In this document: one piece after another, positions 1-64,000 of the stretch
Numbering within the stretch: position 1 is the stretch's first letter
Layout: each line of letters opens with the position of its first letter
DNA from: Pseudomonas sp. Teo4
GTDB taxonomy: Bacteria; Pseudomonadota; Gammaproteobacteria; Pseudomonadales; Pseudomonadaceae
DNA: 64,000 nt
Direction of reading: 5' to 3'
NCBI RefSeq assembly: GCF_034387475.1
Contig: NZ_JAXCIL010000001.1
Location: 682,001 to 746,000 of the forward strand
Translations under genes and position numbers: made by a program
Notes under the pieces: generated by a model
What the model was told of the DNA's origin: nothing
Databases searched by the model: none
What the model saw: the letters and a program-made list of their open reading frames with translations, nothing else

Positions 1-2
1 GC

Positions 3-65
3 CGGGTGATGGCATATAGCTACTCCATGAGAATACCCGGTCGAAAGATGGGATCCAAGTTTTAA
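3..65 (+). CDS. possible 3' end of an upstream gene (partial)
   Basis: This frame is open from the window edge for 20 codons and ends at TAA 63-65. The other two plus-strand frames close within the first 20 bases. The peptide (VMAYSYSMRIPGRK near the end) is not recognised. It could be the C-terminus of a gene that starts outside the window, or chance. It is followed directly by a REP hairpin, which often lies just downstream of genes, and that slightly favours a real gene end. Confidence 0.25.
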   Translation, partial: RVMAYSYSMRIPGRKMGSKF

Positions 66-101
66 AGGTGAAGATGACTGTTCAATCGGGCTGGTGCGAT
101 T

Positions 102-191
102 CCTGTGGGAGCGGGCTTGCCCGCGAACACCGGCGGAGCCGGTGCCATACACCGCATCGCCTTCTTCGCGGGCAAGCCCGCTCCCACAGGG
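102..191. repeat. REP/REPIN hairpin
   Basis: The arms CTGTGGGAGCGGGCTTGCC and GGCAAGCCCGCTCCCACAG form a long inverted repeat, with a second small stem (CACCGGC/GCCGGTG) in the loop. This is the common extragenic palindrome of the P. putida group. It lies between a putative upstream gene end and the end of the minus-strand MDR gene, where it may stabilise mRNA ends or act as a terminator. Confidence 0.85.
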
Positions 192-217
192 ATTGCGCCA
201 GCTTTTGGAGATTGGCC

Positions 218-1207
218 TCAGGGCACCAACCGAGCCACCCACTTGCCGCCCAGGCACCCATCCTTCAACTGCTGTAACGCCTGGGGCAGCGCCTCGAAGT
301 CGAAACTACGTCGTTGCGGTGACACCAACCGACCATCGGCCACCGCTTGCATCAGTTGCTCGCCCGCCACGCGCAACGCCTGGCGGTCCAGCACGCGGCC
401 ATGGGCATGAATGCTGTTCAGCGCCACTTCATGCAACGAGATCGCGGTGCTGAATGCAGCCAGTGGTGCGCTTTCCTGGCGGTCCTGGATACACACCAGA
501 TGGCCGTTGTAGCCGAGCAGGTGGGCGAGGCTGGCGGCATGGGCGCCACTGACGGTATCGAACAGCGCATGCAGCGGGCGTTCGCCCAGGGCTGCCTGCA
601 AACGGGCCTGCCAATCGCTGGCCTGGTAGCCGAACACCTCGATCACACCCAGTGCCTTGAGCGCGGCGTGATGGCGCTGGCCGGCCGTGGCCCAGACCCT
701 CAAGCCCCGTTGCACGGCCAACTGCGCAACATACCAAGCGACTGCTCCGCCTGCGCCGATCACCAGCACGTCGCGGCTGGCGCCGTCCGGCACCTTGGCC
801 AAGGCCTGCCAGGCGGTGAGGGCCGGGCAGGGCACGGCGGCGGCAGCGCTGTCGTCGAGGTTGGCCGGCAGTTGCATCAGCAGGTAGGCGTCCACCAGGC
901 AGTACTCGGCAAAACTGCCATCGCGCGACAGCGACTGGTGGTAGGCCACTCGAGTGCCGAGGGGCACATCCACGCCGTCGCCAACTGCCGCAACCACACC
1001 CACGCCGTCGACGCCCGGCACGGTGCCTTCCCGCCAGTCAGGGTGGCCCCATTCGCAGATCTTCCAGTCGACCGGGTTGAGGGCGATGGCACGGTTGGCG
1101 ACCAGCACTTCGCCGGGGCCGGGGGTGGGTAGAGGCTTGCGTACCAGTTGCAAGCCTTCGAGGCCGGCGCCTGGGGTCCAGGCCCAGGCGTTGTAGTCGT
1201 GGGACAT
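218..1207 (-). CDS. zinc-independent MDR alcohol dehydrogenase / quinone oxidoreductase-like
   Basis: The protein is 329 aa and has the medium-chain dehydrogenase fold. It has an N-terminal GroES-like part (PGPGEVLV, ALNPVDWKI, PGVDGVGVV), then a Rossmann core (VIGAGGAVAWYVAQLA) at about residues 150-165. The cysteine ligands of the structural zinc loop are not visible, which points to the quinone reductase/zeta-crystallin branch that uses NADPH on quinones or enones. The ATG at 1205-1207 has an AAGGAAA ribosome site upstream. It follows the MHS transporter gene by 112 bp on the same strand, so it could be read with that operon, although the gap leaves room for its own promoter. The substrate is not predictable. 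Confidence 0.85.
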   Translation of the reverse strand: MSHDYNAWAWTPGAGLEGLQLVRKPLPTPGPGEVLVANRAIALNPVDWKICEWGHPDWREGTVPGVDGVGVVAAVGDGVDVPLGTRVAYHQSLSRDGSFAEYCLVDAYLLMQLPANLDDSAAAAVPCPALTAWQALAKVPDGASRDVLVIGAGGAVAWYVAQLAVQRGLRVWATAGQRHHAALKALGVIEVFGYQASDWQARLQAALGERPLHALFDTVSGAHAASLAHLLGYNGHLVCIQDRQESAPLAAFSTAISLHEVALNSIHAHGRVLDRQALRVAGEQLMQAVADGRLVSPQRRSFDFEALPQALQQLKDGCLGGKWVARLVP

Positions 1208-1319
1208 GAAGGTTTCCTTGAGGGCGGGTTTGCCTGGAGGCTAAAGGATCGCGGCAGGGCGAAACAGGCGCCGCCAGGCCAAACTGTGGTGAATCCAGGT
1301 CACAGGCGTTTTTCGCGCC

Positions 1320-2627
1320 TCACACCTGGTCGATCGGTACCCCGTGGTTGTTCTTCCACAACAGCACCACTGCGCTGGCAATGACCGCGACCACGATCAG
1401 GTAGACGTTGAACATCCAGCCGATCTGCTCGGAGTACAGCCAGGTGGTCAGGTACGAGGCCGTGCCGCCGAACACCGCCACCCCCAGCGAGATGCACACG
1501 CCGAACATACGGGTGCGGTAGCGGGTGGGGATCTGCTCGGAAATGGACGCCGGCTTGCACCCGGTGATGAACGCCACCAGCATCAGGCCGGCGGTCTGCG
1601 CCACCATCAGCGTCCACGGCTCGCTCGAGATCATGCCCCACAGCGGGAACAGCGTTGCGGCGATCCCCAGCAGCGAAATCAGTGCGCAGACCTTGCGCCC
1701 CCAATGGTCCGACAGCCAGCCGCATACCGGCAGGAAGGCCAGGTAGATCACCTGGGCGACACAACTCATCATGAACGCGCTATGCGGGTCCATGCCCTTG
1801 ACGCTCATGGCGTAGATCGACGCCGAGGTCACCCAGGTGTAGTAGGTCAGGGTCGCGCCGGCTTCGTACAGGAACAGCCGCACGCCATGCTGCAGCACCT
1901 GAGCACGGCTCCACGGTGCCTGCTGCGTCGCGGTGCTGGCGCTGGGGCTGTGCTCGCTTTCCATCATGTTGCGCCGTAGCCACAGGGCGAAGACTGCCAG
2001 CAGGCCGCCGGTGGCGAAGGGGATGCGCCAGCCCCATTGCTGCATTTCTTCGGTGCTCAGCAGCGAGGTCAGCAGGGCCATGTAGAAGGTCGCCAGCAAC
2101 GAGCCACTGCCCACTGCGAAGAACACGGTGCTCGACCACAGCCCTCGACGTTTCGGCGGGGCGATTTCGGCGATGTAGGCATAGGAGGTAGTCGTTTCGC
2201 CGCCATGGGCGAAGCCTTGGATCAGCCTTGCTGCAAGCAGTAGTGCCGAAGCCCAGCTACCAATGGCTTCGAAAGACGGGATGAAGGCGATGAGCAGGCT
2301 GGCGCCGGCCATCAGCAGCATGGTGCTGAGCAACACAGTGCGCCGCCCCAGGCGGTCGGCCAGGATACCGAACACGATACCGCCCAACGGCCGCAGCAGA
2401 AAACCTGCGGCAAACACGGCAAGGGTGGCGAGCAGTGCCGAGGTTGGGTTGCTCTTGTCGAACAGGGCGGCGGCGATATAGACGGAGGCGACGGTATAGA
2501 GGGTCCAGTCGAACCACTCCAGCAGGTTGCCGATGCCGGTGGCGAGCAGCGATTTACGGCGCAGGTTGGTTGCGCCTGGGGTGGCGTGGGCCGCGCTGGC
2601 GGGCAGGGTCTCGGTCATATTGTTCAT
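1320..2627 (-). CDS. MFS transporter, metabolite:H+ symporter (MHS) type
   Basis: The protein is 435 aa with about 12 hydrophobic segments and the MHS hallmarks. These are GNLLEWFDW at the first helix, the loop 2-3 signature GILADRLGRRTVL at about residue 85, and RLIQGFAHGGE at about residue 135. The family (KgtP, ShiA, PcaT, ProP) imports organic acids, shikimate or osmolytes with protons across the inner membrane. It is the last gene of the gldA-like/transketolase unit, 65 bp after the transketolase C gene. That position suggests it imports the substrate of the pathway. The start at 2627 has a GGAG upstream. Confidence 0.9.
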   Translation of the reverse strand: MNNMTETLPASAAHATPGATNLRRKSLLATGIGNLLEWFDWTLYTVASVYIAAALFDKSNPTSALLATLAVFAAGFLLRPLGGIVFGILADRLGRRTVLLSTMLLMAGASLLIAFIPSFEAIGSWASALLLAARLIQGFAHGGETTTSYAYIAEIAPPKRRGLWSSTVFFAVGSGSLLATFYMALLTSLLSTEEMQQWGWRIPFATGGLLAVFALWLRRNMMESEHSPSASTATQQAPWSRAQVLQHGVRLFLYEAGATLTYYTWVTSASIYAMSVKGMDPHSAFMMSCVAQVIYLAFLPVCGWLSDHWGRKVCALISLLGIAATLFPLWGMISSEPWTLMVAQTAGLMLVAFITGCKPASISEQIPTRYRTRMFGVCISLGVAVFGGTASYLTTWLYSEQIGWMFNVYLIVVAVIASAVVLLWKNNHGVPIDQV

Positions 2628-2692
2628 TGTTAGGCTCCGAGCGGAAGAGGCGGGCAGCGCCGGAGTTGGCGCTGCCCGTACGGCGTAACGGG

Positions 2693-3673
2693 TCAGCTCG
2701 CCATGTGCGCGCGGGCGACTTCTTCGATACCGGCGGCATCGAGCTTGTAGTGCTGGTACAGGTGGGTAGGCGGAGCGATCAGGCTGTACTCGTCGTAGAT
2801 GCCATGGCGCTTGAGCTTCACCCCGACGCCTTCGTCGGCCAGCACCTCGGCCACCGCCGCGCCCAGGCCGCCGAGCACGTTGTGCTCTTCCACCGTCATC
2901 ATTCGCTTGCTGCGCGCTGCAGCGGCCAGAATCGCCTCGCGGTCGATCGGCTTGATCGAGGCCATGTCGATCACACCCACCGAGCGGCCCTCGGCATTGA
3001 GCTTGCGTGCCGCTTCCAGCGCCGGGTGCACGGTGATGCCACAGGCGATGATGGTCAGTTCTTCACCCTGGCAGTGCTCGGTGGCCTTGCCGAACTCGAA
3101 GGTGGCGCCGTGTTCGTAGATGATCGGGTCGCGGCCGCGACCAATGCGGAAGTACACCGGCTTGTCGTAGGTGGCCGAGGCCTTGATGGCCGCCACCAGT
3201 TGCGGGCCGTCGGACGGCGAGACCACCGCCAGGTCGGCGATCGAGCGCATGGTGGCGATGTCTTCGGTGGCATGGTGCGAGGTGCCATAGAAACCCAGCG
3301 AGATGCCGGTGTGGTGGCCGATCAGGCGCACTGGCTGGGCTGAGTAGGCCACGTCCATGCGGATCTGCTCGCAGCACAGCAGGCCCAGGAACGAGGCGAA
3401 GGTGGCCACGAACGGCATCACACCGCAAGTGGCCAGGCCGGCGGCGGCAGTGACCATGTTCTGCTCGGAGATGCCGAACTGGATATAGCGGTCGGGGAAC
3501 GCCGTGGCGAACTTGTTCAGGCCGTTGGAGTACTGCAGGTCGGCGGAGCCGGCCATGACCGGGTAGCCTTCGCGGGTCAGCTCGATCAGCCCATCGGAAA
3601 GGTACGACAGGCCAGGGTTCATGGCATTCAGGCCACGGTATTGCCAGGAGTTGGGGGACAGGGGGGCGTTCAT
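2693..3673 (-). CDS. transketolase, C-terminal (Pyr/C) subunit
   Basis: The protein is 326 aa and carries the pyrimidine-binding and C-terminal domains of transketolase. FGISEQNM at about residues 66-72 holds the catalytic glutamate (E70) that activates the thiamine aminopyrimidine. An HHTGISLG-type loop follows, and the C-terminal domain has the VEEHNVLGGLG stretch. The PP domain is encoded by the next gene upstream, only 2 bp away, so the two products should form one split enzyme. Split transketolases move a ketol group between sugars. Pseudomonas has a full-length TktA elsewhere for central metabolism, so this copy is probably pathway-specific. The start at 3673 has AAGGAGA upstream. Confidence 0.92.
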   Translation of the reverse strand: MNAPLSPNSWQYRGLNAMNPGLSYLSDGLIELTREGYPVMAGSADLQYSNGLNKFATAFPDRYIQFGISEQNMVTAAAGLATCGVMPFVATFASFLGLLCCEQIRMDVAYSAQPVRLIGHHTGISLGFYGTSHHATEDIATMRSIADLAVVSPSDGPQLVAAIKASATYDKPVYFRIGRGRDPIIYEHGATFEFGKATEHCQGEELTIIACGITVHPALEAARKLNAEGRSVGVIDMASIKPIDREAILAAAARSKRMMTVEEHNVLGGLGAAVAEVLADEGVGVKLKRHGIYDEYSLIAPPTHLYQHYKLDAAGIEEVARAHMAS

Positions 3674-3675
3674 GG

Positions 3676-4563
3676 TCAGATCTCCTTGGCTTCGATTTCA
3701 GCGATGGCGCGTTGCGCGTCTTCCGGGTCCAGGTAGCCCAGGTGCCAACCCGGCTCGGTCTCCATGTAGGAAACGCCCTTGCCCTTGACGGTCTTGGCGA
3801 TGATGCACACCGGCTTGTCGCGGTTTTCGTCGGCCTTGATGCGGCGCAGGGTGGTGGCCACCTCGCGGATGTCATGGCCATCGATCACATGGACCTCCCA
3901 GCCGAAGGCACGCCATTTTTCATCCAGCGGTTCGATGCCGATCACATCGTCGACCTCGCCGTCGAGCTGGAAGCCGTTGCGGTCGACGATGGCGATCAGG
4001 TGGCTGGCCTTGTGGTGGGCCGCGCTCATGGCCGCTTCCCAGACCTGGCCTTCCTGCATCTCGCCGTCACCGAGCATGACGAACACGTCGTAGCTGTGGC
4101 CGGTGAAGCGCTGCGCCAGGCACATGCCCAGGCCGCCGGACAGGGCGTGGCCGATGGAGCCGGACGAGAAATCGATGCCCGGCACCTTGCGCATGTCCGG
4201 GTGGTCGCCCAGTGGGCTACCCAGGCGGGTGTAGTCGTCCAGCCAGTCCTTGGGGAACATGCCAAGGTCGGCCAGGATCGGGAACTGGCCGACGGCGGCG
4301 TGCCCCTTGCCCATCAGGAAACGGTCGCGCTCCGGCCACTTGGGGTCTTCCGGGCGCAGGCTCATGACGTCGTAGTACAACGCCGAGAACAGCTCGGCGG
4401 CAGAAAACACCGAGGTGTAGTGGCCGGTCTTGGCGATCTCGATCAGGCGGATGGTTTCCAGCCGGACGAATTTCGCCCGTTCGCGCAGGTGGGCGACGGT
4501 CTCGGCGCTGGGCACGAAGTCGCTGGCTTTCCAAGCCTCGAGGGTTTTACGGGGTGTAGGCAT
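3676..4563 (-). CDS. transketolase, N-terminal (TPP-binding) subunit
   Basis: The protein is 295 aa and carries the thiamine diphosphate and metal-binding PP domain. The motif is GDGEMQEG at about residues 165-172, followed after the usual spacing by DRNGFQLDG at about 195, with GSIGHALSGGLG before it. The ATG at 4563 was chosen because GGAGGT lies 5 bases ahead of it. A longer reading from TTG at 4575 would bury that ribosome site. It lies between the gldA-like gene (48 bp upstream) and the C-subunit gene (2 bp downstream) in one operon. The substrate is unknown; a ketose made by the GldA-like dehydrogenase is a reasonable guess. Confidence 0.92.
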   Translation of the reverse strand: MPTPRKTLEAWKASDFVPSAETVAHLRERAKFVRLETIRLIEIAKTGHYTSVFSAAELFSALYYDVMSLRPEDPKWPERDRFLMGKGHAAVGQFPILADLGMFPKDWLDDYTRLGSPLGDHPDMRKVPGIDFSSGSIGHALSGGLGMCLAQRFTGHSYDVFVMLGDGEMQEGQVWEAAMSAAHHKASHLIAIVDRNGFQLDGEVDDVIGIEPLDEKWRAFGWEVHVIDGHDIREVATTLRRIKADENRDKPVCIIAKTVKGKGVSYMETEPGWHLGYLDPEDAQRAIAEIEAKEI

Positions 4564-4611
4564 CTCTACCTCCAAATGCAGGCATCGCAGGGTGGGTGTT
4601 GCCAGGGGAAT

Positions 4612-5703
4612 TCAGCGGGTCAGTGATTCCAGCGCGCGCATGGCCTCGATCAGGTCATCGCACTGCAGGGGCTGGCCGTTGGCTCGCAGGAAGTTGCGCG
4701 CATGGGGGGCTTGCAGGGTCGGCTCGGCGATCTGCTGCAAGGTGGCCTGGTCGGGCGCGTTCAGGCCTAGCTCGGCCAGGTTGCAGGGCAGGCCGATGCG
4801 CCGGTAGAAGGCCAGCAACTCGGCCATGAACGCTGCCTCGCGGTCTTCCAGCACCAGCTGCACCAGCAGGCCATAGGCGACTTGCCAGCCGTGAACCTGG
4901 TCGCGGGCGCCCGGCACCTTGGACAAGCCACGGGTCATGGCGTGGGCGATGGACAGCCCGCCGCTCTCGAAGCCCAGGCCGCTCATCAGCAGCACGGCTT
5001 CGATCAGGCGCTCGAAGGCGGCGTTCACCTGGCCGCTGCCGGCCAGCGCCAAGCCTTCCTCGGCGTGTTCGCGCAGCACGGCATAGCATTCCCGAGCCAG
5101 GGTCACGCCGGCCAGCGAGGGGCGGGCACCGAACATGTTGACGCCGCCAGCCTTCTGGCACTGCTCGGCTTCGAACTTCTTGGTCAGGGCGTCGGCGATG
5201 CCGGCCAGCAGGAAGGGGCGGGGGGCCTGGGCAATCAGGCGGGTGTCGACCAGCACGTAGCGTGGGCTGCTGAGCAGGTGGCCGACTTCGCTGAGCTGGT
5301 GATGCTCGTCGTAGACCACGAAATTCTTGGAAGTAGGGGCGTCGTTGGAAGCCACCGTGGGCATGCTCACCAAGGCGGCGCCGGATGAGTGGGCCAAGGC
5401 CTTGCCGGCATCGATGGACTTGCCGCCACCCACCGCCACCACCATGTCGAAGGCAAAGCGCGCGGCGGACTGGCGCAGGGCGGCGATGCCCTGGGCGGTG
5501 ATCTCGCCATCGAAAGTGATGTAGTGCAATTGCACATCGGCGCGGGCACAGGTGGCGTCCAGGCGTTCCTTGACCAGGCCGATCACGAAGCTGTCGATGA
5601 CCACCACGGCGCGGCGGCCGCAGTGGGCCAGGTACTGGCCTGCCTCATCAAGTACATCGGGGCCTTGCACGTAGCGGCCGGGTGATCCGAAAACCAGATT
5701 CAT
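4612..5703 (-). CDS. glycerol dehydrogenase-family metal-dependent dehydrogenase
   Basis: The protein is 363 aa and belongs to the GldA/iron-containing dehydrogenase superfamily, which also includes dehydroquinate synthase. GGGKSID at residues 92-98 is the NAD-binding loop, and PTVASNDAPTS follows at about 115. The metal ligands are intact: D171 in GIADALTKKFEA, H254 in SIAHAMTRGL and H271 in QVHGWQVAYG. The family oxidises vicinal diols or polyols to ketones. It is the first gene of the operon with the split transketolase and MHS transporter, and a perfect palindrome lies 68 bp upstream of its ATG. An AGAGG ribosome site precedes 5703. Glycerol itself is an unlikely substrate in this context. 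Confidence 0.85.
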   Translation of the reverse strand: MNLVFGSPGRYVQGPDVLDEAGQYLAHCGRRAVVVIDSFVIGLVKERLDATCARADVQLHYITFDGEITAQGIAALRQSAARFAFDMVVAVGGGKSIDAGKALAHSSGAALVSMPTVASNDAPTSKNFVVYDEHHQLSEVGHLLSSPRYVLVDTRLIAQAPRPFLLAGIADALTKKFEAEQCQKAGGVNMFGARPSLAGVTLARECYAVLREHAEEGLALAGSGQVNAAFERLIEAVLLMSGLGFESGGLSIAHAMTRGLSKVPGARDQVHGWQVAYGLLVQLVLEDREAAFMAELLAFYRRIGLPCNLAELGLNAPDQATLQQIAEPTLQAPHARNFLRANGQPLQCDDLIEAMRALESLTR

Positions 5704-5770
5704 ACGGTACCTCTGTGTGACGGTTTGTTGTTGTTATGCGAGGTCGTGGGCGATCTCGGTCATGTGTGAT

Positions 5771-5786
5771 GCATGATATATCATGC
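5771..5786. promoter_or_regulatory. 16-bp perfect palindrome, candidate GntR/FCD operator
   Basis: GCATGATATATCATGC is a perfect 16-bp palindrome in the 147-bp gap upstream of the gldA-like gene. Its core ATGATATATCAT recurs at 7474-7485 and, with one mismatch, at 7531-7542 beside the FCD regulator gene. FCD-type GntR proteins bind short palindromes of this size, so control of the operon by the regulator at 7606 is inferred. Confidence 0.75.
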
Positions 5787-5850
5787 GTGTTGGCCGTCAA
5801 GCGCCTTCACCGTTTCCCTGACGGCCATCGATCGGTTCAGGGGGGGCAAA

Positions 5851-6543
5851 TCAGGCGATGGAGTAACCACCGTCCACCGCCAGGGTGGTGCCGGTGACGT
5901 AGCGGGCGTTGTCGGAAACCAGGAAGGCAATCACGTCGGCGACGTCCTCCGGCTGCCCCCAGGCCTGCATCGGTATGCGCGAGAGAATCCCGGCCGAGCG
6001 GCTTGGGTCTTCAAAGGCGCGGCGTGACAGCTGGGTGAGGATCCAGCCCGGTGCCACGGCGTTGGCACGCACGCCATCGGCGGCCCAGGCCACCGCCTGG
6101 CAGCGGGTCAGCTCGCCGATGGCGGCCTTGCTCGAGGCGTAGGCGGGCGTCTTGGCCGAGCCGAAGATGCCCCACATCGAGGCAAAGTTGACCACCGCAC
6201 CACGGGCCCGTTTGAGCCCCGGCAGCGCAGCGTTGCTGATGCGCATCACGGCAGTCAGGTTGACGTCGAGCACACGACTGAAGCCCTCCAGCTGCCACTC
6301 GCGTTGATGGTCGATGACCCCGGCGGCATTGACCAGGGCATCGATCCGCTCGAAGCGGCCGAAGAAATCCGCCACTGCCCCATCGTTGGTGACGTCCAGC
6401 TCCTGGTAATGAATGCCTTCGACACGCTGTTCAGGTTCGCCCAGGCCCAGGGTGTGAACTTCATGGCCATCGGCGAGCAGGCGGCGTGCGGTGGCCAGGC
6501 CGATGCCCGAGCCACCGCCGGTGATGATTGCAATCTTGTTCAT
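5851..6543 (-). CDS. short-chain dehydrogenase/reductase (SDR)
   Basis: The protein is 230 aa, a classical SDR. TGGGSGIG at residues 8-15 binds the dinucleotide and NAAG lies near residue 72. The catalytic residues are S122, Y135 and K139 (YASSK). The C-terminal GGYSIA is typical. The start at 6543 (MNKIAIITGG) was chosen because the longer open frame runs through the aroE-like gene in another frame. It lies 35 bp downstream of the AroE-like gene on the same strand and probably shares its transcript. It should oxidise a hydroxyl or reduce a keto group with NAD(P). The substrate is unknown. Confidence 0.9.
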   Translation of the reverse strand: MNKIAIITGGGSGIGLATARRLLADGHEVHTLGLGEPEQRVEGIHYQELDVTNDGAVADFFGRFERIDALVNAAGVIDHQREWQLEGFSRVLDVNLTAVMRISNAALPGLKRARGAVVNFASMWGIFGSAKTPAYASSKAAIGELTRCQAVAWAADGVRANAVAPGWILTQLSRRAFEDPSRSAGILSRIPMQAWGQPEDVADVIAFLVSDNARYVTGTTLAVDGGYSIA

Positions 6544-6578
6544 GAGTTGCTCCGTTGGGAAAAAACGCAATTCGGTTT

Positions 6579-7382
6579 TCAGTGTTCCTTGGCCGCGCCG
6601 AACAGGAAGTCGGCCAGCAGTTCGACCTGCCCGGTGATCATGTGCACGCCCTTGTGGATCTGGCAGCCACGGCCTTGGGCCGCTTCCAGCAGGGCGGTGA
6701 CATCCGGGTTCATCACCACCTCGGCGACCAGTGCTCCGCTGTCGAGCGTGTGCGCTGGCAGCGGCAACGGGTCGTCGGTCTTCAGCCCCAGCGCCGTGGC
6801 ATTGATCACCACATCGAAGCCACGGCCATCCGCCGGGCCTGCTGCCACCTGTCGCCCAGGCAGCAACGTGCGCAACTGGGCAGCCAGTTCCTCGGCCTTG
6901 GCCTGGGAACGGTTGGCGATGACCAGGCGCTCCAGTGGCTCGGCCAGCAGCGCATGGGCGATTCCCGTGGCGGCGCCACCGGCACCGAGCAGCAGCACGC
7001 GTTTGCCGGCCAGCGAGTGGCCCTGGTTCTTCAGGCCGCGGACAAAGCCCTCGCCATCGAACATGCGCCCGCTGAAGCGGCCGTCGGGCAGGCGTCGGGC
7101 GACGTTGCACACCCCAAGCGACGCCGCTACGCCTTGCAGTTCGTCGCACAGTTCGGCGACTTCCAGTTTGTGCGGCACGGTGACGATCACCCCGGCGAGG
7201 TTTTCGATGCCGCGCAGGCCGGCCCAGGCGTTGGCCAGGTTGGCAGGCGACACCTCCCAGGGCACCAGCACGCCGTCATGGCCCAGGCGTTCGAGCAGCG
7301 GGTTGAAGAAGGAAGGGGTACGCAGGTGTTTGGCCGGGTAGGTCAGATGAACCACCACCCGGGTGGTGCCGGTGATTGGCAT
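6579..7382 (-). CDS. AroE-like shikimate/quinate dehydrogenase family protein
   Basis: The protein is 267 aa with the shikimate dehydrogenase fold. The catalytic lysine K72 lies in VTVPHK, the aspartate D109 in the position of the NTD motif (here MFDGEG), and GAGGAA at 133-138 binds the cofactor. ANRSQAK after the next strand favours NADP. The N-terminal S-x-S carboxylate-binding motif of true AroE is missing: the equivalent stretch reads LTYPAKHLRTP. It sits in a catabolic locus rather than with aro genes, so a role on a cyclitol or other hydroxylated ring or chain is more likely than aromatic amino acid synthesis. The ATG at 7382 follows AGGAAG. Confidence 0.85.
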   Translation of the reverse strand: MPITGTTRVVVHLTYPAKHLRTPSFFNPLLERLGHDGVLVPWEVSPANLANAWAGLRGIENLAGVIVTVPHKLEVAELCDELQGVAASLGVCNVARRLPDGRFSGRMFDGEGFVRGLKNQGHSLAGKRVLLLGAGGAATGIAHALLAEPLERLVIANRSQAKAEELAAQLRTLLPGRQVAAGPADGRGFDVVINATALGLKTDDPLPLPAHTLDSGALVAEVVMNPDVTALLEAAQGRGCQIHKGVHMITGQVELLADFLFGAAKEH

Positions 7383-7473
7383 GATGGGCTTCCTATGACG
7401 TGGGTAAGGCGTCAGCGGCGATGACGGGGTGTTGCGTGCTCGGGGTGAGCGTCATCAGTCGTTGGCGTAAAAT

Positions 7474-7485
7474 ATGATATATCAT
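7474..7485. promoter_or_regulatory. ATGATATATCAT palindrome, candidate operator
   Basis: This perfect 12-bp palindrome lies 89 bp upstream of the AroE-like start codon (7382) in the divergent promoter region with the FCD regulator. It is identical to the core of the 5771-5786 site. Repression of the aroE-like/SDR unit by the neighbouring GntR protein is inferred. Confidence 0.75.
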
Positions 7486-7530
7486 GTTTTTACTTGGCAC
7501 TAAAACCCCTGAGCTACCGAGACCGTCATG

Positions 7531-7542
7531 ATGATGTATCAT
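7531..7542. promoter_or_regulatory. ATGATGTATCAT, imperfect third operator copy
   Basis: This 12-bp site differs from the other two palindromes at one central base. It lies 63 bp upstream of the GTG start of the FCD regulator, which suggests autoregulation. An in-frame ATG inside this site could be mistaken for the regulator start, but the ribosome site near 7593-7600 argues against that. Confidence 0.65.
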
Positions 7543-7605
7543 GCCTTCTCGCCCAGCCGCGCCCCGGCAGGTGCCGGGCCATTCACCAGACAAGAGAGAA
7601 TCAGC

Positions 7606-8289
7606 GTGACAGTTCACAAGCCGCTGGATAAAGGCAACCTGAGCGAGCGGGTCTACAGCATCATCCGCACCGCATTGATGGACGGCCAGTACCAACCTGG
7701 GGACCGCCTGCGCATCAGTGCCCTGGCCGAAGAGTTCGGCGTGTCGATCACTCCGGTGCGCGAAGCGATCTTCCGCCTGGTCAGCGACCATGCGCTGGAC
7801 ATGAAAGCCGCCACCTCCATCTATGTCCCCGAACTGACCGTCAACCAGTTGCGCGAGATCCAGCTGATCCGCCACTTGCTTGAGGGCGAAGCTGCGGGCC
7901 TTGCGGCCGAGCGCATCTCCGAAGCCGAACTGGCCCACCTCGAAGAAGTGCAGGCTGCGTTCCAGGCGGCGGTCAGCGTCGACTACAAGAAGGCTTCGTT
8001 GCTCAACCGCGAGTTTCATTTCGGCCTGATCGCTGCGGCGCGCATGCCGGTGGTGTTCAAGACCCTGGAAAACATGTGGGTGATGATGGGGCCGCTGCTC
8101 AGCACCTTCCACGCCGAAGTGCCCAAGGCCGAACTGGCCAGCGCCAAGCACAAGCACTTCGAAGTGCTTGAGGCATTGCGCAAGCGCGACTCGGCCAAGG
8201 CCAAGGCTGCGTTGCAAGCCGACATCGCCTGGGGCGAGCTGATGCTGGAGTGGCTGGAGCGCAAGTCCATGGCGACGACCTCGGCTTGA
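7606..8289 (+). CDS. GntR family regulator, FCD (FadR C-terminal) subfamily
   Basis: The protein is 227 aa. A winged helix lies at about residues 12-70, with GDRLRISALAEEFGVS and the recognition helix SITPVREAIFRL. An all-helical FCD ligand and metal domain follows from about residue 78 to 215, with HLLEGEAAGLAAE, NREFHFGLIAAA and the KHFEVLEALRKRD helix. The GTG at 7606 was chosen for the AGAGAGAA ribosome site just ahead. An in-frame ATG at 7528 would place the coding start inside a probable operator. It is divergent from the aroE-like/SDR unit and is probably a substrate-responsive repressor of both catabolic units. Confidence 0.9.
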   Translation: MTVHKPLDKGNLSERVYSIIRTALMDGQYQPGDRLRISALAEEFGVSITPVREAIFRLVSDHALDMKAATSIYVPELTVNQLREIQLIRHLLEGEAAGLAAERISEAELAHLEEVQAAFQAAVSVDYKKASLLNREFHFGLIAAARMPVVFKTLENMWVMMGPLLSTFHAEVPKAELASAKHKHFEVLEALRKRDSAKAKAALQADIAWGELMLEWLERKSMATTSA

Positions 8290-8293
8290 GTGT

Positions 8294-9502
8294 TCACACG
8301 CTCGGCGCGACGCTGGCCGATACCGGGTGCCGGGCACGCCACACCAGCCAGGCCAGCGGCAGGTGCACCAGCACGGCGGCGACCACCCCGGCCCATGGGG
8401 TAAGGGCCAGTTGCCCATGGGTGACCAGGTAGCTGCCCGCCGTCTCGCCCAGGGTGATTCCCAGGTTGAAGGCCGAAATGTTCAGGCCTGATGCGAAGTC
8501 GACGGCCCTTGGGGCATAGCGCCCGGCGGTGTCGAGCATGCCGGCCTGGAAGCCTGGGGTCATGCCGAAGGCCAGCACGCCCCAGATGAACAGCAGCACC
8601 ACCATCGCTATCGGGGATGTCAGCGACAGCCCCAGCAGCACCAATGTCGCGGCCAGCAGCACGAACAGCAGGCGCAGTGCACGTTGCCAGCCCATGCGGT
8701 CGGCCAGACGCCCACCAGCCAGGTTACCGAGCAGCGTGGCCAGGCCGAACACCACCAGCAGGCTGCTGGCCGTGGCCGAGGAGAAACCGGTGATGTCGGT
8801 GAGGATCGGGGTGATGAAGGTGAAGGCGGCGAAACTTGCGCCGAACCCGAGAATGGTCACCAGCATCATCGACCAGATGGCCGGTTGCCCCAATGCAGCC
8901 AGTTGCGTGCGAATGTTGCCCGCTTCACCGCTTTGCAGTGCAGGCAGCCAGAACAGGGTCGCCAGCAAGGCCAGGGCGCTGAGGGCGGCCACGGCGTAGA
9001 ACGGCAGGCGCCAGCCAAGGGCATTGCCGAGGAAGCTGCCCAGCGGTACGCCGATCACCATGGCCAGGGTCAACCCCGCGAACATGATGGCGATGGCCTT
9101 GCTGGCTTGGCCCCTGGGGGCCAGGCTGGCTGCCACCGTGGCGCCGATAGCGAAGAAACTGCCGTGGGCGACGGCGGTAATCAGACGGCCCACCAGCAAG
9201 GTGGTGTAGTCGCTGGACAGTGCCGAGAGCAGGTTGCCGGCCAGAAACACCGCGACCAGCCCAAGCAACACCGGCTTGCGTGGCAGGCGCCCCAGCAGCA
9301 GGACGATGAACGGGGTGAAGATCGCCAGTGCCAGGGCGTACAGGCCGACCAGGCCGCCAGCAGTGGCCAGGCTCACGCCAAGGTCGCTGGAAATCGACGG
9401 CAGGATGCCGACCACGATGAACTCGGCCACGCCGATGGCGAAGGCCGTCAGAGCCAGCACGTAGATCCCAGGATGGATACGTGTGGAGGTGGGGGTAGTC
9501 AT
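8294..9502 (-). CDS. MFS transporter, DHA1 drug/sugar efflux type
   Basis: The protein is about 402 aa with 12 hydrophobic segments. It resembles the AraJ/PbuE/YdhP-like exporters of the DHA1 family, with TAFAIGVAEFIVVGILP in helix 1, PFIVLLLGRLPRKPV in the 2-3 loop and FFAIGATVAASLAP in helix 4. The start at 9502 (MTTPTSTRIHP) is preferred over an upstream ATG at 9580, which would extend into the operator region. It is divergent from a LysR gene that probably controls it. It converges with the GntR gene, with stop codons 5 bp apart. The substrate is unknown. Confidence 0.88.
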   Translation of the reverse strand: MTTPTSTRIHPGIYVLALTAFAIGVAEFIVVGILPSISSDLGVSLATAGGLVGLYALALAIFTPFIVLLLGRLPRKPVLLGLVAVFLAGNLLSALSSDYTTLLVGRLITAVAHGSFFAIGATVAASLAPRGQASKAIAIMFAGLTLAMVIGVPLGSFLGNALGWRLPFYAVAALSALALLATLFWLPALQSGEAGNIRTQLAALGQPAIWSMMLVTILGFGASFAAFTFITPILTDITGFSSATASSLLVVFGLATLLGNLAGGRLADRMGWQRALRLLFVLLAATLVLLGLSLTSPIAMVVLLFIWGVLAFGMTPGFQAGMLDTAGRYAPRAVDFASGLNISAFNLGITLGETAGSYLVTHGQLALTPWAGVVAAVLVHLPLAWLVWRARHPVSASVAPSV

Positions 9503-9572
9503 GAACAGACGCTCGCAAGGTGAAAGATGAAGCAGACGATACGAGCTCGCTGGCTTGTGATGTAGACTTGTG

Positions 9573-9595
9573 CAATTCAAACCAGCTGTGAATTG
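9573..9595. promoter_or_regulatory. inverted repeat between MFS and LysR genes, candidate LysR site
   Basis: CAATTCA and TGAATTG form a 7-bp inverted repeat with a 9-bp spacer. It lies in the 98-bp gap between the divergent MFS (start 9502) and lysR (start 9601) genes. LysR proteins bind T-N11-A type dyads in such positions. It lies so close to the lysR start that binding would also repress lysR. Confidence 0.6.
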
Positions 9596-9600
9596 AGGTC

Positions 9601-10527
9601 ATGCAAAGCCGAATCAAGGACATCAACCGCTCGGGCGAGATGGAGGTGTTTGCCGAAGTGGTGGCCGCCAGCACGTTCTCGGAAGCGGCACGGCGCCTGG
9701 ACATGACGCCCTCGGCGGTCAGCAAGCTGATCGCCCGCCTCGAACAGCGCCTTGGCGCACGCCTGCTGCACCGCACCACGCGGCGCCTGGAACTGACCGC
9801 CGAAGGCGAACGCTTTCATGCCGAATGCCTGCGTATTCTTGAACAGATCGACAACGCCGAACGCGACGTGGCCAATGCCGCCTGTCCCAGCGGCGTCATC
9901 CATATCAACAGCAACCTGCCGTTTGGCCTGCACTGCCTGGCGCCGTTGATTCCCCAGTTCCTCGAGGCCTACCCGCAAATCACCCTGAACCTTGAACTGA
10001 CCGACACGGTGGTCGACCTGCTGGAGCGTCGCGCCGATATCGCCATTCGCTCGGGCCCGTTGAAAGCCTCGCGCCTGGTGCAGCGCCACCTGGGCCGTAG
10101 CCGCTTGCGTACGGTCGCCTCGCCGGCCTATTTGGCGCGCCATGGGAAGCCATGCACACCTGCAGAGTTGGCCGGCCACAACCGGCTCGGTTTTGGTTTT
10201 CATCGTCACTCCCAGGCCTGGGTCTACCGCGATGAGCAGGGGCAGCGGGTGGAGGTCGAACCACAAGGCAACCTGCTGGTGCACGACGGTGAGAGCATGC
10301 GTCAGCTATGCCTGGGAGGGGCAGGGATCGCGCGTCTGGCCAACTTCCACGTGGGCGCCGATATCGACGCCGGGCAGTTGGTGCCGTTGCTGGACGGCTT
10401 TGAAAGCGACGAGCAGGAAGATGTGCTGCACGCCGTGTTCATTGGGCCGGGCCGCCAGTTGCCGCAGCGGGTGAGGGTGTTCATCGACTTTCTGGTCGAG
10501 CGTCTGGACACACGCTATTTCAGTTGA
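9601..10527 (+). CDS. LysR family transcriptional regulator
   Basis: The protein is 308 aa. The N-terminal winged helix is at about residues 10-70 (SFSEAARRLDMTPSAVSK-like, here TFSEAARRLDMTPSAV), followed by LLHRTTRRLELTAEGE. The substrate-binding domain runs from about residue 95 to 300 (LELTDTVVDLLERRADIAIR). This places it in the CrgA/AaeR-like subgroup that often controls an adjacent exporter. It is transcribed away from the MFS gene and followed by the TPP riboswitch. Confidence 0.92.
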   Translation: MQSRIKDINRSGEMEVFAEVVAASTFSEAARRLDMTPSAVSKLIARLEQRLGARLLHRTTRRLELTAEGERFHAECLRILEQIDNAERDVANAACPSGVIHINSNLPFGLHCLAPLIPQFLEAYPQITLNLELTDTVVDLLERRADIAIRSGPLKASRLVQRHLGRSRLRTVASPAYLARHGKPCTPAELAGHNRLGFGFHRHSQAWVYRDEQGQRVEVEPQGNLLVHDGESMRQLCLGGAGIARLANFHVGADIDAGQLVPLLDGFESDEQEDVLHAVFIGPGRQLPQRVRVFIDFLVERLDTRYFS

Positions 10528-10557
10528 TGCAGGCGCAGCCCCTGCTGTATACATGAC

Positions 10558-10648
10558 GCCACCAAGGGGAGCCCGGCAACGGGCTGAGAAACCGCTGGCG
10601 CGGTGACCCTTCGAACCTGATCCGGATCATGCCGGCGAAGGGATGGGA
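10558..10648 (+). ncRNA. TPP riboswitch (THI element)
   Basis: The conserved core elements are present in order: GGGGAGCCC, GGGCTGAGA, ACCCTTCGAACCTGATC, CGGATCATGCCGGCGAAGGGA. The P2 arm (GCCC/GGGC), the J2/3 CTGAGA and the P4/P5 CTGATCCGGATCATGCCGGCG match the THI element. A short P1 closes with CCA/TGG. It lies about 91 bp ahead of the first tenA start. TPP binding probably lowers expression of the tenA pair, most likely at translation initiation as in other Proteobacteria; the mechanism is inferred. Confidence 0.95.
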
Positions 10649-10738
10649 CTGCCGACCTACCTTTTTGCCGGCCTCACTGCGAGGCCAGTCCATGCATCAC
10701 CTCAACGGTCTCGCTGTCAGCCTAGAAAGGACAGCACC

Positions 10739-11386
10739 ATGACCGAACGCTTCAACGCCACCCTGCGCCGCCAGAGCGAGCCGACCTGGTCCGCCGCCGT
10801 TGGCCACCGCTTCGTCACCCAATTGTGCGACGGCAGCCTGCCGGACCCGGTGATGGTCCGCTACCTGGTGCAGGACCACCGCTTCCTCGACAGCTTCCTG
10901 ACCTTGCTCGGTGCCGCCATCGCCACTGCCGACACCTTCGAAGCGCGCCTGCGGTTCGGGCGTTTCGCCGGCATGATCAGCAGCGATGAAAACACCTATT
11001 TCCTGCGCGCTTTCGAAGCCCTGGACGTCAGCCCCGAGCAGCGCCAGGCGCCGCCCGACACCGTGCCCACCGCAGGCTTCAAGGCGATCATGCGCGAAGC
11101 CGCCGCCACCCGTTCGTACGCCGCCGCGCTGGCGGTGCTCAATGTCGCCGAAGGCCTGTACCTGGACTGGGCGCTCAAGGCACCCAAGCCGCTGCCAGCC
11201 AACTTCGTCCATGCCGAGTGGATCACCCTGCACGACAACCCAGCGTTCAGTGACTTTGTCGCTTTCCTGCAAGCCGAACTGGACCGGGTCGGCCCGCAGG
11301 AGGCAGCGCTGGCCACCGATTTCTACCTGCGCACCGTCGCGCTGGAGCTGGCCTTCTTCGAGGCCGTGTATGAGGAACAACAATGA
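10739..11386 (+). CDS. tenA: TenA family protein, glutamate (TenA_E) type
   Basis: The protein is 215 aa and belongs to the TenA/thiaminase II fold. The conserved aspartate D46 is in YLVQDHRFLDSF. The active-site cysteine of TenA_C proteins is absent, and E138 in LNVAEGLYLDWA matches the TenA_E subclass. TenA_E enzymes salvage thiamine breakdown products, probably hydrolysing formylaminopyrimidine species. The ATG at 10739 has AAAGGAC upstream; a longer frame from 10643 would start inside the riboswitch. It overlaps the second tenA by 4 bp (ATGA), so the two are translationally coupled. Confidence 0.9.
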   Translation: MTERFNATLRRQSEPTWSAAVGHRFVTQLCDGSLPDPVMVRYLVQDHRFLDSFLTLLGAAIATADTFEARLRFGRFAGMISSDENTYFLRAFEALDVSPEQRQAPPDTVPTAGFKAIMREAAATRSYAAALAVLNVAEGLYLDWALKAPKPLPANFVHAEWITLHDNPAFSDFVAFLQAELDRVGPQEAALATDFYLRTVALELAFFEAVYEEQQ

Positions 11387-12051
11387 GTCTGGATATCTTC
11401 GACCGCCTCAAGGCAGCCGCGCTGCCTGAGTGGAACAGCTACGTCGACCACGCCTTCGTACGTCAGATGGGCGAGGGCACCCTGTCGGAAAGCGCCTTCC
11501 GTACCTACCTGGTGCAGGACTACCTGTTCCTCATCCAGTTCGCCCGCGCCTGGGCGCTGGCCGCTTATAAAAGCCGTCGACCCAGCGATATTCGCGCTGC
11601 CCAGGCCGGGTTGGCGGCGATTCTCGATGAAACCGACCTGCATGTGCGCCTGTGCGCCCGCTGGGGCCTGAGCCAGGCCGACATCGAAGCGGCACCGGAG
11701 CACCAGGCGACGGTGGCCTACACCCGTTTCGTGCTGGACTGCGGTGCGGCGGGCGACCTGCTCGACCTGCACGTGGCGCTGGCGCCCTGCGTGATTGGTT
11801 ATGCGGAAATCGGCAGCCGGTTGGCCGGCGGCATCAGCGACATGGCCAACCACCCGTACCGTGAGTGGATTGGCGAGTACGCGGGTGAGGGGTATCAGGG
11901 GGTGGCGCAGGCGGCGCGCAAACACCTGGACGAGCTGGCTGCACGCAGCATGACCGAGCAGCGTTTCACGGAGCTGGCGGCGATCTTTGCCCAGGCTTCG
12001 CGGTTGGAAGCGGACTTCTGGCAGATGGGGCTGGACGGCGCTGCCAAGTAG
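11383..12051 (+). CDS. tenA: TenA family aminopyrimidine aminohydrolase, cysteine (TenA_C) type
   Basis: The protein is 222 aa. D46 in YLVQDYLFLIQFARAW and the catalytic C136 in LAPCVIGYAEIG are both present, as in Bacillus TenA (C135). The enzyme converts 4-amino-5-aminomethyl-2-methylpyrimidine to the hydroxymethyl form (HMP) for thiamine salvage. It starts inside the end of the TenA_E gene, under the same riboswitch. The two proteins may act in sequence, with the E type releasing aminomethylpyrimidine and the C type deaminating it; this is known for related pairs but inferred here. Confidence 0.93.
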   Translation: MSLDIFDRLKAAALPEWNSYVDHAFVRQMGEGTLSESAFRTYLVQDYLFLIQFARAWALAAYKSRRPSDIRAAQAGLAAILDETDLHVRLCARWGLSQADIEAAPEHQATVAYTRFVLDCGAAGDLLDLHVALAPCVIGYAEIGSRLAGGISDMANHPYREWIGEYAGEGYQGVAQAARKHLDELAARSMTEQRFTELAAIFAQASRLEADFWQMGLDGAAK

Positions 12052-12074
12052 CGGTTAATGCCGACTGTTACCTT

Positions 12075-12172
12075 GTGGGAGCTGGCGAAGCCGGCGATGG
12101 GCTGCTTGGCAGCCCCATTACATACTCATGCGAGGGCTGCGCCCTCGTTTCGCAGGCTTCGCCAGCTCCCAC
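12075..12172. repeat. REP/REPIN hairpin between convergent genes
   Basis: GTGGGAGCTGGCGAAGCC and GGCTTCGCCAGCTCCCAC are perfect arms. The loop holds a further stem (GAGGGC-TGC-GCCCTC). It fills the 136-bp gap between the convergent tenA and soxG ends and may serve as a bidirectional terminator or mRNA stabiliser. Confidence 0.85.
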
Positions 12173-12187
12173 GAAACCCTGGCTATA

Positions 12188-12799
12188 TCAAGCCAGGCCA
12201 GCCAGCGTATCCACAGCCACCATCCCCCCGTCAAATTCATCCATGGCATCAAGCATGGCGCCGCTGAAGTAAGCCAGCGATGCCCGGTCGAACAGGATGT
12301 GCAACGCCGGCAGCGTCGCACTGCCCACATTGACCACGATCACGTTGATCCGCGCTGCCGAAGTCTGCGCCACGGCCCCGACCGGAAACGCTTCGGCGCG
12401 CAGGTCGACACCACACAGCTTGGCCATTACCGCGCTGCCCTGGTGCCCAGACAGTTGCAACCAGGCATGGCTATCCTGGCGCGGCAGCAGGTAGTTGCGC
12501 TGACCATCCTGGGTCCATTCGGCTTCCTCGGTGGCAACCCGCTTGCCCTGGTCAGCCAGGCTGCCAAGCAACAGGTACTCGCTTTGCGACAGCCGCGCGA
12601 CCCATCCCCCGTCGTCCTGACGCAGGGCTTGGTTCGGCCGTTCGGGCAGGCGATAGCCCCGTGCTTGCAGGTAGGCTGCGCTGTCACCACCGCGAAACCC
12701 CACCCGTGGCAGGTCGGTCAGGTCGGTCAGCGCGCAGGTATTGAGCAGCACGGCCTGCGGGCTGCGTTCGATCAAGGCTTCGGCATTAAGGCTGGACAT
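12188..12799 (-). CDS. soxG: heterotetrameric sarcosine oxidase-like, gamma subunit
   Basis: The protein is 203 aa and resembles SoxG/GcvT-like gamma subunits, with PRVGFRGGDSAAYLQARGYRLP near residues 32-53 and LSQSEYLLLG at about residue 70. It is the last gene of the purU-folD-soxBDAG operon, 3 bp after soxA. Gamma subunits have no cofactor of their own and stabilise the complex. The assignment rests mostly on position and weak family resemblance. Confidence 0.8.
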   Translation of the reverse strand: MSSLNAEALIERSPQAVLLNTCALTDLTDLPRVGFRGGDSAAYLQARGYRLPERPNQALRQDDGGWVARLSQSEYLLLGSLADQGKRVATEEAEWTQDGQRNYLLPRQDSHAWLQLSGHQGSAVMAKLCGVDLRAEAFPVGAVAQTSAARINVIVVNVGSATLPALHILFDRASLAYFSGAMLDAMDEFDGGMVAVDTLAGLA

Positions 12800-12802
12800 G
12801 GC

Positions 12803-15706
12803 TCAGAGCTCCTGGCGCTGGTTGTCGGGGTCGAAGAAGGGCAGTTGCACCACCTGGGCATTGACCATCACGCCGCCCTCCACGCGGATCGGGATGTGCA
12901 TGCCAGGGGTGGCCTGGTGCGCGCCAGCGTAAGCCAGGCCGATGATCTGCCCCAGGGTCTGGGAGTATTCGCAGGAGGTGACGTTGCCGCTGATGTCCGG
13001 CCCGTCCAGCACCAGGTGGCCTTCCAGCGGTTGGGGGCTGCCTTGGGGCAGGGTGAAGCCGACCAATTTGCGCTTGAGTGGCTGCGCTTCGAGAATTTCG
13101 ATGGAGCGTTTGCCGACGAAGAACGGCTTCTTGCGGCCAATCGCCCATTGCATGTCGATCTCGGCCGGGTGGGTCATGCCGTCGGTGTCCTGGCTGATGA
13201 TCACATGGCCTTTTTCCAGGCGCAGCAGGCGTTGGGTCTCGACACCGAACGGGCGAATGCCCAGCCCCGCGCCGGCCTGCATCAAGGCGTCCCACAGGCG
13301 TTCGGCATGGCGGGCCGGGACGTGTACCTCGTAGCCCAGCTCACCGACGAAACCGACCCGCAGGATGCGCGCCGGGATGCCGGCCACCGTGCCCAGGCGC
13401 ACGCCCAGGTAAGGGAAGGCCTCGGCCGACAGCTCGACGTCGTCGCACACTTTGGCCAGCACCTGGCGCGACAGCGGGCCGGCCAGGTTCACCGCGGCCA
13501 GCGCGGCGGTGACGTTGGTGATGTCCACGTCCAGGCGCCATTGCGCGTTCCACTTGAGCATCTGCTGATAGATACGGTCCACGCCGCTGGTGGTGGCGGT
13601 GACGTAGAAGTGCTGGTCGGCCAGGCGCGCACACACGCCATCGTCGATCACTACGCCGTGTTCGTTGGTCATCAGTGCATAACGGGTACGGCCGACAGGC
13701 AGCTTGGCAAAGCCGAAGGTATAGAGCCGTTCGAGCAGCTCGGCAGCGTCGGGGCCGCGCACATCCAGGCCGCCAAGGGTGGATACGTCGATCAGGCCGA
13801 CCTTCTCGCGCACGTGGCGGGCTTCTGCCTGCATGCAGTGCTCACGTTGCTCCGGCTTGCCGTAGTACGCCGGGCGCTGCCAGATACCGGCGGGCATCAT
13901 CTTCGCCCCGGCTTCCAGGTGGCGGCGGTGCATGGGCGTCTGGCGGTAGGGGTCGAAGGCGCGGCCTGCAACGTGGGCCAGCTTTTCCGCCTGGAAGGGG
14001 GGGCGAGCCGTGGTCACGCCGGTTTCGCTGATGCTGCGGCCCGTGGCCTGGGCCACCAGACGGGCGGTGGGCAGCGCCGAGTGGCGGCCTTGGGACGGGC
14101 CCATGCCGACCGTGGAGAAACGCTTGACCAGCTGTACATCGCGGTAGCCGCTGCGGGTCGCGTTGACGATGTCACGCACTTGCAGGTCTTCGTCGAAGTC
14201 GACGAAATCCTTGCCCTTGGGGTGAGGGAAGATCGGCCACGGGAAGTTGACCTTGGCCTCGGCGACGAAGGCCGGCAGCACTGGGGCTGGCAGGCCCAGC
14301 GCGGCCAGGGCCTCGGCGGCGCCGCGGGAGGCATCGGTCAGCACGTTGTCCAGATGATGACGGCCATTCACCGAGCCTGCGATATCCAATCCAGCTGGCA
14401 GCTGGCTGATGGCGAACTCGTCACGGTTCACGTCATAGGCCAGCTTGCCGCCGGCCTGGCACAGCAACTGGTACACCGGCATGTAGCCCGCCGACATGCA
14501 CAACAGGTCGCACGACAGACGCAGGCCGTGGTCGCCCACTTTGCCCTGGCCGATGATGGGGCGAATGTCCACGCCGCTGACATGGCGCATGCCGGCTTCG
14601 TGCAGCGCTTCGTATACCGTGCTGCCTAGGTGCACGGGGATATCGCGGCGCTTGAGTTCGGCCGCCAGCGCGGCATCGGCGGGGGCGGCGCGCATGTCCA
14701 CCAGGGCGGCGACGGCCACGCCTTGCTCCTGCAGGTCGAGGGCGGCCAGGTAGCCATCGTCGTGGCCAGTGAGGATCACCGCACGCTGGCCCGGCTTGAC
14801 CGCGTAGAGCTTCATCAGCCGTTGGGCCGCACTGGTCAGCATCACCCCGGGCAGGTCATTGTTGCGGAACACCACCGGCTGGTCGAACGAGCCTGCGGCC
14901 ACCAGGCAACGGGTGGCGCGCACCTTGTACATGCGCTTGTGCTGGATCACCGGCAGGTAGTGGTCGGTGAACCAACCGTTGCAAGTGGCTTCCAACAGCA
15001 CCTGAATGTTCGGGTGGCCTTCGACCGCGGCCAGCAGCTCCCGGCGCAGGTTGGCGGCACGGGTGCCGGCGATGTCGAAACGGGCATAGGTGAGCGAGCC
15101 GCCGAGCACCGGTTGCTGCTCGATCAACAGCACCTTGGCCCCGGCGTTGGCGGCGTCCAGCGCAGCACGGAGCCCGGCCGGGCCGCCGCCGATGACGGCG
15201 ACGTCGACGAATAGGTATGCCTTGTCGTAGTACTGCGGCCTGAAGCTCTGGTCGAGCACGCCGAGCCCGGCCTTCTTGCGAATCAGCGGCTCCCAGACTT
15301 TCCACATGCCTTTGGGCTTGTAGAACGAACGGTAGTAGAAGCCCACCGGCATGAAGCGCGAGAACTTGCCAAGGTAGGCATCGCGGTCGTTGTCCAGGCT
15401 GCCATTGAAGTTCTGGCCTTCGACCACCTGGCCATCCTGGGCGGCTTGCATGTCGGCCAGCACATTGGGCTCGTCGGGCAGTTGCACCAGGGTGTTGGCG
15501 TCCTGTCCGGCCAGGCTCAGCGGGCCGCGCGGGCGGTGGTACTTGAACGAGCGCGACAGCAGCCAGCGGCCGTTGCCGAGCAGGGCGCTGGCGATGCTGT
15601 CGCCGGCAAAGCCCGGGTAGGTCTGGCCGTCGAAGGTAAAGCGCAGGGGCCGCTCGCGGTCGATCAGCAGGCCCATGGGCGCGGGGAGGCGAGTGAGGCT
15701 GTTCAT
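12803..15706 (-). CDS. soxA: heterotetrameric sarcosine oxidase-like, alpha subunit
   Basis: The protein is 967 aa. The N-terminal part has a 2Fe-2S-ferredoxin-like fold without cluster cysteines (FTFDGQTYPGFAGDSIASALL). A dinucleotide-binding domain follows at about residue 175 (VAVIGGGPAGLRAALDAANAG), then NAD- and linker regions. A C-terminal GcvT/aminomethyltransferase half starts at about residue 580 and binds tetrahydrofolate. The THF half captures the methyl carbon released by the beta subunit as methylene-THF. The ATG at 15706 overlaps soxD by 4 bp; a longer open frame to 15901 would run through soxD and is rejected. The true N-methyl substrate is uncertain. Confidence 0.9.
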   Translation of the reverse strand: MNSLTRLPAPMGLLIDRERPLRFTFDGQTYPGFAGDSIASALLGNGRWLLSRSFKYHRPRGPLSLAGQDANTLVQLPDEPNVLADMQAAQDGQVVEGQNFNGSLDNDRDAYLGKFSRFMPVGFYYRSFYKPKGMWKVWEPLIRKKAGLGVLDQSFRPQYYDKAYLFVDVAVIGGGPAGLRAALDAANAGAKVLLIEQQPVLGGSLTYARFDIAGTRAANLRRELLAAVEGHPNIQVLLEATCNGWFTDHYLPVIQHKRMYKVRATRCLVAAGSFDQPVVFRNNDLPGVMLTSAAQRLMKLYAVKPGQRAVILTGHDDGYLAALDLQEQGVAVAALVDMRAAPADAALAAELKRRDIPVHLGSTVYEALHEAGMRHVSGVDIRPIIGQGKVGDHGLRLSCDLLCMSAGYMPVYQLLCQAGGKLAYDVNRDEFAISQLPAGLDIAGSVNGRHHLDNVLTDASRGAAEALAALGLPAPVLPAFVAEAKVNFPWPIFPHPKGKDFVDFDEDLQVRDIVNATRSGYRDVQLVKRFSTVGMGPSQGRHSALPTARLVAQATGRSISETGVTTARPPFQAEKLAHVAGRAFDPYRQTPMHRRHLEAGAKMMPAGIWQRPAYYGKPEQREHCMQAEARHVREKVGLIDVSTLGGLDVRGPDAAELLERLYTFGFAKLPVGRTRYALMTNEHGVVIDDGVCARLADQHFYVTATTSGVDRIYQQMLKWNAQWRLDVDITNVTAALAAVNLAGPLSRQVLAKVCDDVELSAEAFPYLGVRLGTVAGIPARILRVGFVGELGYEVHVPARHAERLWDALMQAGAGLGIRPFGVETQRLLRLEKGHVIISQDTDGMTHPAEIDMQWAIGRKKPFFVGKRSIEILEAQPLKRKLVGFTLPQGSPQPLEGHLVLDGPDISGNVTSCEYSQTLGQIIGLAYAGAHQATPGMHIPIRVEGGVMVNAQVVQLPFFDPDNQRQEL

Positions 15707-16008
15707 CCTGCGATCTCCGGGGTGGCGGTGGGGGCGAAGTCGATGCGGCGGTCGAACACTTCTTTGGGGTCGAAGGTGCGCAGTACCTGGTCGCTGACGG
15801 TGTGGCGCTCGGCCAGGAACCAGTAGCTGGAGGCGTTGTGCAGCCACCACTCGACCACCACCCCGGCATGGTTGTCGCTGTTGAACACGTAGTCGGCCCA
15901 TTCGGCGTCGCTGCAGTTGCGCGGGTCGGGCATGTGCTTGAACTCGCCGCCGTAGGTGAATTCGCTGATGTTGCGCGGGCCGTTCAAGGGGCAGGTCAGG
16001 ATCTTCAT
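15703..16008 (-). CDS. soxD: heterotetrameric sarcosine oxidase-like, delta subunit with degraded zinc site
   Basis: The protein is 101 aa. SoxD normally binds zinc through an N-terminal CxxC and an HxxxC further on. Here C6 is kept but the second cysteine is N9 (TCPLNGPRN). H57 is kept but the last ligand is S61 (LHNASSYWF). The rest of the SoxD pattern is present (EWADYVFNSDNHAG, VLRTFDPKEVFD). It lies between soxB (10 bp gap) and soxA (4 bp overlap). The loss suggests a divergent tetrameric demethylase rather than a textbook sarcosine oxidase. Confidence 0.88.
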   Translation of the reverse strand: MKILTCPLNGPRNISEFTYGGEFKHMPDPRNCSDAEWADYVFNSDNHAGVVVEWWLHNASSYWFLAERHTVSDQVLRTFDPKEVFDRRIDFAPTATPEIAG

Positions 16009-16018
16009 CGTCTCGCTC

Positions 16019-17260
16019 CTAGTGGCTGGCCGCAGTGGCGCCCATTTCGTTGACTTGCTGGAAGCGGCTGAAGCGCTCCAGGGCGAATGGCGCGATCAGT
16101 TCCGGCACCTGGCCGCCGCTGGCGACCAGCTCGGCCATGGTCTTGCCGCAGATGGGCGTGGCCTTGAAGCCCCAGGTGCCCCAGCCGGCATCCAGGTAAT
16201 AGTTCTTCACCGGCGAGAGGCCCATGATCGGGCTGTAGTCCGGGGTCATGTCGGTCATGCCGGCCCACTGGCGCATCAACTTGGCGTTGGCCATGAACGG
16301 GAACATCTCGATGGCGTGGGCCAGCAGGCTTTCCTTGAGGTCCAGGGTGGAGCGGGTGTTGTACAGCGGGTAGGGGTCGGAGCCGCCGCCGAAGACGATT
16401 TCGCCACGGCTGGTCTGTTGCACGTAGCAATGCAGGGCGGAGGAACTGACCAGCGGATCGAGGAACGGCTTGAACGGCTGGGTGACCATGGCCTGCAGGG
16501 GGTAGGTGTGGATCGGCGCGCGGATGCCGGCCTTGGTCATCAGCAGCGAGCTGGCGCCAGCAACCGCCTGCACCACGCAGCCGCACTGCACCGTGCCACG
16601 GTTGGTTTTCACCGCTTCGATGCGGCCGTTGCGAATCAGCAGGTCCTGCACCTCGGTGAGCTGGTGAATCTCCACCCCGCGCTTGGCCGCCTGCTTGGCG
16701 TAGCCCCAGGCCACGGCGTCGTGGCGGGCGGTGGCGCCGTCGATGTGCCACAGGCCTGCCAGCACCGGCAGGTGGCCGGGGTCGAGGTTCAGGCTCGGTA
16801 CCAGTTCGCGGATCTGCTGGCGGTCGATCATTTCAGTGCGGCCACCGAAGTGCTTGTTGACCTCGGCCCGCTGGCGGAAGGCGCGCACGGTGGCGTCGGT
16901 GTGCGCCAGGGTGAGCTGGCCGCGCTCGGAGTACATGATGTTGAAGTCGAATTCGTTCGACAGGTTCTGGAACATCCGCACCGATTCCGCGTAGAAGCGC
17001 ACGCCCTCGGAAGTGAGGTAGTTGGAGCGGATCACGGCGGTGTTGCGCGCGGTATTGCCGCCGCCCAGGTAGGCTTTTTCCAGCACGGCGACGTTGGTGA
17101 CGCCATGGTACTTGGCCAGGTAGTAGGCGATGGCCAGGCCATGGCCGCCGCCACCGATGATCACCACGTCGTAGCGTGGCTTGAGTTCGCAGGGTGGCGG
17201 CAGGTCGACCTCCACCGGGTAATCGGCGCTCAGGCCGTATTTCAGCAGGGCGAAGGGCAT
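16019..17260 (-). CDS. soxB: heterotetrameric sarcosine oxidase-like, beta subunit
   Basis: The protein is 413 aa and is an FAD-dependent amine oxidase of the DAO family. [16 protein letters not shown] at about residues 34-49 binds [19 protein letters not shown] follows, then the C-terminal [11 protein letters not shown] and [13 protein letters not shown]. It oxidises the N-methyl group of a secondary amine such as sarcosine, giving an imine that the alpha subunit takes up. The ATG at 17260 has AGGAG 8 bases upstream and overlaps the end of folD by 19 bp. Confidence 0.92.
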
Positions 17261-18153
17261 GGGGTGCGCTCCTGTTGGGCGGCCTGTTGTTGCAGGTCGA
17301 GGGCGAGCAGGGTGTTTTTCATCAGGTAGGCGATGGTCATCGGCCCGACACCGCCGGGAACCGGGGTGATGGCGGCGGCCTGGGGCAGGGCGGCGTCGAA
17401 GTCGACATCGCCCACCAGGCGGCTGCGGCCGTCCTCGTCGATGCGGTTGATGCCCACGTCGATGACGACTGCACCGGGCTTGAGCCAGTCAGCGCCGATC
17501 AGTCGCGGCTTGCCGACCGCGGCGACCAGGATGTCGGCCTCGCGGCACAGCGCTGGCAAGTCGCGGCTGCGCGAGTGCACCACGGTCACCGTGCAGTCGG
17601 CCTGCAACAGCAGGGCGGCCATGGGCTTGCCGACGATGTTCGAGCGGCCGACCACCACCGCGTGCTTGCCGCGCAATTCGCCGCAGGCATCGCGCAACAG
17701 GCGCATGCAGCCGCTGGGCGTGCACGGGGTGAGCACATCGCGGCCCTGGGCCAGGCCACCGACGTTTTCACTGTGGAAACCGTCCACGTCCTTGAGCGGG
17801 CTGATGGCCTGCAACACTCGGTGTTCGTCGATATGCCCGGGCAGCGGCAACTGCACGAGGATGCCGTTGACCGCGGTGTCGCGGTTGAGCCGGTCGATCA
17901 GGGTCAGCAGTTCGCGCTGGCTGGTGTCGCCGGGCAGGCGGTGCTCCAGCGAACGTATGCCCACTTCCTCGGCCCGCAGCACCTTGTTGCGCACATACAC
18001 CTGGCTGGCCGCATCCATGCCCACCAGCACCACCGCCAGGGCCGGTTGCACGCCGCCCTGACGCAGGGTGTCGACCTGCTCGCGCACCTCGGCCAGCACC
18101 CGCGCCGCCGTGGCCTTGCCGTCGATCAGCTTGACACTGGGGATGGCGTTCAT
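17242..18153 (-). CDS. folD: methylenetetrahydrofolate dehydrogenase/cyclohydrolase
   Basis: The protein is 303 aa, close to the FolD family length. YVRNK at about residues 54-58 has the catalytic Y-x3-[10 protein letters not shown] follows at about 98, and [13 protein letters not shown] at about 167 binds NADP. FolD oxidises methylene-THF to methenyl-THF and hydrolyses it to 10-formyl-THF. Between purU and soxB, it links C1 units made by demethylation to formate release. It overlaps purU by 4 bp. It is probably a dedicated second copy, since most Pseudomonas carry a housekeeping folD elsewhere. Confidence 0.95.
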
Positions 18154-19016
18154 TTGAAGATCACCGTGCGGTCGTGGTTGAGGAACACCCGGTGTTCGAG
18201 GTGGTACTTCACCGCGCGGGACAGGGCGATGGTTTCGGTGTCACGGCCGATGGCGACCAGGTCGTCGGGGGCGTAGGCGTGGTCGACACGCTGGACTTCC
18301 TGCTCGATGATCGGGCCTTCGTCCAGGTCGCTGGTCACGTAGTGGGCGGTGGCGCCGATCAGCTTGACCCCACGTTGATAGGCCTGGTGATAGGGCTTGG
18401 CGCCCTTGAACCCCGGCAGGAACGAGTGGTGGATGTTGATGGCCCGGCCAGAGAGCTGGCGGCACAGGTCGTCGGAGAGAATCTGCATGTAGCGCGCCAG
18501 TACCACCAGTTCGGTGCCGGTGTCCTCGACGATGCGCATCAGCGCCGCTTCCTGCTCGGCCTTGGTTTCCTTGGTCACCGGCAGGTAGACGAAGCGGATG
18601 CCCTGGCGTTCGGCCATGGGGCGCAGGTCCAGGTGGTTGGAGACCACGGCGGTGATCTGCATGTCCAGCTCACCCTTGGCGTGGCGGTACAGCAGGTCGC
18701 TGAGGCAATGGTCGAACTTGCTCACCATCAGCAGCACGCGCATCGGCCGGGCGCTGCTGTGCAGGCTCCAGTCCATGTCGAAGCGCTGGGCCACGTCGGC
18801 AAAGCCCGCCTCCAGTTGCGGCGTGTCGCCACTGACACCGGTGTTGTAGCGGAACACGGCGCGCATGAAGAAGCGGCCATTGTCTTCGTCGTCGAACTGC
18901 GCCATCTCGCTGATGTAGCAACCGTGCTCGGCCAGGTAGGTGGTCACCGCCGCGACGATGCCGGACACGGCCGGGCAGCTGACGCGCAGGATGAAATGGT
19001 CGGGAGCGGGGTGCAT
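18150..19016 (-). CDS. purU: formyltetrahydrofolate deformylase
   Basis: The protein is 288 aa. An N-terminal ACT-like domain (about residues 7-85, [22 protein letters not shown]) precedes the formyltransferase fold. [20 protein letters not shown] at about 212 holds the N-H-D type active-site asparagine and histidine, and [18 protein letters not shown] follows. It hydrolyses 10-formyl-THF to formate and THF. It is the first gene of the C1 operon. With FolD it would recycle THF and export methyl carbon as formate during growth on N-methylated compounds. Confidence 0.95.
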
Positions 19017-19211
19017 GTCGAGGTCCTCGTGGTGGAGTGGGGCAGGTCGGGCACAAGGGCGAAATGGCTTCGCGGGTGGCGAAGAGGGTGTTTCTTGGTA
19101 GGAATATAAATTTCCTTTTGGCGATTTATAGGCGAAGAGGTGGGTGGCGGTCTAGGGGTTTGTGAAATTTTTTATCCTGAGGGGAAACTCAGGGGGTCTA
19201 TATCGGCTCCT

Positions 19212-19307
19212 GGCCTCATCGCCGGCAAGCCGGCTCCCACAGGTATTGCGGTGATTTCGGGGTCGACTCGGTCCATGTGGGAGCCGGCTTGCCGGCGATA
19301 GGGCCGG
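19212..19307. repeat. REP/REPIN hairpin in the purU upstream gap
   Basis: GCCGGCAAGCCGGCTCCCACA and its complement TGTGGGAGCCGGCTTGCCGGC form the arms, with outer GGCC/GGCC extensions. It lies in the 326-bp gap between the divergent purU (19016) and the small gene at 19343. The remainder of that gap is AT-richer, with GGAATATAAATTTCC at 19101-19115 and a short CCTGAG/CTCAGG stem at 19176-19193. These may belong to the purU promoter, but no known site was recognised. Confidence 0.85.
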
Positions 19308-19342
19308 TACAGCCCCACAAAAAAACTGGCTATGCTTGCCCC

Positions 19343-19744
19343 ATGACCGACACCCCTCCATTACGCCAACCGTGCCCCCCCGGCGCCTGCGTGTGTGGCC
19401 GCGAACACCTGGCCGACTACCCCCAGGCCGCCCAGCGCATCCTCCTGCTTACCCGCCAGGAAGAAAAACGCCTGCTCGACCGCCTGGAAAACCTCAAGGA
19501 CCTGGAAGACTTGCAGCGCCTGCAGCAGCGCATGTACGAAAACCTCGGCATCCGCGTGCACATCGCCCCTGGGTTCAACGAGGTGCGCACCATGCGCGGC
19601 ATTGTCATTGAGCTGGATGAGCAGGTGGGGTTGTGTCGCAAGACCCGGCAGTCGATTCCGGCCGCGATTCGGCGTGGGCTGGAGCGCAATCCGCAGGTGG
19701 CGTTCAGGTTGCTGGATGCACATGACTTGTTGAGGGATGCGTGA
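19343..19744 (+). CDS. small conserved-type protein with CxxxxCxC motif, unknown function
   Basis: The protein is 133 aa. The N-terminus holds CPPGACVCGREHL, a possible metal-binding cysteine group. A long charged helix follows (residues about 35-70, rich in R, K, E and L heptads), then a globular part with GFNEVRTMRGIVIELDEQVGLCRKTR. The ATG at 19343 was chosen because the upstream frame to 19277 is translated REP sequence. No domain name can be given. Codon use matches its neighbours, so it is probably real. It is flanked on both sides by repeat elements. Confidence 0.7.
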   Translation: MTDTPPLRQPCPPGACVCGREHLADYPQAAQRILLLTRQEEKRLLDRLENLKDLEDLQRLQQRMYENLGIRVHIAPGFNEVRTMRGIVIELDEQVGLCRKTRQSIPAAIRRGLERNPQVAFRLLDAHDLLRDA

Positions 19745-19801
19745 AGGGGATTGGGTGGGGCGGGGTGCATGTCTTGAGTGTTTTGGCGCGTTTGAGATCG
19801 C

Positions 19802-20018
19802 GCGCCGCCCGCGCGGCGCATCGCGAGCAAGGCTCGCTCCTACGTTTGTTTACGGCCAATAACGCCTGTGACAGGCGCGCGCGACCGCCTTGTTTGTACG
19901 CCTCAATATTGCGCCATGCGCCAAGGCGTTCGCGCACATATCCCACAGCCATAACTGGCCCGAAACAAACGTAGGAGCGAGCCTTGCTCGCGATGCGCCG
20001 CGCGGGCGGCGCTCGATA
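19802..20018. repeat. 217-bp hairpin element, copy A
   Basis: Arms of about 49 bp (from GCGCCGCCCGCGCGGCGC through GCTCGCTCCTACGTTTGTT, and its complement ending at about 20012) enclose a spacer of about 113 bp. A near-identical copy lies in the opposite orientation at 33955-34172. The spacer is also conserved between copies (CGCGCGCGACCGCCTTGTTT, CAATATTGCGCCATGCGC). It looks like a paired-REP element (REPIN) or small non-autonomous mobile element, not a gene. It fills most of the 388-bp gap between 19744 and mbtH. Confidence 0.85.
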
Positions 20019-20047
20019 TCCGCCCCAACACCAAACTCCATCCATAC

Positions 20048-20071
20048 TAATTTTTCCGAAGTTTCCTACGT
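20048..20071 (+). promoter_or_regulatory. PvdS-type iron-starvation box upstream of mbtH (near match)
   Basis: TAATT, then 16 bases, then CGT matches the PvdS/sigma iron-starvation consensus TAAAT-N16-CGT at all but one position. It lies 61 bp upstream of the mbtH start. Together with the perfect box ahead of pvdA at 30421-30444 it suggests that mbtH and the thioesterase gene are transcribed by the pyoverdine sigma factor under iron limitation. Confidence 0.6.
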
Positions 20072-20132
20072 CTACCTGAGAGCCTCCCTACGCCAAGCGC
20101 GTATCGGCATCTATCACTCAAGGAGACAGGCA

Positions 20133-20354
20133 ATGACTTCCGTTTTCGACCGCGACGATATTCAGTTCCAGGTAGTGGTCAACCACGAAGAGCAATACTC
20201 CATCTGGCCCGACTACAAGGCCATCCCTAATGGCTGGCGCGCCGTGGGCAAGAGCGGCCTGAAAAAGGACTGCCTGGCGTACATCGACGAGGTCTGGACC
20301 GACATGCGCCCACTGAGCCTGCGCCAGAAGATGGCTGAAGCCGCCGCGCAGTGA
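20133..20354 (+). CDS. MbtH-like protein
   Basis: The protein is 73 aa. It has the MbtH signature: [19 protein letters not shown], then [19 protein letters not shown], with the conserved tryptophans. MbtH proteins bind NRPS adenylation domains and are needed for their folding and activity. In Pseudomonas this one normally serves pyoverdine synthetases. The ATG at 20133 has AAGGAGA upstream. The next gene starts on a GTG that overlaps its stop, so the pair is coupled. No NRPS gene is inside the window. Confidence 0.95.
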
Positions 20355-21070
20355 GCGCGATGAACCTGCTGTGCCTGCCGTATTCCGGCGCCAGTGCCAT
20401 GGTCTACAGCCGCTGGCGGCGCAAGCTGCCAGCCTGGCTGCAGGTGCGGCCGGTGGAGCTACCCGGGCGTGGCGCACGCCTGGGTGAGCCCCTGCAGACC
20501 GACATGCAGGCCCTGGCCCGGCAGTTGGCGGCTGAACAGCGTATGGCGGCCAATGCGCCCTATGCGTTGCTGGGGCATAGCCTGGGCGCGCTGTTGGCGT
20601 TCGAGCTGGCCCACGAGCTGCAAGCGCTGGGCTGCCCGGCCCCGCGCGCGTTGTTCGCCTGTGGCACTGCGGCACCGACCCGGCGTGAGGACTACGACGG
20701 CAAGAACTGGCGCGAGCCCAAGACCGACGCCGAGTTGATCAACGAGCTGCGCGAGCTGAACGGCACCCCGGAAGAGGTGCTGGCCAACGCCGAGCTGATG
20801 AGCCTGACCTTGCCCATTCTGCGCCATGACTTCCTGCTCTGTGGCCGTTATGCCTATCGCCAGCGGCTGGCGCTGCAGTGTCCGCTGCACGTGCTCGGTG
20901 GCGAGGCTGATCGTGCCAGCGAAGAGCAACTGCTGGCGTGGCGCAAGGAAACCTCGGGTGAGTTTTCGCTGGAGCTGTTCCCTGGTGGCCATTTCTTCAT
21001 CCATGAGCATGAAGACCGCGTGCTCGCAGCGGTGGCCGCGTCCCTTGAGCCGTACAGGCTTTCTGCCTGA
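20351..21070 (+). CDS. type II thioesterase for nonribosomal peptide synthesis
   Basis: The protein is 239 aa, an alpha/beta hydrolase of the GrsT/PvdG family. [17 protein letters not shown] is at the start, the nucleophile S77 lies in GHSLGALLA, and the catalytic histidine is in the late GGHFFIHE. These enzymes clear misloaded acyl groups from carrier domains. The GTG at 20351 overlaps the mbtH stop; an ATG 9 bases later is a possible alternative start. A pvdG-type role in pyoverdine synthesis is inferred from mbtH, pvdA and fpv nearby. Confidence 0.9.
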
Positions 21071-21082
21071 TTGACGTTGTCG

Positions 21083-21118
21083 CTTGCCTGGGGGAGGCTA
21101 GGGCTTTTCCCAGGCAAG
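21083..21118 (+). terminator. hairpin after the thioesterase gene
   Basis: CTTGCCTGGG and CCCAGGCAAG form a perfect 10-bp stem with a 16-base loop. It lies between the thioesterase stop and the next start at 21128. There is no clear T-run, so it may be a weak terminator, or may act on translation of the next gene since its 3' arm runs into that gene's ribosome site. Confidence 0.55.
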
Positions 21119-21127
21119 AGGCCGACA

Positions 21128-21679
21128 ATGCTGATCAACCCCCGCCAGGCCACGCTGCTGGTCGTCGATATCCAGGAAAAACTCATTGGCGCCATGAGCG
21201 ACCCCGAAGGCACCCGTGCGCGGGCGCGCTGGTTGCTAGCGGCGACTGCCGAGCTGGAATTGCCGATCGTGATCTCCGAGCAGTACCCCAAGGGCCTGGG
21301 GCATACCCTGGCGGAACTCACCGCCGCCGCACCGGCCGCCCAGGTGGTGGAGAAGACCCACTTTTCCTGTGTGGCCGCCGAGTGCCTGCCCGAACATCTG
21401 CTGGCCCGTGATCAAGTGATCGTGTGTGGCATGGAAACCCACGTCTGCGTGCTGCAGACCGTGCTGGGCCTGCTGGCACTGGGCAAGCAGGTGTTCGTGG
21501 TCGAGGACGCCTGCGACAGCCGCACCCCGGCCAGCAAGGCCGCAGGCCTGGCGCGCATGCGCGATGCGGGGGCGCAGGTGGTGACTCGTGAGATGGTCCT
21601 GTTCGAATTGATGGTCAGTGCCAGCCACCCGTTGTTCCGCCATATCAGCAAAACCTATCTGGTCGGTGAGCAGCCCTGA
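21128..21679 (+). CDS. isochorismatase-family cysteine hydrolase
   Basis: The protein is 183 aa. The cysteine hydrolase triad is visible: an aspartate in LLVVDIQEKLI, a lysine in VEKTHFSC, and a cysteine in VCGMETHVCVLQT. The cis-peptide-bearing GMETHVCV stretch is typical of the YcaC/nicotinamidase-like branch. True isochorismatases also carry other features not evident here, so the substrate is unknown. The ATG at 21128 has AAGAGG upstream. It lies just past the thioesterase gene, but a link to siderophore synthesis is not supported by sequence. Confidence 0.88.
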   Translation: MLINPRQATLLVVDIQEKLIGAMSDPEGTRARARWLLAATAELELPIVISEQYPKGLGHTLAELTAAAPAAQVVEKTHFSCVAAECLPEHLLARDQVIVCGMETHVCVLQTVLGLLALGKQVFVVEDACDSRTPASKAAGLARMRDAGAQVVTREMVLFELMVSASHPLFRHISKTYLVGEQP

Positions 21680-21690
21680 ACCGGGGGTTA

Positions 21691-22758
21691 GTGGCGACAG
21701 GGCTGGTGGCGCTGGCTCTGTTGCAAGGTTGCGCCGGGCGCCGCGAAGAAGCGCCAGAGACCGACCCGGCGAAGGTCAGGGCACAGCTGATGCGGCTGTT
21801 GCCTGCGCAAGCCAAGGACCGCCAGGGCTGGGCCAAGGATATTCAGGTGGCCTTCGAGGCCCAGGATATTGCCCCAAGCAAAAGCAACCTGTGCGCCGTG
21901 CTGGCGGTCACCGAGCAGGAGTCGACCTTCAATGCCGACCCGCAGGTGCCGAACCTTGGACGCATCGCCCGTGAGGAAATCGACCGGCGCGCGGCGCGCC
22001 TGCACATCCCCAAACTGTTGGTCGACGGCGCCCTGAATACCAACTCGGGCAATGGCAAGACCTATCAGCAAAGGTTGCTCGCGGTGCGCAGCGAGAAACA
22101 GCTGAGCACGCTGTACGACGACTTCATTGCCGGCCTCCCGTTGGGCAAGACCTTGCTGGGCGGGCTGAACCCGGTGCACACCGGTGGGCCGATGCAAGTG
22201 AGCATCGACTTTGCCGAGCAACACGCCAAGGGCTATCCCTACAGCTACGAAGGCACGATCCGGCAGGAGGTGTTTACCCGCCGAGGCGGTTTGTACTTCG
22301 GTATTGCCCACTTGCTGGGCTACCCCGCTCATTACGAGCGGCCGTTGTACCGCTTCGCCGATTTCAACGCGGGGTGGTACGCCAGCCGCAATGCCGCCTT
22401 CCAGGCTGCGTTGAGCCGGGCGACCGGGGTGAAGCTGGCGCTGGATGGCGACTTGGTCGCGCCAGGGGCGATCATGCCCGGTACCACCGAGCAGGCGGCG
22501 CGCAAACTGGGGGTGAAGCTTGGGCTGCGCAACCCGCAGATTCGCAGCCAGCTGGGGCAGGGTGACAGCCTGGCCTTCGAGGACAGCCAGCTTTACAGCG
22601 GCGTCTTCGCCCTGGCCGACGCGTCGGCCGGCAAGCCGGTGCCGCGTGCGGTATTGCCGGGGATCGAGCTGAAAAGCCCGAAGATTACCCGCAAGTTGAC
22701 CACGGCGTGGTTCGCGGGAAGGGTGGATGAGCGGTATCAGCGGTGCATGAAGCGATAG
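21691..22758 (+). CDS. DUF1615-type lipoprotein
   Basis: The protein is about 355 aa. The lipobox ALLQGC at about residues 9-14 predicts a lipidated, membrane-anchored protein. The body (GGPMQVSIDFAEQH, YRFADFNAGWYASRNAAFQ) fits the DUF1615 family of unknown function. No ATG is available. GTG at 21691 follows GGGGGTT, but CTG at 21676 would give MNRGLVATG and supply the positive N-terminal residue that a signal peptide needs. It follows the hydrolase gene with a 12-bp gap or a small overlap, so they may be cotranscribed. Confidence 0.8.
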   Translation: MATGLVALALLQGCAGRREEAPETDPAKVRAQLMRLLPAQAKDRQGWAKDIQVAFEAQDIAPSKSNLCAVLAVTEQESTFNADPQVPNLGRIAREEIDRRAARLHIPKLLVDGALNTNSGNGKTYQQRLLAVRSEKQLSTLYDDFIAGLPLGKTLLGGLNPVHTGGPMQVSIDFAEQHAKGYPYSYEGTIRQEVFTRRGGLYFGIAHLLGYPAHYERPLYRFADFNAGWYASRNAAFQAALSRATGVKLALDGDLVAPGAIMPGTTEQAARKLGVKLGLRNPQIRSQLGQGDSLAFEDSQLYSGVFALADASAGKPVPRAVLPGIELKSPKITRKLTTAWFAGRVDERYQRCMKR

Positions 22759-22775
22759 GGCCGGTACAGGCAACC

Positions 22776-23651
22776 TCAACCTTCGCCCAGTGCGCCAACC
22801 ACCTGATCGACACTGGCCTTCAACCCGGCCAGCGCATCTTCCGGGTCGCTCTCGACCACCACCAGCTTGGCCCCGGATGCCTTGATCACCTCGGCCACCG
22901 CCGGCTCCGGCTGGCGGTGGTGCAGCACCAAGGCCACATCCTGCGCCTTCAGGTTCTCACCCAGCGCCTTGAGCGCCGCCTCATCCCACTTGTCCTCGGC
23001 CGGTAGCGCCTGCTGCGCGACATCCAGGTTCAGCCCGCTGACCAGATAGCCCAAACGGTCCGACAGGCTCACCACGGTCAGGTTGTCGACCTCGGCCAGA
23101 CGCGTCTGGCTGCTGGCGGTCAGCTCCAGCAACTGGCGCTTGAGGCCGGCCAGGTTACCCTGGATCTTCGCCTTGTCGGCGGGCGACAAACGCTCCAGGT
23201 CGTTGGCTACCACATCGGCCATGCGCCCCAGGTTGGTCGGGTTGAGCCAGGGGTAGGCGGCGTAGGCTTCGTCACCGGTCACGGCAATGCCCGGCAGTGC
23301 GCCGTCCACCGGTCGTGCCGCATCGATTTCGACAATGCGGATATTGCTGCGTCGTGCCATCGGGTAAAGCGGGTCGTCGCGCCAGATCGAGCGTACGCCG
23401 ATCACCGCGTCCGCCTGCTGCGCGGCCTTCTGCAGGCTGGCACCACCACGGCCGCTGAAATACGACGGCTGGCGGCTGGCCGGCAGGTTGGCCGGGGCGG
23501 CGCGCTTGAGCTGCACCGAGGTGCCGTCGAGCAGGGCCACGGCCAGGCTGTGGGTCACGGGCAAGGTGGTGAGCACCTGGGTGGCAAAACTCAGCGAGGG
23601 CAGGCCAGCCAGGGCAAGGGCCAGCGACAGGTGCTTGAAGTTCAGGTTCAT
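22776..23651 (-). CDS. fpvF: periplasmic metal-binding protein of the ferripyoverdine ABC system
   Basis: The protein is 291 aa with a cleavable signal peptide (ALALAGLPSLSFA). It is a cluster A-I (ZnuA-like) binding protein, but the usual first histidine region is reduced (TLPVTHSLAVALLDG). It is the last gene of an eight-gene unit in the same order as P. aeruginosa fpvGHJKCDEF. In that system FpvF and FpvC bind pyoverdine and iron in the periplasm. It overlaps fpvE by 4 bp. Confidence 0.88.
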   Translation of the reverse strand: MNLNFKHLSLALALAGLPSLSFATQVLTTLPVTHSLAVALLDGTSVQLKRAAPANLPASRQPSYFSGRGGASLQKAAQQADAVIGVRSIWRDDPLYPMARRSNIRIVEIDAARPVDGALPGIAVTGDEAYAAYPWLNPTNLGRMADVVANDLERLSPADKAKIQGNLAGLKRQLLELTASSQTRLAEVDNLTVVSLSDRLGYLVSGLNLDVAQQALPAEDKWDEAALKALGENLKAQDVALVLHHRQPEPAVAEVIKASGAKLVVVESDPEDALAGLKASVDQVVGALGEG

Positions 23652-24547
23652 GCCGGGTTTCCTTGCAGGCGTGGGACGAGGGTGCGGGCCAGGGCGGCGA
23701 GGGCGAAGCACAGGCCGGCGACCAGAATGATCGCGGCGCCCGATGGCACCGGCAGGTCGAGGACGATCGGCAACAGGATGCCGAGCAGGGTGCTCAGCGT
23801 GGCGATCAGCACCGAGAGGAAGAAAAAGCCCTTGAGCGACTGGCTGACCAGGCGCGCGGCGGCGGCGGGAATCACCAGTAGCGCACCCACCAGAATCGCC
23901 CCGATCACTTTCACCGAGGCCACGGTGACCAAGGTCACCAGCACCACGAACAGGTAGTCCAGCGTCTTCACCGCCACCCCGCGCACCGCGGCCAGCTGTG
24001 GGTTGAAACTGGCCAGCATGATGCGGTTGTAGAGCGGCAGGGCCAGGCTCAACACCAGCACTGCGACAATGCCCAGCACCACCAGGTCGTGGGCGCTGAC
24101 GGTCAGCACCGAGCCGAATAGCACGTTCTCGAGAATGTGCACGTTGATCTTGCCGGCCAGCATCAGCAGCAGACTCGCACCCAGGGCCAGGGACACCGAA
24201 AGGAATACGCCGATCAACGTGTCTGGCGAAAGCCCGGTGCGGTTGCGCAGGTAATTCAACAGAATGCCGAACAGCAGGCAGTAGCCGAACAGGCTGCCGT
24301 ACGGGCCGGTATAGGGTTCGCCGAGCAGGATGCCGATGGCCACGCCTGTCAGCGCGGCATGGCCAACCGCCTCGGAGAAAAAGGCAAAGCGCTTGACCAC
24401 GACCAGCGTGCCCAGGCCGCCCAGTACCGGCCCGATCATCAGGCCGGCCAGCAAGGCATTGATCACGAACCCGTAGGCCAAGGCCTCGGGCAGATAGCCG
24501 GCGCTGGCCCATTCCTGGACCAGTTGGCGGAATGCTTCATAACTCAT
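23648..24547 (-). CDS. fpvE: ABC transporter permease, metal type
   Basis: The protein is 299 aa of the ZnuB/MntB permease family, with about 8 hydrophobic segments. FFSEAVGHAALTGVAIG at about residue 55 is the family's cytoplasmic coupling region, and GAILVGALLVIPAAAARL comes late. It moves iron released from pyoverdine across the inner membrane with FpvD. The ATG at 24547 overlaps the stop of fpvD by 1 base. Confidence 0.93.
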   Translation of the reverse strand: MSYEAFRQLVQEWASAGYLPEALAYGFVINALLAGLMIGPVLGGLGTLVVVKRFAFFSEAVGHAALTGVAIGILLGEPYTGPYGSLFGYCLLFGILLNYLRNRTGLSPDTLIGVFLSVSLALGASLLLMLAGKINVHILENVLFGSVLTVSAHDLVVLGIVAVLVLSLALPLYNRIMLASFNPQLAAVRGVAVKTLDYLFVVLVTLVTVASVKVIGAILVGALLVIPAAAARLVSQSLKGFFFLSVLIATLSTLLGILLPIVLDLPVPSGAAIILVAGLCFALAALARTLVPRLQGNPA

Positions 24548-25293
24548 CAGGCGAGGCTCTCGCTGCGCGGGTGAACGGAGAACAGGCTGAGCAGGCGCTC
24601 CGGGGTCAGGGCCTGGGCGGGTGGGGCATCGAACAGCACCTGGCGGCTCAGGCCGGTGACCCGGTCGGCCAGGCGCAGCACGGCCTGCAGGTCGTGCTCG
24701 ATCCACAGCACGGTGGTACCTGCCTGGCGCCACCCCTGCAGCAACTGTTCGAACACCTGGATGCCCGCTTCGTCGAGGGCCGACATCGGCTCGTCCAGCA
24801 CCAGCAGTTGCGGCTCGGGGATCAAACCCTGGGCCAGCAGCACTCGCTGGCGTTCGCCACCGGACAACGCACCCATGCGCCGCTTGCGCTTGTCGAGCAT
24901 GCCGACCCGCGCCAGCGCGGCATCGATGGCCGGCTGGATGCGCCGCGACAGGCCCAGGAACGCGGGGCGTCGCTGGCACATGGCAGCCATGAAGTCGTCC
25001 ACGGTCATGGGCAGGCCCCGGTCGAACTCAAGCGCCTGGGGTACATAGCCAATCACCTTGCCTGCGCCGGACCAGTGCAGGGTCAGTTGGCCCTGGTGCG
25101 GCATCTGCCCGAGCAGGGTCTTGATCAACGAGCTCTTGCCGCCGCCGTTGGGGCCGACGATGGCGTGCACGCTGCCGGCGGCGACGCTGAAGGCAACCTG
25201 TTCAAGGATGCGCGTACGGCCCAGGGTCAGGTCGATGCCGGCGAACTCGATGCGTGGCCCGCTGGGAGCGGTGAGTGTGGCGGCGGCGGTCAT
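24547..25293 (-). CDS. fpvD: ABC transporter ATP-binding protein, metal type
   Basis: The protein is 248 aa. The Walker A is GPNGGGKSSL at about residue 48, the signature is ALSGGERQRVLLA at about 144, and the Walker B is LLVLDEPMSALDE at about 164 with a switch histidine in LWIEHD. The family supplies energy to ZnuABC-type importers. It overlaps fpvC by 4 bp and fpvE by 1 bp, consistent with one transcript. Confidence 0.94.
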   Translation of the reverse strand: MTAAATLTAPSGPRIEFAGIDLTLGRTRILEQVAFSVAAGSVHAIVGPNGGGKSSLIKTLLGQMPHQGQLTLHWSGAGKVIGYVPQALEFDRGLPMTVDDFMAAMCQRRPAFLGLSRRIQPAIDAALARVGMLDKRKRRMGALSGGERQRVLLAQGLIPEPQLLVLDEPMSALDEAGIQVFEQLLQGWRQAGTTVLWIEHDLQAVLRLADRVTGLSRQVLFDAPPAQALTPERLLSLFSVHPRSESLA

Positions 25294-26192
25294 GCGCGGT
25301 TCTCCTGGATCGCCCGCACCACCGTGTCGAGGTTGCGCTTCATTTCCACTTCGTACTTTTCCTTGGTGTACTCGCCGTAGGAAATGTGCGTCAGCGGGTA
25401 CAGGCGTACGCCCGATTCACGCTGGATGGTCTCGACGTAGGCGGACGGGAAGTCCATCTCAGAGAAAATTACCTTCACGTCCAGCGCCTTCAACTGGTCG
25501 ATGGTTTTCTTCAGTTGCGCAGGGCTTGGCTCGATGCCGTGGGCCGGCTCGACCACGGCGGTCACTTCCAGGCCGAAGTCGCGCACCAGGTAGTCGTAGG
25601 CCGCGTGGATGGTGGCGACGCGGAACGTCGCGGAAGGCGCTTCGGTGACCTTCGCCAAAGCCTCGGCACGCAGGGCGCGCAGGCGCTTGGCATAGGCGCG
25701 GGCGTTCTGGGTGTAGAGCTTGGCGTTTTCCGGGTCGAGCTTGCCCAGTTCACGGGCGATGTTGTTGACCTGGGCGATGGTGGTGCTGATGGACAGGAAG
25801 GTGTGCGGGTTGACCACCTTGCCCGCGCCGCGGGCGGCGATGCCGGTGGCGGCCAGCAGCGGTACGTTCTGGTTGGCTTCGATGGTCGCGATGTCAGGCT
25901 TTTCGCTGGCGGCGATCATGCGGTCGGCGAAATCGTCATGACCCACGCCGTTGAGTACCACCACGTCCAGCGTGCCGATACGCTTGATGTCCTCGGCCCG
26001 GGGCTCGTAGGCGTGTGGGTTGAAGCCTGCCGGAATCAGCGGCACCACTTCGGCCTTGTCGCCCACGATGTTGCTGACATAGCTGTAGTAGGGGTGCAGG
26101 GTGATGCCGATGCGCAGCGGCTTGCCGTTGTCGGCCAGGGCCAGGGCTGGCAGGGCGCAGGCCAGGAGCAGCGCGAGGACTGAGCGGAGCAT
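25290..26192 (-). CDS. fpvC: periplasmic metal-binding protein of the ferripyoverdine ABC system
   Basis: The protein is 300 aa with signal peptide LALLLACALPALALA. It is a ZnuA/MntC-like cluster A-I protein. Histidine ligands are visible in GFNPHAYEPRAED (about residue 66), NPHTF and ATIHAAYDYLVRDFG, with an acidic ligand in FSEMDFPS. It receives iron released from pyoverdine. The start at 26192 excludes an upstream extension that runs into fpvK. Having two different binding proteins (FpvC and FpvF) in one transporter is the known arrangement for this system. Confidence 0.92.
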   Translation of the reverse strand: MLRSVLALLLACALPALALADNGKPLRIGITLHPYYSYVSNIVGDKAEVVPLIPAGFNPHAYEPRAEDIKRIGTLDVVVLNGVGHDDFADRMIAASEKPDIATIEANQNVPLLAATGIAARGAGKVVNPHTFLSISTTIAQVNNIARELGKLDPENAKLYTQNARAYAKRLRALRAEALAKVTEAPSATFRVATIHAAYDYLVRDFGLEVTAVVEPAHGIEPSPAQLKKTIDQLKALDVKVIFSEMDFPSAYVETIQRESGVRLYPLTHISYGEYTKEKYEVEMKRNLDTVVRAIQENRA

Positions 26193-26209
26193 GGGGAGAT
26201 TCCTTGGGT

Positions 26210-26794
26210 TCAGTGACGGTGTTCGCGGGTGACCCCGGCGTCGTAGTGGCTGACCACCTGCTGCCAGCCGGCGGCGATCAATGCCGCCTGGCCCAGGTCT
26301 TCCGGGGCCAGGGTGGAACTGTCGCGGCGCAGCCAGACATCGGCCTGGCCGCCAGCGTCGGCGGGCACGATCAACAGGAAGCTGCCGGCGATTTCCGGGG
26401 CCTGGCTGCGCCCCAGATAGGCACCGGCCTGCAGCCATTGCCACTGGTGGCTGCCACGGCTCTGGCTGCCGGCATCGACAACGAAGGGCGGCAGGCCTTC
26501 TTCGGCCAGGGCGTCCACGCTGGGGGTGGCGGCGCTTTCCTCGCGCAGCAGCTGGATCTCGTCGAAGGCCACCCGCAGGTCGGTGTAGATGCCCTGCTCG
26601 GCGGCGGTGAGGTCGCGTCGGGCGTCGATCTGGTGGCTGGCGATGGTCTGTTCGTCCTCACGCTCACCGCGCATCAGCACCACCGTGGCGGCCAGCACCA
26701 CGATCAGCAGGCTGGCCAGCAGCACGTAGAGGGTTTCGTGCCCGGCACCGGCCGGGCGTACTACCTGGGCGTGACTCATGGATGGCTGGCTCAT
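26210..26794 (-). CDS. fpvK: FpvK-type inner-membrane protein
   Basis: The protein is 194 aa with one transmembrane segment at about residues 21-42 (LYVLLASLLIVVLAATVVLM), then a periplasmic domain with no recognised motif. The start at 26794 (MSQPSMSHAQ) overlaps fpvJ by 4 bp; a longer frame to 27229 would run through fpvJ and is rejected. Its place between fpvJ and fpvC matches P. aeruginosa fpvK, a partner in the ferripyoverdine reduction complex. Identity is mainly by synteny. Confidence 0.8.
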   Translation of the reverse strand: MSQPSMSHAQVVRPAGAGHETLYVLLASLLIVVLAATVVLMRGEREDEQTIASHQIDARRDLTAAEQGIYTDLRVAFDEIQLLREESAATPSVDALAEEGLPPFVVDAGSQSRGSHQWQWLQAGAYLGRSQAPEIAGSFLLIVPADAGGQADVWLRRDSSTLAPEDLGQAALIAAGWQQVVSHYDAGVTREHRH

Positions 26795-27111
26795 GGCTGG
26801 GCGATGTCGGCGTAGTCGATTTCCACCACGTGACCGGGGCCGGCATCGAACAGCACATAGAACTCGCCATCTGGGCGCTTGAAGGTCAGGGTCGAGTCCT
26901 GGCCGAGCTTGCCGCCGACCAGCACTTGTTCGTCGTAGCCGATCACGTCCAGGGTCACGCCAGGCGCGCCACTGCCGTCGGAAAAGCCGCCGGTGCATTT
27001 GATCTGGCCGCTGGCGACCTCTTCGCATTCGCACATCGGGTTGTGCGCCAAGGCCGGGCCGGCGGCCAGGGCCAATAGCGGCAGGGCGAGCCTGCGGATC
27101 AGGTGTTTCAT
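26791..27111 (-). CDS. fpvJ: FpvJ-type periplasmic protein
   Basis: The protein is 106 aa with signal peptide ALPLLALAAGPALA. The mature part starts with HNPMCECEEVASGQIKCTGG, which holds several cysteines and a histidine, then a beta-rich stretch. In P. aeruginosa FpvJ is a periplasmic partner of the FpvG reductase. It overlaps fpvH and fpvK by 4 bp each. The cysteine group could bind metal or form disulfides; that is inference. Confidence 0.82.
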   Translation of the reverse strand: MKHLIRRLALPLLALAAGPALAHNPMCECEEVASGQIKCTGGFSDGSGAPGVTLDVIGYDEQVLVGGKLGQDSTLTFKRPDGEFYVLFDAGPGHVVEIDYADIAQP

Positions 27112-27647
27112 GGTTTGCCTCCTTGTTTCTCGAGCCAGGCGACGGTGGCGGGGGATGCTTTGGCCAGCGCAACGGAGCCTTGGTGCATGCTGCCGTCCCA
27201 GCCCTCGATGGTGATCCAGATCTGCGCATCGGGCCGGGTGCGCGGTGGCACCGGCAGGTTGGTGGCCATGCGGTACGGTGCGCCGAAGAAGATGGTGCCG
27301 GCGGCGCGCAGACTACGCGGCTTGCCTATACGCAGGTAAACGGCCTTGACGTCTTCGATGCACGCCTTGCACAAGGCGGCGTTGAAGGCCTTGAAGTGGC
27401 CGGCAGGTCCGTCGGCGCGGGGCGCCTCGTCGCGCATCTCAGCCAGGTCCAGGGTGTAGGGGCCGATCTGGATGTTGCTGACCGGGTTGGCGCCAAGGCC
27501 CGCGTCGCCACGGAACATCTTGGCGTCGGCAAAGTACTTGGGCATGAAACCCAGCGGAATGAGGATCAGCAGGATATTCAGGTGAAAGCGCCACTTGAGC
27601 CACCACTGCTTCAGTGGGCTTGCGGGTAGGGTTTGGGCCTGGCTCAT
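27108..27647 (-). CDS. fpvH: FpvH-type membrane protein
   Basis: The protein is 179 aa. A single N-terminal transmembrane anchor (HLNILLILIPLGFMPKYF) at about residues 22-40 precedes a periplasmic domain. That domain holds a thioredoxin-like spaced CKAC at about residues 92-95 and PVPPRTRPDAQIWITIEGWDG. The order and 4-bp overlaps match fpvH. It works with FpvG in reducing iron in ferripyoverdine. Confidence 0.82.
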   Translation of the reverse strand: MSQAQTLPASPLKQWWLKWRFHLNILLILIPLGFMPKYFADAKMFRGDAGLGANPVSNIQIGPYTLDLAEMRDEAPRADGPAGHFKAFNAALCKACIEDVKAVYLRIGKPRSLRAAGTIFFGAPYRMATNLPVPPRTRPDAQIWITIEGWDGSMHQGSVALAKASPATVAWLEKQGGKP

Positions 27648-28843
27648 GGGTTCACCTCGGCGGTGGTGTCGGTGTTGCCGGTGCGTGTCCGGGGTGTGCG
27701 CTCGCCGCGCTTGAGGGCAGCCGCGGTGGCCTGGGCGGTGCGTTTGGTCCAGATCAGCAGGCCACTGAACACCATCAGGGTGAGAATCAGGCCGAAGAAG
27801 AACCAGATCAGTTTGATCGGCAGGCCGCCGAAATCACCGGTGTGCAAGGGGCGCATGGACTCGGTGACGAACTCCAGCGCCGAGCGGTCAGCCAACAGGA
27901 ACTGGCTGTCGACGTTGTGGGTGTACGGGTTGATGGCGGCGGTCTGGAACATCAGCGGATACCAGCCACGGCCGCCCAGGTTTATATGGCTGTAGTTGGT
28001 GGCAGGTAGTGAGATGAAGTTGATATCCAGGCCCGGGATGGCCAGCCCGGCGATGCGTGCGGCTTCGTCCAGGTCGATGCGTGGTGCGGGGCTGCCATCG
28101 CTGGTTTGCGGCACATCCTCACGGGAAATCACTGGTACCACCGGTTCGGTGGAGACGGTGATGTGGTTGTCGCCGAGAATCGCCTGGATCAGGAACCAGG
28201 TGCCGGTGATGGAGATGACCGCGATGAACCAGATCGACCACACACCAGCCAGGCGGTGCAGGTCACCCCAGAAAATCCGTGAGCCATGGCCGGTGCGGAT
28301 GGGTTTGAAAAAGCCTTTCCAGAACTTCTTGTACACCACCAGGCCGGTGACCAGCGACGCCAGCATCGGCAGGCCGAGCAGCGATACCAGGTACCAGCCC
28401 CAGCTGTAGCCGTTGGTGAACGGCACCAGCCACCAGCCATGCAGGGCGCGGGTGAACGCTTCGAAGTTGAAGTCCGGGCTCTTGCCCTGGATCGCCCCGG
28501 TGTAAGGGTTGACGTACAGGGTCGGGCTGGTGCCGTCAGGGAAGACCACCGAGGCATTGAGTGCAAAGTGCTCACCGTCTGGCTGGCGCAGGGTGCGCAC
28601 CACCATGTCCGGTTCGGCCTTGTGCAGGGCGTCGAGCACCTGCTGGTAGCTCAGGCGTTCGGCCACGTCGTCGGGCTGGCTGGCGCGCACATCGGGGTTG
28701 GCCAGCCAGACGATCTCCTGGCTGACCACGGCGAGCATGCCGGTGAAGCAGACGATCAGCACGAAGAACCAGATCGGCAGGGCGAGCCAGCTGTGCACCA
28801 GGAACCACAACCTGGACTTGGATTTTTTCGGTGATTTGGCCAT
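27644..28843 (-). CDS. fpvG: PepSY-type inner-membrane reductase for ferripyoverdine
   Basis: The protein is 399 aa of the PepSY-associated TM family. It has four transmembrane segments: about residues 13-38, 148-170, 196-222 and 355-378. HSWLALPIWF in the first helix and RLAGVWSIWF in the third carry histidine or arginine residues expected near haem or electron carriers. In P. aeruginosa FpvG reduces Fe(III) bound to pyoverdine so iron can be released without destroying the siderophore. It is the first gene of the fpvGHJKCDEF unit, with a Fur-like box 64 bp upstream. Confidence 0.9.
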   Translation of the reverse strand: MAKSPKKSKSRLWFLVHSWLALPIWFFVLIVCFTGMLAVVSQEIVWLANPDVRASQPDDVAERLSYQQVLDALHKAEPDMVVRTLRQPDGEHFALNASVVFPDGTSPTLYVNPYTGAIQGKSPDFNFEAFTRALHGWWLVPFTNGYSWGWYLVSLLGLPMLASLVTGLVVYKKFWKGFFKPIRTGHGSRIFWGDLHRLAGVWSIWFIAVISITGTWFLIQAILGDNHITVSTEPVVPVISREDVPQTSDGSPAPRIDLDEAARIAGLAIPGLDINFISLPATNYSHINLGGRGWYPLMFQTAAINPYTHNVDSQFLLADRSALEFVTESMRPLHTGDFGGLPIKLIWFFFGLILTLMVFSGLLIWTKRTAQATAAALKRGERTPRTRTGNTDTTAEVNP

Positions 28844-28906
28844 CGGTCGGTCTTCTGAAAATGAGGGTCGAGCACGTGCCCAACCAAAGGGGCTGCATTA
28901 ATAAGG

Positions 28907-28925
28907 ACGAATGAGAATCGAAATC
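28907..28925 (-). promoter_or_regulatory. Fur-box-like site upstream of fpvG
   Basis: ACGAATGAGAATCGAAATC matches the 19-bp Fur consensus at about 12 positions, with the core AATGAGAATC conserved. It lies 64 bp ahead of the fpvG start in the 175-bp gap behind the pvdA stop. No PvdS-type box with correct spacing was found in this gap, so direct Fur control is the more likely route of iron regulation. Confidence 0.6.
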
Positions 28926-29018
28926 CTGCCGATTTAAATGCAAGCAAATGTTTCAGAAAGCACAAGCCGGCATGCGCACAAAGGCGACATGCCGGCTGGG
29001 AAGGCCTTAGGGCGTGGG

Positions 29019-30347
29019 TCAGGCGCTGGCGGCGGCCGCGTGGAGCTTGCCGTGCTGGCGGGCCAGGTCGTGATACAGCGACTGGCCAATTTCCGCCGCG
29101 CGGGCCGGCAGCACCGACAGCAGCGTGTCGCTCAGGCCATGGCTGTTCTCGCAGAAGCCTTGCAGATAAACCGATGCCTGCATGTCCGGGGTGGCCAGCA
29201 CTCGGTAGTTGCGGTCGACATTGAAGTCTTCCAGGTAACCGGCCAGCGGTGCCAGCAGGTCGCGGTGCGAGCGGCGCTCGTAACCGGTGGCGAGGATGAT
29301 CGCATCGTAGCGGTGGGTCTGCTGCTGGCCGGTGGCCAGGTCGCGCAGGGTCAGTTCGATGCCCTCGCGGGTGGCCACCACAGCTTCCACCTGGCGGCGG
29401 CACAGCACGTTGTGGCGGAACTGGTGGGACACCTTCTGGCGGTAGAGGATGCCGTAGATGCGCTCGATCAGGTCGAGGTCGACCACCGAGTAGTTGGTGT
29501 TGTGGTACTCGCCCAACAGTTTGCTGCGCTGGTCGGCCGGCTCGTTGTAGACCAGGTCGGTGTAGTCCGGCGAGAAGATCTCGTTGACGAACGGGCTGTC
29601 ATCGGCCGGTTTCAGGGCCGAACCACGCAGCACCATGTCGACCTTGACCGACGGGTAGCTGTCGTTCAGGTCGATGAATGCCTCGGCAGCGCTCTGGCCC
29701 GAGCCGATTACCGCAATGCGCATCGGCTTGCCTTCGGTGCAGGGCAGTTTGTTCAGGCTGCTCAGGTACTGAGAGTGGTGGAAGACCCGTGGATCGTCTT
29801 TGAATGCACCGAATTTTTCCGGGATTTTCGGCGTGCCGCCGCTGCCGACCACCACCGAGCGCGTCCGGCGGCTGTATTCGCGGCCTTGGCCATCGCGGGA
29901 CACCAGGCGCAGGTGCTCGACCCGGCCTGCATTCACTTCAGGCTCGATGCGCAGCACTTCCTCGCCATACACCGCCTGGGTGGCGAAATGCTCGGCGGCC
30001 CAGCGCAGGTAGTCGTTGTACTCCAGGCGGCAGGGGTAGAAGGTGCCGAGGTTGATGAAGTCGGCCAGGCGCTGCTTCTGGTGCAGGTAGTTGACGAAGC
30101 TGTAAGGGCTGGTCGGGTTGCGCAGGGACACCAGGTCCTTGAGGAAGGAAATCTGCAACTCGCTCTGGGTGGCCAGGGTTTCACCGTGCCAGCGGTAGTC
30201 TTTCTGCTTGTCGATGAACAGTGCATCCAGGGCATGGCCCTGAGTCTGGGCAAGCTCTTCCAGGGCGATGGCCAAGGCCAGGTTGGAAGGGCCGAAGCCC
30301 ACGCCGATCAAATCTTTGATTGTTTCCGGGTTTGAAGACTGGCTCAT
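29019..30347 (-). CDS. pvdA: L-ornithine N5-monooxygenase
   Basis: The protein is 442 aa. FAD binding is by GVGFGPSNLALAIAL at about residues 16-30, then the family's KDYRWHGE and LQISFLKDLV. NADPH binding is by VIGSGQSAAEAF at about 215, and the late motif DAIILATGYE is present. It hydroxylates ornithine for the hydroxamate groups of pyoverdine. A perfect PvdS box lies 74 bp upstream. It is transcribed in the same direction as fpvG, with a 175-bp gap that holds a Fur-like site. Confidence 0.97.
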   Translation of the reverse strand: MSQSSNPETIKDLIGVGFGPSNLALAIALEELAQTQGHALDALFIDKQKDYRWHGETLATQSELQISFLKDLVSLRNPTSPYSFVNYLHQKQRLADFINLGTFYPCRLEYNDYLRWAAEHFATQAVYGEEVLRIEPEVNAGRVEHLRLVSRDGQGREYSRRTRSVVVGSGGTPKIPEKFGAFKDDPRVFHHSQYLSSLNKLPCTEGKPMRIAVIGSGQSAAEAFIDLNDSYPSVKVDMVLRGSALKPADDSPFVNEIFSPDYTDLVYNEPADQRSKLLGEYHNTNYSVVDLDLIERIYGILYRQKVSHQFRHNVLCRRQVEAVVATREGIELTLRDLATGQQQTHRYDAIILATGYERRSHRDLLAPLAGYLEDFNVDRNYRVLATPDMQASVYLQGFCENSHGLSDTLLSVLPARAAEIGQSLYHDLARQHGKLHAAAASA

Positions 30348-30420
30348 GGCTGCGATTCCATAATGGTCGAATGTGGACGCCCGCCGGGGCTCCGGCTCCT
30401 GCGCAAGTACATTGGTTGGA

Positions 30421-30444
30421 ACGAGCCACGTGTGGGGGAATTTA
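30421..30444 (-). promoter_or_regulatory. perfect PvdS (iron-starvation) box for pvdA
   Basis: On the minus strand TAAAT is followed by exactly 16 bases and then CGT, the consensus for promoters read by PvdS-type ECF sigma factors. It lies 74 bp upstream of the pvdA start. This supports direct sigma-PvdS transcription of pvdA under iron limitation. Confidence 0.85.
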
Positions 30445-30546
30445 CTGATGGGGGTGTGGGCCGTTGCCGAGCCGGTCTAAAGTTCTGCGCCAGGCAGCCG
30501 ATAGGTAGGCCAACGCAAGGACCCACTTCGAAGGCAGAGGAATGTC

Positions 30547-30993
30547 ATGGTCGGAATAAGCGCCGTCACTATCAACACTGTTTCGGCTCAGGCTCAGGCT
30601 CAGGCTCAGGCCGCTGCCCAGAGCAACGAAACGCAAACAACCGAAGAAAGCGCGACCACCCGGGTTGACACATCGAAGATTACCGGTGGTGGTCAGGCAC
30701 AAGGCGCGCAAGGGGCGCAGGGCAGTGAGGACAGCAGTGAGTCGGCTGAAATCAAGCAACTGCGCCAGATGATCAAAGACCTGCAGAAGCAGTTGGCCGA
30801 ACAGCAGAAGCAATTGGCCGCGATCATGGCCAAGGATATGGACGAGAGCGACAAGCTCGCGGCGGCCAGTGCCAAACAGGCCAGCATTGCCACGCTCAAT
30901 GGCGAGATCTTGCGCGCCACCGCGCAGTTGCTCGAAGCCCTGCAGGAAACCGGTGGCAGCAGCGCGGGCAGTATCGTCAGCACCCAGGCCTGA
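30547..30993 (+). CDS. FlxA-like coiled-coil protein
   Basis: The protein is 148 aa. The N-terminal half is low-complexity, with a QAQAQAQAAAQ tract coded by a repeated CAGGCT hexamer and later QGAQGAQG. The middle is a coiled coil (IKQLRQMIKDLQKQLAEQQKQL, about residues 73-95) like the FlxA family. No enzyme motif or signal peptide is evident. The ATG at 30547 follows AGAGGA. It diverges from pvdA, and whether iron affects it is unknown. Confidence 0.75.
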   Translation: MVGISAVTINTVSAQAQAQAQAAAQSNETQTTEESATTRVDTSKITGGGQAQGAQGAQGSEDSSESAEIKQLRQMIKDLQKQLAEQQKQLAAIMAKDMDESDKLAAASAKQASIATLNGEILRATAQLLEALQETGGSSAGSIVSTQA

Positions 30994-31020
30994 GGGCGCA
31001 TAGCTGGCTTTGAGCCAGTC

Positions 31021-31069
31021 CCTGTGGGAGCGGGTAAGTCGGATCGCCGCACCGCCACTCCCACAGTGT
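31021..31069. repeat. degenerate REP hairpin
   Basis: CTGTGGGAGCGGG and a partly matching CCACTCCCACAG form an imperfect inverted repeat with a short loop. It lies between the convergent FlxA-like and pbpG genes and resembles the other GTGGGAGC-type repeats in the window, but with mutated arms. Confidence 0.65.
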
Positions 31070-31085
31070 TCCTGCCAACAACAAA

Positions 31086-31111
31086 AGGGCTGACGACTCG
31101 TTGTCAGCCCT
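31086..31111 (-). terminator. rho-independent terminator of pbpG
   Basis: On the minus strand AGGGCTGAC and GTCAGCCCT form a 9-bp stem with an 8-base loop, followed by TTTTGTTGTT. It starts 9 bp after the pbpG stop codon. Confidence 0.85.
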
Positions 31112-31119
31112 GTCGGTCC

Positions 31120-32046
31120 TCAGTCAGCCGCCACGCGAGCCCCTTTCTGGCGATCGGACTTGTACTGCATCGCCACCGCCGGTGCCGGCTTGGCCGCGCC
31201 GGTTTCCAGCCATTGGCGCATGCGGCTGGCATCGGCGAAGTGGGTGTACTTGCCGAAGGCGTCGAGAATCACCATGGCCACCGGGCGGTTGTCCATGCGG
31301 GTCAGCAGCACCAGGCAATGCCCGGCCTCATTGGTGAAGCCGGTCTTGGTCAGCTTGATGTCCCAGTTGCTCTTGTTCACCAGATGGTCGGTATTGCGGA
31401 AGCCCAGGGTGTAGTTGGGCTTGCGGAAGGCCACGGTCTTTTCGCGGGTGGTCGACAACTCGCTCAGCATCGGGTACTTGCGCGAAGCCATCAGCAGCTT
31501 GGCCAGGTCGCGGGCGGTGGACACGTTCTGCGTCGACAGGCCGGTCGGCTCGACATAGCGGGTGTGCGCCATGCCCAGGCTGCGGGCCTTGGCGTTCATG
31601 GCCTTGATGAAAGCCGGGTAGCCCCCGGGGTAGTAGTTGGCCAACGTGGTCGCGGCACGGTTCTCCGACGACATCAGGGTGATCAGCAGGGTTTCGCGGC
31701 GGTTGAGCTGGCTGCCCAGGCGCACGCGCGAATAGACGCCTTTCATTTCCGGGTTGTTGGCGATGGTCATGGTGAGCATTTCATCCATGGGCAGCTTGGC
31801 ATCCAGCACCACCATCGCCGTCATCAGTTTGGTCACCGAGGCAATGGGCACCACGCGGTCGGCGTGGCTCGAATACAGTTCCTGGTTGGTGTTCAGGTCG
31901 ATCAGCAGGGCGCTGCCAGAGGCCAGGTGCAGCTTGGAGGGGTCGCGTTGAACCTGGGCCGGGGGTTGTGCAGCAGCGGTCGACGGAAGAGTCGCGGTTC
32001 CTGTGAGCAACAGCAGCAGGCTGAGGATGGACAGGGATGTTTTCAC
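31120..32046 (-). CDS. pbpG: D-alanyl-D-alanine endopeptidase (PBP7 type)
   Basis: The protein is about 308 aa. A signal peptide ([11 protein letters not shown] to TAAAQ) precedes the serine peptidase S11 domain. The motifs are SxxK in [10 protein letters not shown] at about residue 70, SxN in SSENRAATT at about 127, and KTG in [12 protein letters not shown] at about 230. It cuts DD-crosslinks in peptidoglycan in the periplasm. GTG at 32046 (MKTSLSIL) gives a standard signal peptide; GTG at 32058 is possible, but neither has a strong ribosome site. Confidence 0.93.
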
Positions 32047-32231
32047 GTTGAGGCTCACTAAAAGTTGGTATGTCGTTGGCTGTGCAAGGGTTTTCCCCCA
32101 AAAAACCGCTGCATTGTGGAGTATGGTCGAACCACTGTCGATTGCTCGTTTGGTCGACCTGTCGAAATGAAAAAACCTTCATGCTGGATCGGTTCTCCCG
32201 GCTCCGTCCGTCGGGTCATAGGGCAAAAAAA

Positions 32232-32250
32232 GGCCCGCAATTTGCGGGCC
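32232..32250 (-). terminator. rho-independent terminator
   Basis: GGCCCGC-AATTT-GCGGGCC forms a perfect 7-bp stem. On the minus strand it is followed by a run of seven T residues, interrupted only later. It lies 36 bp after the stop of the 60-aa gene at 32286-32468. Confidence 0.88.
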
Positions 32251-32285
32251 ATAAGGTCGTAGGGAGCAACGCACAACAAATGCGG

Positions 32286-32468
32286 TCAGGCGAGCAGCGT
32301 GGCTGCTTGCAGTTGGTCGGCCAGGGCCTGGGCCGAGGCGCGGGTCATCAGTGGGCCGCTGACGGCTTCACCGTTGCGCACCAGGTACCAGCAGGCGAGC
32401 AGACCTTGCTCACGCAAGGCATTAGGGACGGCACTGCCGACGACGGACATGATCTGGATAGTGGCCAT
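32286..32468 (-). CDS. small protein of unknown function (60 aa)
   Basis: The peptide is MATIQIMSVVGSAVPNALRE at the start, then GLLACWYLVRNGEAVSGPLM and a helical C-terminus ending QLQAATLLA. It has its own AGGAGG-type ribosome site (CAGGAGGTCCAC ahead of the ATG) and its own terminator, which supports a real gene. It has no signal peptide and no known domain. The central WYLVRNGEAV is typical of a small beta-hairpin. The function is unknown. Confidence 0.7.
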   Translation of the reverse strand: MATIQIMSVVGSAVPNALREQGLLACWYLVRNGEAVSGPLMTRASAQALADQLQAATLLA

Positions 32469-32562
32469 GTGGACCTCCTGTAAAACATGGCCCTACCTTA
32501 CGCAGCAGCCAGAGCAGTTTGAAATCAACTTCCTCGATAGTGGTCATTAGCTTTATCAACGA

Positions 32563-32916
32563 TCACCAGCGAGGCGGGCCGTAATACACCGGCGGTGGGC
32601 CGTAATAGGTTCGGTACACCGGTGGTGGAGGGGCCGGCACGTAGCCGTAGCCATAGGGCTGGTAGTAGACGGGCGCGGGCGGTGGCTGTACGTAAACCGG
32701 CGGCGGGCCGTAGTAAACCGGCTGGCGTTCGACGTACACCGTGCGATCGCGCCCGCCGTAAACCGCCGCCCCGACCACGGCGCCTACCACGGCTGCGCCG
32801 AGTACAGGGCCTGCACCATACCAACCGCCGCCGCCATGACCACCATGGGCGGCTGCTTGTCCGCTGATGGCCAGGGCACCGACCAGCAGGGCGATTCCGG
32901 GGATGTGACGGTTCAT
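32563..32916 (-). CDS. secreted Gly/Pro/Tyr-rich protein
   Basis: The protein is 117 aa. A signal peptide (IALLVGALAISGQAAA) is followed by HGGHGGGGWYG, a hydrophobic glycine-zipper-like stretch (VLGAAVVGAVVGAAVYGG), then a tail of repeated YYGPPPVY/VYVQPPPAPVYYQP units. The start at 32916 has AAGGACACC-like sequence upstream; a longer frame to 33114 lacks support. It may be an outer-membrane-associated or envelope protein. Low-complexity proteins of this kind are common in Pseudomonas and their role is unknown. Confidence 0.75.
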   Translation of the reverse strand: MNRHIPGIALLVGALAISGQAAAHGGHGGGGWYGAGPVLGAAVVGAVVGAAVYGGRDRTVYVERQPVYYGPPPVYVQPPPAPVYYQPYGYGYVPAPPPPVYRTYYGPPPVYYGPPRW

Positions 32917-33076
32917 AAGGTGTCCTCGCGAGGCACCCCGCGCTTGGGGTCTCATTACTATGATCCTGTTGACTGTCAGGTGAGCACAGGGAAACAGTAA
33001 ATGTTGTGTAAGGGACGACCAGCGGTGGTCTCTGTTACGCTGAATAAACGATTCAGTTATGACGCAGGAGCCGGTT

Positions 33077-33898
33077 ATGGCGACAACTCCCAGCAAAGAC
33101 ACACAACTGTGCATTTCCCTGGCCGGGCGACCGGGTACCTTTGGTGTACGGTTTCACAACCATCTGTACCAGCAACTGGGCCTGGACTTTTACTACAAGG
33201 CCATGACCACCGATGACCTGCCTGCAGCGGTCGCGGGCATTCGAGCGTTGGGCATTCGCGGGTGTGGGGTGTCGATGCCGTACAAAGAGGCCTGCATGGC
33301 CCTGGTCGATGAGATCGACCCCTCTGCTGCGGCCATCGAGTCGGTCAACACGCTGGTCAACACCAAGGGGCACCTGAAGGCCTACAACACCGATTACCTC
33401 GCGGTGCGGCAACTGCTGGAGCAGCATCAGGTCGACCCTGATACGGCCTTCGCCCTGCGGGGCAGTGGTGGCATGGCCAAGGCAGTGGCCAGTGCGCTGC
33501 GTGATGCAGGGTTCCGCCAGGGCACCATCGTTGCACGCAATGAGCAGGCAGGGCGGCAATTGGCCGATGCCTGTGGCTACCGCTGGCTGGCTGACCTGGG
33601 TGATCGATGCCCGCCTATGCTGGTGAATGTGACGCCAATCGGCATGGCGGGCGGGCCTGAGGCTGAGCAGTTGGCGTTCTCCGAAGAGGCCATCGCCGCC
33701 GCCGAGCGGGTGTTCGATGTGGTGGCAATGCCAGCGCGCACACCGCTGATTCGCCACGCCGAGGCCTTGGGCAAGCCGGTGATCACCGGGCTGGAAGTGA
33801 TTGCCGTGCAGGCGCTGGAGCAGTTCGTGCTGTATACCGGGGTCAGGCCTGAGCCAGGCCAGGTCCAGGCTGCCATTGCGTTTGCCCGGGACGTCTAG
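33077..33898 (+). CDS. second AroE-like (shikimate 5-dehydrogenase family) protein
   Basis: The protein is 273 aa. The catalytic K70 (VSMPYK) and D106 (AYNTD) are conserved, and RGSGGMAKA at 128-136 takes the place of the usual GAGGAA. The N-terminal S-x-S substrate motif is replaced by GRPGTFGVRFHN. ATG at 33077 follows AGGAG; a start 18 bases upstream is less likely. It stands alone, divergent from the Pro/Tyr-rich gene. It probably acts on a shikimate-like compound other than shikimate, but this is unknown. Confidence 0.88.
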   Translation: MATTPSKDTQLCISLAGRPGTFGVRFHNHLYQQLGLDFYYKAMTTDDLPAAVAGIRALGIRGCGVSMPYKEACMALVDEIDPSAAAIESVNTLVNTKGHLKAYNTDYLAVRQLLEQHQVDPDTAFALRGSGGMAKAVASALRDAGFRQGTIVARNEQAGRQLADACGYRWLADLGDRCPPMLVNVTPIGMAGGPEAEQLAFSEEAIAAAERVFDVVAMPARTPLIRHAEALGKPVITGLEVIAVQALEQFVLYTGVRPEPGQVQAAIAFARDV

Positions 33899-33954
33899 GG
33901 TTCTTCATGGGGCGGTTGTGCTGTGCCTTTCTGGGGTTTTGAGGTGATGCGTAT

Positions 33955-34172
33955 ATCGAGCGCCGCCCGCGCGGCGCATCGCGAGCAAGGCTCGCTCCTA
34001 CGTTTGTTTCGGGCCAGTTATGCCTGTGGGATATGCGCGCGAACGCCTTGGCGCATGGCGCAATATTGAAGCGTACAAACAAGGCGGTCGCGCGCGCCTG
34101 TCATAGGCGTTACTGGCCGTAAACAAACGTAGGAGCGAGCCTTGCTCGCGATGCGCCGCGCGGGCGGCGCTC
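33955..34172. repeat. 217-bp hairpin element, copy B (inverted relative to copy A)
   Basis: It has the same arms (GCGCCGCCCGCGCGGCGC ... CCTACGTTTGTTT and complement) and the same conserved spacer as 19802-20018, in reverse orientation. It fills most of the 392-bp gap between the AroE-like gene and arfB. The rest of the gap holds the arfB leader and nothing else recognisable. With copy A it brackets a 13.9-kb block that holds the pyoverdine genes. Confidence 0.85.
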
Positions 34173-34290
34173 GGTCTACTAAGCACCGAAAATCTCATGG
34201 CAAGCGCCTGGCGCCTCACTGAAAAGCGACCATGAACTGTAAGTCAAAGGTACAGCCTGTGATAATGCAAGCAATCACAAAGGCCATGTC

Positions 34291-34704
34291 ATGCTGACCA
34301 TCTCGCAAAACGTGCATCTGCCGGATGCCGACATCGAACTGAGCTACATTCGCGCACAGGGCGCAGGTGGGCAGAATGTCAACAAGGTGTCCAGCGCCGT
34401 GCACCTGCGCTTCGACATCCGCGCCTCGTCGCTGCCCGAGTTTTACAAGGAGCGCCTGCTGGCGCTGCGGGACAGCCGCATCACCGGCGACGGCGTGCTG
34501 ATCATCAAGGCCCAGCAGTACCGCACACAGGAGCAGAACCGCGCTGACGCCCTGGCGCGGCTCACCGAGCTGATCATCGGCGCCGGCAAGACCGAGAAAA
34601 AACGTCGCCCCACCAAGCCGACCCTTGGCTCCAAGACCCGCCGCCTCGAAGGGAAAGCCAGGCGCAGCACCGTCAAGGCAGGGCGGGGCAAGGTGGAGTT
34701 CTAG
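34291..34704 (+). CDS. arfB: alternative ribosome-rescue factor / peptidyl-tRNA hydrolase
   Basis: The protein is 137 aa. The GGQ motif at residues 26-28 ([21 protein letters not shown]) is the peptide-release loop. A basic, disordered tail ([26 protein letters not shown]) enters the mRNA channel of stalled ribosomes. The length and tail distinguish it from RF1/RF2. It releases peptides from non-stop ribosomes as a backup to tmRNA. Confidence 0.96.
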
Positions 34705-34722
34705 GGTTGGTCACACACCCTG

Positions 34723-34965
34723 TCAGAACGCCTTCTGGCCATCATCGAGCTGCTGATCCACCAACGCTCGGCCATGCGCCAACGACACATGCTGGGCATT
34801 GTCCAGGTCAGAGAAGAACTTCATCGGCATCGAAATGCGTCGGCTGGTATGGCCTTCGGGGTCTGTGATCAGGCACCCGGCAGCATAGGGCAGGGGAGAG
34901 TCGGGGTGCGGCATCACACTGGCGGTAATGGTGTGGTCGCGGTATTCACAGTGAAGGGTTTGCAT
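34723..34965 (-). CDS. small protein of unknown function (80 aa)
   Basis: The ATG at 34965 has AGGTAAGGA upstream. The peptide begins MQTLHCEYRDHTITASVMPHP and contains a beta-rich core (GCLITDPEGHTSRRISMPMKFF) and an acidic helix (DLDNAQHVSLAHGRALVDQQL). It has no signal peptide and no recognised domain. It converges with arfB, with the two stops 18 bp apart. It is probably a genuine small cytoplasmic protein. Confidence 0.65.
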   Translation of the reverse strand: MQTLHCEYRDHTITASVMPHPDSPLPYAAGCLITDPEGHTSRRISMPMKFFSDLDNAQHVSLAHGRALVDQQLDDGQKAF

Positions 34966-35062
34966 CGTCCTTACCTCGCTGTGGCATGTGAAGCAGTTAC
35001 CTTCATATACCACAGCGAGGCGCCGGGAGTTCCCGGGCCGACGAGCGCGAACTGACGAGCGA

Positions 35063-35590
35063 TCAGTCCTTGAGTTCGGTCGGCTGGATGACTTCTACCC
35101 AGTAGCCGTCCGGGTCCTTGACGAAGGCCAGGTGTTTCATGCGGCCGTCGCTCAGGCGTTTCTGGAACGGCACGTCCAGGGCTTCGAAGCGCTCGCAGGC
35201 GGCGCGCACGTCCGGCACCGAGATGCAGATGTGGCCGAACCCGCGTGGGTCGGTGTTGCCGTTGTGGTAGGCGAACGCCGGGTCGTTCTCGGTGCCGTGG
35301 TTGTGGGTCAGTTCCAGGACGCCTGGAATCGACTTCATCCATTGGTGACGTTCGGCGTCATCGGCAGGGGTGTGCGCCGGGTCGACCAGTGCCAGGAAGT
35401 ACAGGCTGAATTCGGCTTCAGGGAAGTCACGCTTGTCCACCAGGCTGAAGCCCAGTACGCGGGTGTAGAAGTCCAGCGACTTCTGGATGTCCTTGACCCG
35501 CAGCATGGTGTGGTTGAAGACGAAGTTGGCGGTAGCGGCGTCCGGCTGCGCGGTGACGCCAGGCAGCGAGTGCAGATCGTGCAGGCTCAT
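35063..35590 (-). CDS. gloA: lactoylglutathione lyase (glyoxalase I), long form
   Basis: The protein is 175 aa. Metal ligands fit the family: H27 (FNHTMLRVKD), E93 (LELTHN), H120 (GFGHICISV) and E166 (YWVEVIQP). It has the extra N-terminal segment and inserted loop of the eukaryote-like long form, which is usually zinc-dependent. It converts the methylglyoxal-glutathione hemithioacetal to lactoylglutathione. The start at 35590 begins MSLHDLHSLPG. Confidence 0.95.
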   Translation of the reverse strand: MSLHDLHSLPGVTAQPDAATANFVFNHTMLRVKDIQKSLDFYTRVLGFSLVDKRDFPEAEFSLYFLALVDPAHTPADDAERHQWMKSIPGVLELTHNHGTENDPAFAYHNGNTDPRGFGHICISVPDVRAACERFEALDVPFQKRLSDGRMKHLAFVKDPDGYWVEVIQPTELKD

Positions 35591-35678
35591 AGGTACTCCT
35601 GAGACGGGGCTGGCGCGTGAGCACCAGCAAAACAGACAGGGCGCCATGATACGGCAGTGAAGCGATTGCGCAAATGAA

Positions 35679-35703
35679 AGCGCCCTGCACAAGGCAGGGC
35701 GCT
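35679..35703 (-). terminator. terminator hairpin between the H-NS-like gene and gloA
   Basis: AGCGCCCTGC and GCAGGGCGCT form a 10-bp stem with a 5-base loop, followed on the minus strand by TTTCATTT. A second short stem (GCCCGCA/TGCGGGC, 35714-35729) lies just before it. It would end transcripts of the H-NS-like gene before gloA. Confidence 0.8.
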
Positions 35704-35814
35704 GGAATTAGAGGCCCGCATGTGCGGGCGCGTGATGGGGTCGCTAGTCCTTTAGCTGTCTCGATACTGGGGTAGCCAATGTGAAAAAAACGTGAAGTGC
35801 GCGTTGATGTTTCA

Positions 35815-36174
35815 TCAGCGCACCCAACTTTCCACCGTGCTGGCACCGTACTGTTCCTTCCAGGCCTTCAACCCGCGATGATTGCCGCCTTTGGTCTCGA
35901 TCAGCTCGCCGGTATGTGGGTTTTCGTAGACTTTCACCACGCGTGGTCGGCGCTGCTGTTTGGGGGCTGCGCTCGAAACCCGGATGGCGGCTTTGGGGTC
36001 AAGGATGGCGATGATATCGCGCAGACTCTTGTCATAGCTTTTCATCAGGCCGACTAGTTTCTGCTCGAATTCGATTTCGCGTTTTAGGCCGGCATCCTTT
36101 TTCAGCGCCTCCAGTTGTGCCATCTGTTCCTGGAGCGCTTTTTCGGCAGCACGAAACTCTGCAAGTCTGGACAC
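35815..36174 (-). CDS. H-NS family xenogeneic silencer, MvaT/Tur type
   Basis: The protein is 119 aa. The N-terminal coiled-coil oligomerisation region (SRLAEFRAAEKALQEQMAQLEALKK) leads to a linker (RVSSAAPKQQRRPRVV) and the C-terminal DNA-binding domain VYENPHTGELIETKGGNHRGLKAWKEQYG. GTG at 36174 was chosen because AGGAG sits 8 bases ahead; the next GTG upstream would overlap that site. The family binds AT-rich DNA and silences acquired genes. It resembles the TurA-TurE set of P. putida, but which member is not decided here. Confidence 0.92.
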   Translation of the reverse strand: MSRLAEFRAAEKALQEQMAQLEALKKDAGLKREIEFEQKLVGLMKSYDKSLRDIIAILDPKAAIRVSSAAPKQQRRPRVVKVYENPHTGELIETKGGNHRGLKAWKEQYGASTVESWVR

Positions 36175-36531
36175 TGTTTTCACTCCTGTACGTCTTTCGT
36201 GGCGGGGCGTGACGAACATGGAAGAAAGATAAACGCCGGCCACGCGGGTGGGTATCAGCTGTTCGCTGATATCGAGTGTAGCACCAGTGGCTATTGGGTA
36301 AACCGCAAACTTTTTATAAGTAAGCCGGGAACTTTCCAAGTTTTTCAAGCGGTGTTTTCGAACGGTTTTCGTGTTCCCCGAGCGCTTGTTTAGACCATGG
36401 TCCAATGGCCCGTGCCAGAGCGGTTGCGCGATCATTTCAGATGATGGCCTGTGAGTACTTGGCCGTCGCGCAGTGCCGCAGTGCTTGTTTGCCGCGGATT
36501 GTTTTCGCCTTATTTCTGGATGTTCCCTCGC
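36175..36531. promoter_or_regulatory. divergent promoter region, with palindrome GACCATGGTC
   Basis: This 357-bp gap separates the mvaT-like gene and the OprD-family porin. It is AT-richer than its flanks around 36230-36360, as expected for a promoter bound by its own H-NS product. GACCATGGTC at 36393-36402 is a perfect 10-bp palindrome within a longer imperfect TTAGACC/GGTCCAA dyad, about 130 bp ahead of the porin start. It is a candidate operator for porin control. No matching regulator gene is adjacent. Confidence 0.45.
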
Positions 36532-37821
36532 ATGTTTGCCCCTTTCCCTCTCGCCCCCGGGCGCCGTGTTGCCGGCCTGTTTCTGTTGTGTGCTGGCGTC
36601 AACGCCCAGGCCGCCGGTTTTCTTGAAGACAGCAGTGCCAAGGTCGAAGCACGTAATGTCTACTTCAACCGGGATTTCCGTGACGGCCACAGCAGTTCCA
36701 GCCAGGGCGCGTCGAAGCGTGAAGAGTGGGCGCAGGGCTTTATCCTGAATGTTCAGTCCGGTTATACCCAGGGGCCGGTGGGTTTTGGCGTGGATGCGCT
36801 GGGCATGGTCGGCTTCAAGCTCGACTCCAGCCCCGCCGACAGCAACAGCGGTTTGCTGCCATCGTCCGGCCATGACCCACGTCACTCTGCCGACCAGTAC
36901 GCGAAAATGGGCTTGGCAGCCAAGGTCAAGGTATCCAACACCGTGCTCAAGTACGGCTCGATGATGCCGGATGTACCGCTGCTCAAATACAACGACGGCC
37001 GCCTGCTGCCGACCATGTTCCACGGAGCCATGCTGACTTCCGAAGAAGTGCGCGACCTCAAGTTCACCCTGGCCCGTCTGGATAAATACACCGCGCGTGA
37101 TTCCACCGACCGGCAGGATATTCGCGTGCACTGCAAGAACAAGCGTTATGCCTGCGATATCGAGGCGGATCACTTCGACCTGGCCGGCCTCGATTACCGC
37201 TTCAATGACCGAGTCACCGCCCAGTATCAGGTGGCCAAGTTGGAAAACATCTATCGCCAGCATTTCCTCGGCGTGGTGGCCTCCCAACCGCTGCCGGTGG
37301 GCAGCCTGTCGGCCGACCTGCGCCTGATCAAGAGTGACGACATAGGCAACGCCCGCGCCGGTGAAATCGACCACCGTGCCTTCAGCGGCATGCTCGGCTA
37401 CAGCCTTGGCGGGCACAAGATCAGCGCCGGCTGGCAGCGCATGTACGGTGAAAGTGCCATGCCGTACCTCGATGGCAGCAACCCGTACCTGGTCAACTAC
37501 GCCCAGGTCAACGACTTCGCCGCCGCTCAGGAGCGTTCCTGGCAACTGCGTTATGACTATGACTTCAAGGCCCTTGGCGTGCCTGGGCTTACGTTCTTCA
37601 CCCGCTACATCAATGGCGACAACATCAAGGTCCCGGGCAGTAACGCTGAAGGCAAGGAATGGGAACGCGACACCGAGCTCAAGTACCAGGTACAGAGCGG
37701 CACCTTCAAGGATGTCAGCGTGCGCCTGCGTAACTCTACCTACCGCAGCAACTACGAGAAGTGGGCGCGGGATATGGACGAGACGCGGGTCATCGTCAGC
37801 TACAACTTCTCGATCTGGTGA
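36532..37821 (+). CDS. OprD-family outer membrane porin
   Basis: The protein is about 429 aa from the ATG at 36532. A signal peptide (RRVAGLFLLCAGVNAQA) is followed by the OprD start AGFLEDSSAKVEARNVYFNRDFRD. The barrel ends with DETRVIVSYNFSIW, a typical aromatic C-terminus for outer membrane insertion. The family forms substrate-specific channels for amino acids, peptides or organic acids. The subgroup resembles OprE-like proteins. The start is uncertain because no clear ribosome site is seen; ATG at 36520 is the alternative. Confidence 0.93.
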   Translation: MFAPFPLAPGRRVAGLFLLCAGVNAQAAGFLEDSSAKVEARNVYFNRDFRDGHSSSSQGASKREEWAQGFILNVQSGYTQGPVGFGVDALGMVGFKLDSSPADSNSGLLPSSGHDPRHSADQYAKMGLAAKVKVSNTVLKYGSMMPDVPLLKYNDGRLLPTMFHGAMLTSEEVRDLKFTLARLDKYTARDSTDRQDIRVHCKNKRYACDIEADHFDLAGLDYRFNDRVTAQYQVAKLENIYRQHFLGVVASQPLPVGSLSADLRLIKSDDIGNARAGEIDHRAFSGMLGYSLGGHKISAGWQRMYGESAMPYLDGSNPYLVNYAQVNDFAAAQERSWQLRYDYDFKALGVPGLTFFTRYINGDNIKVPGSNAEGKEWERDTELKYQVQSGTFKDVSVRLRNSTYRSNYEKWARDMDETRVIVSYNFSIW

Positions 37822-37829
37822 TGTGAGAC

Positions 37830-37859
37830 AGCCCTGACGATGTCCAAGTTGTCAGGGCT
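37830..37859 (+). terminator. hairpin terminator of the porin gene
   Basis: AGCCCTGAC and GTCAGGGCT form a 9-bp stem with a 12-base loop, 8 bp after the porin stop codon. The T-run is weak (TTGG), so termination may be partial. Confidence 0.65.
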
Positions 37860-37956
37860 TGGCAACAGGCCGACGCCTGTTGGTCGAACGAAAAGTTCGC
37901 ACTTCGTCCTCGCGTGAGTATCCACCTATTATTTGGAAAACTCGGCGGTGAAGACG

Positions 37957-38706
37957 ATGCACACACTTCTGCTGATCGGAATAGGGGCGGGTGATCCGCG
38001 TCAGATTACGCTGCAGGCCGTTGATGCACTCAAACGTGCCAACGTCATCTTTGTGCTGGAAAAGGGTGCGGGCAAAGATGAGTTGGTGCAGTTGCGCAAG
38101 CGTATTCTTGAGCGTCATGCCACGGCCGGCAGTTATCGCCTGGTGTTGATGGATGACCCGGAGCGCGATGACCAGGCCGCCGACTATGTTGCGGGAGTAC
38201 AGAGTTGGCACGAGCAGCGCGCACAGCTGTATGCGCGCACATTACGCTCTGCGTTGCACCCTGGCGATGTAGGTGCGTTTCTGTTGTGGGGCGATCCGAC
38301 GCTTTATGACAGTACTCTGCGCATCCTTGACCGGGTTCGCCAGCACGGTGTGGCGCTGACGCTGGAAGTCATCCCAGGCATTAGCAGCGTCCAGGCCTTG
38401 GCGGCCAGTCACAAGATTCCGCTTAACCGTATCGGCGAGCCTTTGACGGTGCTTCCTGGGCGTCGTCTGGCCGAACAGGCGCGGATCGACAATGTTGTGG
38501 TCATGCTCGATGGCCAGTGTGCGTTTGCCGCGCTCGATGACCCCGAGTTGATGATTTACTGGGGTGCCTACCTGGGTACCGAGGACGAGGTCCTGATTGC
38601 TGGGCGGTTGCGGGAGGTGAAAGGGCAGATTCTTCAGGTGCGCGAGCGAGAACGGTTGCGCAAGGGGTGGATCATGGATACCTACTTGTTGCGCCGGGAG
38701 CCATGA
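37957..38706 (+). CDS. cobF: precorrin-6A synthase (deacetylating)
   Basis: The protein is 249 aa, a tetrapyrrole methylase. LLIGIGAGDPRQITLQAVDAL at the start is the SAM methylase first motif. The WGDPTLYDSTLRILDRV and EVIPGISSVQALAA stretches follow, and GAYLGTEDEVLIAGRL is late. CobF methylates at C1 of precorrin-5 with loss of acetate in aerobic cobalamin synthesis. The ATG at 37957 is preceded by GGTGA; TTG at 37933 and GTG at 37948 are possible. It stands apart from other cob genes. Confidence 0.93.
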   Translation: MHTLLLIGIGAGDPRQITLQAVDALKRANVIFVLEKGAGKDELVQLRKRILERHATAGSYRLVLMDDPERDDQAADYVAGVQSWHEQRAQLYARTLRSALHPGDVGAFLLWGDPTLYDSTLRILDRVRQHGVALTLEVIPGISSVQALAASHKIPLNRIGEPLTVLPGRRLAEQARIDNVVVMLDGQCAFAALDDPELMIYWGAYLGTEDEVLIAGRLREVKGQILQVRERERLRKGWIMDTYLLRREP

Positions 38707-38737
38707 CTGGGCGTCACTGTTCACGGGAGATGTCACA

Positions 38738-39088
38738 TCATGGAGCGCTCAGAATTGCCATCACCTTGTCACGCAACTGGTCGATGCTGAACGGCTTGCC
38801 GATCATGTGCATGCCCTCAGGCACATCGAAGCTCTCGGCATAGCCACTGGCAAACAGCACCGGCAGCAAGGGCCTGATTTCGCGGGCCTTGGCCGCCAGT
38901 TCTTCGCCGCGCATGTCCGGCAGGCCGACGTCGGTCATCAGCAAGTCCAGCGCTTGACCTGGGTCTTCGAGCACCCGCAGGGCCGCAGCGGCATCCGCCG
39001 CTTCAATGATCGTGTAGCCCAGTTCGTCGAGCACTTCGACTATCAGCATGCGTACGATGTCGTCGTCTTCGACTACCAGTAAATGCAT
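38738..39088 (-). CDS. single-domain response regulator
   Basis: The protein is 116 aa, a CheY-like receiver only. VVEDDDIVRML has the acidic pocket, the phospho-acceptor is in LLMTDVGLPDMRG at about residue 53, and the lysine is in MIGKPFS. It has no output domain. It diverges from the giant hybrid kinase gene and probably takes part in the same phosphorelay. It may be a phosphate sink or bind a partner protein. Confidence 0.92.
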   Translation of the reverse strand: MHLLVVEDDDIVRMLIVEVLDELGYTIIEAADAAAALRVLEDPGQALDLLMTDVGLPDMRGEELAAKAREIRPLLPVLFASGYAESFDVPEGMHMIGKPFSIDQLRDKVMAILSAP

Positions 39089-39341
39089 GGTTCGGGTCCT
39101 GTAGATTGGGGAATGACTCTATTCTGTGCGTCAGGCAATGATAGAAGTTCCCCCGAGGATACCGACCGACTCGATTCGAGGGAACGATTCGTGCCTGTTA
39201 CCTTCAAATACTGGCTAAATGCCCTGCCAGACCCGGCAAAGCTGGTTAGACTCGCTGTAACCGGTGAGCAAAGCGGCGGGCAATGACTGGCACTGGCCGC
39301 TACACCGTTCAATGGACTTCATTTCGCTCGGGCGTTATCAG

Positions 39342-42300
39342 ATGACTCAGGCAGCCTCGATGGACCAGAAAAGCTTTCGCAAACTGTTGGCCCGCAACAT
39401 TGGCCTGCCTCTGGGCGTAGGCCTGTTGGGCGCCGTGGCCTTCGTCGCGGTGATCAACTACCTGCTGTCGGCCATGCAATGGGTCGAACACACCGACCGG
39501 GTGATTGGCAATGCCAATGAAACGCTCAAGCTGTCTGTTGATATGGAAACGGGCATGCGCGGCTACCTGATTGCCGGTGAAGAGCGTTTTCTCGACCCCT
39601 ATGAGGTGGCCAAGCCTCGTATCTTCAGCAGCCTGCAAGGCTTGCGGGCGATGGTCGAGGATAACCCGCAACAGGTCGACCGCATCGACCGGCTGATTGG
39701 CCTGCAGCAGGCCTGGAATGAATTTGCCGGCGAGATGATCGACCTGCGTCGCAATGGCGGCAACTATCAGGCTTCGATTGGCAAGGGGCGGGGAAAACGG
39801 ATCACCGATGAAATTCGCAGCGAGTTCGATACGCTGATCACCACTGAGCAGCAGCTGCGTTTTACCCGTAACGAGAAGGTCAGCGACATCACGGTCGCGT
39901 CCATCACCGCCTTTGTGCTGTTGATTGTCGGCCTCAGTGCCTTGCTGGCGTTCCTGGGGCGTCGCGACCTGATCACGCTGTCCAACAACTACAACGAAAA
40001 CCTGAAGGCCCAGCAGCGCTCGGCTGAACGCCTGGAGCATCAAGCCTGGCTGCGCAACGGCCAGACCCAGCTGGCCGAGCAGGTGCTGGGGCAACTGACC
40101 CTGCCGATGCTGGGCGACAATATCCTGCGCTTTTTTGCCAAGTACCTGGGCAGCGTGGTGGGTGCGGTGTACGTGCGGGACGAGCATGGCCGCCTGCTGC
40201 GCGTGGCCAGCTACGGCCTGGATGCCGACGAGCAGGCCCGCGAACAGGTGCTGGGCGACCATGACGGTCTGCTGGCCCAGGCCGTGCGCGAGGGACGCCT
40301 GTTGCGCCTGGAGGACTTGCCTGAGGATTACTACCGCCTGAGTTCCGGCCTGGGCAGCGGCCTGCCGCGCAGTGCACTGCTGATGCCGGCCAGCGACGAT
40401 GGCCGGGTCAACGGTGTGATCGAGCTGGGCTTCCTGCGGCCGTTGCAGGTGCGCGATGACGAGTTGCTGGAGCGCGTTGGCGGCAACCTTGGCATCTCCA
40501 TCGAAAGCGCCCGTTATCGTCAACGTCTGCAGGAGGTGCTGGCCGAGACCCAGCAGCTCAACGAAGAGCTGCAGGTGCAGCAGGAAGAACTCAAGACCGC
40601 CAACGAGGAACTCGAAGAGCAGTCCCGTGTGCTCAAGGAGTCCCAGGCCCACTTGGAGACCCAGCAGGCGGAACTGGAGCAGACCAACGAGCAGCTGTCC
40701 GAGCGAACCGAGGCGCTGGACCGCAAGAACGATGAGTTGAGCCAGGCCCAGCAAGAGCTGCAGGCCCGCGCCGACGACCTGCAGCGCTCGAGCAAGTACA
40801 AGTCCGAGTTTCTCGCCAACATGTCCCACGAGTTGCGCACGCCGCTCAACAGTTCGCTGATTCTGGCCAAGCTGCTTTCCGAGAACGGCGAGGGCAACCT
40901 CAGCGAGGAGCAGGTCAAGTTCGCCGAGTCGATCTATTCGGCCGGCAACGACCTGCTGAACCTGATCAACGATATCCTCGACATCGCCAAGGTCGAGGCC
41001 GGCAAGCTGGAAGTACGCCCCGAAACCACCCAGATCGAGCGCCTGGTCGAAGGCCTGCAAGGCATGTTCCTGCCGCTGGCCCAGAACAAGGGGCTGTCTT
41101 TCACGGTGCAGGTCGAACCGCAGATTCCGGCGACCTTGTTTACCGACCGCCAGCGCCTGGAGCAGATCCTCAAGAACCTGCTGTCCAATGCCATCAAGTT
41201 CACCGACCACGGCCAGGTCAGCCTGGACATCAGCCACCAGCGCGGCACTGGCATCGTCTTCGCGGTGCGCGACAGCGGCATTGGCATTGCCGCCGACCAG
41301 CAGCAGGCGATCTTCGGTGCCTTCCACCAGGTCGATGGCAGCAGCAACCGCCGTTTTGGTGGTACCGGCCTGGGCCTGTCGATTTCCCGTGACCTGGCGC
41401 ACTTGCTCGGCGGGCAGATCAGCGTCGACAGCAGCCCAGGGCAGGGCAGTGTGTTCAGTCTGATCCTGCCTGAGCGCTTCGAGGCCCAGGCCCAGGTGAT
41501 CGAGCCGCAAAGCCTGCGCCCGGCGGTGGATGCACTGCCACCGGCGCCCCAGGTGACCTTGCCCAGCGCGCCGAAACGCCCGCTACCCGCTTTCGACGAT
41601 GACCGTGAACGCGCCCCGTTCGGCAATCGCTGCATCCTGGTGATCGAGGATGAGCCGAATTTCGCCCGTATCCTCTTCGACCTGGCCCACGAACTGGGTT
41701 ACAGCTGCCTGGTGGCGCAAGGCGCCGACGAAGGCTTCGAGCTTGCCGCCCAGTACATCCCGGATGCCATCCTGCTGGACATGCGCCTGCCCGACCACTC
41801 CGGCCTGACCGTGCTGCAGCGTCTCAAGGAGCAGGCCATCACCCGGCACATTCCGGTGCATATCATTTCGGTGGAGGACCGGGTCGAGGCAGCCATGCAC
41901 ATGGGCGCGGTGGGGTACGCGGTCAAGCCCACCAGCCGCGATGAGCTCAAGGAGGTGTTCGCCCGCCTGGAAGCCAAGCTGACCCAGAAGCTCAAGCACA
42001 TCCTGTTGGTGGAGGACGATGACCTGCAACGCGAGAGCATTGCCCGGCTGATCGGCGACGATGATGTCGAAATCACTGCCGTTGCCATGGCCCAGGATGC
42101 CCTTGAGCTGTTGCGCGAGAACATCTACGACTGCATGATCATCGACCTCAAGCTGCCAGACATGCTAGGCAACGAGCTGCTCAAGCGCATGACCGGCGAG
42201 GACATCCGCAGCTTCCCGCCAGTGATCGTCTATACCGGACGCAACCTCACCCGCGAGGAAGAAGCCGACCTGCTCAAGTACTCGCGTTCGATCATCATCA

Positions 42301-42809
42301 AGGGTGCCCGCTCGCCGGAGCGTCTGCTGGACGAGGTGACGCTGTTCCTGCACAAGGTCGAGTCGCAGCTGTCCCACGAACGCCAACGCATGCTCAAGAC
42401 CGCGCGCAGCCGCGACAAAGTCTTCGAAGGGCGCAAGGTGTTGCTGGTGGACGACGATGTGCGCAATATCTTCGCGCTCACCAGCGCCCTGGAGCACAAG
42501 GGCGCAATTGTCGAGATTGGCCGCAACGGGCGCGAGGCCATCGAGCGCCTGGAGCAAAACGATGACATCGACCTGGTGTTGATGGATGTGATGATGCCGG
42601 AGATGGACGGCTTCGAAGCCACCCGGCTGATTCGCCAGCAGCCGCGCTGGCGCAAGCTGCCGATCATCGCCGTGACGGCCAAGGCAATGAAGGACGACCA
42701 GCAGCGTTGCCTGCAGGCGGGTGCCAATGATTACCTGGCCAAACCGATCGACCTGGACCGACTGTTCTCGCTGATTCGTGTCTGGCTGCCGCAACTGGAG
42801 CGAATTTGA
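39342..42809 (+). CDS. hybrid sensor histidine kinase, CHASE3-like-GAF-HK with three receivers
   Basis: The protein is about 1155 aa. TM1 is at about residues 21-45 and TM2 at about 185-207. They flank a periplasmic helical CHASE3-type sensor (LSVDMETGMRGYLIAGEERFL). A GAF-like domain lies at about 250-393, then a coiled coil of about 90 residues. The HisKA has the phospho-histidine in NMSHELRTPL (about 494), and the ATPase has NLLSNAIKFT and GGTGLGLSI. Three receivers follow (about 763-880, 886-1000 and 1030-1150), each with an intact acceptor aspartate. The start is uncertain (GTG 39264, ATG 39312 or 39342). The cheR start overlaps its stop, so the cluster is one operon. Confidence 0.93.
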   Translation: MTQAASMDQKSFRKLLARNIGLPLGVGLLGAVAFVAVINYLLSAMQWVEHTDRVIGNANETLKLSVDMETGMRGYLIAGEERFLDPYEVAKPRIFSSLQGLRAMVEDNPQQVDRIDRLIGLQQAWNEFAGEMIDLRRNGGNYQASIGKGRGKRITDEIRSEFDTLITTEQQLRFTRNEKVSDITVASITAFVLLIVGLSALLAFLGRRDLITLSNNYNENLKAQQRSAERLEHQAWLRNGQTQLAEQVLGQLTLPMLGDNILRFFAKYLGSVVGAVYVRDEHGRLLRVASYGLDADEQAREQVLGDHDGLLAQAVREGRLLRLEDLPEDYYRLSSGLGSGLPRSALLMPASDDGRVNGVIELGFLRPLQVRDDELLERVGGNLGISIESARYRQRLQEVLAETQQLNEELQVQQEELKTANEELEEQSRVLKESQAHLETQQAELEQTNEQLSERTEALDRKNDELSQAQQELQARADDLQRSSKYKSEFLANMSHELRTPLNSSLILAKLLSENGEGNLSEEQVKFAESIYSAGNDLLNLINDILDIAKVEAGKLEVRPETTQIERLVEGLQGMFLPLAQNKGLSFTVQVEPQIPATLFTDRQRLEQILKNLLSNAIKFTDHGQVSLDISHQRGTGIVFAVRDSGIGIAADQQQAIFGAFHQVDGSSNRRFGGTGLGLSISRDLAHLLGGQISVDSSPGQGSVFSLILPERFEAQAQVIEPQSLRPAVDALPPAPQVTLPSAPKRPLPAFDDDRERAPFGNRCILVIEDEPNFARILFDLAHELGYSCLVAQGADEGFELAAQYIPDAILLDMRLPDHSGLTVLQRLKEQAITRHIPVHIISVEDRVEAAMHMGAVGYAVKPTSRDELKEVFARLEAKLTQKLKHILLVEDDDLQRESIARLIGDDDVEITAVAMAQDALELLRENIYDCMIIDLKLPDMLGNELLKRMTGEDIRSFPPVIVYTGRNLTREEEADLLKYSRSIIIKGARSPERLLDEVTLFLHKVESQLSHERQRMLKTARSRDKVFEGRKVLLVDDDVRNIFALTSALEHKGAIVEIGRNGREAIERLEQNDDIDLVLMDVMMPEMDGFEATRLIRQQPRWRKLPIIAVTAKAMKDDQQRCLQAGANDYLAKPIDLDRLFSLIRVWLPQLERI

Positions 42810-43627
42810 CTAGCGAACGCAACACCGACATCGAGATCCGGCTGCTGATCGAGGCGATCTACCTCAAGTACAGCTACGACTTTCGCAATTACTCCGGCGC
42901 TTCCATCAAGCGCCGGATCCTCCATGCACTGCGCCAGTTCGACTGCCTGACGGTTTCGGCGTTGCAGGAGCGGGTGCTGCACGACCCTGGCATGTTCATG
43001 CAGTTGCTGCAGTACCTGACGATTCCGGTCAGCGAGATGTTCCGTGACCCGGGGCACTTCCTGGCGCTGCGCAACGAGGTCGTGCCGCTGCTGCGCACCT
43101 GGCCTTCGATCAAGGTGTGGATCGCCGGTTGCAGCACGGGCGAGGAGGTCTATTCCATGGCCATCCTGCTGCGCGAGGAAGGCTTGCTCGAACGCACCAT
43201 TCTGTATGCCACCGACATCAACCCGCACTCGCTGGACAAGGCCAAGCAGGGCATCTACTCGATGCAGAGCATGCGCGAGTATGAAGAAAACTACCGCCTG
43301 GCCGGTGGGCGCCGGGATTTTTCCGAGTACTACACCGCAGCCTATGGCAACGCCATCATGGACAGCAGCCTGCGCGAGAACGTGACTTTCGCCGACCACA
43401 GCCTGGCCACCGACAGCGTGTTCTCGGAAACCCAGCTGGTGTCGTGCCGCAACGTCCTGATCTACTTCAACAAGGAACTGCAGGACCGGGCCCTGGGCCT
43501 GTTCCACGAGTCCTTGTGCCACAGGGGCTTTCTGATACTGGGCAGCAAGGAATCGGTGGATTTTTCGGCGTACAGCGACCAGTTCGAGCCGCTGGTCAAG
43601 CCTGAACGGATCTACCGCAAATCATGA
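42806..43627 (+). CDS. CheR-type protein methyltransferase
   Basis: The protein is 273 aa. An N-terminal helical domain (about residues 8-75, IKRRILHALRQFDCLTVS) precedes the SAM-binding fold with WIAGCSTGEEVYSMAILL at about 108, TDINPHSLDKAK and CRNVLIYFNKELQ. The TTG start at 42806 overlaps the kinase stop. CheR methylates glutamates of chemoreceptors. No chemoreceptor gene is in the window, so the target is either elsewhere or the kinases themselves. Confidence 0.93.
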   Translation: MTSERNTDIEIRLLIEAIYLKYSYDFRNYSGASIKRRILHALRQFDCLTVSALQERVLHDPGMFMQLLQYLTIPVSEMFRDPGHFLALRNEVVPLLRTWPSIKVWIAGCSTGEEVYSMAILLREEGLLERTILYATDINPHSLDKAKQGIYSMQSMREYEENYRLAGGRRDFSEYYTAAYGNAIMDSSLRENVTFADHSLATDSVFSETQLVSCRNVLIYFNKELQDRALGLFHESLCHRGFLILGSKESVDFSAYSDQFEPLVKPERIYRKS

Positions 43628-44196
43628 ATGGCGTGCAGGCGGTAGTCATCGGCGCCTCGGCGGGCGGCGTCACGGCGCTGATCCAGGTGCTGGGCGCGTT
43701 GCCCAAACGCTTCGCCATACCGGTGCTGTGCGTGCTGCACCTGCCAGGTGACCGCCACAGCCAGTTGGCGCAAGTGCTGCAACAGCGGCTGCAGCGGCCG
43801 GTGCACGAGGCTTGTGACAAGCAGGCCATCAAACCCGGCCAGATCTACGTTGCAGGGCCCGGTTATCACCTGTCGGTCGAGCGTGACCTGAGCCTCTCGC
43901 TCAGCCAGGAGGCACCGGTGCATTTCTCTCGCCCGTCGATAGACTTTCTGTTCATGTCGGCAGCCGACGCCTATGGCGCCGGGCTGCTCGGCGTGCTGCT
44001 TACCGGGGCCAATGAAGATGGCGCCGAGGGCCTTGCCTACATCAAGCAGAGCGGTGGCCGGACCGTGGTCCAGGACCCCGACGACGCACAGGTGGCGTTG
44101 ATGCCGGAGGCCGCATTGGCCCTGCATCGCCCAGACCTGATCCTTACTTTGAGCGGTATCGAGCAGTTGCTCGCGAACCTGGAACCCAGCGCATGA
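43624..44196 (+). CDS. CheB-type methylesterase without receiver domain
   Basis: The protein is 190 aa and consists of the CheB catalytic domain only. The triad is visible as S12 (GASAGG), H39 (VLHLPGDRHSQ) and D132 (GANEDGAEG). Normal CheB has an N-terminal receiver that gates the esterase; it is missing here, so activity must be controlled in another way. It overlaps cheR by 4 bp and the next kinase gene by 4 bp. Free-standing CheB domains occur fused to CheR and kinases in other bacteria. Confidence 0.93.
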   Translation: MNGVQAVVIGASAGGVTALIQVLGALPKRFAIPVLCVLHLPGDRHSQLAQVLQQRLQRPVHEACDKQAIKPGQIYVAGPGYHLSVERDLSLSLSQEAPVHFSRPSIDFLFMSAADAYGAGLLGVLLTGANEDGAEGLAYIKQSGGRTVVQDPDDAQVALMPEAALALHRPDLILTLSGIEQLLANLEPSA

Positions 44197-45419
44197 CTAG
44201 CAACATCATCGCCAAGCTGCTGATCGTCGACGACCTGCCGGAAAACCTGCTGGCCCTCGATGCCCTGATTCAGGGCGACGACCGCGAAGTGCACCAGGCC
44301 CGGTCGGCCGAGGCGGCGCTGTCGCTGCTGCTCGAGCATGAGTTCGCCCTGGCGATTCTCGATGTGCAGATGCCGGGCATGAACGGCTTCGAACTGGCCG
44401 AGCTGATGCGCGGCACCGACAAGACCCGGAACATCCCCATCGTGTTCGTCAGCGCTGCGGGCCGTGAAATGAACTACGCGTTCAAAGGCTATGAAAGCGG
44501 GGCCGTGGACTTTCTGCACAAACCGCTGGATACCCTGGCGGTCAAGAGCAAGGTGTCGGTGTTCGTCGACCTGTTCCGCCAACGCAAGGTCCTCGACCGC
44601 CAGCTGCAAGCCCTGGAGCGCAGCCGCCAGGAGCAGGAGGTGCTGCTGGCCCAGTTGCAGGCGGCCCGCGGTGAGCTGGAGCGTGCGGTGCGCATGCGCG
44701 ACGACTTCATGTCGATTGTCTCCCACGAAGTGCGCACACCGCTCAATGGCCTGATTCTTGAAACCCAGTTGCGCAGGATGCACCTGGCAAGGGGCAAGCT
44801 CGAAGCTTTCACCCCAGACAAGCTGCAAGCCATGGTCGAACGCGACGAGCGGCAGATCAACAGCCTGATCCGGTTGATCGAAGACATGCTCGATGTGTCG
44901 CGCATTCGCACTGGCAAGTTGTCGCTGCGGCCCAAACCATTCGACCTGGGCCAGCTGGTCAGTGGGCTGGTCGAGAACTTCGCGGCCCAGGCCGCGGCCC
45001 TGGACACGCATATCGACCTGCTGCGCTGCGAAGCCTTGGAGGGGGAGTGGGACGAATTCCGGATTGAGCAAGTGGTAGCCAACCTGTTGTCCAATGCCTT
45101 GCGTTACGGCGAGCGGCGCCCCGTTCAGGTGCGCGTGTTCGCCCAGGATGGCATGGCCTGGGTGCAGGTGCAGGACCAGGGTATTGGGGTCAGCGCGGCC
45201 AACCAGCAACGAATTTTCCAGCAGTTCGAGCGGGTTGCCGCGCAGCAGGCCAGTGGTGGGTTGGGCTTGGGGCTGTATATTTCCGAACAGATCGTTCAAG
45301 CCCATGGCGGACGAATTCTGGTTGACAGCGAAGAGGGCCAGGGTGCCACCTTCAGTGTGCAATTGCCGCTGGCGCACAGGACCGAACAAAACGACCCGCT
45401 GCGGGCAACCTCTGCCTGA
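44193..45419 (+). CDS. REC-histidine kinase
   Basis: The protein is 408 aa. A receiver (about residues 8-125, LLIVDDLPENLLALD with acceptor in ILDVQMPGMNGFE) is followed by a short coiled coil, then HisKA with SIVSHEVRTPLNG at about 175 and an ATPase domain (NLLSNALRYGE, DQGIGVS, GGLGLGLYISE). It has no membrane segment, so it should be cytoplasmic and activated by phosphotransfer to its own receiver. It is the fourth gene of the operon. Confidence 0.93.
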   Translation: MTSNIIAKLLIVDDLPENLLALDALIQGDDREVHQARSAEAALSLLLEHEFALAILDVQMPGMNGFELAELMRGTDKTRNIPIVFVSAAGREMNYAFKGYESGAVDFLHKPLDTLAVKSKVSVFVDLFRQRKVLDRQLQALERSRQEQEVLLAQLQAARGELERAVRMRDDFMSIVSHEVRTPLNGLILETQLRRMHLARGKLEAFTPDKLQAMVERDERQINSLIRLIEDMLDVSRIRTGKLSLRPKPFDLGQLVSGLVENFAAQAAALDTHIDLLRCEALEGEWDEFRIEQVVANLLSNALRYGERRPVQVRVFAQDGMAWVQVQDQGIGVSAANQQRIFQQFERVAAQQASGGLGLGLYISEQIVQAHGGRILVDSEEGQGATFSVQLPLAHRTEQNDPLRATSA

Positions 45420-45463
45420 GCCAGGGGTCAGATGGCCAACTTAAAGAATTTCAAGGCGTTGTC

Positions 45464-45841
45464 ATGAGTGAAGATGCACAAGATGTGGTTCTGATCGTCG
45501 AGGACGAACCGGCGATTCGCATGATCCTGCGCGATTACCTGGCAGGCGAGGGCTACCACGTGCTGGTGGCCGAGGACGGTGAGCAGGCGTTCGCCATTCT
45601 GGCGAGCAAGCCGCACCTGGATTTGATGGTGACCGATTTTCGTCTGCCAGGCGGGATCTCCGGGGTGGAAATCGCTGAACCGGCAGTGAAATTGCGACCG
45701 GACCTGAAGGTCATCTTCATCAGCGGGTACCCGGCGGAGATTCTCGAATCGGGCAGCCCGATCGCGCGCAAGGCGCCGATTCTGGCCAAGCCGTTTGACC
45801 TGGATACGCTGCGTGACCAGATTCAGGTGCTGTTGCGCTGA
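45464..45841 (+). CDS. single-domain response regulator
   Basis: The protein is 125 aa, a receiver only. LIVEDEPAIRMIL has the acidic residues, the acceptor is in LMVTDFRLPGG, and the lysine is in ILAKPFDLD. It lies 44 bp after the REC-HK gene and ends the cluster; a REPIN follows at once. It probably receives phosphate from one of the two kinases. Together with the regulator at 38738 it brackets the kinase-cheR-cheB operon. Confidence 0.93.
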   Translation: MSEDAQDVVLIVEDEPAIRMILRDYLAGEGYHVLVAEDGEQAFAILASKPHLDLMVTDFRLPGGISGVEIAEPAVKLRPDLKVIFISGYPAEILESGSPIARKAPILAKPFDLDTLRDQIQVLLR

Positions 45842-45848
45842 TGCTACG

Positions 45849-45944
45849 GGCCTCTTCGCGGGTAAACCCGCTCCCACAGGATCAGCACAGCGCTTGAAAC
45901 TGTGCTGATCCTGTGGGAGCGGGTTTACCCGCGAAGAGGCCGGC
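45849..45944. repeat. REPIN hairpin with near-perfect long arms
   Basis: GGCCTCTTCGCGGGTAAACC and GGTTTACCCGCGAAGAGGCC arms continue inward through CGCTCCCACAGGATCAGCAC and its complement, giving about 44 paired bases with a very short loop. It separates the response regulator from the convergent tetR gene and would be a strong RNA hairpin on either strand. Confidence 0.9.
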
Positions 45945-45967
45945 ACATGGATCATAAAAACATTGGG

Positions 45968-46549
45968 CTAACGCAAAGTACGCTCAATCCCCCCCACCAG
46001 CAGGTTCTCCATCAACCCCAACCCCTGCTCCTGCGGCAAGCCCTGCAAAAGCCCCGGCAACTGGTTGAGCAACGTCGCCAGCACATGGGCCGTCGCCGCC
46101 AAAGCCTCCCCCGACAACGTCGCCCGTGGCGCGATCAGGCGCAGCAATCCAGCCTCATAGCGCTTGCGCAGCACGCTCAAACGGGCCTGTTGCTCTTCGC
46201 TCAGGCAACAGAAGTCGCGTTCTGCCAGGCGAAACTGCATGGGCCGTTGCGCGTGCAGCTCCCAGTGCGCGGCAATCAGGCACGACAGCGCCGATGCCCC
46301 CCGGGCCATGGCCCGGCGCCCCTGATCCAGAGTTGCCTGCAGTTCCTCGTACAACTCTTCGATCAAGTCGTACAGCAGGTCCTGCTTGCTGGGGAAGTGG
46401 TGATACAGCGAACCTGCGGTCAGCCCCACGTGCGCCGCGAGTTCGCGCATGCTGACCTGCCCGAAACCCTTTTCGGCGAACAGTGCCATGGCCCTGTCAC
46501 GTCGCTCTTCAAAGTTGCTACAGCGCATTGCGGCAGTGACTGGGGGCAT
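45968..46549 (-). CDS. TetR family transcriptional regulator
   Basis: The protein is 193 aa. The helix-turn-helix is at about residues 15-60 (FAEKGFGQVSMRELAAHVGLTAGSLYHHFPSKQDLL). The rest is a variable helical ligand domain. It is the third gene in the thiolase-dehydrogenase unit, 12 bp after the dehydrogenase gene, so it probably controls that unit. The ligand is unknown; short acyl-CoAs are a guess from context. Confidence 0.9.
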   Translation of the reverse strand: MPPVTAAMRCSNFEERRDRAMALFAEKGFGQVSMRELAAHVGLTAGSLYHHFPSKQDLLYDLIEELYEELQATLDQGRRAMARGASALSCLIAAHWELHAQRPMQFRLAERDFCCLSEEQQARLSVLRKRYEAGLLRLIAPRATLSGEALAATAHVLATLLNQLPGLLQGLPQEQGLGLMENLLVGGIERTLR

Positions 46550-46561
46550 GGCGCTCGTTCC

Positions 46562-47410
46562 TCAGTAGGTGAAGAAGCCGCGGCCGCTCTTGCGCCCCAG
46601 CCAACCGGCCGCGACCATTTCCTTGAGCAGCGGAGCAGGGCGGTACTTGCTGTCGTTGAAGCCCTCGTGGAAGGCCTCCATGATCGCCAGCAAGGTATCC
46701 AGGCCAATCAGGTCGGCCAGCGCCAGCGGGCCGATGGGCTGGTTGCAGCCCAGGCGCATGCCGGTATCGATGTCCTCGGCGCTGGCCAGGCCTTCCTGGC
46801 GCACGAAAATCGCCTCGTTGATCATTGGCACCAGAATACGGTTGACCACGAAGCCTGGGCGGTTGCCAGCGGTGATCGGCGTCTTGCCCAGTTTCTCGGT
46901 GACCACCAGGGCCTGCGCATAGGTGCTGTCGCTGGTCTGCAGGCCACGGATGATCTCCACCAGCGCCATCATCGGCACCGGGTTGAAGAAGTGCACGCCG
47001 ATGAAGCGCTCCGGGTGCTCGATGCACGCGGCCAGTTGGGTGACCGACAGCGACGAGGTGTTGGTGGCGATCAGGCAGTCGGCCGCCACATTGGCGGCCA
47101 CCTGCTGAAGGATGCGCTGCTTGAGCTGCAGGTTCTCGGTGGCCGCCTCGATCACCAACTGCGCGCCGCTCAGCTGGGCGTAGTCGGTGCTGGTGCGGAT
47201 ACGCGTCTTCGCGCCCTGGGCCTGGTCGGCGGTCAGGGTGCCTTTGTTGACCTGGCGTTCGAGGTTCTTGCCCAGGGTCGTTACACCGCGCTCCAGCGCT
47301 GCATCGGAAACGTCCACCAGCAGCACCTGATAACCCGCCACCGCGCACACCTGCGCGATGCCGTTGCCCATGGTGCCTGCGCCGATCACGGCGATCTGTT
47401 CAATGCTCAT
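46562..47410 (-). CDS. 3-hydroxybutyryl-CoA dehydrogenase
   Basis: The protein is 282 aa. VIGAGTMGNGIAQVCAVAGY at the start binds NAD. IATNTSSLSVTQLA and GVHFFNPVPMMALVEII hold the family's active-site serine and histidine, and PGFVVNRILVPMINEA follows. It oxidises L-3-hydroxybutyryl-CoA to acetoacetyl-CoA. It lies 11 bp after the thiolase gene, so together they take C4 hydroxyacyl-CoA to acetyl-CoA. Confidence 0.95.
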   Translation of the reverse strand: MSIEQIAVIGAGTMGNGIAQVCAVAGYQVLLVDVSDAALERGVTTLGKNLERQVNKGTLTADQAQGAKTRIRTSTDYAQLSGAQLVIEAATENLQLKQRILQQVAANVAADCLIATNTSSLSVTQLAACIEHPERFIGVHFFNPVPMMALVEIIRGLQTSDSTYAQALVVTEKLGKTPITAGNRPGFVVNRILVPMINEAIFVRQEGLASAEDIDTGMRLGCNQPIGPLALADLIGLDTLLAIMEAFHEGFNDSKYRPAPLLKEMVAAGWLGRKSGRGFFTY

Positions 47411-47421
47411 GTTCGGCCCCC

Positions 47422-48606
47422 TCAGACGCGCTCGAAGACAACGGCGATGCCTTGGCCGCCACCGATGCACATGGTGGCCAGGGCGTAACGGCCTTGGATG
47501 CGCTGCAGTTCATGGATGGCCTTGGTGGCGATGATCGCCCCGGTGGCGCCCACCGGGTGGCCGAGGGAAATGCCCGAACCGTTCGGGTTGACCTTCTCCG
47601 GGTCGAAGTCCAGCGCACGCGCCACGGCGCAGGCCTGGGCAGCGAAGGCTTCGTTGGACTCGATCACGTCCAGGTCACTGACATTCAGGCCGGCCTTCTG
47701 CAGCACTTTGCGGGTGGCCGGAATCGGGCCCAGGCCCATCAGTTCCGGTTCGACACCGGCGTGGGCGTAGGCCACCAGGCGTGCCAGCGGCTTCAGGCCC
47801 AGGCGGCGTACCGCCTCACCAGTCGCCAGCACCAGGCCGGCCGCACCATCGTTGATGCCGCTGGCGTTGCCGGCAGTGACGGTACCGTCCTTCTTGAACA
47901 CAGGTTTCATGCCGGCCAGTTGCTCGGCGGTCACCTCGCTACGCACATGTTCGTCGACGCTGAATTGCACGCTGCCTTTGCGGGTCTTCAGCTCCAGCGG
48001 GACGATCTGGCTATCGAAGCGGCCTTCGGAGATGGCGCGGGCGGCGCGGCGCTGGCTGGTCAGGGCCAGTTCATCCTGCATCTGGCGGGTGATGCCATCT
48101 TTTGCTGCGACGTTTTCGGCGGTGATGCCCATGTGGAAGTGTTCGAAGGGGTCATGCAGCACGCCGACGGTATAGTCGATGCCTTGCAGGTCGCCCATGC
48201 GTGCGCCCCAGCGCGCTTGTGGCAGCAGGTATGGGCCACGGCTCATCGACTCGGCACCGGCGGCCACGGCGACTTCAGAATCGCCCAGCAACAGGCCCTG
48301 GGCCGCGGAAACGATGGCCTGCAGGCCCGAGCCGCACAGGCGGTTGACGTTGAACGCCGGGGTTTCCTTGGGCAGGCCCGCGTTCATCGCCGCAACCCGG
48401 CTGAGGTAGGCGTCGCGCGCTTCAGTCGGGATGACGTTGGCCATCACCAGGTGGCCGATCTGCTCGGCGGCCACGCCCGAGCGCTCGATGGCGGCACGGG
48501 TCACGGCGGTGGCCAGGTCGGCCAGTGGCAGGTCCTTGAGGGAACCACCAAAACCACCGATGGCTGAACGGACGGCACTGACGACGTAGATTTCTGCGCT
48601 GCTCAT
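47422..48606 (-). CDS. thiolase (acetyl-CoA acetyltransferase / beta-ketothiolase)
   Basis: The protein is 394 aa. The nucleophilic cysteine is in NVNRLCGSGLQAI at about residue 90, and the C-terminal motifs are NPNGSGISLGHPVGATGA and TMCIGGGQGIA with the second active cysteine. The start at 48606 was chosen (MSSAEIYVVSAVRS); an upstream extension lacks support. It cleaves acetoacetyl-CoA or a 3-ketoacyl-CoA. It is divergent from the AraC-type regulator at 48777, which is a likely activator. Confidence 0.95.
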   Translation of the reverse strand: MSSAEIYVVSAVRSAIGGFGGSLKDLPLADLATAVTRAAIERSGVAAEQIGHLVMANVIPTEARDAYLSRVAAMNAGLPKETPAFNVNRLCGSGLQAIVSAAQGLLLGDSEVAVAAGAESMSRGPYLLPQARWGARMGDLQGIDYTVGVLHDPFEHFHMGITAENVAAKDGITRQMQDELALTSQRRAARAISEGRFDSQIVPLELKTRKGSVQFSVDEHVRSEVTAEQLAGMKPVFKKDGTVTAGNASGINDGAAGLVLATGEAVRRLGLKPLARLVAYAHAGVEPELMGLGPIPATRKVLQKAGLNVSDLDVIESNEAFAAQACAVARALDFDPEKVNPNGSGISLGHPVGATGAIIATKAIHELQRIQGRYALATMCIGGGQGIAVVFERV

Positions 48607-48776
48607 AAGGGGCTCCGATTGCGAAGGCATGGCGGGACCGGGCCAGGCTCTGCGAGAATGGCCGGCGATCCGTGAGTTAAGTCCGAGTCTAGGCAAAGGC
48701 CGTGCTTGAGCCTATGCCGGAACTGTTCAGTCAACCTGGCACTTTTTGCCACTCAGCATAGACAGCGAAACACGCC

Positions 48777-49793
48777 ATGCGCGAAAGCGATTCGGTCGCG
48801 GTGTACTTTCTCAATGCCATGCTCCATGCCCTGCGTGATCGCCCAGGCGAGCGTGATGCGCGTCTGCGCGCCGTAGGCATCGACCCGTCGCTGCTCGGCC
48901 AGCCCCAGGCGCGGGTGCCAGCCAAGGCCTTCGCGCAGCTGTGGCTTGAGCTGATTCAACTGCTGGATGACGAGTTTTTCCATCTGGATAGCCACGGCAT
49001 GCCGCTGGGCAGTTTTGCCCTGATCTGCCGTGGGCTGATTCAGGAACCGAACCTGGAAAAAGCCTTGCGCCAGTGCATGGCCAATTTCAGCCTGTTCCTG
49101 CGTGACCTGCACGGCAGCTTGACGGTGCGCGGTGGTCGGGCGGTGATCAGCGTACAGTCGAACATCGTCGACCCTTTGACCCGGGTGTACGCCGAGGAAA
49201 CCTTCCTGGTGCTGATGATTGGCCTGTCGTGCTGGCTGGCCGGCCAGCGCATCGCCATCGACCGCACCGAGCTTGCGGTGGCGCGCCCGGCCCAGGAGGA
49301 CGATTTGTTGCTATGGGGGCCAGACCTGCGCCTGGGCAGCGGCCGTACCGAAGTGGAGTTCGACAGCGCCTGGCTGCGCCTGCCAGTGGTACAGGACCTG
49401 GCCGGCCTGAAAACCTTCCTGCGTAGCGCCCCCCAAGGGCTGGTGATCCGCTTTCGCAACCAGAACGGCCTGGTGGCCGAGGTGTATCGCCACCTGCGCG
49501 CCCGGGGTTACGGGCAGTGGCCGACACTGGCGGCGCTGGCTGAACAGCACGGTATCAGTGCCAGCACTTTCCGTCGGCAATTGGAGCGGGAAGGGCGCTC
49601 GTACCAGCAGATCAAGGATGAGGTGCGCCGTGCCATGGCCTTCGAGCGCTTGCGCGAAGGCACTTTGAGCATTGCCGAAATTGCCGAGCAGGCCGGCTTT
49701 CAGGAGCCCAGTGCGTTCCACCGGGCGTTCAAGAAATGGACCGGGCAAAGCCCGGGCAGTTACCGGGCACGCCTGGGAGGGCGCGCCCGCTGA
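48777..49793 (+). CDS. AraC family regulator, OruR/arabinose-binding-like N-domain
   Basis: The protein is 338 aa. The N-terminal ligand domain of the OruR type covers about residues 15-205 (FHLDSHGMPLGSFALICRGL). Two helix-turn-helix motifs lie at about 245-335 (LAEQHGISASTFRRQLEREG and IAEIAEQAGFQEPSAFHRAFKKWTGQSPGSYR). It diverges from the thiolase gene with a 170-bp gap that contains TGGCA-N5-TGCCA. It probably activates the thiolase-dehydrogenase unit. It converges with katB at a 3-bp gap. Confidence 0.9.
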   Translation: MRESDSVAVYFLNAMLHALRDRPGERDARLRAVGIDPSLLGQPQARVPAKAFAQLWLELIQLLDDEFFHLDSHGMPLGSFALICRGLIQEPNLEKALRQCMANFSLFLRDLHGSLTVRGGRAVISVQSNIVDPLTRVYAEETFLVLMIGLSCWLAGQRIAIDRTELAVARPAQEDDLLLWGPDLRLGSGRTEVEFDSAWLRLPVVQDLAGLKTFLRSAPQGLVIRFRNQNGLVAEVYRHLRARGYGQWPTLAALAEQHGISASTFRRQLEREGRSYQQIKDEVRRAMAFERLREGTLSIAEIAEQAGFQEPSAFHRAFKKWTGQSPGSYRARLGGRAR

Positions 49794-49796
49794 CGG

Positions 49797-51326
49797 CTAA
49801 TCCTGCAGGCTCGCGGCCAGTATCTTGACTTGCCTGATATCGCCCTTGGCCACCTTGGTGACCGCGGTGCCATAGTCGACATCGGCCTTGTAGAGGTACG
49901 ACAGGATGATGTGCTTGCTTTCGTCATCGGCTGCCGCCAACGATTGGCCGAAGCTGTTGACCAGGTCACGCTGCTCGCTCTTGGAGTAGGCGCGATAGAG
50001 TTCACCCGCCTGTTTGAAGTTTTGCGCTCGGGCGATGCCCTGTTGTTGGGTCGTGCCGCTCAAGGGCAATTGGCTGTAGCGCGCCGACTCGCTGGTGGTG
50101 CGCGGCTGCAAACGGCTGGGTTGGTAGTTGACCATGCTGCGGGTGCGGCCTGGGTTGAGCGCGCCGTCCTGGTTGCCATTGCTGACCGCTGCCCGGGGCT
50201 GGTTGATCGGCAGGCTGTTGGCATTGGCGCCTACCCGATACATCTGGGTGTCGGCATAGGAGAACAGGCGGCCCTGCAACAAGCGGTCCTCCGAGGGTTC
50301 GATATCCGCGATCAGGTTGGACGGCGCCAGGGCGACCTGCTCGGTTTCCTGGAAGAAATTGCCGACATTGCGGTTCAGCACCATCTGCCCCACGCGGCGC
50401 TCAGGTACATTGGGCCAGATTTTCGTGGCGTCCAGCGGGTCGAAGTCGAAACCGTCCAGTTGCTCTGGCTCAAGGGTCTGGATATAGAGGTCCCACTTGG
50501 GGTACTCGCCCCTGTCGATGGCCGTTACCAGGTCCTCGGTCATGTGGCTGAAGTTTTTACCCTGGATCTGCTCCACGCTTTTGGGGTTGAGGTTTTCACG
50601 GCCTTGCAGGCTCTTCCAGCGAAACTTCACATAGGTGGCTTCGCCCTTGGCATTGATGAACTTGTAGGCGTGAACGCTGTTGCCATCCATGTGTCGGTAG
50701 CTTTTGGGCGTGCCTTCGTTGGAGTAGAGCAGTGTCAACGTGCGGGTCGCCTCGGGCATGTGCGACAACAGGTCGAAGCGCCGTGCATCGTTACCGAGAT
50801 TGTGGCGAGGGTCGGGTTTGAAGGCATGAACCATGTCGGGAAACTTGATTGCGTCGCGGATGAAGAACGTCGGGAAGTTGTTGCCTACCAGGTCCCAGTT
50901 GCCGGTGCTGGTGTAGAAACGGGTGGCGAAGCCGCGCGGGTCACGCAAGGTTTCCGGTGAATGCAGGCCATGGATGACCGAGGAGAAGCGCACGAAAACC
51001 GGTGTTTTCTCGCCGGGGGTGAACAGTGGCGCCATGGTCAGTGCGGATAAGTCCTCAAACGCCGTGAACTCGCCGTGGGCGCCGGTGCCGCGGGCGTGTA
51101 CGACGCGTTCAGGGGTACGTTCGCGGTCGAAGCGCTGCAGCTTCTGAATCAGCTGAACATCTTGCAGCAGGGTAGGGCCGGCAGCGCCGGCGGTTTGCGA
51201 GTGCTGGTTGTCGCCGACCGCCGCACCATTGTCTCGGGTCAATGGTGCGGCTTGCAGAGGGCCGCTGACCAACAGCGCGGCACACAGCAATGGCAGTAAA
51301 GGATGGCTCGGGCGTATGGCTGGCAT
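49797..51326 (-). CDS. katB: periplasmic catalase
   Basis: The protein is 509 aa, a small-subunit monofunctional haem catalase. A signal peptide (PLLPLLCAALLVSGPLQAA) indicates export to the periplasm. The catalytic H77 is in VVHARGTGAHGEF, the distal N150 in GNNFPTFFIRD, and the haem-ligand tyrosine is in RLFSYADTQMYR. It breaks down hydrogen peroxide before it enters the cell. The AhpD-like gene upstream on the same strand has a separate gap of 104 bp. Confidence 0.95.
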   Translation of the reverse strand: MPAIRPSHPLLPLLCAALLVSGPLQAAPLTRDNGAAVGDNQHSQTAGAAGPTLLQDVQLIQKLQRFDRERTPERVVHARGTGAHGEFTAFEDLSALTMAPLFTPGEKTPVFVRFSSVIHGLHSPETLRDPRGFATRFYTSTGNWDLVGNNFPTFFIRDAIKFPDMVHAFKPDPRHNLGNDARRFDLLSHMPEATRTLTLLYSNEGTPKSYRHMDGNSVHAYKFINAKGEATYVKFRWKSLQGRENLNPKSVEQIQGKNFSHMTEDLVTAIDRGEYPKWDLYIQTLEPEQLDGFDFDPLDATKIWPNVPERRVGQMVLNRNVGNFFQETEQVALAPSNLIADIEPSEDRLLQGRLFSYADTQMYRVGANANSLPINQPRAAVSNGNQDGALNPGRTRSMVNYQPSRLQPRTTSESARYSQLPLSGTTQQQGIARAQNFKQAGELYRAYSKSEQRDLVNSFGQSLAAADDESKHIILSYLYKADVDYGTAVTKVAKGDIRQVKILAASLQD

Positions 51327-51430
51327 GGGCGTGCTCGGTGGTTGATGGAGCTCCCGATGCTATTCATCCCATAGCCCTTGTACCGTCGGCGAGGTCACAT
51401 GGGCTTGTGTGAATCTTCACTGCTCGCAGG

Positions 51431-51868
51431 TCAGGCCGGCACCATCGCGAACCCCACGCCGAAGCGGTTCCAGGCATTGATGGTGGCGATCGCCAGCGTC
51501 AGGTTGGCCACTTCATTGGCTTCGAAGTGCTCGAACAAGGCTTCGTATTCCGACTGTGGGGCGCCGTGTTCGGGCAGGCGGGTCAGGCTTTCGACCCAGG
51601 CCAGTGCCGCCCGTTCGCGTGGCGTGAAATAGCGGGTTTCGCGCCACACGCTCAGCGTTTGCAGGCGTGCTTCGGTTTCGCCGGCCTTGCGGGCGTCATT
51701 GGCGTGCATGTTGACGCAGTAGGCGCAGCCGTTGATTTGCGATGCGCGCAGGCGCACCAGTTCCAGCAGTGAGTTCTCCAGGCCGCTCTTGGCCAGGGCC
51801 TGTTCCAGGCCGACCATGGCTTTGTAGGCTTCCGGGGCCGCTTTGGCCCATTCGATACGCTCGTGCAT
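51431..51868 (-). CDS. AhpD-like carboxymuconolactone decarboxylase family protein
   Basis: The protein is 145 aa. The redox pair CAYC with the following histidine (NGCAYCVNMHANDARKAG, about residue 48) is the AhpD-type active site. ATG at 51868 has GGAG 6 bases upstream and was chosen over one at 51886. It probably acts as a peroxide-related thiol reductant or disulfide carrier. It lies near katB, which fits a peroxide stress role, but that link is inferred. Confidence 0.9.
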   Translation of the reverse strand: MHERIEWAKAAPEAYKAMVGLEQALAKSGLENSLLELVRLRASQINGCAYCVNMHANDARKAGETEARLQTLSVWRETRYFTPRERAALAWVESLTRLPEHGAPQSEYEALFEHFEANEVANLTLAIATINAWNRFGVGFAMVPA

Positions 51869-52075
51869 GACAATCTCCGAGTTCAAGGCTGAAGGTGTGT
51901 GGACATGGAGTTACCTTAGCGCTGCCCGTGCGTTGACCCGATAGCCAATGCCGTGCTTTCACAGGAGGCCAATGGTCCCATTTGGCTGGCCACTGACAAG
52001 CATCCAATCTCTTCATTTCAGCCAGCAAGCGTCTGCCGGGATAATGATCAGGTCTTGCATCAGGAGTACTTGTTC

Positions 52076-52534
52076 ATGCCCGAAGAACGTTACATGCGCG
52101 AAGCCCTCGACCTGGCCCGCGCCAATATCCAGGCCGGCGGCAGGCCCTTCGGCGCCGTGCTGGTGTATCAGGGCAACGTGGTGGCCCGCGCCGTCAACGA
52201 GATCCACAGCACCCAGGACCCGACCACCCATGCCGAAATGCAGGCCATCCGCCAGGCGGCCCAGGTTTTGGGCCAGGCGCGCCTGGAGGGGGCCGAAATC
52301 TATGCCAGCGGCCACCCGTGCCCGATGTGCCTGGCTGCCATGCACCTGTGCGGCATCGAGCGCGCCTGGTTCGCCTATGACAACGACGAAGGCGAGCCCT
52401 ATGGCCTGTCCACGGCGACTGTCTACGCCCAGATGGCCCGGCCGCCACAACAGCAGAGCTTGCCGCTGCGCCCCTTCAAGCCTGACGGTGAAGCCGGCCT
52501 TTACCTTCAGTGGAAGCAGGCCAACGGGCAATGA
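52076..52534 (+). CDS. nucleoside/nucleobase deaminase of the cytidine deaminase superfamily
   Basis: The protein is 152 aa. The zinc motifs are HAEMQAI at about residue 52 and PCPMCLAAMHLCG at about 83. The family includes guanine deaminase and TadA. GGRPFGAVLV at the start is typical of the guanine deaminase branch. ATG at 52076 has AGGAG 9 bases upstream; a longer frame to 51953 has no site. It overlaps the next MFS gene by 4 bp. The base it deaminates cannot be told. Confidence 0.9.
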   Translation: MPEERYMREALDLARANIQAGGRPFGAVLVYQGNVVARAVNEIHSTQDPTTHAEMQAIRQAAQVLGQARLEGAEIYASGHPCPMCLAAMHLCGIERAWFAYDNDEGEPYGLSTATVYAQMARPPQQQSLPLRPFKPDGEAGLYLQWKQANGQ

Positions 52535-53727
52535 GGGGCGCATTGAACCTGTTGCTGGTGGTGCTGCTGGCATTGAACCTGCGGCCCATCCTGACCAGTA
52601 TCGGCCCGCTGCTCGAACCGATGCGTGAAAGTACTGGCCTGGGCTACCAACAGGCGGCGTTGCTGACGGCGCTGCCGGTGCTGTGCATGGGGCTGGTGCC
52701 ATTGCTGCAGCCTTGGCTGCGGCGTTGGCTCAGTGAACACGGTGGCATGCTGGCCGGGCTGTCGGCCATTGCCCTGGCGTGCCTGTGGCGCCTGCAACTG
52801 GGCAGCGCCGCGGCGTTGATCGCCAGTGCGGTGCTGGCCGGGCTTGGCGTGGCCGTGGTCCAGGGCATGATGCCGGGGTTGGTCAACCGCTGGTTCCCAG
52901 GCCGCCTGGCAGCGACCATGGGGCTGTACTCGGCGGCGCTGATGAGCGGTGGGGGCCTGGCGGCGGTGCTCGGGCCGCATCTGAGTGGCTACTTCGGCCG
53001 CTGGCAGGCAGGCCTGGGGCTATGGGCGATTCCAGCGCTGCTGGCGGTCATCGCCTGGGCGGCGCTGCGCCCCCGCCGGGACGCACCGAAACTGGACGGG
53101 GCAGAAGGAGGTCACTGGTTCGGCAACCGTCGGGCCTGGTTGTTGGCGCTGTACTTCGGGCTGATCAACGGTGGATACACCAGCATGGTTGCTTGGCTGC
53201 CGGCGTATCACCTGGAGCACGGTGGCACGGCGCAGGGCGGTGGCGACCTGGTGGGGCTGATGACGATTTTCCAGGTGGCGGGTGCCTTGGGGCTGCCTTT
53301 GCTGTTGCGCCGCTGGTTCGATCGGCGCCCAGGGCTGTGGCTGGCCTTGTCGATTCAGCTGGTCGGTTTCCTGGGGCTGTTGCTGGCGCCGACGTTGGCC
53401 ACAGGAGCCTGGGTGGCAATGATTGGCTTTGGCCTGGGCGCGTGCTTCAGCCTGAGCCTGACCTTGACCCTGGAACACCTCAAGAGCCCGGCCGAGGCGG
53501 GCAGCCTGGCGTCCTTCGTGCAGGGGATCGGCTTCATCATCACCGGTATCGTGCCCTACATCACCGGTTGGTTGCGTGATGTGAGCGGCGATTTCCAGGC
53601 GTCCTGGACATTGCTGGCAGTTACCGTGCTGGCGATGCTGCTGGTGACGCTGTGCTTCGCCCCGCGCGGCTATGCCGCCGCCATCACCCGACCGGGCCAG
53701 GCCAAGCAGGCGCCTGCGGTCAGCTGA
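52531..53727 (+). CDS. MFS transporter, CynX/NimT type
   Basis: The protein is 398 aa with about 12 hydrophobic segments. LALNLRPILTSIGPLLE in helix 1 and WFPGRLAATMGLYSAALMSGGGLA in helices 4-5 are CynX/NimT-like. The start at 52531 overlaps the deaminase stop (ATGA). The pair suggests export or import of the base or its product. It overlaps the convergent MocR gene by 8 bp at the 3' end. Confidence 0.9.
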   Translation: MRGALNLLLVVLLALNLRPILTSIGPLLEPMRESTGLGYQQAALLTALPVLCMGLVPLLQPWLRRWLSEHGGMLAGLSAIALACLWRLQLGSAAALIASAVLAGLGVAVVQGMMPGLVNRWFPGRLAATMGLYSAALMSGGGLAAVLGPHLSGYFGRWQAGLGLWAIPALLAVIAWAALRPRRDAPKLDGAEGGHWFGNRRAWLLALYFGLINGGYTSMVAWLPAYHLEHGGTAQGGGDLVGLMTIFQVAGALGLPLLLRRWFDRRPGLWLALSIQLVGFLGLLLAPTLATGAWVAMIGFGLGACFSLSLTLTLEHLKSPAEAGSLASFVQGIGFIITGIVPYITGWLRDVSGDFQASWTLLAVTVLAMLLVTLCFAPRGYAAAITRPGQAKQAPAVS

Positions 53728-55153
53728 GGCGCTGCAGGGTGTCGACGACCCGGTCCAGGGCCGGGTCGATGTCCAGCAGCTCGATCGCACCGAAGCCCAT
53801 CAACAACCCAGGGCGTACCGGGGCTTCGTGATAGAAGGGGGCCAATGAGTAAAGGCCCACTTCCACCTTGCGGGCCAAGTTGGCCAACAGTTCCACGTCC
53901 ACCTCTGGCCGCGCCAGCGCGCTGAGGTGAAAGCCGGCGCTGGCGGGCACAGCCTGAAACCACGGGGCCAGGTCACCCTCCAGCCGTGACAGGATACGCT
54001 CGCGCCGGGCGCTGTAGATTTCGTGGCAGCGGCGGATGTGCTTGTTGAGGTGGCCTTCGCCGATGAAACGCGCCAACGCCCACTGCAGCAGCGTCGGGCT
54101 GTGCCAGTCGGTCAGGTGCTTGGCCACGCAGGCCGCTTGCAGTACGGCGGCCGGCAGCACCGCATAGCCCAGGCGCAGCTCGGGCAGCAAGGTCTTGGAG
54201 AAGGTCCCGACATAGGCCACCAGGCCGTGTCGGTCCAGGCGCTGCAGGGCGTCCGAAGCAGGGCCGTGATAGCGGAATTCGCAGTCGTAGTCGTCTTCGA
54301 TGATCAGCGCGCCAAGCGCTGCGGCGCGTGCCAGCAAAGCCTGACGCCGGCCTTCGCTCATGGGCATCCCTAAGGGAAACTGATGCGAAGGGGTGACATA
54401 GATCAGTCGCGTGCCATCGGCGATCTGCTCGACGCACATGCCTTGATCATCCACCGGTACCGATTGCAGGCGTGCGCCCAGAGCCAGGAACAGTTGCCGT
54501 GCCGGCGGATAGCCGGGGTCTTCCATGGCCACCTGGCAACCCGGCTCTATCAGCACGCGGGCGATCAGGTCCAAGGCTTGCTGGGCGCCGTTGCAAACCA
54601 GCACATCCGCCGCACTGCAGTGCACGCCACGGGCGTAGGCGATGTGGTGGGCGATGGCTTCACGCAGCTCAGGCAGCCCCTGGGCCGGGAATTGCCGCTC
54701 GGGGTGGCGCTGGCTGCGGCGTAGCGCGTAGTTCAGGCAACTGCGCCACTGGTCGAAGGGAAACTGTGCCTTGCTCGACGCCCCGCCGACGAAATCATAG
54801 CGCGAAGGCGCTTCCAGGGTACGCCTGGCGAGCACCGTGGCCCGCTGCTGCCAGCGCTGCAGTGAGTCGGCAGCGGCCAGGGGGATGGCGTGCATATCGT
54901 TCGCGCTGACCGGTTGGCGCGGGGTGATGAAGGTGCCTCGGCCCACCACGCCACTGAGCAGGTTGTCGTAGGTCAGGCGTGAGTAGGCTTCGGCCACGGT
55001 CTTGCGTGACACCCCCAGTTGCTCGGCCAGCAGCCGGGTTGGCGGCAGCTGGGTGCCTGCGGCCAGGTGACCACTGTCGATGCCAGCGCGCAGTTGCTGG
55101 TAGAGCTGGTCGGCCAAGCCTTTGCGGCCGTCCAGGCGGATGTGCAATTCCAT
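53720..55153 (-). CDS. MocR/PdxR-type regulator (GntR HTH plus aminotransferase domain)
   Basis: The protein is 477 aa. An N-terminal GntR winged helix is at about residues 10-72 (TQLPPTRLLAEQLGVSRKTVAEAYSRL). An aminotransferase class I domain follows from about 120, with the PLP lysine in VGTFSKTLLPELRLGY and IEDDYDCEFRYHG. These proteins sense PLP or an amino compound and often control a divergent gene. Its target is not clear; the gene at 55213 is on the same strand, not divergent. Confidence 0.94.
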   Translation of the reverse strand: MELHIRLDGRKGLADQLYQQLRAGIDSGHLAAGTQLPPTRLLAEQLGVSRKTVAEAYSRLTYDNLLSGVVGRGTFITPRQPVSANDMHAIPLAAADSLQRWQQRATVLARRTLEAPSRYDFVGGASSKAQFPFDQWRSCLNYALRRSQRHPERQFPAQGLPELREAIAHHIAYARGVHCSAADVLVCNGAQQALDLIARVLIEPGCQVAMEDPGYPPARQLFLALGARLQSVPVDDQGMCVEQIADGTRLIYVTPSHQFPLGMPMSEGRRQALLARAAALGALIIEDDYDCEFRYHGPASDALQRLDRHGLVAYVGTFSKTLLPELRLGYAVLPAAVLQAACVAKHLTDWHSPTLLQWALARFIGEGHLNKHIRRCHEIYSARRERILSRLEGDLAPWFQAVPASAGFHLSALARPEVDVELLANLARKVEVGLYSLAPFYHEAPVRPGLLMGFGAIELLDIDPALDRVVDTLQRLS

Positions 55154-55212
55154 GGTTGGGGTCCGGAGCGCAGGAGTGCTCAGGATAGCGGATACCGCAC
55201 TGCGCGGCGCCC

Positions 55213-55551
55213 CTAGAATCGCGCCGTACTCACGGTGATGTACCTTTTATCCGGCAGGGCGATGCGAATCACCGTTTCATCAGCCGGCGCCTTGCGCTTC
55301 TGCTTGATGCGTACCCCCTCCACCGCGACGGCGTTCATGCGGTGGTTGATGGCGCGGCCACTGGCGTCGAAGAACACATCACTGGCCAGCAGCTCGATAC
55401 GTTCGACCAGTTGTCGGGAGCGCTCATCGGTGGAGCAGAAGAACAGTACGCCCGACAGGTGCGGGTCGTCGTCGGGGTTGCTGACGTCATGCGCCAGCAG
55501 TTCGCGCAGGGCGCTGCGCAGTTCGGCCGTTGCGCGCTGGTATGTCTGCAT
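55213..55551 (-). CDS. small protein of unknown function (112 aa)
   Basis: The ATG at 55551 is preceded by GAGG. The peptide has an N-terminal helical part (MQTYQRATAELRSALRELLAHD) and an alpha/beta part ending with DETVIRIALPDKRYITVSTARF. LVERIELLASDVFFDASGRAI is in the middle. It has no signal peptide and no recognised domain. It lies upstream of mocR on the same strand, with a 59-bp gap, so they might be cotranscribed. Confidence 0.7.
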   Translation of the reverse strand: MQTYQRATAELRSALRELLAHDVSNPDDDPHLSGVLFFCSTDERSRQLVERIELLASDVFFDASGRAINHRMNAVAVEGVRIKQKRKAPADETVIRIALPDKRYITVSTARF

Positions 55552-55784
55552 GTGGGGGCATCCTCTGGATTGCGAGCGGGGTCGGGCCGCGAGTTCCTTG
55601 CGGCCTTGTTTCATCCAGTGCCGATCATGTTTTCACTGGGTAGCGGCGACAAGTAAGACGCGTCCGTTACTTGCGTGGGAAATTTCCGAACTTGCCGTTG
55701 TTGATGCGCGTCGGTCCGGCTGGAATTGCCGTAGGGCCCTTTGGCACAATGCCTCGCTTGATAGCGCGTTGCCGAGGAGTACCG

Positions 55785-56372
55785 ATGAACAGCCATTTTC
55801 AAGCCGTCGACCTGAAGAAGGCCTACCGCCTGCTCAATCACGGGCCGACTGTACTGGTGTCGGCAAACCATGCAGGGGTGGACAACGTCATGGCTGCAGC
55901 CTGGGCCTGCGCGCTGGACTTCGACCCGCCCAAGGTCACGGTGGTGCTGGACAAGATTGCCCGCACCCGGCAATTGGTCGAGGGCAGCGGCTGGTTCGTG
56001 ATCCAAGTGCCCACCGCCGCTCAAGCCGAGCTGACCCATGAGGTCGGCACTCGCAGCCTGTTCGACCAACCCGACAAGCTGGCCAGCATCGGTGTCGAGC
56101 TGGCCCATGTCGAAGGCTATGCCGCCCCCCTGGTGCAAGGGTGCTCGGCCTGGTTGATGTGCCGGGTGATCGACGAGCCGCACAACCAGAGCACCTATGA
56201 CTTGTTCATCGGCGAAGTGGTGGCGGCCTGGGCTGATGACCGGGTGTTCCGCGACGGGCACTGGGCCTATGAGAATGCCGACCCACAGTGGCGTAGCCTT
56301 CATTACGTGGCGGGCGGGCATTTCTATGCCATTGGTGAACCGGTGGTGGTCGGGCAGCAGGATCAAGACTGA
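55785..56372 (+). CDS. flavin reductase-like FMN-binding split-barrel protein
   Basis: The protein is 195 aa. GPTVLVSANHAGVDNVMAAAW at about residues 20-40, then PPKVTVVLDKIARTRQLVEGSG, is the flavin-binding core of the flavoprotein reductase domain. It probably binds FMN, but no partner monooxygenase is nearby. ATG at 55785 has GAGGAG 6 bases upstream, and the longer frame has no site. It ends 63 bp before the IS element. Confidence 0.9.
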   Translation: MNSHFQAVDLKKAYRLLNHGPTVLVSANHAGVDNVMAAAWACALDFDPPKVTVVLDKIARTRQLVEGSGWFVIQVPTAAQAELTHEVGTRSLFDQPDKLASIGVELAHVEGYAAPLVQGCSAWLMCRVIDEPHNQSTYDLFIGEVVAAWADDRVFRDGHWAYENADPQWRSLHYVAGGHFYAIGEPVVVGQQDQD

Positions 56373-56375
56373 CTG

Positions 56376-56434
56376 CTTCGCCGGCAAGCCGGCTCCCACA
56401 GGTACTGCGGTGGTCTCAAGGTTGTCGCGGTCCA
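56376..56434. repeat. left half of a REPIN, cut by the IS insertion
   Basis: CTTCGCCGGCAAGCCGGCTC and the stretch that follows, ending CGCGGTCCA, match the intact element at 57909-57967 almost base for base. The IS begins right after CCA. The right flank of the IS resumes with CCATGTGGGAGC and then diverges from the expected arm, so this copy was already truncated or has since lost its second arm. Confidence 0.85.
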
Positions 56435-56462
56435 TGGACTGCCCCCCAAAAGTTGGACAGTT

Positions 56463-57308
56463 TCAGCCAGTGACCTGAGTCCTGTAATCGACAGGGCTCA
56501 GGCCATTGAGCTTCAGTTTGATCCGGTCATGGTTGTAGTAATGGATGTACTCTTCCAGACCTGCCTTCAGCTCCTCAACACTCTCAAATCGCTTCAGATA
56601 AAAAAATTCAGCCTTGAGTGTGCCGAAGAAGCTTTCCATAGCTGCATTGTCCAGGCAATTGCCCTTGCGAGACATGCTTTGCTTTACGCCACGTTCATTG
56701 AGCTTGTGGCGGTATTGAGCTTGCTGGTAGTGCCAGCCTTGATCAGAGTGGATCACTAGCTTGGGCTTTTCTCCCAAGCGATTGAGAGCTTTCTCCAACA
56801 TATTTCCAACCAAGCTATAGCTGGGCCGGCTGGCCGTTTCATAGGCAATGATTTCTCCGTTGTACAAGTCCAACACTGGCGACAGATAGAGCTTTTGCTG
56901 AGCTACCTTGAACTCAGTGACATCGGTTACCCATTTCTGGTTAGGTCGCTGAGCGATGAAATTGCGTTCCAGCAGATTCTTGGCCACTTTGCCGACGCAC
57001 CCCCGGTAGGAGCGGTATTTTTTCGGGCGCACCACAGATTTCAGGCCGAGCCGAGCCATTAGCCGTTCGATAACTTTTTTGTTGACCAGGGTCCCTTGGC
57101 TTCTGATCGCCAACGCCACACGCCGATAGCCGTACAGCCCCCTCTCCTTGTGATAAACGCGCTGCACCAACTCGTTGAGCGCGGCATGCTTGTCCGGCTT
57201 CTGCTGGCTTTTGATCTGGTAATAGAACGTGCTGCGCGCCAGGCCTACTAATTCCAGAAGGTCTGGTAACGGAAATCTGCGTTTGAGTTGGGAGACAATC
57301 AGGGCTTT
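56463..57308 (-). CDS. IS3-family transposase OrfB (reached by -1 frameshift from OrfA)
   Basis: The integrase core has the DDE triad: D in WVTDVTEFKV, D in VIHSDQGWHYQ and E in DNAAMESFFGTL, 35 residues after the second D. The upstream HTH_21 part is LELVGLARSTFYYQ. It has no good independent start at its 5' end; the frame opens before the orfA stop, and GCGAAAAAGCCC at 57303-57313 is a plausible slippery site for ribosomes to shift by -1. An internal ATG at 57170 would give a truncated protein. Confidence 0.92.
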   Translation of the reverse strand, partial: KALIVSQLKRRFPLPDLLELVGLARSTFYYQIKSQQKPDKHAALNELVQRVYHKERGLYGYRRVALAIRSQGTLVNKKVIERLMARLGLKSVVRPKKYRSYRGCVGKVAKNLLERNFIAQRPNQKWVTDVTEFKVAQQKLYLSPVLDLYNGEIIAYETASRPSYSLVGNMLEKALNRLGEKPKLVIHSDQGWHYQQAQYRHKLNERGVKQSMSRKGNCLDNAAMESFFGTLKAEFFYLKRFESVEELKAGLEEYIHYYNHDRIKLKLNGLSPVDYRTQVTG

Positions 57309-57820
57309 TTCGCCCGTGTTCGCTCCTTTTCCTCTCGCAGCGCTTTGAGCTCCTTTAGGACAGCGTTCTCCATGCGCAGGTATTCGAGTTCAGCCATCAG
57401 CTGTTCTCGGGATTTCTCCGTGTCGTTGGAGTCCGTGGGTTTGGCTGGCTTGATTCTCTTGGCCACGTTGGTCGGCTTTCTCTGTTGAATAGCTGTCAGG
57501 ACGGTAGGGCTGCCACTGTAGTATTGCCGCTGCCAGATGCCTACCTGAGAAGATTGCCCTAAACCAAAATGTGCCGCCGTTTGGCGCATCGAAAGCCGAT
57601 GCTCCAGCATGTACTGCAACACCTGCCGCTTGAAGTCATCGCTGTAGCGCTGTCCGTGTGATCGCGGGCCAAGACCTGCACTGGCCTGATGGCTCGCCAC
57701 CCACCGTCTCAACAGACTGACATCGAGCCCGAAATGCCTGGCCACCTTTCGGAAACCATCACTGCCAGTTAGGTAGGTCGTGATTGCAGCGAGCTTGAAC
57801 TGCTCGGTGTACTTGCCCAT
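57299..57820 (-). CDS. IS3-family transposase OrfA
   Basis: The protein is 173 aa with two helix-turn-helix regions: residues about 5-45 (TEQFKLAAITTYLTGSDGFRKVARHFGLDVSLLRRWV) and about 65-110. A leucine-rich coiled coil at the C-terminus (LMAELEYLRMENAVLKELKALREE) drives dimerisation. It binds the inverted repeats and fuses with OrfB to make the full transposase. The start at 57820 (MGKYTEQF) was chosen over an upstream one at 57850 that would lie inside the terminal repeat. Confidence 0.93.
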   Translation of the reverse strand: MGKYTEQFKLAAITTYLTGSDGFRKVARHFGLDVSLLRRWVASHQASAGLGPRSHGQRYSDDFKRQVLQYMLEHRLSMRQTAAHFGLGQSSQVGIWQRQYYSGSPTVLTAIQQRKPTNVAKRIKPAKPTDSNDTEKSREQLMAELEYLRMENAVLKELKALREEKERTRAKKP

Positions 57821-57868
57821 AGATCCCCCAAGGGTTGGATTTGTGTCCAACTTCTTGGGGGCAGTCCA

Positions 57869-58001
57869 CCATGTGGGAGCAACTGTCTTGTGCTGCCTGT
57901 ACCGGCCTCATCGCCGGCAAGCCGGCTCCTACAGGTACTGCGGTGGTCTCAAGGTTGTCGCGGTCCATGTGGGAGCCGGCTTGCCGGCGATAGGGCCGGT
58001 A
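57869..58001. repeat. REPIN downstream of glcG, tandem to the truncated copy
   Basis: ACCGGCCTCATCGCCGGCAAG (57901 on) and its complement ending in GGGCCGGT at 58000 form an intact hairpin. Its left half repeats the sequence at 56376-56434, so the region held two tandem copies before the IS entered. The first 32 bases after the IS are the remains of the first copy. It lies 8 bp past the glcG stop and may act as the operon's transcript end. Confidence 0.85.
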
Positions 58002-58008
58002 TCGGCAA

Positions 58009-58407
58009 TCACAATGCCGCCGCCCCGGCCTTGGCCACTTCGGCATCCTGCTCGGACTTGACCCCGGAAACACCAATGGCGCCCACCACCTGGCCGTCGA
58101 TCCGCAGCGGCACGCCGCCTTCCAGGCTGGTAAGCAGCGGCGCGGTGACGAACGCGGTGCGCCCGCCGTTGACCATCTGCTCGTAATCGCGGGTTTCCTT
58201 GCGCCCCAGCGCCGAGCTGCGGGCCTTTTCCATGGCGATGTAGGCGCTGGCCGGGGCGCAGCCATCCATGCGCTCCAAGGCCAGCGGGTGGCCGCCGTCA
58301 TCGACCACGGCGATGGTCACGTTCCACTGGTTGGCCTGCGCGTGCTGGCGGGCGGCGTTGAGCAGGCGGCTGACTTCGGCCTGGCCGATCACGGACTTGC
58401 TATGCAT
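58009..58407 (-). CDS. glcG: GlcG/HbpS-like protein
   Basis: The protein is 132 aa. IAVVDDGGHPLALERMDG at about residues 32-49, SALGRKETRDY and GGVPLRIDGQVVGAIGVSGV at about 95-115 mark the GlcG/HbpS fold. Members bind haem or small ligands. In glycolate operons its exact role is unsettled. It overlaps the end of glcF by 8 bp and is last in the operon. Confidence 0.92.
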   Translation of the reverse strand: MHSKSVIGQAEVSRLLNAARQHAQANQWNVTIAVVDDGGHPLALERMDGCAPASAYIAMEKARSSALGRKETRDYEQMVNGGRTAFVTAPLLTSLEGGVPLRIDGQVVGAIGVSGVKSEQDAEVAKAGAAAL

Positions 58408-59635
58408 GGGGGGACTCCTGATTCAAGGCAGCTTCGACGATTTCGATCCAGTGCCGCACCGGTGTGCGCCCGGCCCCGTCGAGGTGGGTCTGGCAGCCGA
58501 TGTTGGCGGTGGCGATGATCTGCGGTTTGCCGCTTTCCAGCGCGTCGAGGCGGTTGTCGCGCAGCTGTTGCGACAGCGCTGGCTGGGTCAGCGAATAGGT
58601 GCCGGCCGAGCCACAGCACAAGTGGCCGTCCGGCACCTGGGTGAGGGTGAAGCCCAGGCGCGTCAGCAGGCTTTCGACCGCGCCGCCGAGCTTGAGGGCA
58701 TGCTGCAGGGTGCACGGGCAATGGAAGGCCAGCCGCTGTTCGGCGCACAGGCCTAGACGCTCGACCGGCTCATCGCGCAGAACCTCCACCAGGTCCCGTG
58801 ACAGGGCGCTGACCCGTGCGGCCTTGACAGCGTAGCGCGGGTCTTTTTCCAGCAAGTGGCCATAGTCGCGCACGAACGCACCACAGCCGCTGGCGGTCTG
58901 CACGATGGCTTCGGCGCCGGCTTCGATGGCGGGCCACCAGGCGTCGATATTGCGCCGTGCGCGTTCCAGGCCTTGCTCCTGGGCGTTGAGGTGGTAATCC
59001 ACCGCGCCGCAGCAGCCTGCTTCGAACGCCGGCTCGACACTGATGCCCAGGCGGTCCAGCAACCGCGCAGCGGCCGCGTTGGTGTTGGGCGACAGCGCCG
59101 GTTGCACGCAGCCTTCCAGCAGCAATACCTTGCGGGCATGGCGCGGTGCCGGGCGCTCGCCGGGGGCGGCGACTTGCAACGGCAGCTTTTGCTTGAGCGC
59201 TGCTGGCAGTAACGGGCGCAGCGCCTGGCCGGTGCGGCTCAGGGCCTTGAACAGCGCCGGGCGTGGCACGACTGCCCGCAGGCCCTGGCGCAGCAAACGC
59301 TGACCGAGCGGGCGGGGCACCTGCTGTTCGACCACGGCGCGGCCGATGTCCAGCAGGTCGTGGTATTTCACCCCCGAGGGGCAGGTGGTTTCGCAGTTGC
59401 GGCAGGTCAGGCAGCGGTCCAGGTGCTGTTGCGTGTGGGCTGTTACCGGGGCGCCTTCGAGCACCTGCTTGATCAGGTAGATACGCCCGCGCGGCCCGTC
59501 CAGCTCATCGCCAAGCAACTGGTAGGTGGGGCAGGTGGCAGTGCAGAAGCCACAGTGCACGCACGAGCGCAGGATGCTTTCGGCCTCATCGGCGCGGGCC
59601 AGGCGTTTGGAGGCTTCGCTCAGATTGGTTTGCAT
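58400..59635 (-). CDS. glcF: glycolate oxidase iron-sulfur subunit
   Basis: The protein is 411 aa. Two 4Fe-4S motifs are at about residues 25-35 (CVHCGFCTATCP) and 75-86 (CLTCRNCETTCPSG). Two CCG domains follow, with EAGCCGAVDYHL and HLCCGSAG. It carries electrons from the flavin subunits GlcD and GlcE to the membrane quinone pool when glycolate is oxidised to glyoxylate. It lies 9 bp after glcE. Confidence 0.96.
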   Translation of the reverse strand: MQTNLSEASKRLARADEAESILRSCVHCGFCTATCPTYQLLGDELDGPRGRIYLIKQVLEGAPVTAHTQQHLDRCLTCRNCETTCPSGVKYHDLLDIGRAVVEQQVPRPLGQRLLRQGLRAVVPRPALFKALSRTGQALRPLLPAALKQKLPLQVAAPGERPAPRHARKVLLLEGCVQPALSPNTNAAAARLLDRLGISVEPAFEAGCCGAVDYHLNAQEQGLERARRNIDAWWPAIEAGAEAIVQTASGCGAFVRDYGHLLEKDPRYAVKAARVSALSRDLVEVLRDEPVERLGLCAEQRLAFHCPCTLQHALKLGGAVESLLTRLGFTLTQVPDGHLCCGSAGTYSLTQPALSQQLRDNRLDALESGKPQIIATANIGCQTHLDGAGRTPVRHWIEIVEAALNQESPHA

Positions 59636-59644
59636 GGCGTGGCC

Positions 59645-60697
59645 TCACAGGTTCGGGTACAGACGGCCAGGGTTGAACACCCCCTGAGGGTCGAGCTGTT
59701 GCTTCAGGGCGCGGTGGTAGCGCATCAGCGCAGCCGGCAGTGGTGCGCTGCTGTCATCGCCCGTTGCATAGCCGGTGGCATGGCCGCCGACCTTGGCCAC
59801 CTGCTCACGAATCAGCGCCGCTGGGGCGGTGGATTTGAGCCAGCGCTGCGCACCGCCCCAGTCGATGAGCTGCTCGCCCGGCAACTGCAGTTCACCAGTG
59901 GCAGTGGGCAGCGACAGGCGCCACAGCGGTGCCGGGGCCTTGAAGAAGGCCAGGCGCTGCTCACGCAGGTCGCTCCAGAACCGGCTGTCGAGCACCTCGC
60001 CACCCAGGCGTTGGCGGGCCGACTGCACCGAGCCTTTGCCGCCTTCCAGGCGCAGGTACAGCGCGTCGCCGTCGTGGCAGGCGGCGCTGATCGGCAGCGG
60101 TTGCTGGCCCCATTCGGCCAGTTCCGCCAGGGCCTGGTGGCGCGTCATGGGCAGGCGCAGGCTCAGGCATTGCCGAGGGCGTGGCAGCACTTTCAGCGAC
60201 ACCTCGGTAAGCAGGCCCAGGCAACCGAAACTGCCGGCCATCAGCCGTGAAACGTCGTAACCGGCAACGTTCTTCATCACTTCGCCACCAAAGCGCAGCA
60301 GCTTGCCGTGGCCGGTGATCACCCGTGTGCCCAGCACATAGTCGCGCACCGAGCCGGCCCACGGCCGCCGTGGCCCGGACAGCCCCGCCGCGACCATGCC
60401 GCCGAGGGTGGCTCCATCCCCCAGATGGGGCGGTTCGCAGGGCAGCATCTGCCCGGCTTCATGCAGCGCCGCCTCGATCTCGCGCAGTGGTGTGCCGGCC
60501 CGGGCGGTGAGCACCAGTTCGGTCGGGTCGTAGCTGACGATGCCGCGATGGCCACGGGTGTCGACGATTTCCCCGGCCACCTGGCGGCCAAGCATGGCCT
60601 TGCTGTTGCCGCCCTGGATGCTTAGCGCGGTGCCCAGGTTAAGTGCCTGGTTGACCTGCTCCAGCAGGTCCTGGCTGAGGTCGCGGTCCATGCTCAT
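59645..60697 (-). CDS. glcE: glycolate oxidase FAD-binding subunit
   Basis: The protein is 350 aa with a PCMH-type FAD domain at the N-terminus (ALSIQGGNSKAMLG, about residues 24-37, then CEPPHLGDGATLGGMVAAGLSGPRR). The later part has GEVMKNVAGYDVSRLMAGSFG. The start at 60697 overlaps the glcD stop by 1 base; ATG at 60691 is possible. A longer frame to 60874 runs back into glcD and is rejected. Confidence 0.95.
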   Translation of the reverse strand: MSMDRDLSQDLLEQVNQALNLGTALSIQGGNSKAMLGRQVAGEIVDTRGHRGIVSYDPTELVLTARAGTPLREIEAALHEAGQMLPCEPPHLGDGATLGGMVAAGLSGPRRPWAGSVRDYVLGTRVITGHGKLLRFGGEVMKNVAGYDVSRLMAGSFGCLGLLTEVSLKVLPRPRQCLSLRLPMTRHQALAELAEWGQQPLPISAACHDGDALYLRLEGGKGSVQSARQRLGGEVLDSRFWSDLREQRLAFFKAPAPLWRLSLPTATGELQLPGEQLIDWGGAQRWLKSTAPAALIREQVAKVGGHATGYATGDDSSAPLPAALMRYHRALKQQLDPQGVFNPGRLYPNL

Positions 60698-62196
60698 CAG
60701 AAACGCTCCAGTTCGGGGAAGGGCAGTTGGCCATGGTGCACATGCATCGCGCCGAATTCGGCGCAGCGGTGCAGGGTGGGAATGTTCTTGCCGGGGTTGA
60801 GCAGGCCCTTGGGATCGAACGCGGCCTTCACCGCATGGAACAGGGTGATTTCGTCGCTGTTGAACTGTGCGCACATCTGGTTGATCTTTTCCCGGCCCAC
60901 ACCGTGCTCACCGGTGATCGAGCCGCCCACCGCCACGCACAACTCCAGAATCCGTCCGCCAACGGCCTCGGCGCGCTCCAGCTCGCCCGGCAGGTTGGCA
61001 TCGAACAGAATCAGCGGGTGCATGTTGCCGTCACCGGCATGGAATACGTTGGCCACGCGCAGGCCATACTCCCGCGACAGTTCGGCGATGCCCTTGAGTA
61101 CCCGTGGTAGCTCGCGGCGCGGAATGGTGCCGTCCATGCAGTAGTAATCCGGCGAGATCCGCCCCACCGCCGGGAAGGCGTTCTTGCGCCCGGCCCAGAA
61201 GCGCACCCGCTCGGCCTCGTCACAGGCCAGGCGCACCTCGCGGGCACCGGCTTGTTCCAGCACGGCAGCGACGCGTTCGCAGTCGTCGTGCACGTCGGCC
61301 TCGACCCCATCGAGCTCGCACAGCAGGATCGCAGCCGCATCCACCGGGTAGCCGGCATGGATGAAGTCCTCGGCGGCGCGAATCGCCAGGTTGTCCATCA
61401 TTTCGAGGCCACCAGGGATGATCCCGGCGGCGATGATCTCGGCCACCGCCCGGCCGGCGTCCTCGACGCTGTCGAAACTGGCCAGCAGCACCCGCGCCAC
61501 CTGGGGTTTGGGCAACAGCTTGACGGTCACTTCGGTGACGATGCCGAGCATGCCTTCGGAGCCGGTGAACAGCGCCAGCAGGTCGAAGCCCGGGCTGTCC
61601 AGGGCATCGCTGCCCAAGGTCAGGCGCTCACCTTCGACGGTGAGGATTTCGACCTTGAGCAGGTTGTGCACGGTCAGGCCGTATTTCAGGCAGTGCACGC
61701 CACCGGCGTTTTCAGCGACATTGCCGCCAATGGAGCAGGCGATCTGCGAAGACGGGTCTGGTGCGTAGTACAGGCCGTGGGGCGCTGCCGCCTGGGAAAT
61801 CGCCAGGTTGCGCACCCCGGGTTGGACCCGGGCAAAGCGGCCTTGGGGGTTTATTTCAAGGATGCGATTGAAGCGTGCCATCACCAGCAGCACCCCCTGG
61901 CTCAAGGGCAGGGCGCCCCCGGACAACCCGGTGCCCGCACCCCGTGCCACCACCGGCACACCCCGTTGGTGGCAGAGTTTGAGCAAGGTCTGCACCTGCT
62001 CCAGGCGCTCCGGCAGCACCACCAGCAGCGGTACGGTGCGGTAGGCCGACAGGCCGTCGCATTCGTAAGGTTTAAGGTCTTCGGGCTGGTGCAGCACCTC
62101 GAGGTCCGGCAGTGCCTCGCGCAAGGCCTGCAGCAGGGCCGGCTTGTCGATGACGGGCAGCGGGCCGTCGAGGCGTTCGTCGTAGAGGATGTTCAT
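60697..62196 (-). CDS. glcD: glycolate oxidase FAD subunit
   Basis: The protein is 499 aa. The FAD site is VVARGAGTGLSGGALPL at about residues 82-98, then SQIACSIGGNVAENAGGVHCLKYG. The C-terminal FAD-oxidase domain has VFHAGDGNMHPLILFD and ITGEHGVGREKINQM. This is the catalytic subunit for glycolate to glyoxylate. It starts the glcDEFG operon, 103 bp after the rraA stop. No glcC regulator lies in the window. Confidence 0.97.
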   Translation of the reverse strand: MNILYDERLDGPLPVIDKPALLQALREALPDLEVLHQPEDLKPYECDGLSAYRTVPLLVVLPERLEQVQTLLKLCHQRGVPVVARGAGTGLSGGALPLSQGVLLVMARFNRILEINPQGRFARVQPGVRNLAISQAAAPHGLYYAPDPSSQIACSIGGNVAENAGGVHCLKYGLTVHNLLKVEILTVEGERLTLGSDALDSPGFDLLALFTGSEGMLGIVTEVTVKLLPKPQVARVLLASFDSVEDAGRAVAEIIAAGIIPGGLEMMDNLAIRAAEDFIHAGYPVDAAAILLCELDGVEADVHDDCERVAAVLEQAGAREVRLACDEAERVRFWAGRKNAFPAVGRISPDYYCMDGTIPRRELPRVLKGIAELSREYGLRVANVFHAGDGNMHPLILFDANLPGELERAEAVGGRILELCVAVGGSITGEHGVGREKINQMCAQFNSDEITLFHAVKAAFDPKGLLNPGKNIPTLHRCAEFGAMHVHHGQLPFPELERF

Positions 62197-62299
62197 CGAG
62201 CGTACCCTGCGCAGTGCTTATTATTATGCCCGGTGTAGTGTGCGCATCCGGGGGGCTTGGCCCGGGGGTAAGGGTAGCTGCTCCTGTCCGTTGCTGGGT

Positions 62300-62941
62300 T
62301 TATGTGCGCCCCAGGTTTGGGCCGGGTGGCTGCGTCATTAGCACTTCAGCCAACGGGACTCCTGACCGAAGCCTCTGCAACAGTGCAGGTTCTGTCAGGT
62401 CCGACGCCAGCGCCCGTTCAATGACCGCAGCCAATGCGTCGGCGGGCAACGCCACCACACCATTGTCATCCGCCAACACCAGATCCCCCGGGCTCACCAC
62501 CACATCCCCACAGTTGACCGGCACGTTCAGCTCGCTGGCCGTGCCGCCCACCAGCTTGGTGGTCAGCTGGCTGGTGCCTCGGGCAAACACCGGCAATTGG
62601 TCAGTGCGCAGTTCGTTGAGGTCGGTGACCACCCCATCGACGACGATGCCCACGGCCCCCGCACAGCGCGCTGCACATTGGGTCACAGCGCCGACACAGG
62701 CATGGGAATGGTCGCCGGCCATGTCGATCACCAGCACATCGCCCGGCACAAGGCTGATCAGCGCGCGGTTCACCGCACAGGCATCGGCTTCGGCCAGGCG
62801 CAGGGTCACGGCACGGCCGACAATGCGACCGCCCGGGACCATGGCGCGAATCTCATGGCTGACGAACCCACGTTCAAGAAAGTGCCCGAGGGTGGCAAAG
62901 CTCACTTCACGCAATTGGGCCATCAGGTGGTCGAGGTTCAT
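62300..62941 (-). CDS. RraA/HMG-aldolase-family protein
   Basis: The protein is 213 aa. The RraA-like fold shows GRAVTLRLAEADA, VLVIDMAGDHSHACVGAV and GAVGIVVDGVVTDLNEL. In the aldolase branch (4-hydroxy-4-methyl-2-oxoglutarate and related aldolases) an R-D pair binds metal and substrate; here the pattern is VVDGVVTDLNEL, so the arginine commonly seen as R-D is not obvious. It may be an aldolase, a decarboxylase or an RNase E regulator homologue. It overlaps ridA by 4 bp. The start at 62941 was chosen over an upstream one. Confidence 0.8.
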   Translation of the reverse strand: MNLDHLMAQLREVSFATLGHFLERGFVSHEIRAMVPGGRIVGRAVTLRLAEADACAVNRALISLVPGDVLVIDMAGDHSHACVGAVTQCAARCAGAVGIVVDGVVTDLNELRTDQLPVFARGTSQLTTKLVGGTASELNVPVNCGDVVVSPGDLVLADDNGVVALPADALAAVIERALASDLTEPALLQRLRSGVPLAEVLMTQPPGPNLGRT

Positions 62942-63327
62942 TGTCCATTCTCCTTGGCGATCAGTTCGGCAACGCAGTCGATTTCCAGGCTCACGCCCCA
63001 CAGTTGCACGCACACAGTGGTGCGGGCGGGCGGCGCGTGGCCGAGGATTTCGCGGTACACCTCGTTGAACGGCTCCAGCTGGGCCGGGTCGGTGAGGTAG
63101 GCGTTGACCTTGACGATGTGCGACAGGCTGGAGCCGGCGGTTTCCAGAATGGCGGCGAGGTTGGCAAAGGTCTGGCGCACCTGGCCCTTGAAGGACTCTG
63201 GTTGTTCGTCAAAGCTGCCAAGCGAAGGGATCTGCCCTGCGGTGAACACCAGATGGCCGCTGATGACTGCTTGGGAATAAGGCCCTACAGGGCTGATGGT
63301 ACCGGGGGCTGCGTGGATGCGTTTCAT
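62938..63327 (-). CDS. RidA family (YjgF/UK114) enamine/imine deaminase-like protein
   Basis: The protein is 129 aa. The family's GPYSQAVISGHLVFTAGQI is at about residues 17-35, with LSHIVKVNAYLTDPAQ and RTTVCVQLWG late. The usual arginine of the active site (R105 in many members) is represented by the R in PARTTVCV. Subgroups hydrolyse reactive enamines. It has CAAGGAGAAACC ahead of ATG 63327. It follows the porin gene by 58 bp and rraA by overlap, so porin-ridA-rraA is a likely unit. Confidence 0.88.
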   Translation of the reverse strand: MKRIHAAPGTISPVGPYSQAVISGHLVFTAGQIPSLGSFDEQPESFKGQVRQTFANLAAILETAGSSLSHIVKVNAYLTDPAQLEPFNEVYREILGHAPPARTTVCVQLWGVSLEIDCVAELIAKENGQ

Positions 63328-63385
63328 GGTTTCTCCTTGTGTGGGTAGGGCGTACCGCCGCGCGCGACGGCGGCACGCGGCAGGG

Positions 63386-64000
63386 TCAGAACAGCGCCAG
63401 GCTGTAGCTGACGATCAGGCGGTTCTGTTCCTGGTTGGGGTCGATCTGCGAGTGCAGCAGGCCTTGGCGCCAGGCCAGGCCCAGGCCTTTGAAGGCGCCA
63501 CTCTGGATCACGTAGTCCAGGCCCAGGTCGCGCTCCCACTCGGAGGCGTCATGGCCCGAAGTGGTGCGAATGTCGTCACCCTTGAGGTACATCAGCGAGA
63601 ACTTCAGGCCCGGCACACCGGCTGCGGCAAAGTCGTAGCTGTACTGGGCGAAGGCGGTACGCTCGCCGGCGCGGTTGAAGCTGGCGAGCATGCGGTCGGT
63701 GTGCAGGTACAGGCTGGCGCCGCCCGAGCCCTTGCCGGCCAGCGAACCCTGGTTCGGCTGCACGAAGTTGCTGGCATCGGACACTTCCTGATAGCCCGCC
63801 ATCAGGGCATGACCCTGAACGGCGTAGGTGAGGGCCGCGCTCCAGGTGTGGTTGTCGAGCTTGCCGTCACCATCGTCGGTGAAGCCGCCCACCCGGTAAC
63901 CGGCCGCACGCCCGGCAGCGCTGTCGTTGGCGCCGTCGGCGGTGGTGCGGAAGTAGCGCAGCTCGGTTTTCAGTGTCTGCCCTTCGGCGAGGGGCAGGGT
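63386..64000 (-). CDS. OprD-family porin, 3' part (5' end outside the window)
   Basis: 205 codons are visible, and the frame continues past the right edge. The segment contains the OprD C-terminal half: TLKTELRYFRTTADG, GGFTDDGDGKLDNHTWSAAL, AFAQYSYDFAAAGVPGLKFSLMYLKGD, and the end NRLIVSYSLALF with an aromatic last residue. An internal ATG at 63892 is not the start. It precedes ridA and rraA on the same strand and may import their substrate. Confidence 0.93.
   Translation of the reverse strand, partial: TLPLAEGQTLKTELRYFRTTADGANDSAAGRAAGYRVGGFTDDGDGKLDNHTWSAALTYAVQGHALMAGYQEVSDASNFVQPNQGSLAGKGSGGASLYLHTDRMLASFNRAGERTAFAQYSYDFAAAGVPGLKFSLMYLKGDDIRTTSGHDASEWERDLGLDYVIQSGAFKGLGLAWRQGLLHSQIDPNQEQNRLIVSYSLALF

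Follow-up and report, generated by a model that had tools for sequence, protein, structure and literature searches.

This stretch of Pseudomonas sp. Teo4 DNA (64,000 nucleotides, hereafter the window) raises the question of whether seven neighboring genes of mixed families constitute one catabolic system, and which substrate such a system would process. The original prediction placed them in one pathway under one regulator and fitted them to no named route. The single-pathway reading was supported by co-occurrence, gene order and a shared operator-like palindrome, and no named pathway matching the gene set was found. The window apparently contains one half of a conserved and seemingly undescribed gene set.

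Organization of the locus

The positions and strands of the seven genes between 1320 and 8289 were as predicted, and family scans agreed with their assignments (Table 1). The predicted extent, however, was too narrow: the true unit is larger, and the reductase gene at 218–1207 and a distant second locus probably belong to it.

Table 1. Genes and candidate operator sites of the locus (positions in the window)
Feature	Position	Strand	Basis or remark
MDR-type (quinone/enone-reductase-like) oxidoreductase	218..1207	(-)	Family scans; likely final operon gene, beyond 1320–8289
MHS-family (metabolite:H+ symporter) importer, MFS	1320..2627	(-)	TIGR00883, 314.6 bits, under cut-off 443
Split transketolase, C part (TKC; pyrimidine-binding and C domain), GFYGTSHH	2693..3673	(-)	PF02779, PF02780
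Split transketolase, N part (TKN; ThDP-binding)	3676..4563	(-)	PF00456; TKC 2 bp away
GldA-like Fe/Zn polyol dehydrogenase (Fe-ADH)	4612..5703	(-)	NF006941 glycerol dehydrogenase, above cut-off
Operator palindrome ATGATATATCAT, upstream of GldA	5773..5784		Palindrome search, locus comparison
SDR oxidoreductase, 2,3-butanediol-dehydrogenase-like	5851..6543	(-)	adh_short_C2
AroE-fold oxidoreductase without shikimate-binding serines	6579..7382	(-)	Shikimate_dh_N, Shikimate_DH
Operator palindrome ATGATATATCAT, between AroE and FCD	7474..7485		Palindrome search, locus comparison
Operator variant ATGATGTATCAT, one mismatch, upstream of the regulator	7531..7542		Palindrome search, locus comparison
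GntR-family FCD-type regulator, probable GTG start	7606..8289	(+)	PF00392, PF07729

The regulator frame can also be opened by an ATG at 7528, giving a longer version that is open in locus L042 as well. The GTG at 7606 was judged the probable start, since a ribosome-site-like run (AGAGAG) is located at 7593–7598 and a Paracoccus relative begins nearby.

Conservation of the gene set

Within the genus, an orthologue of the AroE-like protein (at least 71% identity) was present in 9 of 398 genomes, and a TKC orthologue (at least 91% identity) in the same nine. A search for the five-gene neighborhood had been proposed, with unlinked genes in close relatives counting against a common pathway; the set proved to be conserved, linked and in the same order in all nine carriers, with the MHS gene downstream of TKC in each. 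A further MHS copy, 68% identical, was observed in the Paraburkholderia terrae locus L124.

Because the transketolase gene was rare in genome samples (2 of 398 genomes in a TKN search across the phylum with E up to 1e-90, one being the window's own, and 1 of 385 in a TKC search in the class of genome G615), the wider survey was built from plasmid records and from contigs fetched by the AroE-like protein, namely the best 80 of 356 named contigs. The resulting 39 transketolase loci are not a random sample: 23 entered through the transketolase in plasmid records, as the author's choice from 33 records with near-duplicates left out, and 16 were reached from the AroE-like protein or from the window itself, so that the AroE row of this panel is inflated. 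The 23 transketolase-picked loci contained AroE-like genes in 8 cases, GldA in 10, FCD regulators in 18, GabD-type aldehyde dehydrogenases (ALDH) in 9 and aminotransferases in 10. Duplicates (L149, L042, L044 and L153) and loci shorter than 12 kb were left out of the 39, and eleven extra Pseudomonas loci (L197–L207) stand outside them. AroE likewise served to pick the 73 control loci, one of which, L043, is a detached ABC/GMC/AroE locus from a genome that has the core.

In this panel, the MDR-type reductase was found near 10 of the 39 transketolase loci (window included), compared to none of the 73 controls, and its orthologues (47–52% identity) adjoin SDR-GldA in alphaproteobacterial clusters. 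It does not adjoin MHS in any of the eight remaining Pseudomonas loci, and it lacks its own operator. Judged from these neighborhoods, the gene at 218–1207 probably belongs to the set.

A shared candidate operator and a second operon

The palindrome ATGATATATCAT occurs in three copies in the window, one of them mismatched, compared to 0.01 expected, and none of 100 shuffles reached three. It had been predicted to precede all catabolic genes; it does stand before the divergent FCD and AroE-SDR units and before the GldA-TKN-TKC-MHS(-MDR) run, but not before every gene. From Pseudomonas to Rhizobiaceae, 48 sites were counted in 20 of 21 loci of the window's type (window included), all within 160 bp upstream of a set gene and none inside genes, whereas 59 control palindromes yielded at most 4 in the same comparison. 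The operator lies upstream of GldA in all eight other Pseudomonas loci, the copy in L051 being mismatched.

Genome-wide counts were similarly restricted. The search covered 96% of the host genome and yielded four sites, marking only the core and a transport/oxidation operon, and one site for the control pattern. In the eight other Pseudomonas genomes, 21 of 24 operator-like sites were in the cluster or, for a single site in G479, in that genome's detached ABC/AroE locus, while the control pattern gave one site in each genome and two in G466. Three of the 24 were outside the set, and the one examined (L236 in G322) carries no panel gene. This conservation, from which the candidate operator ATGATATATCAT was read, suggests that the FCD regulator controls the catabolic regulon through it, most likely as a repressor with the substrate or a pathway intermediate as its inducer.

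The fourth host site marks the second operon, 1.74 Mb from the core, which contains two Fe-ADHs, an OprB porin, an ALDH and a CUT2-type sugar ABC importer. The same module adjoins the core in six relatives, and the system thus appears to be split into two pieces in this genome, both apparently governed by one DNA switch. Apart from the mixed family names, nothing favors a chance assembly of unrelated neighbors, to which next to no probability was assigned: conserved co-occurrence and order, the conserved operator and the distant operon with the same operator all contradict it. On these genome comparisons, the gene set is regarded as one system.

The MHS gene had been assigned the import of the substrate. 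The gene is there, but with a CUT2 importer in the set it is not the sole importer and perhaps not the main one. In ten alphaproteobacterial loci of the window's type, the CUT2 importer was seen and no MHS gene was present within the stretches compared. The nearest solved chains of the CUT2 binding protein are 4ry9 and ribose-binding proteins. This protein was present in eight of the nine Pseudomonas genomes with the core; Pseudomonas migulae (G322) has the core without a match to it, and the ABC module is therefore not essential. The OprB carbohydrate porin and the CUT2-type importer make a sugar or polyol the best reading of the substrate.

A kinase or phosphatase in the conserved set had been expected to point to a sugar-phosphate route. 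Neither the window set nor the distant operon yielded a kinase in the family scans, although some relatives provide weak pointers to a sugar-phosphate step: a HAD phosphatase near 3 of the 39 loci and in L124, and a gluconokinase in an idonate-type run near L122.

The split transketolase

The nearest solved chains are 6yaj for TKC, from the split transketolase of Carboxydothermus, and 6yak for TKN. The window and 11 relatives all retain equivalents of H26, H66, H100, D155, N185, E411 and H473 (E. coli transketolase numbering); a gap at the split left H261 without an aligned position. The TKN-TKC pair is, by these residues, likely to be active as a transketolase.

A marked difference was observed in one motif, which reads GFYGTSHH in the window and GEDGPTHQ in E. 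coli, with D469 replaced by Tyr. In transketolase, D469 reads the 2-hydroxyl of the acceptor. The GFYGTSHH motif was found in 50 of 50 distinct loci compared (window included, TKC identity at least 55%). At the phosphate site, S385, H461 and R520 were kept; R358 was not alignable, its position being occupied, by spacing, by Leu in 49 loci and Phe in one. The residues of a canonical sugar-phosphate transketolase (D469 with R358, S385, H461 and R520) were thus not present as a set. The motif change suggests an altered substrate, and with three of four phosphate-site residues kept, a phosphorylated donor would fit as well.

Loci with this transketolase span four or five catabolic settings, and two of the 39 (L162 and L163) match none of settings A to D. 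It may be proposed, tentatively and with the balance somewhat against it, that split transketolases with GFYGTSHH are a functional class of their own, sharing one non-canonical substrate and serving at least five catabolic modules, all of which would supply the same sort of unphosphorylated hydroxyketone, or an identical small aldehyde, each by its own route. These modules would be polyol/sugar oxidation, enolase-family/idonate-dehydrogenase, aminotransferase/polyamine-type-importer, GldA/SDR (with a lactonase in one case) and luciferase-type-monooxygenase.

The oxidoreductases

The placement of polyol-type dehydrogenases beside the split transketolase was borne out. The GldA-like protein scored 359.5 bits against the glycerol dehydrogenase family NF006941 (cut-off 336), but did not reach the stricter L-1,2-propanediol/glycerol equivalog (259 versus 700); all 11 PDB chains matched at 1e-20 are named glycerol dehydrogenase. 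GabD-type ALDH genes were located near 11 of the 39 transketolase loci, compared to 3 of 73 controls. Of the five type-A loci that have such a gene nearby, just L050 and L122 show the operator in front of it. None is present in the window's own two operons, and the host genome carries four GabD-type genes (56–70% identity) elsewhere without the operator. A close GMC orthologue is likewise absent from the host genome, with best matches of 39–42%, compared to 62–64% in long-type Pseudomonas loci.

In the AroE-like protein, equivalents of the catalytic Lys and Asp (K65 and D102) were kept in 129 of 129 aligned sequences, window included. Together with the AroE fold, this would suit a pathway for cyclitols, quinate or shikimate, with the enzyme oxidizing a ring carboxylate. 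However, the equivalents of S14, S16, N59 and Y215, which bind the carboxylate and ring of shikimate, are replaced in the window by Leu, Thr, Ile and Met. The enzyme had been predicted to act on a ring or related alcohol; a ring of the shikimate or quinate type is unlikely. No other shikimate- or quinate-pathway family was found among the scanned window and distant-operon proteins, and such a pathway is, overall, very improbable.

Proposed pathway and alternatives

The reading with a little better than even support is that an unphosphorylated polyol or sugar is oxidized to a ketose, from which the specialized split transketolase takes a C2 unit, with the regulon controlled via ATGATATATCAT. 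An unphosphorylated polyol or rare sugar would enter through the OprB porin and the CUT2 importer of the distant operon, or an oxidized derivative through the MHS symporter. Partial oxidation of the substrate would fall to the Fe-ADHs and the ALDH, joined in many relatives by a GMC enzyme, and GldA, the SDR and the AroE-fold enzyme would act on secondary alcohols to give a ketose R-CH(OH)-CO-CH2OH. The transketolase would then transfer the terminal C2 ketol unit, with glyceraldehyde 3-phosphate as the simplest acceptor; since this yields xylulose 5-phosphate, a kinase would be dispensable. The leftover aldehyde R-CHO would be oxidized by an ALDH or, in some relatives, by a GabD-type aldehyde dehydrogenase, whose gene the palindrome precedes in two of them.

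The transketolase could also operate in the reverse sense, like dihydroxyacetone synthase, with xylulose 5-phosphate as the C2 donor. The acceptor would be formaldehyde, or some other aldehyde lacking an alpha-hydroxyl, set free by the neighboring enzymes, and the dihydroxyacetone would then pass to GldA. The kept S385, H461 and R520, the Tyr at D469 in all 50 loci and the glycerol-dehydrogenase score of GldA are consistent with this, and one transketolase type across very different settings is expected for the disposal of one common small aldehyde. It is nevertheless unlikely: by spacing, Leu would occupy the R358 position, no formaldehyde-releasing enzyme was recognized among the type-A genes inspected, and GldA did not appear in settings of the aminotransferase or luciferase type.

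Organic acids are the usual cargo of MHS symporters, which would suit a 5-keto-sugar-acid route resembling plant tartrate synthesis, from L-idonate to 5-keto-gluconate, by transketolase to tartrate semialdehyde, and by a GabD-type dehydrogenase to tartrate. In loci L122, L125 and L127, genes of the L-idonate-5-dehydrogenase-like and GabD types lie near the GFYGTSHH transketolase, and two accounts describe activity of engineered E. coli transketolase on 5-keto-gluconate (PMC12016104; PMC11066805). This route is distinctly improbable for the window, as idonate dehydrogenase genes occurred near four other transketolase loci, while neither the window set nor the remaining type-A loci of Pseudomonas have one, and 5-keto-gluconate, read stereochemically, has the ordinary 3,4-configuration, with which D469 should be kept.

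The proposed polyol or sugar pathway, seemingly undescribed, spans Pseudomonas, Rhizobiaceae, Rhodobacterales and Burkholderiales. Since a single 12-bp operator lists the set members genome-wide, the substrate is directly screenable. If the GFYG transketolase has a substrate of its own, one assay would open several uncharacterized catabolic clusters, and the enzyme would be a useful tool for forming or cleaving carbon-carbon bonds of sugars that carry no phosphate.

Comparison with known systems

The apulose-4-phosphate transketolase AptA/AptB is also a split transketolase in a sugar catabolic cluster, and its route needs a kinase. Family scans of the window locus and the distant operon, in contrast, detected none. 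The Carboxydothermus enzyme (6yaj/6yak), the nearest solved relative, has the same two-chain architecture but aligns with an ordinary GEDGASHQ where the window has GFYGTSHH. The AroE-like protein shares only 30% identity with the 5-keto-D-fructose reductase of Gluconobacter (7cok/7col), a fold match from which no function follows, because ordinary shikimate dehydrogenases tie with it. Only one third of its residues are identical to the shikimate-dehydrogenase-family protein of P. putida KT2440 (4k28), which we take to be RifI2.

The sulfoquinovose sulfo-TK pathway was compared as described in PMC11659671, where ABC import is thought likely and the leftover aldehyde is oxidized or reduced. The head-group motif of SqwGH is RAFDR, whereas the window keeps S and H at positions 2 and 4, has Leu (by spacing) at position 1 and does not match RAFDR. 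No isomerase family, as for sulfoquinovose or sulfoerythrulose, was found among the nine window and seven distant-operon proteins scanned, and the window transketolase, unlike sulfo-TK, is accompanied by polyol-type dehydrogenases. Both transketolases are nevertheless encoded by two genes, and SqwGH, as described there, provides a precedent for the proposed reaction: an unphosphorylated ketose donates its C2 ketol unit to glyceraldehyde 3-phosphate.

Gene Set and Its Conservation

The minus-strand genes between 218 and 7382 are separated by gaps of 2 to 147 bp.

Positions of the genes in the window and of further stretches in the same genome
Feature	Position	Strand
MDR reductase	218-1207	minus
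MHS importer	1320-2627	minus
Transketolase C part	2693-3673	minus
Transketolase N part	3676-4563	minus
GldA-like dehydrogenase	4612-5703	minus
SDR	5851-6543	minus
AroE-like enzyme	6579-7382	minus
GntR/FCD regulator	ends 8289	plus
TenA/THI-4/PqqC-family gene pair	10643-12051	
Sarcosine-oxidase alpha subunit	12803-15901	
Second split transketolase (L140)	G000:C1:1906000-1925500	
GMC/AroE-like/ALDH trio (L141)	G000:C1:2678000-2694000	
Distant operon (L172)	G000:C1:2418500-2438000	

AroE-like orthologues (at least 71% identity) were found in 9 of 398 genomes of the genus, including that of strain Teo4, and orthologues of the transketolase C part (at least 91% identity) in the same nine, all of which kept the order AroE-SDR-GldA-transketolase N-transketolase C-MHS. 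The set is thus rare and patchy in Pseudomonas. Beyond the genus the genes were likewise found together, in rearranged order, in Rhizobium, Agrobacterium, Shinella, Sinorhizobium, Ensifer, Paracoccus, Gemmobacter, Cupriavidus and Paraburkholderia. Most of these loci, though not L160 of Cupriavidus, also have genes for a CUT2 sugar importer and a GMC oxidoreductase. Alphaproteobacterial loci whose flanks are complete carry ALDH and MDR reductase genes as well, and in some non-Pseudomonas loci the set is joined by a GabD-type ALDH or another Fe-ADH.

Among 39 non-duplicate transketolase loci, GldA was nearby in 26 and the FCD regulator in 28, versus none of 73 loci chosen only by an AroE-like gene; the AroE-like gene itself was nearby in 24, the corresponding figure for the AroE-chosen loci being 7/73. 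In the subset picked by transketolase alone (n = 23), the counts were 10 for GldA, 18 for FCD and 8 for the AroE-like gene. Judged by order and co-occurrence, the genes of the set form one system.

Separately, an AroE-like gene (44-47%) flanked by GMC oxidoreductase and aldehyde-dehydrogenase genes occurs in L141 and L150; this trio recurs alone, with transketolase absent from those stretches. The adjacent TenA/THI-4/PqqC-family pair lies about 6 kb off the transketolase genes and adjoins the sarcosine-oxidase gene.

Operator Distribution

The 64-kb window has three copies of the palindrome ATGATATATCAT, counting matches with one mismatch, at 5773, 7474 and 7531 (expected 0.01). The 21 type-A loci (those of the window's type, window included) contained 48 sites spread over 20 loci, while each of 59 control palindromes of the same half-site composition gave at most 4 sites there (median 0). 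Two sites were found in 18 transketolase loci of other types and none in 11 extra Pseudomonas transketolase loci. The operator marks type A.

Each of the 48 sites lay outside the genes of the set and no more than 160 bp upstream of one of them. The downstream genes, with sites between divergent genes scored for both, were GldA (18), AroE (13), ALDH (11), GMC (11), transketolase N (7), FCD (5), second GldA (5), SSADH (2) and binding protein (1). The putative reader, by position, is the FCD protein; its gene was not seen beside the core in long-type Pseudomonas stretches.

A Second Operon

The strain's genome (6.5 Mb, 96% complete) holds four operator sites, three of them in the window, and the reversed control pattern occurs once. 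The fourth, an exact match, is 1.74 Mb away (position 9370 of L172), followed by genes for a GldA-like dehydrogenase, Fe-ADH, OprB porin, ALDH, binding protein, ABC ATPase and permease. L172 is probably the regulon's second operon. Six other Pseudomonas loci (L142-L147) have this module next to GMC-AroE, and the operator lies between the two; most of the fetched stretches stop within the ABC genes, and the porin was read there without a family scan. A seventh genome (G479) carries the module as a separate locus (L043) that has an AroE copy and an operator of its own; no binding-protein match was obtained in the eighth, P. migulae. Operator placement here and in L142-L147 indicates that the system of the strain is split into two operons.

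Settings of the Same Transketolase

Type A accounted for 21 of the 39 loci and type B for four. Type B in Bosea, Agrobacterium pusense and Jiella comprises GldA, AroE-like, SDR, enolase-family and VOC proteins; two of these loci add idonate dehydrogenase and one of them a GabD-type ALDH. Rhodococcus has only enolase-family, GabD-type and idonate-dehydrogenase genes. Type D (2/39) combines GldA and SDR in Martelella (plus lactonase and importer) and Paracoccus albus. L162 and L163 fit none of types A-D; a GabD-type gene adjoins the L163 transketolase.

Type C (10/39: L126, L128, L155-L159, L161, L164 and L165) comprises aminotransferases, SDR and mostly a polyamine-type importer, in some loci with an amidase or histone-deacetylase-fold hydrolase, and in three with a GabD-type ALDH. 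L155, the sole locus of this type scanned, has HemL-like and omega-type aminotransferases. Hosts are Sinorhizobium, Shinella, Agrobacterium, Pararhizobium, Mesorhizobium, Phaeobacter, Tritonibacter, Azospirillum and Variovorax. Type C is apparently another undescribed catabolic set.

The 11 extra Pseudomonas loci comprise four of type C (L199, L201, L203, L206) and seven of type E (L197, L198, L200, L202, L204, L205, L207), the latter with SDR and CUT2 importer genes; L202 and L204, the only ones with frames read, also encode a luciferase-type monooxygenase and flavin reductase. In G213 and G254, no more than about 25 kb separates a type E locus from the core cluster.

Transketolase Residues

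Aligned to the E. coli enzyme, the window transketolase keeps the ThDP and catalytic residues as well as S385, H461 and R520. The position of D469, which we take from transketolase engineering work to read the acceptor's 2-hydroxyl, is Tyr, within GFYGTSHH. R358, the first phosphate-binding Arg, falls in an alignment gap, where the 27-residue spacing to S385 places Leu. GFYGTSHH was present in 39/39 distinct loci (46 rows less 7 duplicates; at least 55% identity) and in all 11 further Pseudomonas loci. By spacing, Leu occupies the R358 position in 49 of 50 loci, and Phe in the Rhodococcus locus.

The strain's second, divergent split transketolase (L140, 35% identity) has G-YGPSHQ. Its neighbours are genes for both aconitase-type subunits (large and small), a MaoC-like protein, an MFS and an SDR, with an AroE-like gene and a FAD_binding_2 flavoprotein about 7-8 kb away.

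Proposed Pathway and Comparison with Known Systems

The gene set, operator conservation, two-operon layout and residue changes are established at sequence level; we infer the substrate class, reaction order, transketolase direction and a repressor role. An unphosphorylated polyol or sugar would be imported and oxidised to a hydroxyketone, from which transketolase would take C2, most simply onto glyceraldehyde 3-phosphate, and the leftover aldehyde would then be oxidised. Among rival readings, a dihydroxyacetone-synthase-like use of the transketolase seems improbable.

A literature search covering few subscription journals returned no paper on the gene set. The set is apparently undescribed, and the families of its parts are already known. 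A split transketolase with an altered head-group motif removes C2 from an unphosphorylated ketose (PMC11659671). Sulfo-TK is a precedent for the principle of C2 removal proposed for the window set.
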